DNA of 12,610 nucleotides from JBMFOH01 sp049969715 [NCBI: bacterium] (GTDB lineage: Bacteria > DUMJ01). The notes beneath the pieces were generated by a model. That model was not told where the DNA came from and made no database searches. It saw nothing but the letters and a program-made list of their open reading frames with translations. The stretch covers positions 1-12,610 of the forward strand of contig JBMFOH010000040.1 of the NCBI GenBank assembly GCA_049969715.1, in the 5' to 3' direction. Both the position numbers and the translations under genes were made by a program. Below are positions 1 to 12,610 of the stretch, piece by piece (position 1 is the first letter of the stretch; every line of letters begins with the position of its first letter).

Positions 1-118
1 CTATAAGACAAGAGTATTCTTTAATCCTGTCGCTGTAGGAGTTAGAGAGGGATTTGAGTGAATTAAGTAGATTCTTTTGGTATAATGAATGCTGTGACCA
101 GTGTTGTGATTTTAGCAT
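1..118 (-). CDS. Possible 5' end of a divergent gene leaving the window at the left edge; product unknown
   Basis: Seen: on the - strand an ATG at 118-116 is preceded by a perfect Shine-Dalgarno AAGGAGG (133-127) with an 8-base gap, and the frame stays open for 39 codons to the window edge. The peptide begins MLKSQHWSQHSLYQKNLL, is rich in serine and has no domain I recognise. Against it: the codon choice (many TCA, CTC and CTA codons) is unlike the AGA/GTA/GGA-rich neighbours, and the opposite strand has an alternative short reading (2-61). The perfect ribosome site is the main support. If real, the interval 119-261 is a divergent promoter region. Uncertain because only 118 bases can be seen. 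Confidence 0.35.
   Translation of the reverse strand, partial: MLKSQHWSQHSLYQKNLLNSLKSLSNSYSDRIKEYSCLI
2..61 (+). CDS. Possible 3' end of an upstream + strand gene (alternative to the - strand reading)
   Basis: Seen: a frame open from the window edge to TGA at 59-61 that ends in RVFFNPVAVGVREGFE. Its codons (AGA, GTA, GGA, GAG) match those of the genes downstream, and the peptide looks like an ordinary soluble-protein tail. It would then be the last part of a gene upstream of the deacetylase/NagB pair. It covers the same bases as the - strand candidate in codon-on-codon register, so normally only one of the two is real. The family cannot be told from 19 residues. Confidence 0.3.
   Translation, partial: YKTRVFFNPVAVGVREGFE
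78..86 (+). promoter_or_regulatory. Possible extended -10 promoter element upstream of the deacetylase gene
   Basis: Seen: TGGTATAAT, that is a perfect TATAAT at 81-86 with the TGn extension. No good -35 hexamer lies 16-18 bases upstream (the nearest, TTGAGT at 54-59, is 21 bases away). Transcription would start near 93 and give a leader of roughly 170 bases before the deacetylase start. That leader contains an imperfect stem (CTCCTTG at 128-134 region with CAAGGGG further down) but no class of riboswitch that I recognise. If the - strand gene at 1-118 is real, this element would lie within it and is less likely. Confidence 0.3.
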
Positions 119-249
119 GGTTATCGCCTCCTTGTCCTAGGATTAAAAATCAAGGGGTTGGGCTGTGGGGGTGAAACGTAGTAAGGCTATAGCTAAAAGT
201 GAGACTACAAGAAGTTTTAGAGTTTCCGAAAATATATCCTTAGGGAAAG

Positions 250-256
250 AAGGTGA
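250..256 (+). promoter_or_regulatory. Ribosome binding site that decides the deacetylase start
   Basis: AAGGTGA at 250-256 is a strong match to the 3' end of 16S rRNA and lies 5 bases before TTG at 262. The competing GTG at 253-255 is part of this same motif and has only a weak AGGG upstream. The TTG start also puts the protein's first beta strand at residue 1, as is usual in the family. Confidence 0.6.
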
Positions 257-261
257 ATAGA

Positions 262-963
262 TTGAGAATTCTTGCAGTTGGGGCTCATCCGGATGATTTA
301 GAATTGTTGTGTGCAGGGACATTGGCAAGGTATAAAAAATTAGGTCACGAAGTAATAATGGCATATATATGTAATGGAAATAAGGGGCATTTTACTATCC
401 CACCGGATGAATTGGCTAGGATAAGAGAAGAAGAGGCAAGGAGATCAGCAAGTCTCATAGATGCAGAGGTGCTTTTTGGAGGCTTTCCTGATCTAGAGGT
501 TCTTATAAATGAGCAATCTCGGATTGTCGCCGTAGATATTATAAGGCAGGCAAAACCTGATGTAATAATTACACATTCTCCAGATGACTATATGGTGGAC
601 CATACAAATACATCTAGGCTTATTATAGAGGCAAGTTTTATGGCAACGTTACCACACTTTAAAAGTAAGTACCCTGCCCATAATATTATACCACCAATAT
701 TCTTTATGGATACATTAGGAGGAGTGAACTTTCTACCCACTGAATATGTTGATATTACTGAAGAGATGGAGACAAAAGAGAAGATGCTGCTCTGTCATCA
801 ATCCCAGTATACCTGGTTAAAAGAACATGACCACATAGATTATGTGGAATTTATGAAGTCACTATCTAGTTTTAGAGGACTACAGTGTGGAGTAAAATAT
901 GCAGAAGGGTTCAGACAGTATCAGGTATGGGGAAGAATGGTTCCCAAAAGACTTTTACCTTAA
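262..963 (+). CDS. PIG-L/LmbE-family zinc-dependent N-acetyl-sugar deacetylase
   Basis: Family role: PIG-L/LmbE/BshB enzymes remove an acetyl group from N-acetylglucosamine bearing compounds with a zinc ion, in the cytosol. Seen: with the TTG start the protein has 233 residues and begins MRILAVGAHPDDLELLCAG; the AHPDD motif (residues 8-12) gives the zinc-binding His and the general-base Asp. A second ligand region, HSPDDYMVDH (about residues 107-116), supplies the third metal ligand in the usual HPDH-like place. Length is normal for the family. A GTG at 253 would add three residues. Neighbours: 15 bases before a NagB-like gene, which argues for an amino-sugar breakdown or salvage pair rather than bacillithiol synthesis (no bshA or bshC is in view). 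The true substrate cannot be told from sequence. Confidence 0.88.
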   Translation: MRILAVGAHPDDLELLCAGTLARYKKLGHEVIMAYICNGNKGHFTIPPDELARIREEEARRSASLIDAEVLFGGFPDLEVLINEQSRIVAVDIIRQAKPDVIITHSPDDYMVDHTNTSRLIIEASFMATLPHFKSKYPAHNIIPPIFFMDTLGGVNFLPTEYVDITEEMETKEKMLLCHQSQYTWLKEHDHIDYVEFMKSLSSFRGLQCGVKYAEGFRQYQVWGRMVPKRLLP

Positions 964-978
964 GAGAGGAGGATTGGT

Positions 979-1899
979 ATGAAGTCATTTAATTATGAGC
1001 TGGCTTCTTTTTTACCGTTCAGGGATAAAGAGGTCTGTAAAAAAGTGAGGTCTATAAAGAAGGAAGAGTTACCAAATCATCCGAATCCCAATTTCAAGAT
1101 AAGGATTATAGAGGATGAGAGAGAATTTTATTTTGAATTTGCACTAGACATAGTAAGGCGTATCAAAGAGTCTCTAGATGCTGGGAGAAGGCTTGTTGCT
1201 ATATTTCCTGTAGGACCAATGCCTCAGTACCCAATAGCAGCAAGGATAATAAATGAAATGAAACTTTCCTGTAAACATGTATATTCATTTAATATGGATG
1301 AGTATGCTGACGAGAATGGTAATACTGCTCCAATTAGTTGGGAGGGTTCTTTCCAGAGAGCTATGTGGAAGAATTTCTGGGGCCTGATAGATGAAAAACT
1401 AAGACCACCAGAAAATCAGATTCATTTTCCTACTTCAGATGTTCTTCCAAGTTATGGCAATATGATAGAAAACCTTGGTGGAGCTGACGTATGCTATGGA
1501 GGTATAGGCTGGTGTGGTCATATAGCTTTCTGGGAGGCTCATCTAGGGTATGAGTTTGGAAATGATTTAGAAAGTTATAAAAAGGCAGGACCTAGGATAG
1601 TAGAGTTACATCCTATGACAATAATGCAAAATGCGTTACATTCATTCTCAGGAGATTGGTCTTGGGTTCCACCTAAAGCGGCAACTATAGGGCCAGCTCA
1701 GATATTAGGAGCAAAGGATAGAAGTTTCTGGCTCGATGGATATCTAGGTGGGGGTATCTCTTGGCAGAGATTTATAGCAAGGTTAGTTGCCTATGGTCCA
1801 GTAAACACACTGGTTCCAGGTTCTATACTTCAAACGGTGCCTACCACATATACACTTCTTGGAGGAGTAGCAGAGGACTGTATCATCCAGATGAAATAG
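979..1899 (+). CDS. Divergent glucosamine-6-phosphate deaminase (NagB) family protein
   Basis: NagB converts glucosamine-6-phosphate to fructose-6-phosphate and ammonia. Seen: FNMDEY (about residues 104-109) matches the NagB segment with the enolising Asp (Asp72 in E. coli), and GGIGWCGHIAFWEA (about 176-189) matches GGVGNDGHIAFNEP. In that second motif the His and Glu of the ring-opening site are kept but the Asp before Gly-His (Asp141 in E. coli) reads Cys. The usual N-terminal phosphate loop GLPTGGTP is replaced by FPVGPMPQY. The protein has 306 residues, against about 266 in E. coli, with an extra N-terminal stretch and a tryptophan-rich insert (about 215-250). Start ATG follows AGAGGAGG (965-972) by 6 bases. 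It lies 15 bases after the deacetylase and probably shares its mRNA. The fold assignment is firm, while the exact substrate and even deaminase activity are open. Confidence 0.82.
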   Translation: MKSFNYELASFLPFRDKEVCKKVRSIKKEELPNHPNPNFKIRIIEDEREFYFEFALDIVRRIKESLDAGRRLVAIFPVGPMPQYPIAARIINEMKLSCKHVYSFNMDEYADENGNTAPISWEGSFQRAMWKNFWGLIDEKLRPPENQIHFPTSDVLPSYGNMIENLGGADVCYGGIGWCGHIAFWEAHLGYEFGNDLESYKKAGPRIVELHPMTIMQNALHSFSGDWSWVPPKAATIGPAQILGAKDRSFWLDGYLGGGISWQRFIARLVAYGPVNTLVPGSILQTVPTTYTLLGGVAEDCIIQMK

Positions 1900-1914
1900 A
1901 AAGAATTCTGTATA

Positions 1915-1948
1915 TTGATGTAAAAGTTTTCTATCAATTAGAGTTTTT
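1915..1948 (+). terminator. Weak intrinsic terminator after the NagB-like gene
   Basis: An imperfect hairpin (TTGAT at 1915-1919 with ATCAA at 1933-1937, plus an inner AAAA/TTTT pairing) is followed by TTAGAG and a run of five T (1944-1948). The stem is AT-rich and the U-run is interrupted, so termination may be partial. Its place, 16 bases past the stop and ahead of a promoter, supports the call. Confidence 0.35.
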
Positions 1949-2012
1949 AAGTGTCAAAGACAGCAGTAACTTATCATTATTGACTTTCCCTCTTATTCGG
2001 TCCGTCTTTTGC

Positions 2013-2041
2013 TTGACAGAGGGGAGCCATACTGTTATATA
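2013..2041 (+). promoter_or_regulatory. Sigma-70 type promoter driving the aminotransferase and probably the operon after it
   Basis: TTGACA (2013-2018, perfect -35), a 17-base spacer, and TATATA (2036-2041) with a TG two bases before it (extended -10). Transcription would start near 2048, leaving a leader of about 44 bases with AAAGGAG (2071-2077). The gap 1900-2091 holds nothing else convincing beyond the terminator-like hairpin. CCCTCT at 1988-1993 and AGAGGG at 2018-2023 form an inverted pair touching the -35 box, which might be an operator, but this is weak. Confidence 0.6.
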
Positions 2042-2091
2042 TATCAATATTAGTTCTAGTCTAGAGAATAAAAGGAGATGAATAGAGGAAT

Positions 2092-3261
2092 ATGCCTAAA
2101 GATCCGTCTAAAAGATTTAATATTTTGGCGCCCTATGTATTTTCATTACAGGATGAGAAGAAGTTGAAATTAAAATCAGAGGGTAAGAGGGTTATAGACC
2201 TAGGGATGGGAAGCCCTGATCTCCCTACTCCATCATATATCGTAGATGCATTGGTAAAAGCTGTCACCGACCATAAAGAGACCCATAGGTATCCAAACAG
2301 TAAGGGTTTGTTTCAGTTGAGAGAGAATATTGCAAGATGGTATAAGAAGAGATTCAATATAGATTTAGACCCGGAAAGAGAAGTTCTACCTCTTGTAGGT
2401 TCTAAAGAGGGGATAACACATTTAGCTTTAGCTTATCTTGATCCTGGAGACTTTACTATTACACTTAATCCTACTTATCCTGCCCATTATAATGGAACGC
2501 TTATCGCTGGGGGGCAGGTATATTTTCTTCCCTTGAGGGAATCTAATAGATTCTTGCCTGACATTTCCGAGATCCCTGCTGATGTTTTAAATAAAACAAA
2601 GCTGATGATAGTAAGTTTTCCTCATAATCCTACTACTAGTGTGGTAGATAAGTCATTTTATAGAGAGATCCTAGAACTGGCAGAAAGGTATGATTTTATA
2701 GTAGTAAGTGATCTAGCCTACTCAGAGATCTGCTTTGATGGATACAAGGCGCCAAGTCTTCTAGAGATAGAAGAGGCTAAGGAGAGATCAATAGAATTTC
2801 ACTCATTTTCTAAGACGTTCAATATGGCAGGATGGAGGGTTGGCTTTGTTGTAGGTAATAGAGATATTATAGCCAAGTTGGCTCAGATAAAGAGCTACAT
2901 AGATTATGGAATATTCGAAGCTATTCAGTATGCATGCATAGAGGCGCTAAATGGACCATGGGAAGAGATCAATAAGACTGTACAGACCTATGCCAAAAGG
3001 CGAGATGCCTTTATAGAGATACTTAACAGGTATAACGTATATCCTGTGAGGCCTAAGGCCACTATGTATGTATGGATGAAAATTCCACCCCAATATACAT
3101 CCCAAGAATTTGCCAATAGATTATTAGACGAAAGGAGGATAGTAGTCTCTCCTGGGGATAGTTTTGGAAAGCATGGCGAAGGATTCATACGGGTAGCCCT
3201 AGTAGCGCCAGAAGAACTAGTAAGAGAGGCAGCAGATGCTATTGGTTCTATGTACTTATGA
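2092..3261 (+). CDS. PLP-dependent class I/II aminotransferase, DapL/DapC-like
   Basis: Fold-type I aminotransferase acting in the cytosol. Seen: substrate-loop MGSPDLPTP (about 39-47), PHNPT (177-181, cofactor-contacting Asn179), SDLAYSE (206-212, with Asp207 and Tyr210), the Schiff-base lysine Lys241 in SFSKTFNMAGWRVGF, and a C-terminal Arg in GFIRVAL. Length of 389 residues is typical. The overall pattern resembles LL-diaminopimelate aminotransferases and related alanine/aspartate enzymes, so lysine and cell-wall precursor synthesis is a reasonable but unproven role. Start: an in-frame TAG at 2083-2085 rules out anything earlier; ATG 2092 has AGAGGA only 2 bases upstream and AAAGGAG 14 bases upstream, neither ideally spaced. 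It has its own promoter and precedes the next gene by 29 bases. Confidence 0.88.
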   Translation: MPKDPSKRFNILAPYVFSLQDEKKLKLKSEGKRVIDLGMGSPDLPTPSYIVDALVKAVTDHKETHRYPNSKGLFQLRENIARWYKKRFNIDLDPEREVLPLVGSKEGITHLALAYLDPGDFTITLNPTYPAHYNGTLIAGGQVYFLPLRESNRFLPDISEIPADVLNKTKLMIVSFPHNPTTSVVDKSFYREILELAERYDFIVVSDLAYSEICFDGYKAPSLLEIEEAKERSIEFHSFSKTFNMAGWRVGFVVGNRDIIAKLAQIKSYIDYGIFEAIQYACIEALNGPWEEINKTVQTYAKRRDAFIEILNRYNVYPVRPKATMYVWMKIPPQYTSQEFANRLLDERRIVVSPGDSFGKHGEGFIRVALVAPEELVREAADAIGSMYL

Positions 3262-3267
3262 TATAAT
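3259..3267 (+). promoter_or_regulatory. Possible internal extended -10 element before the AAA/R3H gene
   Basis: TGATATAAT overlaps the aminotransferase stop codon, giving a perfect TATAAT with the TGn extension. No convincing -35 is seen, and the start point would fall near 3274, right at the ribosome site AGAGG (3274-3278). It could provide separate expression of the operon downstream, but it may be chance in AT-rich sequence. Confidence 0.25.
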
Positions 3268-3290
3268 TATACTAGAGGTGTATAAAAGAT

Positions 3291-4811
3291 ATGAATCCGA
3301 ATATTCAAGTAACTGATAATTTAGAAGAGCTCTTAGGTGTTCTTCCCCCTTCTCTTAAAGAAGTGGTTAGTGAGATGGAGGGGCTAGAGGACCTCATAGA
3401 GATAGTGTTTGATTTAGGGAGAGAACCTGAGGCAAGGTTCCCAAATAGAGGGGAATTGCTCTCTGAAAATCTAATAACTAGAGATGATATAAACTACGTA
3501 GTTTCTAAGGTGGGAAGTTTTGATGGGGATAACAGGGCAGGTATACCTAGGACTTTGCACCGTATCTCCTGTATAAGGAATAGAAAGAGTGAGATAATAG
3601 GACTTACCTTAAGGGTTGGAAGAGCTATATATGGGACAGTGGATATAGTAAGGGATGTAATTGAGTCAGGAAAGAGTATCCTCCTTTTGGGAAAACCCGG
3701 GGTAGGTAAGACTACTATGTTAAGGGAGGTAGCAAGAATCCTAAGTGATGAGCTTAAGAAGCGTGTAGTAGTGGTAGATACATCCAATGAGATTGGAGGA
3801 GATGGAGATATCCCTCATCCTGCTATTGGAAGGGCAAGGAGGATGCAGGTTTCATCTCCAGAGAAACAACATGATGTAATGATAGAAGCAGTGGAAAACC
3901 ATATGCCTGAAGTAATAGTGATAGATGAAATTGGAACAGAACTCGAGGCAAAGGCGGCAAGAACGATAGCAGAAAGAGGGGTTCAGCTTATAGGAACTGC
4001 TCATGGAATAAATCTAGAGAATCTTTTGTTAAACCCTACCCTATCAGATTTGGTAGGAGGGCTCCATGTGGTTACATTAAGTGATGAGGAGGCTAAGAAG
4101 AGAGGAACTCAAAAGACAGTACTAGAAAGAAAGGCTCCTCCTACCTTTGATGTGGTAATAGAGATAAGGGATAGGGATACCTTAGCGATACACCACAATG
4201 TCTCTCAAGTGATAGATAGTATGCTGAGAGGATATACCCCTAGACCAGAGATTAGGATAAGAAAGGAAGATGGATATAAGGTAATAGAAGAGGCTGAAGA
4301 GATTATCTCTATTGATAAGGATTATGAAACATCTTCGAGAGAGAAAGGAATCTTCAGGATATATCCCTTCGGGATAAGTAGAAATAGACTTGAAAAATCA
4401 ATAAGGGAATTAGATATTCCAGCCCTTATCACCAAAAGGTTAGATGAAGCAGACTTTATCCTTACTCTGACATCACATGAAAAACGAGAGGGAGATAAAT
4501 TGATAGCAAGAGCACATAGAGATATTCCCATTCATACTGTAAAGAGTAATACCTTGATCCAGATAAAAAGATTTCTAAGGGACTATTTTTTAGGTGAAAA
4601 TGAAGAAGATACTGAGGATTTAGAATATAAAAAACTTATCTCTGAGATAGATGAGGGAATAAAGAAGGTAATGGAGACGTCAAGTCCGGTAGAACTTTCT
4701 CCTAAGAATGCAAGGATTAGGAGATTGCAGCATGAGATTATAGAGAGGTATCAATTTCATTCTGATAGTATAGGGATAGAACCATATCGGAGAGTAAGGA
4801 TATTACCTTAA
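3291..4811 (+). CDS. AAA ATPase with C-terminal R3H domain (Ycf45 / SpoIIIAA-like)
   Basis: Seen: an N-terminal domain (about 1-110) of the kind found before SpoIIIAA-type ATPases, Walker A GKPGVGKTT (134-142), Walker B VIVIDEIG (208-215), a sensor-like GTAHG (235-239), an acidic lysine-rich linker, and a C-terminal helix-rich end with RLQHEIIERYQFHSDSIG (about 475-492) that fits an R3H single-stranded nucleic-acid-binding domain. The 506 residues match the long bacterial/plastid Ycf45 type rather than the shorter sporulation SpoIIIAA, so a sporulation role should not be assumed. The biochemical function of this family is not established; binding of RNA or single-stranded DNA powered by ATP is inferred from the domains. 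ATG follows AGAGGTG by 10 bases. Its TAA overlaps the ATG of tmk (TAATG), implying coupled translation. Confidence 0.85.
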   Translation: MNPNIQVTDNLEELLGVLPPSLKEVVSEMEGLEDLIEIVFDLGREPEARFPNRGELLSENLITRDDINYVVSKVGSFDGDNRAGIPRTLHRISCIRNRKSEIIGLTLRVGRAIYGTVDIVRDVIESGKSILLLGKPGVGKTTMLREVARILSDELKKRVVVVDTSNEIGGDGDIPHPAIGRARRMQVSSPEKQHDVMIEAVENHMPEVIVIDEIGTELEAKAARTIAERGVQLIGTAHGINLENLLLNPTLSDLVGGLHVVTLSDEEAKKRGTQKTVLERKAPPTFDVVIEIRDRDTLAIHHNVSQVIDSMLRGYTPRPEIRIRKEDGYKVIEEAEEIISIDKDYETSSREKGIFRIYPFGISRNRLEKSIRELDIPALITKRLDEADFILTLTSHEKREGDKLIARAHRDIPIHTVKSNTLIQIKRFLRDYFLGENEEDTEDLEYKKLISEIDEGIKKVMETSSPVELSPKNARIRRLQHEIIERYQFHSDSIGIEPYRRVRILP

Positions 4812-5416
4812 TGCCTTTTATCACGTTAGAAGGGATAGATGGTAGTGGAAAGTCGACACTAAGTAATTTACTTCAAGAAAGACTTCGAGAGCTAAGAATT
4901 CCTTTTATTGCAGTAAGAGAACCAGGTGGTACCATTGTAGGAGAGAGGATTAGAGAGTTCTTGCTTGATCCAAGCGCAAAGCTTTCACCTATAGATGAAG
5001 TATATCTGTATGCTACAAGTAGGTCGGCTTTAGTGAGAGAAGTAATTCTTCCGTCAATTAGAAGTAAACTTATTATCTCTGAGAGATATATTGATTCATC
5101 CCTTGCTTACCAGGGATATGGCAAAGGGGTTCCTTTGAAATTTATCTATGAGGTGAATAGACCGGCTATAATGGATATATTCCCTGTTCTCACAGTGCTT
5201 TTAGATGCCAGCCCCGAGGATTGTTTTAAACGTTTAAATGATAGACAAAAGGATAGGATTGAGCTTCAGGGGCTCTCATTGCAGGAGAATGTAAGGATAG
5301 GCTATCTCAAGCTGGCTCACCTCTTTAATGAAAGATACGTAGTAATTAATGCCATGTTGCCACCAGAAGAGATCTTGGAGATAGCATTAGAAAAGATAAT
5401 GAGGTATATAGGATGA
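4811..5416 (+). CDS. tmk: Thymidylate kinase
   Basis: Phosphorylates dTMP to dTDP with ATP, an essential step in dTTP supply. Seen: P-loop EGIDGSGKST (7-16), REPGGT (36-41, dTMP-binding loop), the SERYIDSSLAYQG segment (90-102), and a lid region with NDRQKDRIELQGL. The full 201 residues are normal. In the DRY/DRH motif the Asp is Glu91 here, a conservative change; the Arg92 that contacts phosphate is kept. Start ATG overlaps the preceding TAA by one base and has AAGGA (4796-4800) inside the previous gene. Its own stop overlaps the next ATG (ATGA). The position next to darA and holB is the ancestral arrangement known from B. subtilis. Confidence 0.96.
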   Translation: MPFITLEGIDGSGKSTLSNLLQERLRELRIPFIAVREPGGTIVGERIREFLLDPSAKLSPIDEVYLYATSRSALVREVILPSIRSKLIISERYIDSSLAYQGYGKGVPLKFIYEVNRPAIMDIFPVLTVLLDASPEDCFKRLNDRQKDRIELQGLSLQENVRIGYLKLAHLFNERYVVINAMLPPEEILEIALEKIMRYIG

Positions 5417-6177
5417 TAGATATAAAAATAGGGACAAGGATTATATCTATCTCTATAGGAGCAGTAGTCCTATGGTATCTAGCAAATATAATTGGGATCC
5501 AGATTATACCAAAGGTAAGTAGTGCATCTCGTAGGTTTAATAAACAGAGGATAGTTACATTAGGAAGCCTTATAACATGGAGTATTAGGGTTCTTATTGG
5601 AGTTATTGCCATAGTGTGGATATTACAGGTATTAAATGTAAATCCTGGTCCTTTTCTTACAGGCGCAGGAATACTAGGCATTGCAGTAAGTTTAGGGTCA
5701 CAGAACATTATGAGAGATATTCTTAACGGATTCTTTATAATATTTGAAGACCAGTATGATATAGGCGATGAGATTCAAGTAGGGACTATTCAAGGAATAG
5801 TAGAAGACTTGAACCTACGAACTACAAAGATAAGAGATGAGACAGGAGCCCTATATATCTTACCAAACAGTACTATATCTCAAGTGGCAAATTTAACTAA
5901 CAAGTGGTATAAGGTTTCCTACAATCTTAATGTGAGTATTAAAGAGTCTTTAGAAAGATTAAAAGGGGTAGTGGACTATATCGAGAGTAAGCTGAGAGAA
6001 AATTATGAAAATGATATCCTGAATAGACCTAATATAGAGGTCCAGGGATTTGATGCTACTAGCCTAAAGGTCCGAATTACCTGCAGTGTAAAGGCAAGTA
6101 GGAAAAGGGAGATAGCACCTGCTTTCTTAATCTTTCTGAAAGAGGGGATAGAAAAAGAGAATCTAAATATTTTATAA
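5413..6177 (+). CDS. MscS-family small-conductance mechanosensitive channel
   Basis: Opens under membrane tension to release ions and osmolytes. Seen: three hydrophobic segments (about 8-30, 50-73 and 78-110), with the last carrying the glycine/alanine-rich pore helix GAGILGIAVSLGSQNIMRDI, then the beta domain FEDQYDIGDEIQVGTIQGIVEDL and LPNSTI, all in MscS order, and a shortened C-terminal cytoplasmic domain. At 254 residues it is a minimal three-helix MscS. ATG overlaps the tmk stop by ATGA, with GAGGT 7 bases upstream, so it is translated with tmk. This is an unusual gene to find between tmk and darA; the link to the c-di-AMP receptor that follows is discussed under findings. Confidence 0.92.
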   Translation: MIDIKIGTRIISISIGAVVLWYLANIIGIQIIPKVSSASRRFNKQRIVTLGSLITWSIRVLIGVIAIVWILQVLNVNPGPFLTGAGILGIAVSLGSQNIMRDILNGFFIIFEDQYDIGDEIQVGTIQGIVEDLNLRTTKIRDETGALYILPNSTISQVANLTNKWYKVSYNLNVSIKESLERLKGVVDYIESKLRENYENDILNRPNIEVQGFDATSLKVRITCSVKASRKREIAPAFLIFLKEGIEKENLNIL

Positions 6178-6187
6178 GGAGGGGAAA

Positions 6188-6520
6188 GTGAAACTTATAC
6201 TTATTATTACACATTCAAGTGATGCAGACCTACTAATCTCAAACCTGATAGAAAAAGGTTTTAGCGCTACTAAATTGGCTAGTACAGGGGGGTTTTTGAG
6301 AGAAGGAAATGCTACGATACTAGTAGGAGTAGAGGATGAATCTGTCGAAGACGTGATGAATATAATAAAGAGTACCTGTAAGTCCAGAGAAAGACTTATG
6401 AGTCCTACACCCCCTGGGATGATGGAGTCTATGGGAGGTTTCATTCCGTACCCGATAAAGGTTCAGATTGGAGGAGCTACTATATTTGTATTGGATGTAG
6501 AAAGATTTGAGAAGGTATGA
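6188..6520 (+). CDS. darA: Cyclic di-AMP receptor of the DarA/PstA (YaaQ) family, PII-like
   Basis: Trimeric cytosolic PII-like protein that binds c-di-AMP; its downstream target is not known in most bacteria. Seen: 110 residues starting MKLILIITHSSDADLL, the ligand loop TKLASTGGFLREGN (28-41), in which Thr28, Gly35-Phe36-Leu37 and Asn41 occupy places known to line the ligand site in DarA/PstA, then VGVEDESVEDVM, and the C-terminal PYPIKVQIGGATIFVLDVE signature. The large loop between strands (about 66-86, with SPTPPGMMESMGG) is of usual size. GTG start with GGAGGGG 10 bases or less upstream (6179-6184 region). Its TGA overlaps the holB ATG. Ligand-binding ability is inferred from conserved residues. 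Confidence 0.93.
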   Translation: MKLILIITHSSDADLLISNLIEKGFSATKLASTGGFLREGNATILVGVEDESVEDVMNIIKSTCKSRERLMSPTPPGMMESMGGFIPYPIKVQIGGATIFVLDVERFEKV

Positions 6521-7413
6521 AAGAGGTACTTGGACAAAAAAGGGCCAAGATCATACTAGAAAATGCTATTAAAATGGATAGATTACCCCACTTTTTTATA
6601 TTTGTAGGGCCAAATGGAGTGGGAAAGCTTTCTGTGGCAAAGGAACTGGCTATGACTTTGAACTGTCTGGAACCAGATCCACCATGTAGAAGTTGTAATG
6701 TATGTAGAAGTATATTGAATGATAATCATCCTGATGTGATACTCATAAAGGATGAGAGTATAGGTATAGGCCAGTCTAGAGAGATAAGGAAGATAGCATT
6801 TACATCTCCTATAGTAGGGAGGTATAGGGTATTCATTGTAGAAAATGCAGAAAATTTTACTGGCCATTCGGCAAATAGCCTTCTTAAGGTCTTAGAGGAA
6901 CCTCCTCCTTCTACAATATTTGTATTTACTACCAAGAATCTAGATAATATATTAAGGACGATCATCTCTAGGGCTATTATAGTTCCTTTTTCTCCAGTGC
7001 ACCGTGACATAATCTCTTCTCTCCTATTGGAGAAGGGAGTAAAGGAGACTGAAGCTTTAAAGATAAGTTATCTTTCCCAGGGAGATGTAGAAAAGGCGAT
7101 GGAATTTGCCGAGAAAGGGGAGTTTGAGCTCTCCCTACCACCTTTTTCTCAGATTGAGTTCTTAGATACATCTGCCAACACGTTGGATTCTGTTTCTATA
7201 TGGTTAAGGGATGTAATAATGACTATTATGGGGGCTTCTGAGCAGTTTATAATAGAAAGAGACCATTATCAAGACTTCTGGAAGGGTGTATATAATATAG
7301 AGAAATTAATAAACGGCTTCTTTTCTATAGAGACTATAAAAGATCTGGAAGACTGCAATGGGGACTGGAAATTTGCTTTAGAAGTGTTGTATACTGAATT
7401 GGAGGTTAAATAA
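6517..7413 (+). CDS. holB: DNA polymerase III subunit delta prime
   Basis: Part of the clamp loader that places the beta sliding clamp on primed DNA. Seen: a P-loop-like GPNGVGKLS (31-39), four cysteines in a zinc module (Cys50, Cys57, Cys60, Cys63), a DEXX-equivalent region VFIVENAE, then NSLLKVLEEPP and IISRAIIVPF, where the Arg of the SRC motif (arginine finger) is kept although the Cys is Ala. The P-loop has Leu where Thr or Ser normally follows the Lys, so ATP hydrolysis by this subunit is doubtful, as is accepted for many delta prime proteins. Length is 298 residues, slightly short. The ATG overlaps the darA stop (ATGA), and the next gene begins one base after its TAA. Confidence 0.94.
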   Translation: MKEVLGQKRAKIILENAIKMDRLPHFFIFVGPNGVGKLSVAKELAMTLNCLEPDPPCRSCNVCRSILNDNHPDVILIKDESIGIGQSREIRKIAFTSPIVGRYRVFIVENAENFTGHSANSLLKVLEEPPPSTIFVFTTKNLDNILRTIISRAIIVPFSPVHRDIISSLLLEKGVKETEALKISYLSQGDVEKAMEFAEKGEFELSLPPFSQIEFLDTSANTLDSVSIWLRDVIMTIMGASEQFIIERDHYQDFWKGVYNIEKLINGFFSIETIKDLEDCNGDWKFALEVLYTELEVK

Positions 7414-7414
7414 A

Positions 7415-8335
7415 TTGTTTTTATATACTGTAAGGTTACTGGAGTTTAAGACAGAGATAAGCATATATTATTCAGAAGAGGAGTTGTCTCCAAGGGATAC
7501 AGTAGTAGTAATGTATAAAGATAAGGAATATATTGGGGAAGTAATATACCGTCTTGGAGAGGTCCAAGATCAATCGTTTAGTCACTTAAAGAGGATAGTA
7601 AGAAAGGCATCTCCGGAAGAGGAGTCATTACTAAGAGAAAGAGAGTTAAAAAAGAAGGAGATCTTTTACATAGTAAAAGAAAGGATTAATGTCCATGAAC
7701 TTCCTATGAAGCTTATCAGGGTAGATTTTGCCGATAATCCTGAGCGGGTAGTATGCTTCTTTGTGGCTGAGGGAAGGATAGATTTCAGAGAATTGGTAAA
7801 GGACCTGGCACATAGACTTATGAATAGGGTGGAGCTCCGTCAGATAGGGGTAAGAGATGAGATAAAGATTGTCAAAGGAATAGGTCCATGTGGTAAGATA
7901 GCTTGTTGCTGTGAATTTTTAGAAGATTTCTCGCCTATCTCAGTGAGGATAGCAAAAGAACAAGGACTTATATTGAACCCTACAAAGATCTCTGGGTTAT
8001 GTGGAAGGCTTATGTGTTGTCTAAGGTTTGAGGCAGAATTTTATAGTGAAGTAATAAAGAATTTCCCAGAGATAGGAACTATGGTAAAGACAAAGATGGG
8101 GGATGGAAGGGTAGTGGGGATAAATGCTATAAAAAATACTGTGATAGTAGAATTTAAGAATGGATGGCAGAAAGAGATATCACTAAGTGATATTACTGGT
8201 GCCGAAGACCGGACTCGAACCGATACGGACGTAGGTCCACTGGATCCTGAATCCAGAGCGTCTACCAATTCCGCCACTTCGGCACAATCTCAATCATATT
8301 ATAATTTACCGCCAAATTTTGTCAAGGAGGAATAA
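7415..8335 (+). CDS. ricT: PSP1-domain protein RicT/YaaT with an antisense-tRNA-encoded tail
   Basis: RicT of B. subtilis works with RicA and RicF in a complex that stimulates RNase Y mRNA maturation and binds iron-sulfur clusters. Seen: PSP1 domain with the cysteine clusters GPCGKIACCCEF (158-168) and GLCGRLMCCLRFE (194-206), which match the family signature. TTG start is fixed by GGAGGTTA (7401-7408), one base after holB. The homologous protein ends near residue 260 (the B. subtilis protein has about 275). From residue 261 the frame runs through the complement of tRNA-Leu (to about residue 290) and then its promoter (291-306). This tail uses CGG, CGA, ACG, GCG and TCG codons that are rare elsewhere in the window and has no family counterpart. 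No stop codon interrupts the frame before 8333. RicA and RicF are not in the window. Confidence 0.92.
   Translation: MFLYTVRLLEFKTEISIYYSEEELSPRDTVVVMYKDKEYIGEVIYRLGEVQDQSFSHLKRIVRKASPEEESLLRERELKKKEIFYIVKERINVHELPMKLIRVDFADNPERVVCFFVAEGRIDFRELVKDLAHRLMNRVELRQIGVRDEIKIVKGIGPCGKIACCCEFLEDFSPISVRIAKEQGLILNPTKISGLCGRLMCCLRFEAEFYSEVIKNFPEIGTMVKTKMGDGRVVGINAIKNTVIVEFKNGWQKEISLSDITGAEDRTRTDTDVGPLDPESRASTNSATSAQSQSYYNLPPNFVKEE
8174..8193 (-). terminator. Possible weak terminator for tRNA-Leu
   Basis: Just past the tRNA 3' end on the - strand, ATATCAC-TTA-GTGATAT (8193-8177) forms a seven-pair hairpin and is followed by CTCTTTC, a poor U-run. It lies inside the ricT coding region. The stem is good, but the weak U-run means processing from a longer transcript is equally possible. 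Confidence 0.3.
8197..8283 (-). tRNA. tRNA-Leu (anticodon CAG), CCA encoded
   Basis: Read on the - strand, the 87 bases fold as a class II tRNA. The acceptor stem is GCCGAAG (8283-8277) with CTTCGGC (8207-8201). The D arm is GCG...CGC around AATTGGTAGA. The anticodon stem CTGGA/TCCAG encloses loop TTCAGGA, giving anticodon CAG, which reads CUG. The long variable arm GGAC-CTAC-GTCC is typical of leucine, and the T arm ATCGG/CCGGT has loop TTCGAGT. The 3' end is A (8200) followed by an encoded CCA (8199-8197). All stems pair, with one wobble in the T stem. The gene lies entirely antisense to the 3' part of ricT and is the only RNA gene seen in the window. It has its own promoter at 8298-8325. 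Confidence 0.97.
8298..8325 (-). promoter_or_regulatory. Promoter of tRNA-Leu
   Basis: On the - strand a perfect TTGACA (8325-8320), a 16-base spacer and a perfect TATAAT (8303-8298), ending 14 bases before the mature tRNA 5' base. Transcription would start about 6-7 bases before the tRNA, leaving almost no leader. The -35 box shares bases with AAGGAGG (8324-8330), the ribosome site of the sugar kinase gene on the other strand. Being consensus in both boxes and well placed makes this the best promoter in the window. Confidence 0.85.
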
Positions 8336-8338
8336 GAA

Positions 8339-9268
8339 ATGATTATTACTGTAACCCCAAACATTTCATTAGACAAAACCCTTATCGTAGAAGACTTCAG
8401 GATAGGGCATACCCACAGGGTAAAAGAAGAGATGGCTGTTCCAGGAGGAAAGGGACTAAATGCCTCTAGAGCCTTATTGGGAATGGGTTATAAGGCAACT
8501 ATCTTAGGTTTTATAGGTGGTAATACAGGAAGGTATATCCAGAGTGAATTGGAATATGAGGGAATACCCCACGACCTAGTAGAGATAAATGGAGAATCTA
8601 GAACCTGTTACAATGTGGTAGACCCAATAAATCATACCCAGACTGAGATCTTAGAGAAAGGGCCATTGATAATTGAGGATTATATAAAACTTTTAGAGGA
8701 GAGGATCTCTAGATATATATCAGAGGATACAGTAGTATGTATGGGAGGAAGCCTTCCTTTAGGGGCTCCAGTAGATTTATATGTGAGATTGATAGAATTT
8801 ATAAAGGCAAGGGGGAGTAAGGTAATATTAGATACAAGTGGAGAGCCATTAAAGGTAGGCATAAAAGGGAAACCATATGCAGTGAAGCCAAATCGTGTGG
8901 AGACAGAAACTATAGTAGGATTTAAATTAAATAATTTGGAAGATATGAAAAAGGCACTGGATTATTTTATAAAGGAAGGTATAGAGCTTCCCGTGATCTC
9001 TATGGGAAAGGATGGGGTTATATTCTATAGTGAAGGAAAATATTATAAGGTAACACCTCCAGCCCTTGAAGCCCTTAATGCAGTTGGTTCAGGAGATTCG
9101 GTGGTGGCTGGAATAGCCCTTGGATTAGAAAGGAAACTCCCTATTATTGAGATTATAAGATTAGGTGCAGCTATGGGAACTGCTAATGTGCTTACACTAA
9201 GACCAGGTGATGTAAGAAAAGAGGATGTTGACAGGATACTTCCTAAGGTAGAGGTGACTCCTGTATAA
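8339..9268 (+). CDS. fruK: 1-phosphofructokinase / tagatose-6-phosphate kinase family (PfkB) sugar kinase
   Basis: Transfers phosphate from ATP to a phosphorylated sugar, most often fructose-1-phosphate to fructose-1,6-bisphosphate. Seen: TVTPNISLDKTL (4-15) at the N terminus, the substrate-site GGKGLN (36-41), MGGSLP (135-140), KPN (183-185), and the C-terminal PfkB signature NAVGSGDSVVAG (247-258) with catalytic Asp253. The 309 residues are normal. ATG follows AAGGAGG (8324-8330) by 8 bases, 3 bases after the ricT stop. There is no PTS fructose permease or fruR beside it, so fructose-1-phosphate may not be the in vivo substrate; 6-phosphofructokinase or tagatose-6-phosphate kinase activity is equally compatible. 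In B. subtilis the corresponding place is held by yabA, so this gene looks like a local addition. Confidence 0.9.
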   Translation: MIITVTPNISLDKTLIVEDFRIGHTHRVKEEMAVPGGKGLNASRALLGMGYKATILGFIGGNTGRYIQSELEYEGIPHDLVEINGESRTCYNVVDPINHTQTEILEKGPLIIEDYIKLLEERISRYISEDTVVCMGGSLPLGAPVDLYVRLIEFIKARGSKVILDTSGEPLKVGIKGKPYAVKPNRVETETIVGFKLNNLEDMKKALDYFIKEGIELPVISMGKDGVIFYSEGKYYKVTPPALEALNAVGSGDSVVAGIALGLERKLPIIEIIRLGAAMGTANVLTLRPGDVRKEDVDRILPKVEVTPV

Positions 9269-9279
9269 GGATAGAGAAT

Positions 9280-9933
9280 ATTGGAAGGTTTACTCTATTC
9301 TATCCTGAAGATGTTATTATTTCTACTACAGATACATTGCTCCTTGCAGATTTTGTAAGACTAAAAAAGGGTGAGTGTTTCTTAGAATTGGGGGCTGGTT
9401 CAGGCTGTCTGTCATTTATAGTTATCGATAGACAGCCTGAGTGTAAGGGTGCCTTATTGGTAGAGATCCAGGGTAGACTTTATGATGTCTTGAAAGAAAA
9501 TATAGAAAGGAATAATCTTGGAGAGAGTGTAGTGTTGATAAATAATGATATAAAGAATCTTCCTTCTCTCTTCCCAGAAAAAAGGAATACCTTTGATGTG
9601 GTGATTACAAACCCTCCCTATATAAAAAAAGGAGAAGGGAGGGTGAGTCCCAATAGAGAAAGAGTAATTGCCAACACTGAGTTATACCTTTCTTTAGAAG
9701 ATATAGCAAGAGTATCAAGTTTTTTCTTAAAGATACGAGGAAGATTATACATAATATATAGGAGTGAAAGATTAAAGGAGTTGCTTTCTATTCTTTCTGA
9801 TTTTGGCTTAGAGACAAAGAGATTATGTTTTATCTATCCTCGTGAAGATAAGGGAAGTAAAAGGGTATTACTAGAAGCTCGTAAGGGAGGGAGACCTGGG
9901 ATAAGGGTAGAGCCTCCAATCTTTTTGGGATAA
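9280..9933 (+). CDS. yabB: YabB/TrmN6-like SAM-dependent N6-adenine tRNA methyltransferase, start uncertain
   Basis: Family members methylate N6 of an adenosine (A37 in tRNA1-Val for E. coli TrmN6) or related targets. Seen: TTDTLLLADFVRLKKGE at the N terminus, SAM-binding motif I ELGAGSGCLSF, an acidic end of strand 2 (LVEIQ), and catalytic NPPY in VVITNPPYIKKGEG, followed by IANTE. Start problem: the homologous part begins upstream of the first ordinary start codon (TTG 9337, which has no ribosome site). The frame is open from 9247 but contains only ATA (9265, 9271) and ATT (9280) upstream. ATT 9280 is 8 bases after AAGGA (9267-9271), so it is given here as the likeliest start; a small frameshift in the sequence is the alternative. 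It follows the sugar kinase stop (9266-9268) closely and ends 10 bases before the next gene. Confidence 0.8.
   Translation: MGRFTLFYPEDVIISTTDTLLLADFVRLKKGECFLELGAGSGCLSFIVIDRQPECKGALLVEIQGRLYDVLKENIERNNLGESVVLINNDIKNLPSLFPEKRNTFDVVITNPPYIKKGEGRVSPNRERVIANTELYLSLEDIARVSSFFLKIRGRLYIIYRSERLKELLSILSDFGLETKRLCFIYPREDKGSKRVLLEARKGGRPGIRVEPPIFLG
9400..9440 (+). repeat. Strong inverted repeat (hairpin) inside the methyltransferase gene
   Basis: TCAGGCTGTCTGTC (9400-9413) pairs with GATAGACAGCCTGA (9427-9440): 14 pairs with a single G-U wobble, around a 13-base AT-rich loop. The outer 11 pairs are perfect. It encodes part of motif I and the following strand, about 120 bases from the gene start, and has no U-run after it, so it is not an intrinsic terminator. 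Confidence 0.7.
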
Positions 9934-9943
9934 AGGAAAGGAT

Positions 9944-11242
9944 ATGGATCAGAGTGAAGCTCCATACTTTAATGCAATAATAGATTATATACAACAGAAG
10001 CCATTAAGATTCCATTATCCTGGACATAAAGGAAGATTAAGCTTATGGGACTTGACGGAACTTCCTCAAACAGATAATCTCTTCTTTCCTACTGGACCTC
10101 TGTTAAAGGCTCAAGAACTTGCAGCATTAGCATTTGGATCAGATCATACCTACTTTTTGACAAATGGAACTACACAGGGTATTCAGTCAGCATTTCTGAC
10201 GGCATTCAAAAAAGGAGACAAGATTATCCTTTCAAGATTCTCTCACAGGAGCATTATAGAAGGAGTTATTCTCTCTGGTACAGAACCTATATTTATAGAT
10301 GAAGATATAGATGAATGGGGTATCTATAAAAATATTCAGATAGCAGAACTTAAGGATATAAGTGGAGCGAAAGGATTAGTTATAACCAATCCAAACTATT
10401 TCGGATTGGTCTCTGAATTGAAAGACATAGTAGAATGGGCTCATAAAAAGAGGCTTGTAGTTATAGTAGACGAGGCTCATGGAGCTCATTTGCATTTTAA
10501 TAAGGAACTTCCTATATCCGGAGTAGATGCAAAGGCGGATATAACTATACAGAGTATGCATAAGATGGGAATTTCTCTAACCCCAGGTGCGTTGTTACAT
10601 GTAAAAGGAGACAAGATTGATATACATAGATTAGAGGAGAATATAAAGCTTCTATCAACGACTAGTCCATCTACCCTTATTCTGGCTTCTATCGATATAG
10701 GAAGAAGGATCTTGGCACTCTATGGAGAGGAAATACTGAATAGACTACTATCCTTTATAGAGAAATTTACGTATAAATTGAAAGAAGCGAACTCTAATCT
10801 AAGTATCTATCCGAATGCAGATAAGACAAAGCTGTTATTTTATGGATTAGACGGAGAAGAATTGAGTAGGATTCTATGGAAGGATTATAGAATCCAAGCA
10901 GAATTTTTTTCCACCACTTATTGCCTATTTATAATTTCGCTATTGGATAGCGAAGAGACTATATATAGATTGTATGATACATTAAAGTGTATAGAAGTGT
11001 CTCCTCCTAAAATTTTTAGTAAAATTCCAAGATATGATCTAGGTATACTCCCCTCTGATGCTTACTTTTCTAGTAAAGAGAGAAAAAAGACTATAGATGC
11101 TGTGGGGAGGATATCAGGGGAGGTTATTACCCAGTATCCACCAGGAGTCCCAATAGTAGTACCAGGGGCTATAATTACCCCTGACATTAGGGATTATCTT
11201 ATTTCAATAGGAAAGAGTGATATAGATGTTACTCTCCATTGA
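9944..11242 (+). CDS. Orn/Lys/Arg decarboxylase-family PLP enzyme (YaaO-like)
   Basis: Fold-type I basic amino acid decarboxylase family; members make putrescine, cadaverine or agmatine. Seen: HYPGHKGR (24-31), the DLTELPQTDNLFFPTGPLLKAQELAA block (36-61) typical of the family, FLTNGTTQGIQS (71-82), the cofactor Asp in VDEAHGAH (175-182), and the Schiff-base lysine Lys207 in QSMHKMGISLTPGALL. The C-terminal YPPGVPIVVPG is kept, with Ala in place of the Glu that usually follows (PGE). At 432 residues it is shorter than the usual 470-490 and lacks the inducible enzymes' N-terminal wing domain, as YaaO does. ATG follows AAAGGA closely. Its end overlaps the first deoxynucleoside kinase by 17 bases. 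The substrate cannot be chosen from sequence; arginine or lysine is likely. Confidence 0.86.
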   Translation: MDQSEAPYFNAIIDYIQQKPLRFHYPGHKGRLSLWDLTELPQTDNLFFPTGPLLKAQELAALAFGSDHTYFLTNGTTQGIQSAFLTAFKKGDKIILSRFSHRSIIEGVILSGTEPIFIDEDIDEWGIYKNIQIAELKDISGAKGLVITNPNYFGLVSELKDIVEWAHKKRLVVIVDEAHGAHLHFNKELPISGVDAKADITIQSMHKMGISLTPGALLHVKGDKIDIHRLEENIKLLSTTSPSTLILASIDIGRRILALYGEEILNRLLSFIEKFTYKLKEANSNLSIYPNADKTKLLFYGLDGEELSRILWKDYRIQAEFFSTTYCLFIISLLDSEETIYRLYDTLKCIEVSPPKIFSKIPRYDLGILPSDAYFSSKERKKTIDAVGRISGEVITQYPPGVPIVVPGAIITPDIRDYLISIGKSDIDVTLH

Positions 11243-11834
11243 AGGACCAATAGGAGTAGGTAAGACCTCTTTAACTAATATAATTGCTGAAAATCTTAGA
11301 GAGTTAAACTTTATCAAGATATACGAGCTATCTCAGAGGAATATCTATTTAGACAGATTTTATATTGATATTAAAAGATATGCATTTCCTACCCAGATAG
11401 AGTTTCTGATAAATAGATTCTGGCAGTGGAGGAAGATTCAGGATTTAAAAGGAAACGTTGTATGTGACTATTTCTTTTTCAAGGATGAGATCTTTGCCTG
11501 TATGAATCTAGAAGGAGAGGATATAAATCTCTATAGGAGAATATTTAATCTAATGGTTCATCATATCAAACCTCCTGATTATCTAGTGTATCTAACTGCC
11601 AGTCCTTCTACCCTTTTAGAAAGAATAAAAAGGAGAGGAAGGACATTTGAAGCGATGTTAAAGTTGGATTATCTGATTTCTCTGTGTAAATCTTATGAGG
11701 ATTATATATCTGGATATAAAGTCTCTCCCATATTAAAGATAGAGACAGACTCATTAGATTATGTAAATAGAAAAGAAGACCAAGAGTATATTATGTCAAA
11801 GATAAAGAGGTTTATCTTGTTAGGTGGTAAATGA
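11226..11834 (+). CDS. Deoxynucleoside kinase (dGK/dAK-like), first of a tandem pair
   Basis: Salvages deoxynucleosides to their monophosphates. Seen: P-loop EGPIGVGKTSL (6-16), Glu34 in IYELSQRN (32-39), RYAFPTQIEFLINRF (51-65), VVCDYFFFKDEIFA (78-91) with the family Asp, and a lid-like RIKRRGRTFE. In place of the DRS/DRT motif it has Asp-Tyr, a version seen in dGK-like bacterial kinases. The usual ENPF is altered to RNIY, so specificity may be shifted. It has 202 residues. It starts inside the decarboxylase gene (17-base overlap) and ends in an ATGA overlap with its partner. Confidence 0.87.
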   Translation: MLLSIEGPIGVGKTSLTNIIAENLRELNFIKIYELSQRNIYLDRFYIDIKRYAFPTQIEFLINRFWQWRKIQDLKGNVVCDYFFFKDEIFACMNLEGEDINLYRRIFNLMVHHIKPPDYLVYLTASPSTLLERIKRRGRTFEAMLKLDYLISLCKSYEDYISGYKVSPILKIETDSLDYVNRKEDQEYIMSKIKRFILLGGK

Positions 11835-12448
11835 AAACTAATAAGGATAAAAGAATTATCTTAGGACTTGCAGGGAATATAGGGGTTGGGAAGACATCAG
11901 TCCTAGAAAGATTAAGTATTAGATGGGGATGGGATCTCTATAAAGAGCCAGCTTCAGAAAATCCGTATCTAAAGCTCTATTATAGAGAACCAGAGAGATG
12001 GGGGCTCCATTCTCAAATCTATTTTCTAGTAAATAGATTTGAGGAAGAATTAAAGCTTAGTAGTCTCTCTAAATCTTATATCCTTGACAGGACCATTTAT
12101 GAAGATGGAGAAATCTTTGCCCGAGTAGCTTTAGGAGACGAGGAGTATAAAACATATTATAAGTTTTATAGATTGGCACAGAGATATCTCTGCAAACCAG
12201 ACCTTATAGTGTATCTAAAAGCTCCAGTAGATATACTTATTTCTCGTATTCGAAAGAGAAAGAGATTAGAAGAAAATAGCATATCTATAGAGTATCTAGC
12301 TAAACTCAATGAGCTTTATGAAGATTGGGCTAAAAGCTTTAAAAAAGCTCTTTTAGTTACCTATGACGCTACAGAAGATATAATAGATAACTTTGAAAAA
12401 CTAGCCAATTTTATAGAAGAATATTTAAAGGACTCCTCTTTCAAATAG
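11831..12448 (+). CDS. Deoxynucleoside kinase (dCK/dAK-like), second of a tandem pair
   Basis: Seen: P-loop GNIGVGKTS (15-23), LYKEPASENPYL (37-48), a standard deoxynucleoside-binding block, GLHSQIYFLVNRF (58-70), the DRT motif in ILDRTIYEDGEIFA (84-97) with Asp86 and Arg87, and a lid SRIRKRKR. All key residues are present. At 205 residues it is of normal length. It is clearly a paralogue of the preceding gene (shared YFLVNRF/EFLINRF and IFA blocks) but has the classical Asp-Arg motif, so the pair probably covers purine and pyrimidine deoxynucleosides, as Dgk and Dck do in B. subtilis. ATGA overlap suggests balanced translation. Its last 8 bases overlap the end of the transposase remnant frame on the other strand. 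Confidence 0.88.
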   Translation: MKTNKDKRIILGLAGNIGVGKTSVLERLSIRWGWDLYKEPASENPYLKLYYREPERWGLHSQIYFLVNRFEEELKLSSLSKSYILDRTIYEDGEIFARVALGDEEYKTYYKFYRLAQRYLCKPDLIVYLKAPVDILISRIRKRKRLEENSISIEYLAKLNELYEDWAKSFKKALLVTYDATEDIIDNFEKLANFIEEYLKDSSFK

Positions 12449-12608
12449 TAGGTCTGTCAAGAATCTCTTGTAAACTCTTATTTAACATACTCTGATTATT
12501 CAAGCTCTCTATTGGATTTGTAGTATAAATTAGCCTCCTCGTATAATAGTTTTTGATATAAATTGCATTACCTGTACCTTGAAAAGTTAATATTGATTTA
12601 AGGGTATT
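12441..12608 (-). pseudogene. Decayed IS256/Mutator-family transposase fragment
   Basis: Read on the - strand from the right edge, a 55-codon frame includes YYTRRLIYTTNPIESLNNQ (about 12545-12492), which matches the signature RRxIYTTNAIESLNRQ near the C-terminal third of IS256-family transposases. After that point the expected LRKVTK...FPND segment is absent and the frame ends at TGA (12443-12441) after 16 unrelated codons. So the last 80-90 residues of the transposase are missing and the copy is dead, at least in this part. More of it may lie to the right of the window. Terminal inverted repeats are not seen in these 160 bases. Confidence 0.65.
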
Positions 12609-12610
12609 CC

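What the first reader, a model, noticed from the sequence alone, without database searches (positions are those of the whole stretch)
8195..8335. A complete tRNA-Leu gene nested antisense inside the 3' end of ricT
The ricT frame does not stop where its homologues end but continues, without a stop, through the full complement of tRNA-Leu(CAG) and its promoter, adding about 46 residues (AEDRTRTDTDVGPLDPESR and so on). The ricT mRNA would therefore carry a perfect antisense copy of the tRNA, and ribosomes would have to cross it. Stops exist in the two other frames just before the tRNA (TAA 8184-8186, TGA 8188-8190), so the original stop may have been lost by a single change or indel. The tail could be tolerated, degraded, or affect RicT.
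Basis: partly seen in the sequence, partly recalled or inferred. Interest (0 to 1): 0.65.

Follow-up and report, generated by a model that had tools for sequence, protein, structure and literature searches.

The report
ricT gene running through antisense tRNA
In a little-known bacterial lineage, the ricT protein gene reads on without a stop across the reverse copy of a neighbouring tRNA-Leu gene up to the next gene; the extension is shared by all four genomes seen, and its extra tail is probably tolerated rather than needed.

Summary
RicT (7415-8335) runs open through the complement of a complete tRNA-Leu(CAG) (8197-8283, minus) and its consensus promoter, ending 3 nt before the pfkB ATG and adding 46 residues. 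It is not an error or a one-off: all 3 genomes held of the closest lineage (RicT core identity 69-71%) carry the same tRNA there, with the frame open to a stop overlapping the pfkB ATG. In another phylum, 4 of 7 RicT-bearing genomes also have this isoacceptor antisense behind ricT, but ricT stops 9-24 nt before it. The read-through is thus a lineage-specific extension. Antisense tRNA frames are often open (119 of 261), and chance retention of the open frame is about 0.1-0.25. All four net length differences inside the frame are multiples of three, a modest hint of selection. The tail is modelled at low confidence, and B. subtilis RicT tolerates C-terminal tags (PMC10470536, passages). Most likely the tail is translated and tolerated, and ribosomes are handed to pfkB; selected coupling is the main rival. 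A new variant of gene overlap, of moderate interest.

The parts
7415..8335 (+). ricT, extended ORF of 306 codons (TTG start, TAA stop)
   Evidence: NF041131 and PSP1 matches; open frame
8195..8332 (+). 46-codon tail beyond the conserved RicT core, through the antisense tRNA and its promoter
   Evidence: residues 263-306 pLDDT under 50
8197..8283 (-). tRNA-Leu, anticodon CAG, with encoded CCA
   Evidence: ARAGORN, Rfam RF00005 55 bits
8298..8325 (-). tRNA promoter: -35 TTGACA (8320-8325), 16-nt spacer, -10 TATAAT (8298-8303), 14 nt before the tRNA
   Evidence: 12 of 12 consensus positions; same spacer and hexamers in L001-L003
8324..8330 (+). Shine-Dalgarno AAGGAGG of pfkB, inside the RicT tail, sharing two bases with the tRNA -35 box
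   Evidence: sequence; GGAGG kept in L001-L003
8339..9268 (+). pfkB-type hexose kinase gene, starting 3 nt after the RicT stop
   Evidence: TIGR03168 296.8 bits; gap 3 nt in the window, ATGA overlap in L001-L003

Best explanation
A convergent tRNA-Leu(CAG) gene sits directly behind ricT. In an ancestor of this lineage the ricT stop before the tRNA was lost or bypassed; the frame was then open across the antisense tRNA and its promoter, up to stops at the pfkB start. RicT is therefore made with a flexible tail of 46-53 residues. The tail is tolerated because the RicT C-terminus is a free end, and most of the stretch is held by the tRNA, its promoter and the pfkB Shine-Dalgarno, which limits new stops. 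As a side effect ribosomes cross the antisense tRNA and finish at the pfkB start. Shown: the anatomy, its presence in 4 of 4 genomes of the lineage, and another phylum where ricT stops before the same tRNA. Inferred: translation of the tail, tolerance, near-neutral retention, and that the stopping state is ancestral.
For: Frame open in window and in 3 of 3 lineage genomes. Four genomes of another phylum have the same antisense tRNA with ricT stopping 9, 10, 24 and 9 nt before it; in 3 of these 4 (L162, L163, L165) the frame behind the stop is open across the whole tRNA, so one lost stop would give such a tail. Antisense tRNA frames are often open, 119 of 261. Retention of the open frame by chance is about 0.09-0.25 in simulations at the rates seen at free sites. 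Conserved tail residues coincide with tRNA, -10 box and -35/Shine-Dalgarno. Tail pLDDT 25-41. C-terminally 3xFLAG-tagged RicT forms the Ric complex normally, as noted before with YFP (PMC10470536, passages). RicT C-termini vary: L014 and L165 have long tails of their own.
Against: All four net length differences between fixed anchors inside the frame are multiples of three (15 or 9, 6, 6 and 3 nt), while the one between Shine-Dalgarno and ATG is 2 nt: what a kept frame would give (about 0.012 at one in three each). Low pLDDT is weak evidence for disorder, because conserved core stretches 156-175 and 182-215 are also below 50. No expression data.
Confidence: 0.48

Rival explanations
1. The open frame is kept by selection as a translational bridge: ribosomes must cross the structured antisense tRNA so that the ricT-pfkB transcript is not cut or terminated, and to restart at pfkB, which has little room for a promoter of its own.
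For: The ORF ends 3 nt before, or overlapping, the pfkB ATG in 4 of 4 genomes. Length differences within the frame are multiples of three, 4 of 4. Eight of the other nine junctions in the gene row lie between -17 and +10 nt, by first-start ORFs. Only one weak + strand promoter-like site, overlapping the pfkB start.
Against: L165 has the same geometry (tRNA 55 nt before the next ATG, TTGACA beside its ribosome-binding site) and ricT stops 9 nt before the tRNA. pfkB has a strong Shine-Dalgarno of its own. The TGA TAA at the pfkB start of L001-L003 follows from its coding sequence, so a stop there needs no selection. The mRNA fold is not unusual (z -1.48, 16 of 200 shuffles as stable).
Confidence: 0.33
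2. The tail is not made in quantity: the mRNA is cut or transcription stops by collision with tRNA transcription, and pfkB is expressed otherwise.
For: The tRNA promoter is a perfect consensus facing ricT, so convergent transcription is likely.
Against: No terminator-like site was found on either strand between 8100 and 8400; no + strand promoter candidate for pfkB beyond one weak site.
Confidence: 0.12
3. The tail peptide itself serves RicT, for example in contacts with RicA, RicF or RNase Y.
For: The tail is present in 4 of 4 genomes.
Against: Its conserved residues are those forced by tRNA, promoter and Shine-Dalgarno; no fold is predicted for it; absent from the other RicT sequences aligned (7 of 7). 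dN/dS there is uninformative.
Confidence: 0.05
4. Sequencing or assembly error.
For: No whole genome is held for the window.
Against: Three other assemblies have the same open frame with substitutions and in-frame length differences of their own.
Confidence: 0.02

Closest known systems
Prokaryotic overlapping genes that arise when a stop codon is lost (PMC3887535, PMC2478687: search listing with start of abstract only)
   Same: A 3' extension of one gene into its neighbour after loss of a stop.
   Different: The neighbour is a complete tRNA gene with its promoter on the other strand, and the extension ends at the start of a third gene.
Spurious antisense-tRNA ORFs as collected in AntiFam (PMC9710616, passages)
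   Same: The tail residues are an in-silico translation of an antisense tRNA.
   Different: Here they are the continuation of a bona fide conserved gene, present in four genomes, not a free-standing predicted ORF.
ricT followed by antisense tRNA-Leu(CAG) in the phylum of G041 (L161, L162, L163, L165)
   Same: Same gene, same isoacceptor, same orientation, nearly touching.
   Different: ricT stops 9-24 nt before the tRNA. The downstream genes differ: a SepF-like ORF follows in L148 (G041) and in L165 (my reading of the sequence, no family search run).

Membership tests
RicT (YaaT) family | Match to the RicT family model over its cut-off | tested here: met
   NF041131, 247.5 bits against cut-off 70
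RicT (YaaT) family | Conserved cysteines that bind the Fe-S clusters | tested here: inconclusive
   C159, C164, C165, C196, C201 and C202 are invariant in 11 rows; correspondence to B. subtilis C166/C167 (PMC6751060, passages) is inferred, no alignment to B. subtilis was made
tRNA-Leu gene | Complete tRNA with Leu anticodon, long variable arm, CCA and promoter | tested here: met
   variable-arm stem kept through paired changes, read by eye
Nested or overlapping gene pair (real overlap) | Both reading frame and tRNA kept across diverged relatives | tested here: met
   window and 3 of 3 lineage genomes
Nested or overlapping gene pair (real overlap) | Overlapping coding part is translated | not testable with these tools
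   needs peptides or ribosome profiling
Translational coupling | Stop of the first gene at or over the start of the second | tested here: met
   3-nt gap in the window, ATGA overlap in L001-L003
Translational coupling | Downstream expression depends on upstream translation | not testable with these tools
   reporter experiment needed

The most novel reading that the evidence does not exclude
A whole lineage, perhaps a candidate phylum, keeps a dual-use stretch in which one strand is a tRNA-Leu gene with its promoter and the other is a selected reading frame that carries ribosomes from ricT across the antisense tRNA into pfkB, so that tRNA evolution and a protein's C-terminus constrain each other.
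Probability: 0.3. Interest if true: 0.62.

Novelty: new variant of a known kind. Interest (0 to 1): 0.4.

Why it matters
Annotation rules commonly treat a coding sequence over a tRNA as an error (general knowledge; AntiFam was partly built by such a screen, PMC9710616, passage). This is a case, backed by four genomes, in which a bona fide gene does run across a complete tRNA gene. If the frame is selected, it is a natural test of how a tRNA and a protein end evolve together and how an operon copes with an antisense tRNA in its mRNA. If neutral, it shows how a lost stop beside a convergent tRNA can persist for long.

Tried and rejected
Sequencing error: rejected, 3 of 3 lineage genomes show the same.

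Purifying selection on the tail peptide by dN/dS: uninformative. The post-tRNA flank has only about 7-8 synonymous sites and is confounded by promoter and Shine-Dalgarno.

Neutral simulations: four versions, all told. let free sites evolve at synonymous-like rates (0.014-0.067 for three tips open). One search used flank divergence counted over all flank sites, promoter and Shine-Dalgarno included, and gave 0.68-0.72 for the tips and 0.44-0.52 for window against clade; that rate was too low. One search recounted free sites only (0.125-0.196 within L001-L003, 0.50-0.54 against the window) and gave products of 0.09-0.25. The odds of the selected-frame reading were raised slightly (from 0.27 to 0.33, novel case from 0.25 to 0.30) because of this recount. 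In L001-L003 a second frame is also open across the tRNA to pfkB and is closed only by stops before the tRNA, so openness across the tRNA is cheap.

The codon alignment can only show gaps in multiples of three; the length differences were therefore measured on DNA between fixed anchors. The first base of the tRNA falls at the same codon position in all four.

An unusual mRNA fold: not found (z -1.48).

Papers: eight searches (one search was on RicT) listed no paper whose title or abstract start describes a bacterial protein gene running through an antisense tRNA. The library holds open-licence papers only, and only PMC6751060, PMC9710616 and PMC10470536 were opened, for passages. Mitochondrial antisense genes (PMC3214167, PMC2907346) were seen in listings only.

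Full report
What is there. The ORF at 7415-8335 on the + strand is RicT (NF041131, 247.5 bits). Before it lie tmk, a mechanosensitive-channel gene, a cyclic-di-AMP receptor gene and holB; after it a pfkB-type kinase gene. On the minus strand, inside its last 141 bases, is a complete tRNA-Leu(CAG), 8197-8283, with encoded CCA. Its promoter, TTGACA-16-TATAAT (12 of 12), also lies in the ORF. The complement of the -35 box shares two bases with the AAGGAGG of pfkB, and the RicT stop TAA is 3 nt before the pfkB ATG. The tail is 46 residues.

Is it conserved? A scan of the species genome collection with the RicT core gave 19 loci. The three closest, L001-L003 (core identity 71, 71 and 69%), share the gene order over the stretch held and each carry tRNA-Leu(CAG) antisense at the same place. 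The other 16 of 19 loci have no tRNA in the stretch held, which is short for some (L010 ends 24 nt after its match). In all three the RicT frame stays open through the tRNA and ends in a TGA overlapping the pfkB ATG, with tails of 53, 52 and 50 residues. The phylum of G001 holds only these 3 genomes; the window's own taxonomy is not known. Of 59 genomes listed as relatives of G001, 43 have a RicT match, and all 43 loci were read for tRNAs (30, 13). Three are the nested cases, G041 has the same tRNA antisense just behind ricT, G039 has a same-strand tRNA-Arg, and 38 have none in the stretch held (about 1.5 kb or more on either side, less at contig ends; G020 holds under 170 nt behind ricT).

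Another phylum. The phylum of G041 has 9 genomes held, 7 with a RicT match. Its contig of 1,424,912 bases suggests Coprothermobacter proteolyticus; that is recalled, not from a call. In 4 of these 7 (L161, L162, L163, L165) tRNA-Leu(CAG) lies antisense behind ricT, and ricT stops 9, 10, 24 and 9 nt before it; in L164, L169 and L172 no tRNA was found. The neighbour thus recurs in two phyla, by common descent or independently, and the read-through was seen only in the window's lineage. In 3 of these 4 (L162, L163, L165) the frame behind the stop is open across the whole tRNA, so a single lost stop could make such a tail. L165 is the best control: its tRNA begins 55 nt before the next ATG, as in the window, its -35 TTGACA lies beside the ribosome-binding site of that gene, and yet ricT stops before the tRNA.

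Chance and selection. Of 261 antisense frames of 87 distinct tRNA sequences in hand, 119 are open. In G001 and G003, among 37 and 35 tRNAs read, the nested one is the only tRNA with more than 300 nt of a long ORF before it; the other spanning ORFs of 100 aa or more look like shadow ORFs or over-long starts. With free sites randomised, the window's tail stays open in 0.38-0.48 of trials. At the divergence seen at free sites (0.125-0.196 within L001-L003, 0.50-0.54 against the window), an open frame stays open in all tips and on both sides in about 0.09-0.25 of simulations. For comparison, four-fold sites of the core differ by 0.36-0.45 within L001-L003 and 0.58-0.69 against the window. Between fixed anchors the distances are: core to tRNA 2, 17, 17, 11 nt; tRNA to -10 box 14, 8, 8, 8; -10 to -35 box 16 throughout; -35 box to GGAGG 0, 3, 0, 0; GGAGG to ATG 8, 10, 10, 10 (order window, L001, L002, L003). 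All differences inside the frame are multiples of three. The one that is not lies where the window's stop falls and the frame no longer matters. Four of four has a probability of about 0.012 at one in three each; the cases are few and spacing may be held for other reasons. Together this is a modest hint that the frame is kept.

What the tail does. AlphaFold2 on 11 RicT sequences puts residues 261-306 at pLDDT 25-41, against 79-85 for residues 221-260. This is weak evidence for disorder: the overall model is modest (mean 63.7) and conserved core stretches 156-175 and 182-215 are also below 50. Seven RicT sequences without the tRNA, chosen for the alignment, end within about ten residues of the same point. 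RicT C-termini do vary: L014 and L165 carry long tails of their own. In B. subtilis, C-terminally 3xFLAG-tagged RicT forms the Ric complex normally, as noted before with YFP (PMC10470536, passages). A tail is therefore probably harmless. The residues kept between window and relatives coincide with the tRNA, the -10 box and the -35/Shine-Dalgarno, so no peptide function is indicated.

Mechanism. Shown: a tight gene row whose ricT frame runs across a convergent tRNA and its promoter to the pfkB start, in four genomes. Inferred: RicT is translated through, the tail is tolerated, and ribosomes arrive at the pfkB start. Whether that matters is open. Tight junctions in the row (8 of the other 9 between -17 and +10 nt, by first-start ORFs) and the in-frame lengths favour it; L165 speaks against its being needed. 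I put near-neutral tolerance at 0.48 and a selected bridge at 0.33.

Novelty. Eight paper searches listed nothing that describes a bacterial protein gene running through an antisense tRNA, in an open-licence library. The nearest kinds are overlaps from stop loss (listings) and the spurious antisense-tRNA ORFs screened into AntiFam (PMC9710616, passages). This is a new variant of gene overlap, of moderate interest.

Noticed in passing
L165 2386-2545: Same compact layout as the window (antisense tRNA-Leu(CAG), TTGACA beside the ribosome-binding site of the next gene, 55 nt from tRNA to ATG), but ricT stops 9 nt before the tRNA and the next ORF looks SepF-like.
   Followed up: partly
window 8176-8196: Behind the tRNA (minus strand) the window has a 7-bp palindrome ATATCAC-TTA-GTGATAT, whereas L001-L003 have a T-run directly after CCA; the tRNA trailer or terminator seems to differ.
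   Followed up: no
window 11226-12448: Two adjacent, slightly overlapping kinase-like genes (weak dTMP-kinase matches) that also match each other's counterparts in L001-L003 at 30-36%: probably a tandem duplication.
   Followed up: no
window 3291-4811: A 506-aa protein joining a SpoIIIAA-like ATPase, a PF25516 domain and an R3H domain.
   Followed up: no
L074 (G028), L064 (G053), L078 (G021): Long ORFs (426, 185 and 268 aa) that span a whole tRNA-Leu gene in the sense (L074, L064) or antisense (L078) direction; not examined further.
   Followed up: no
L161, L163: A tmRNA gene lies about 1 kb behind the tRNA-Leu(CAG) in this phylum, after ORFs that look like sepF and smpB.
   Followed up: no
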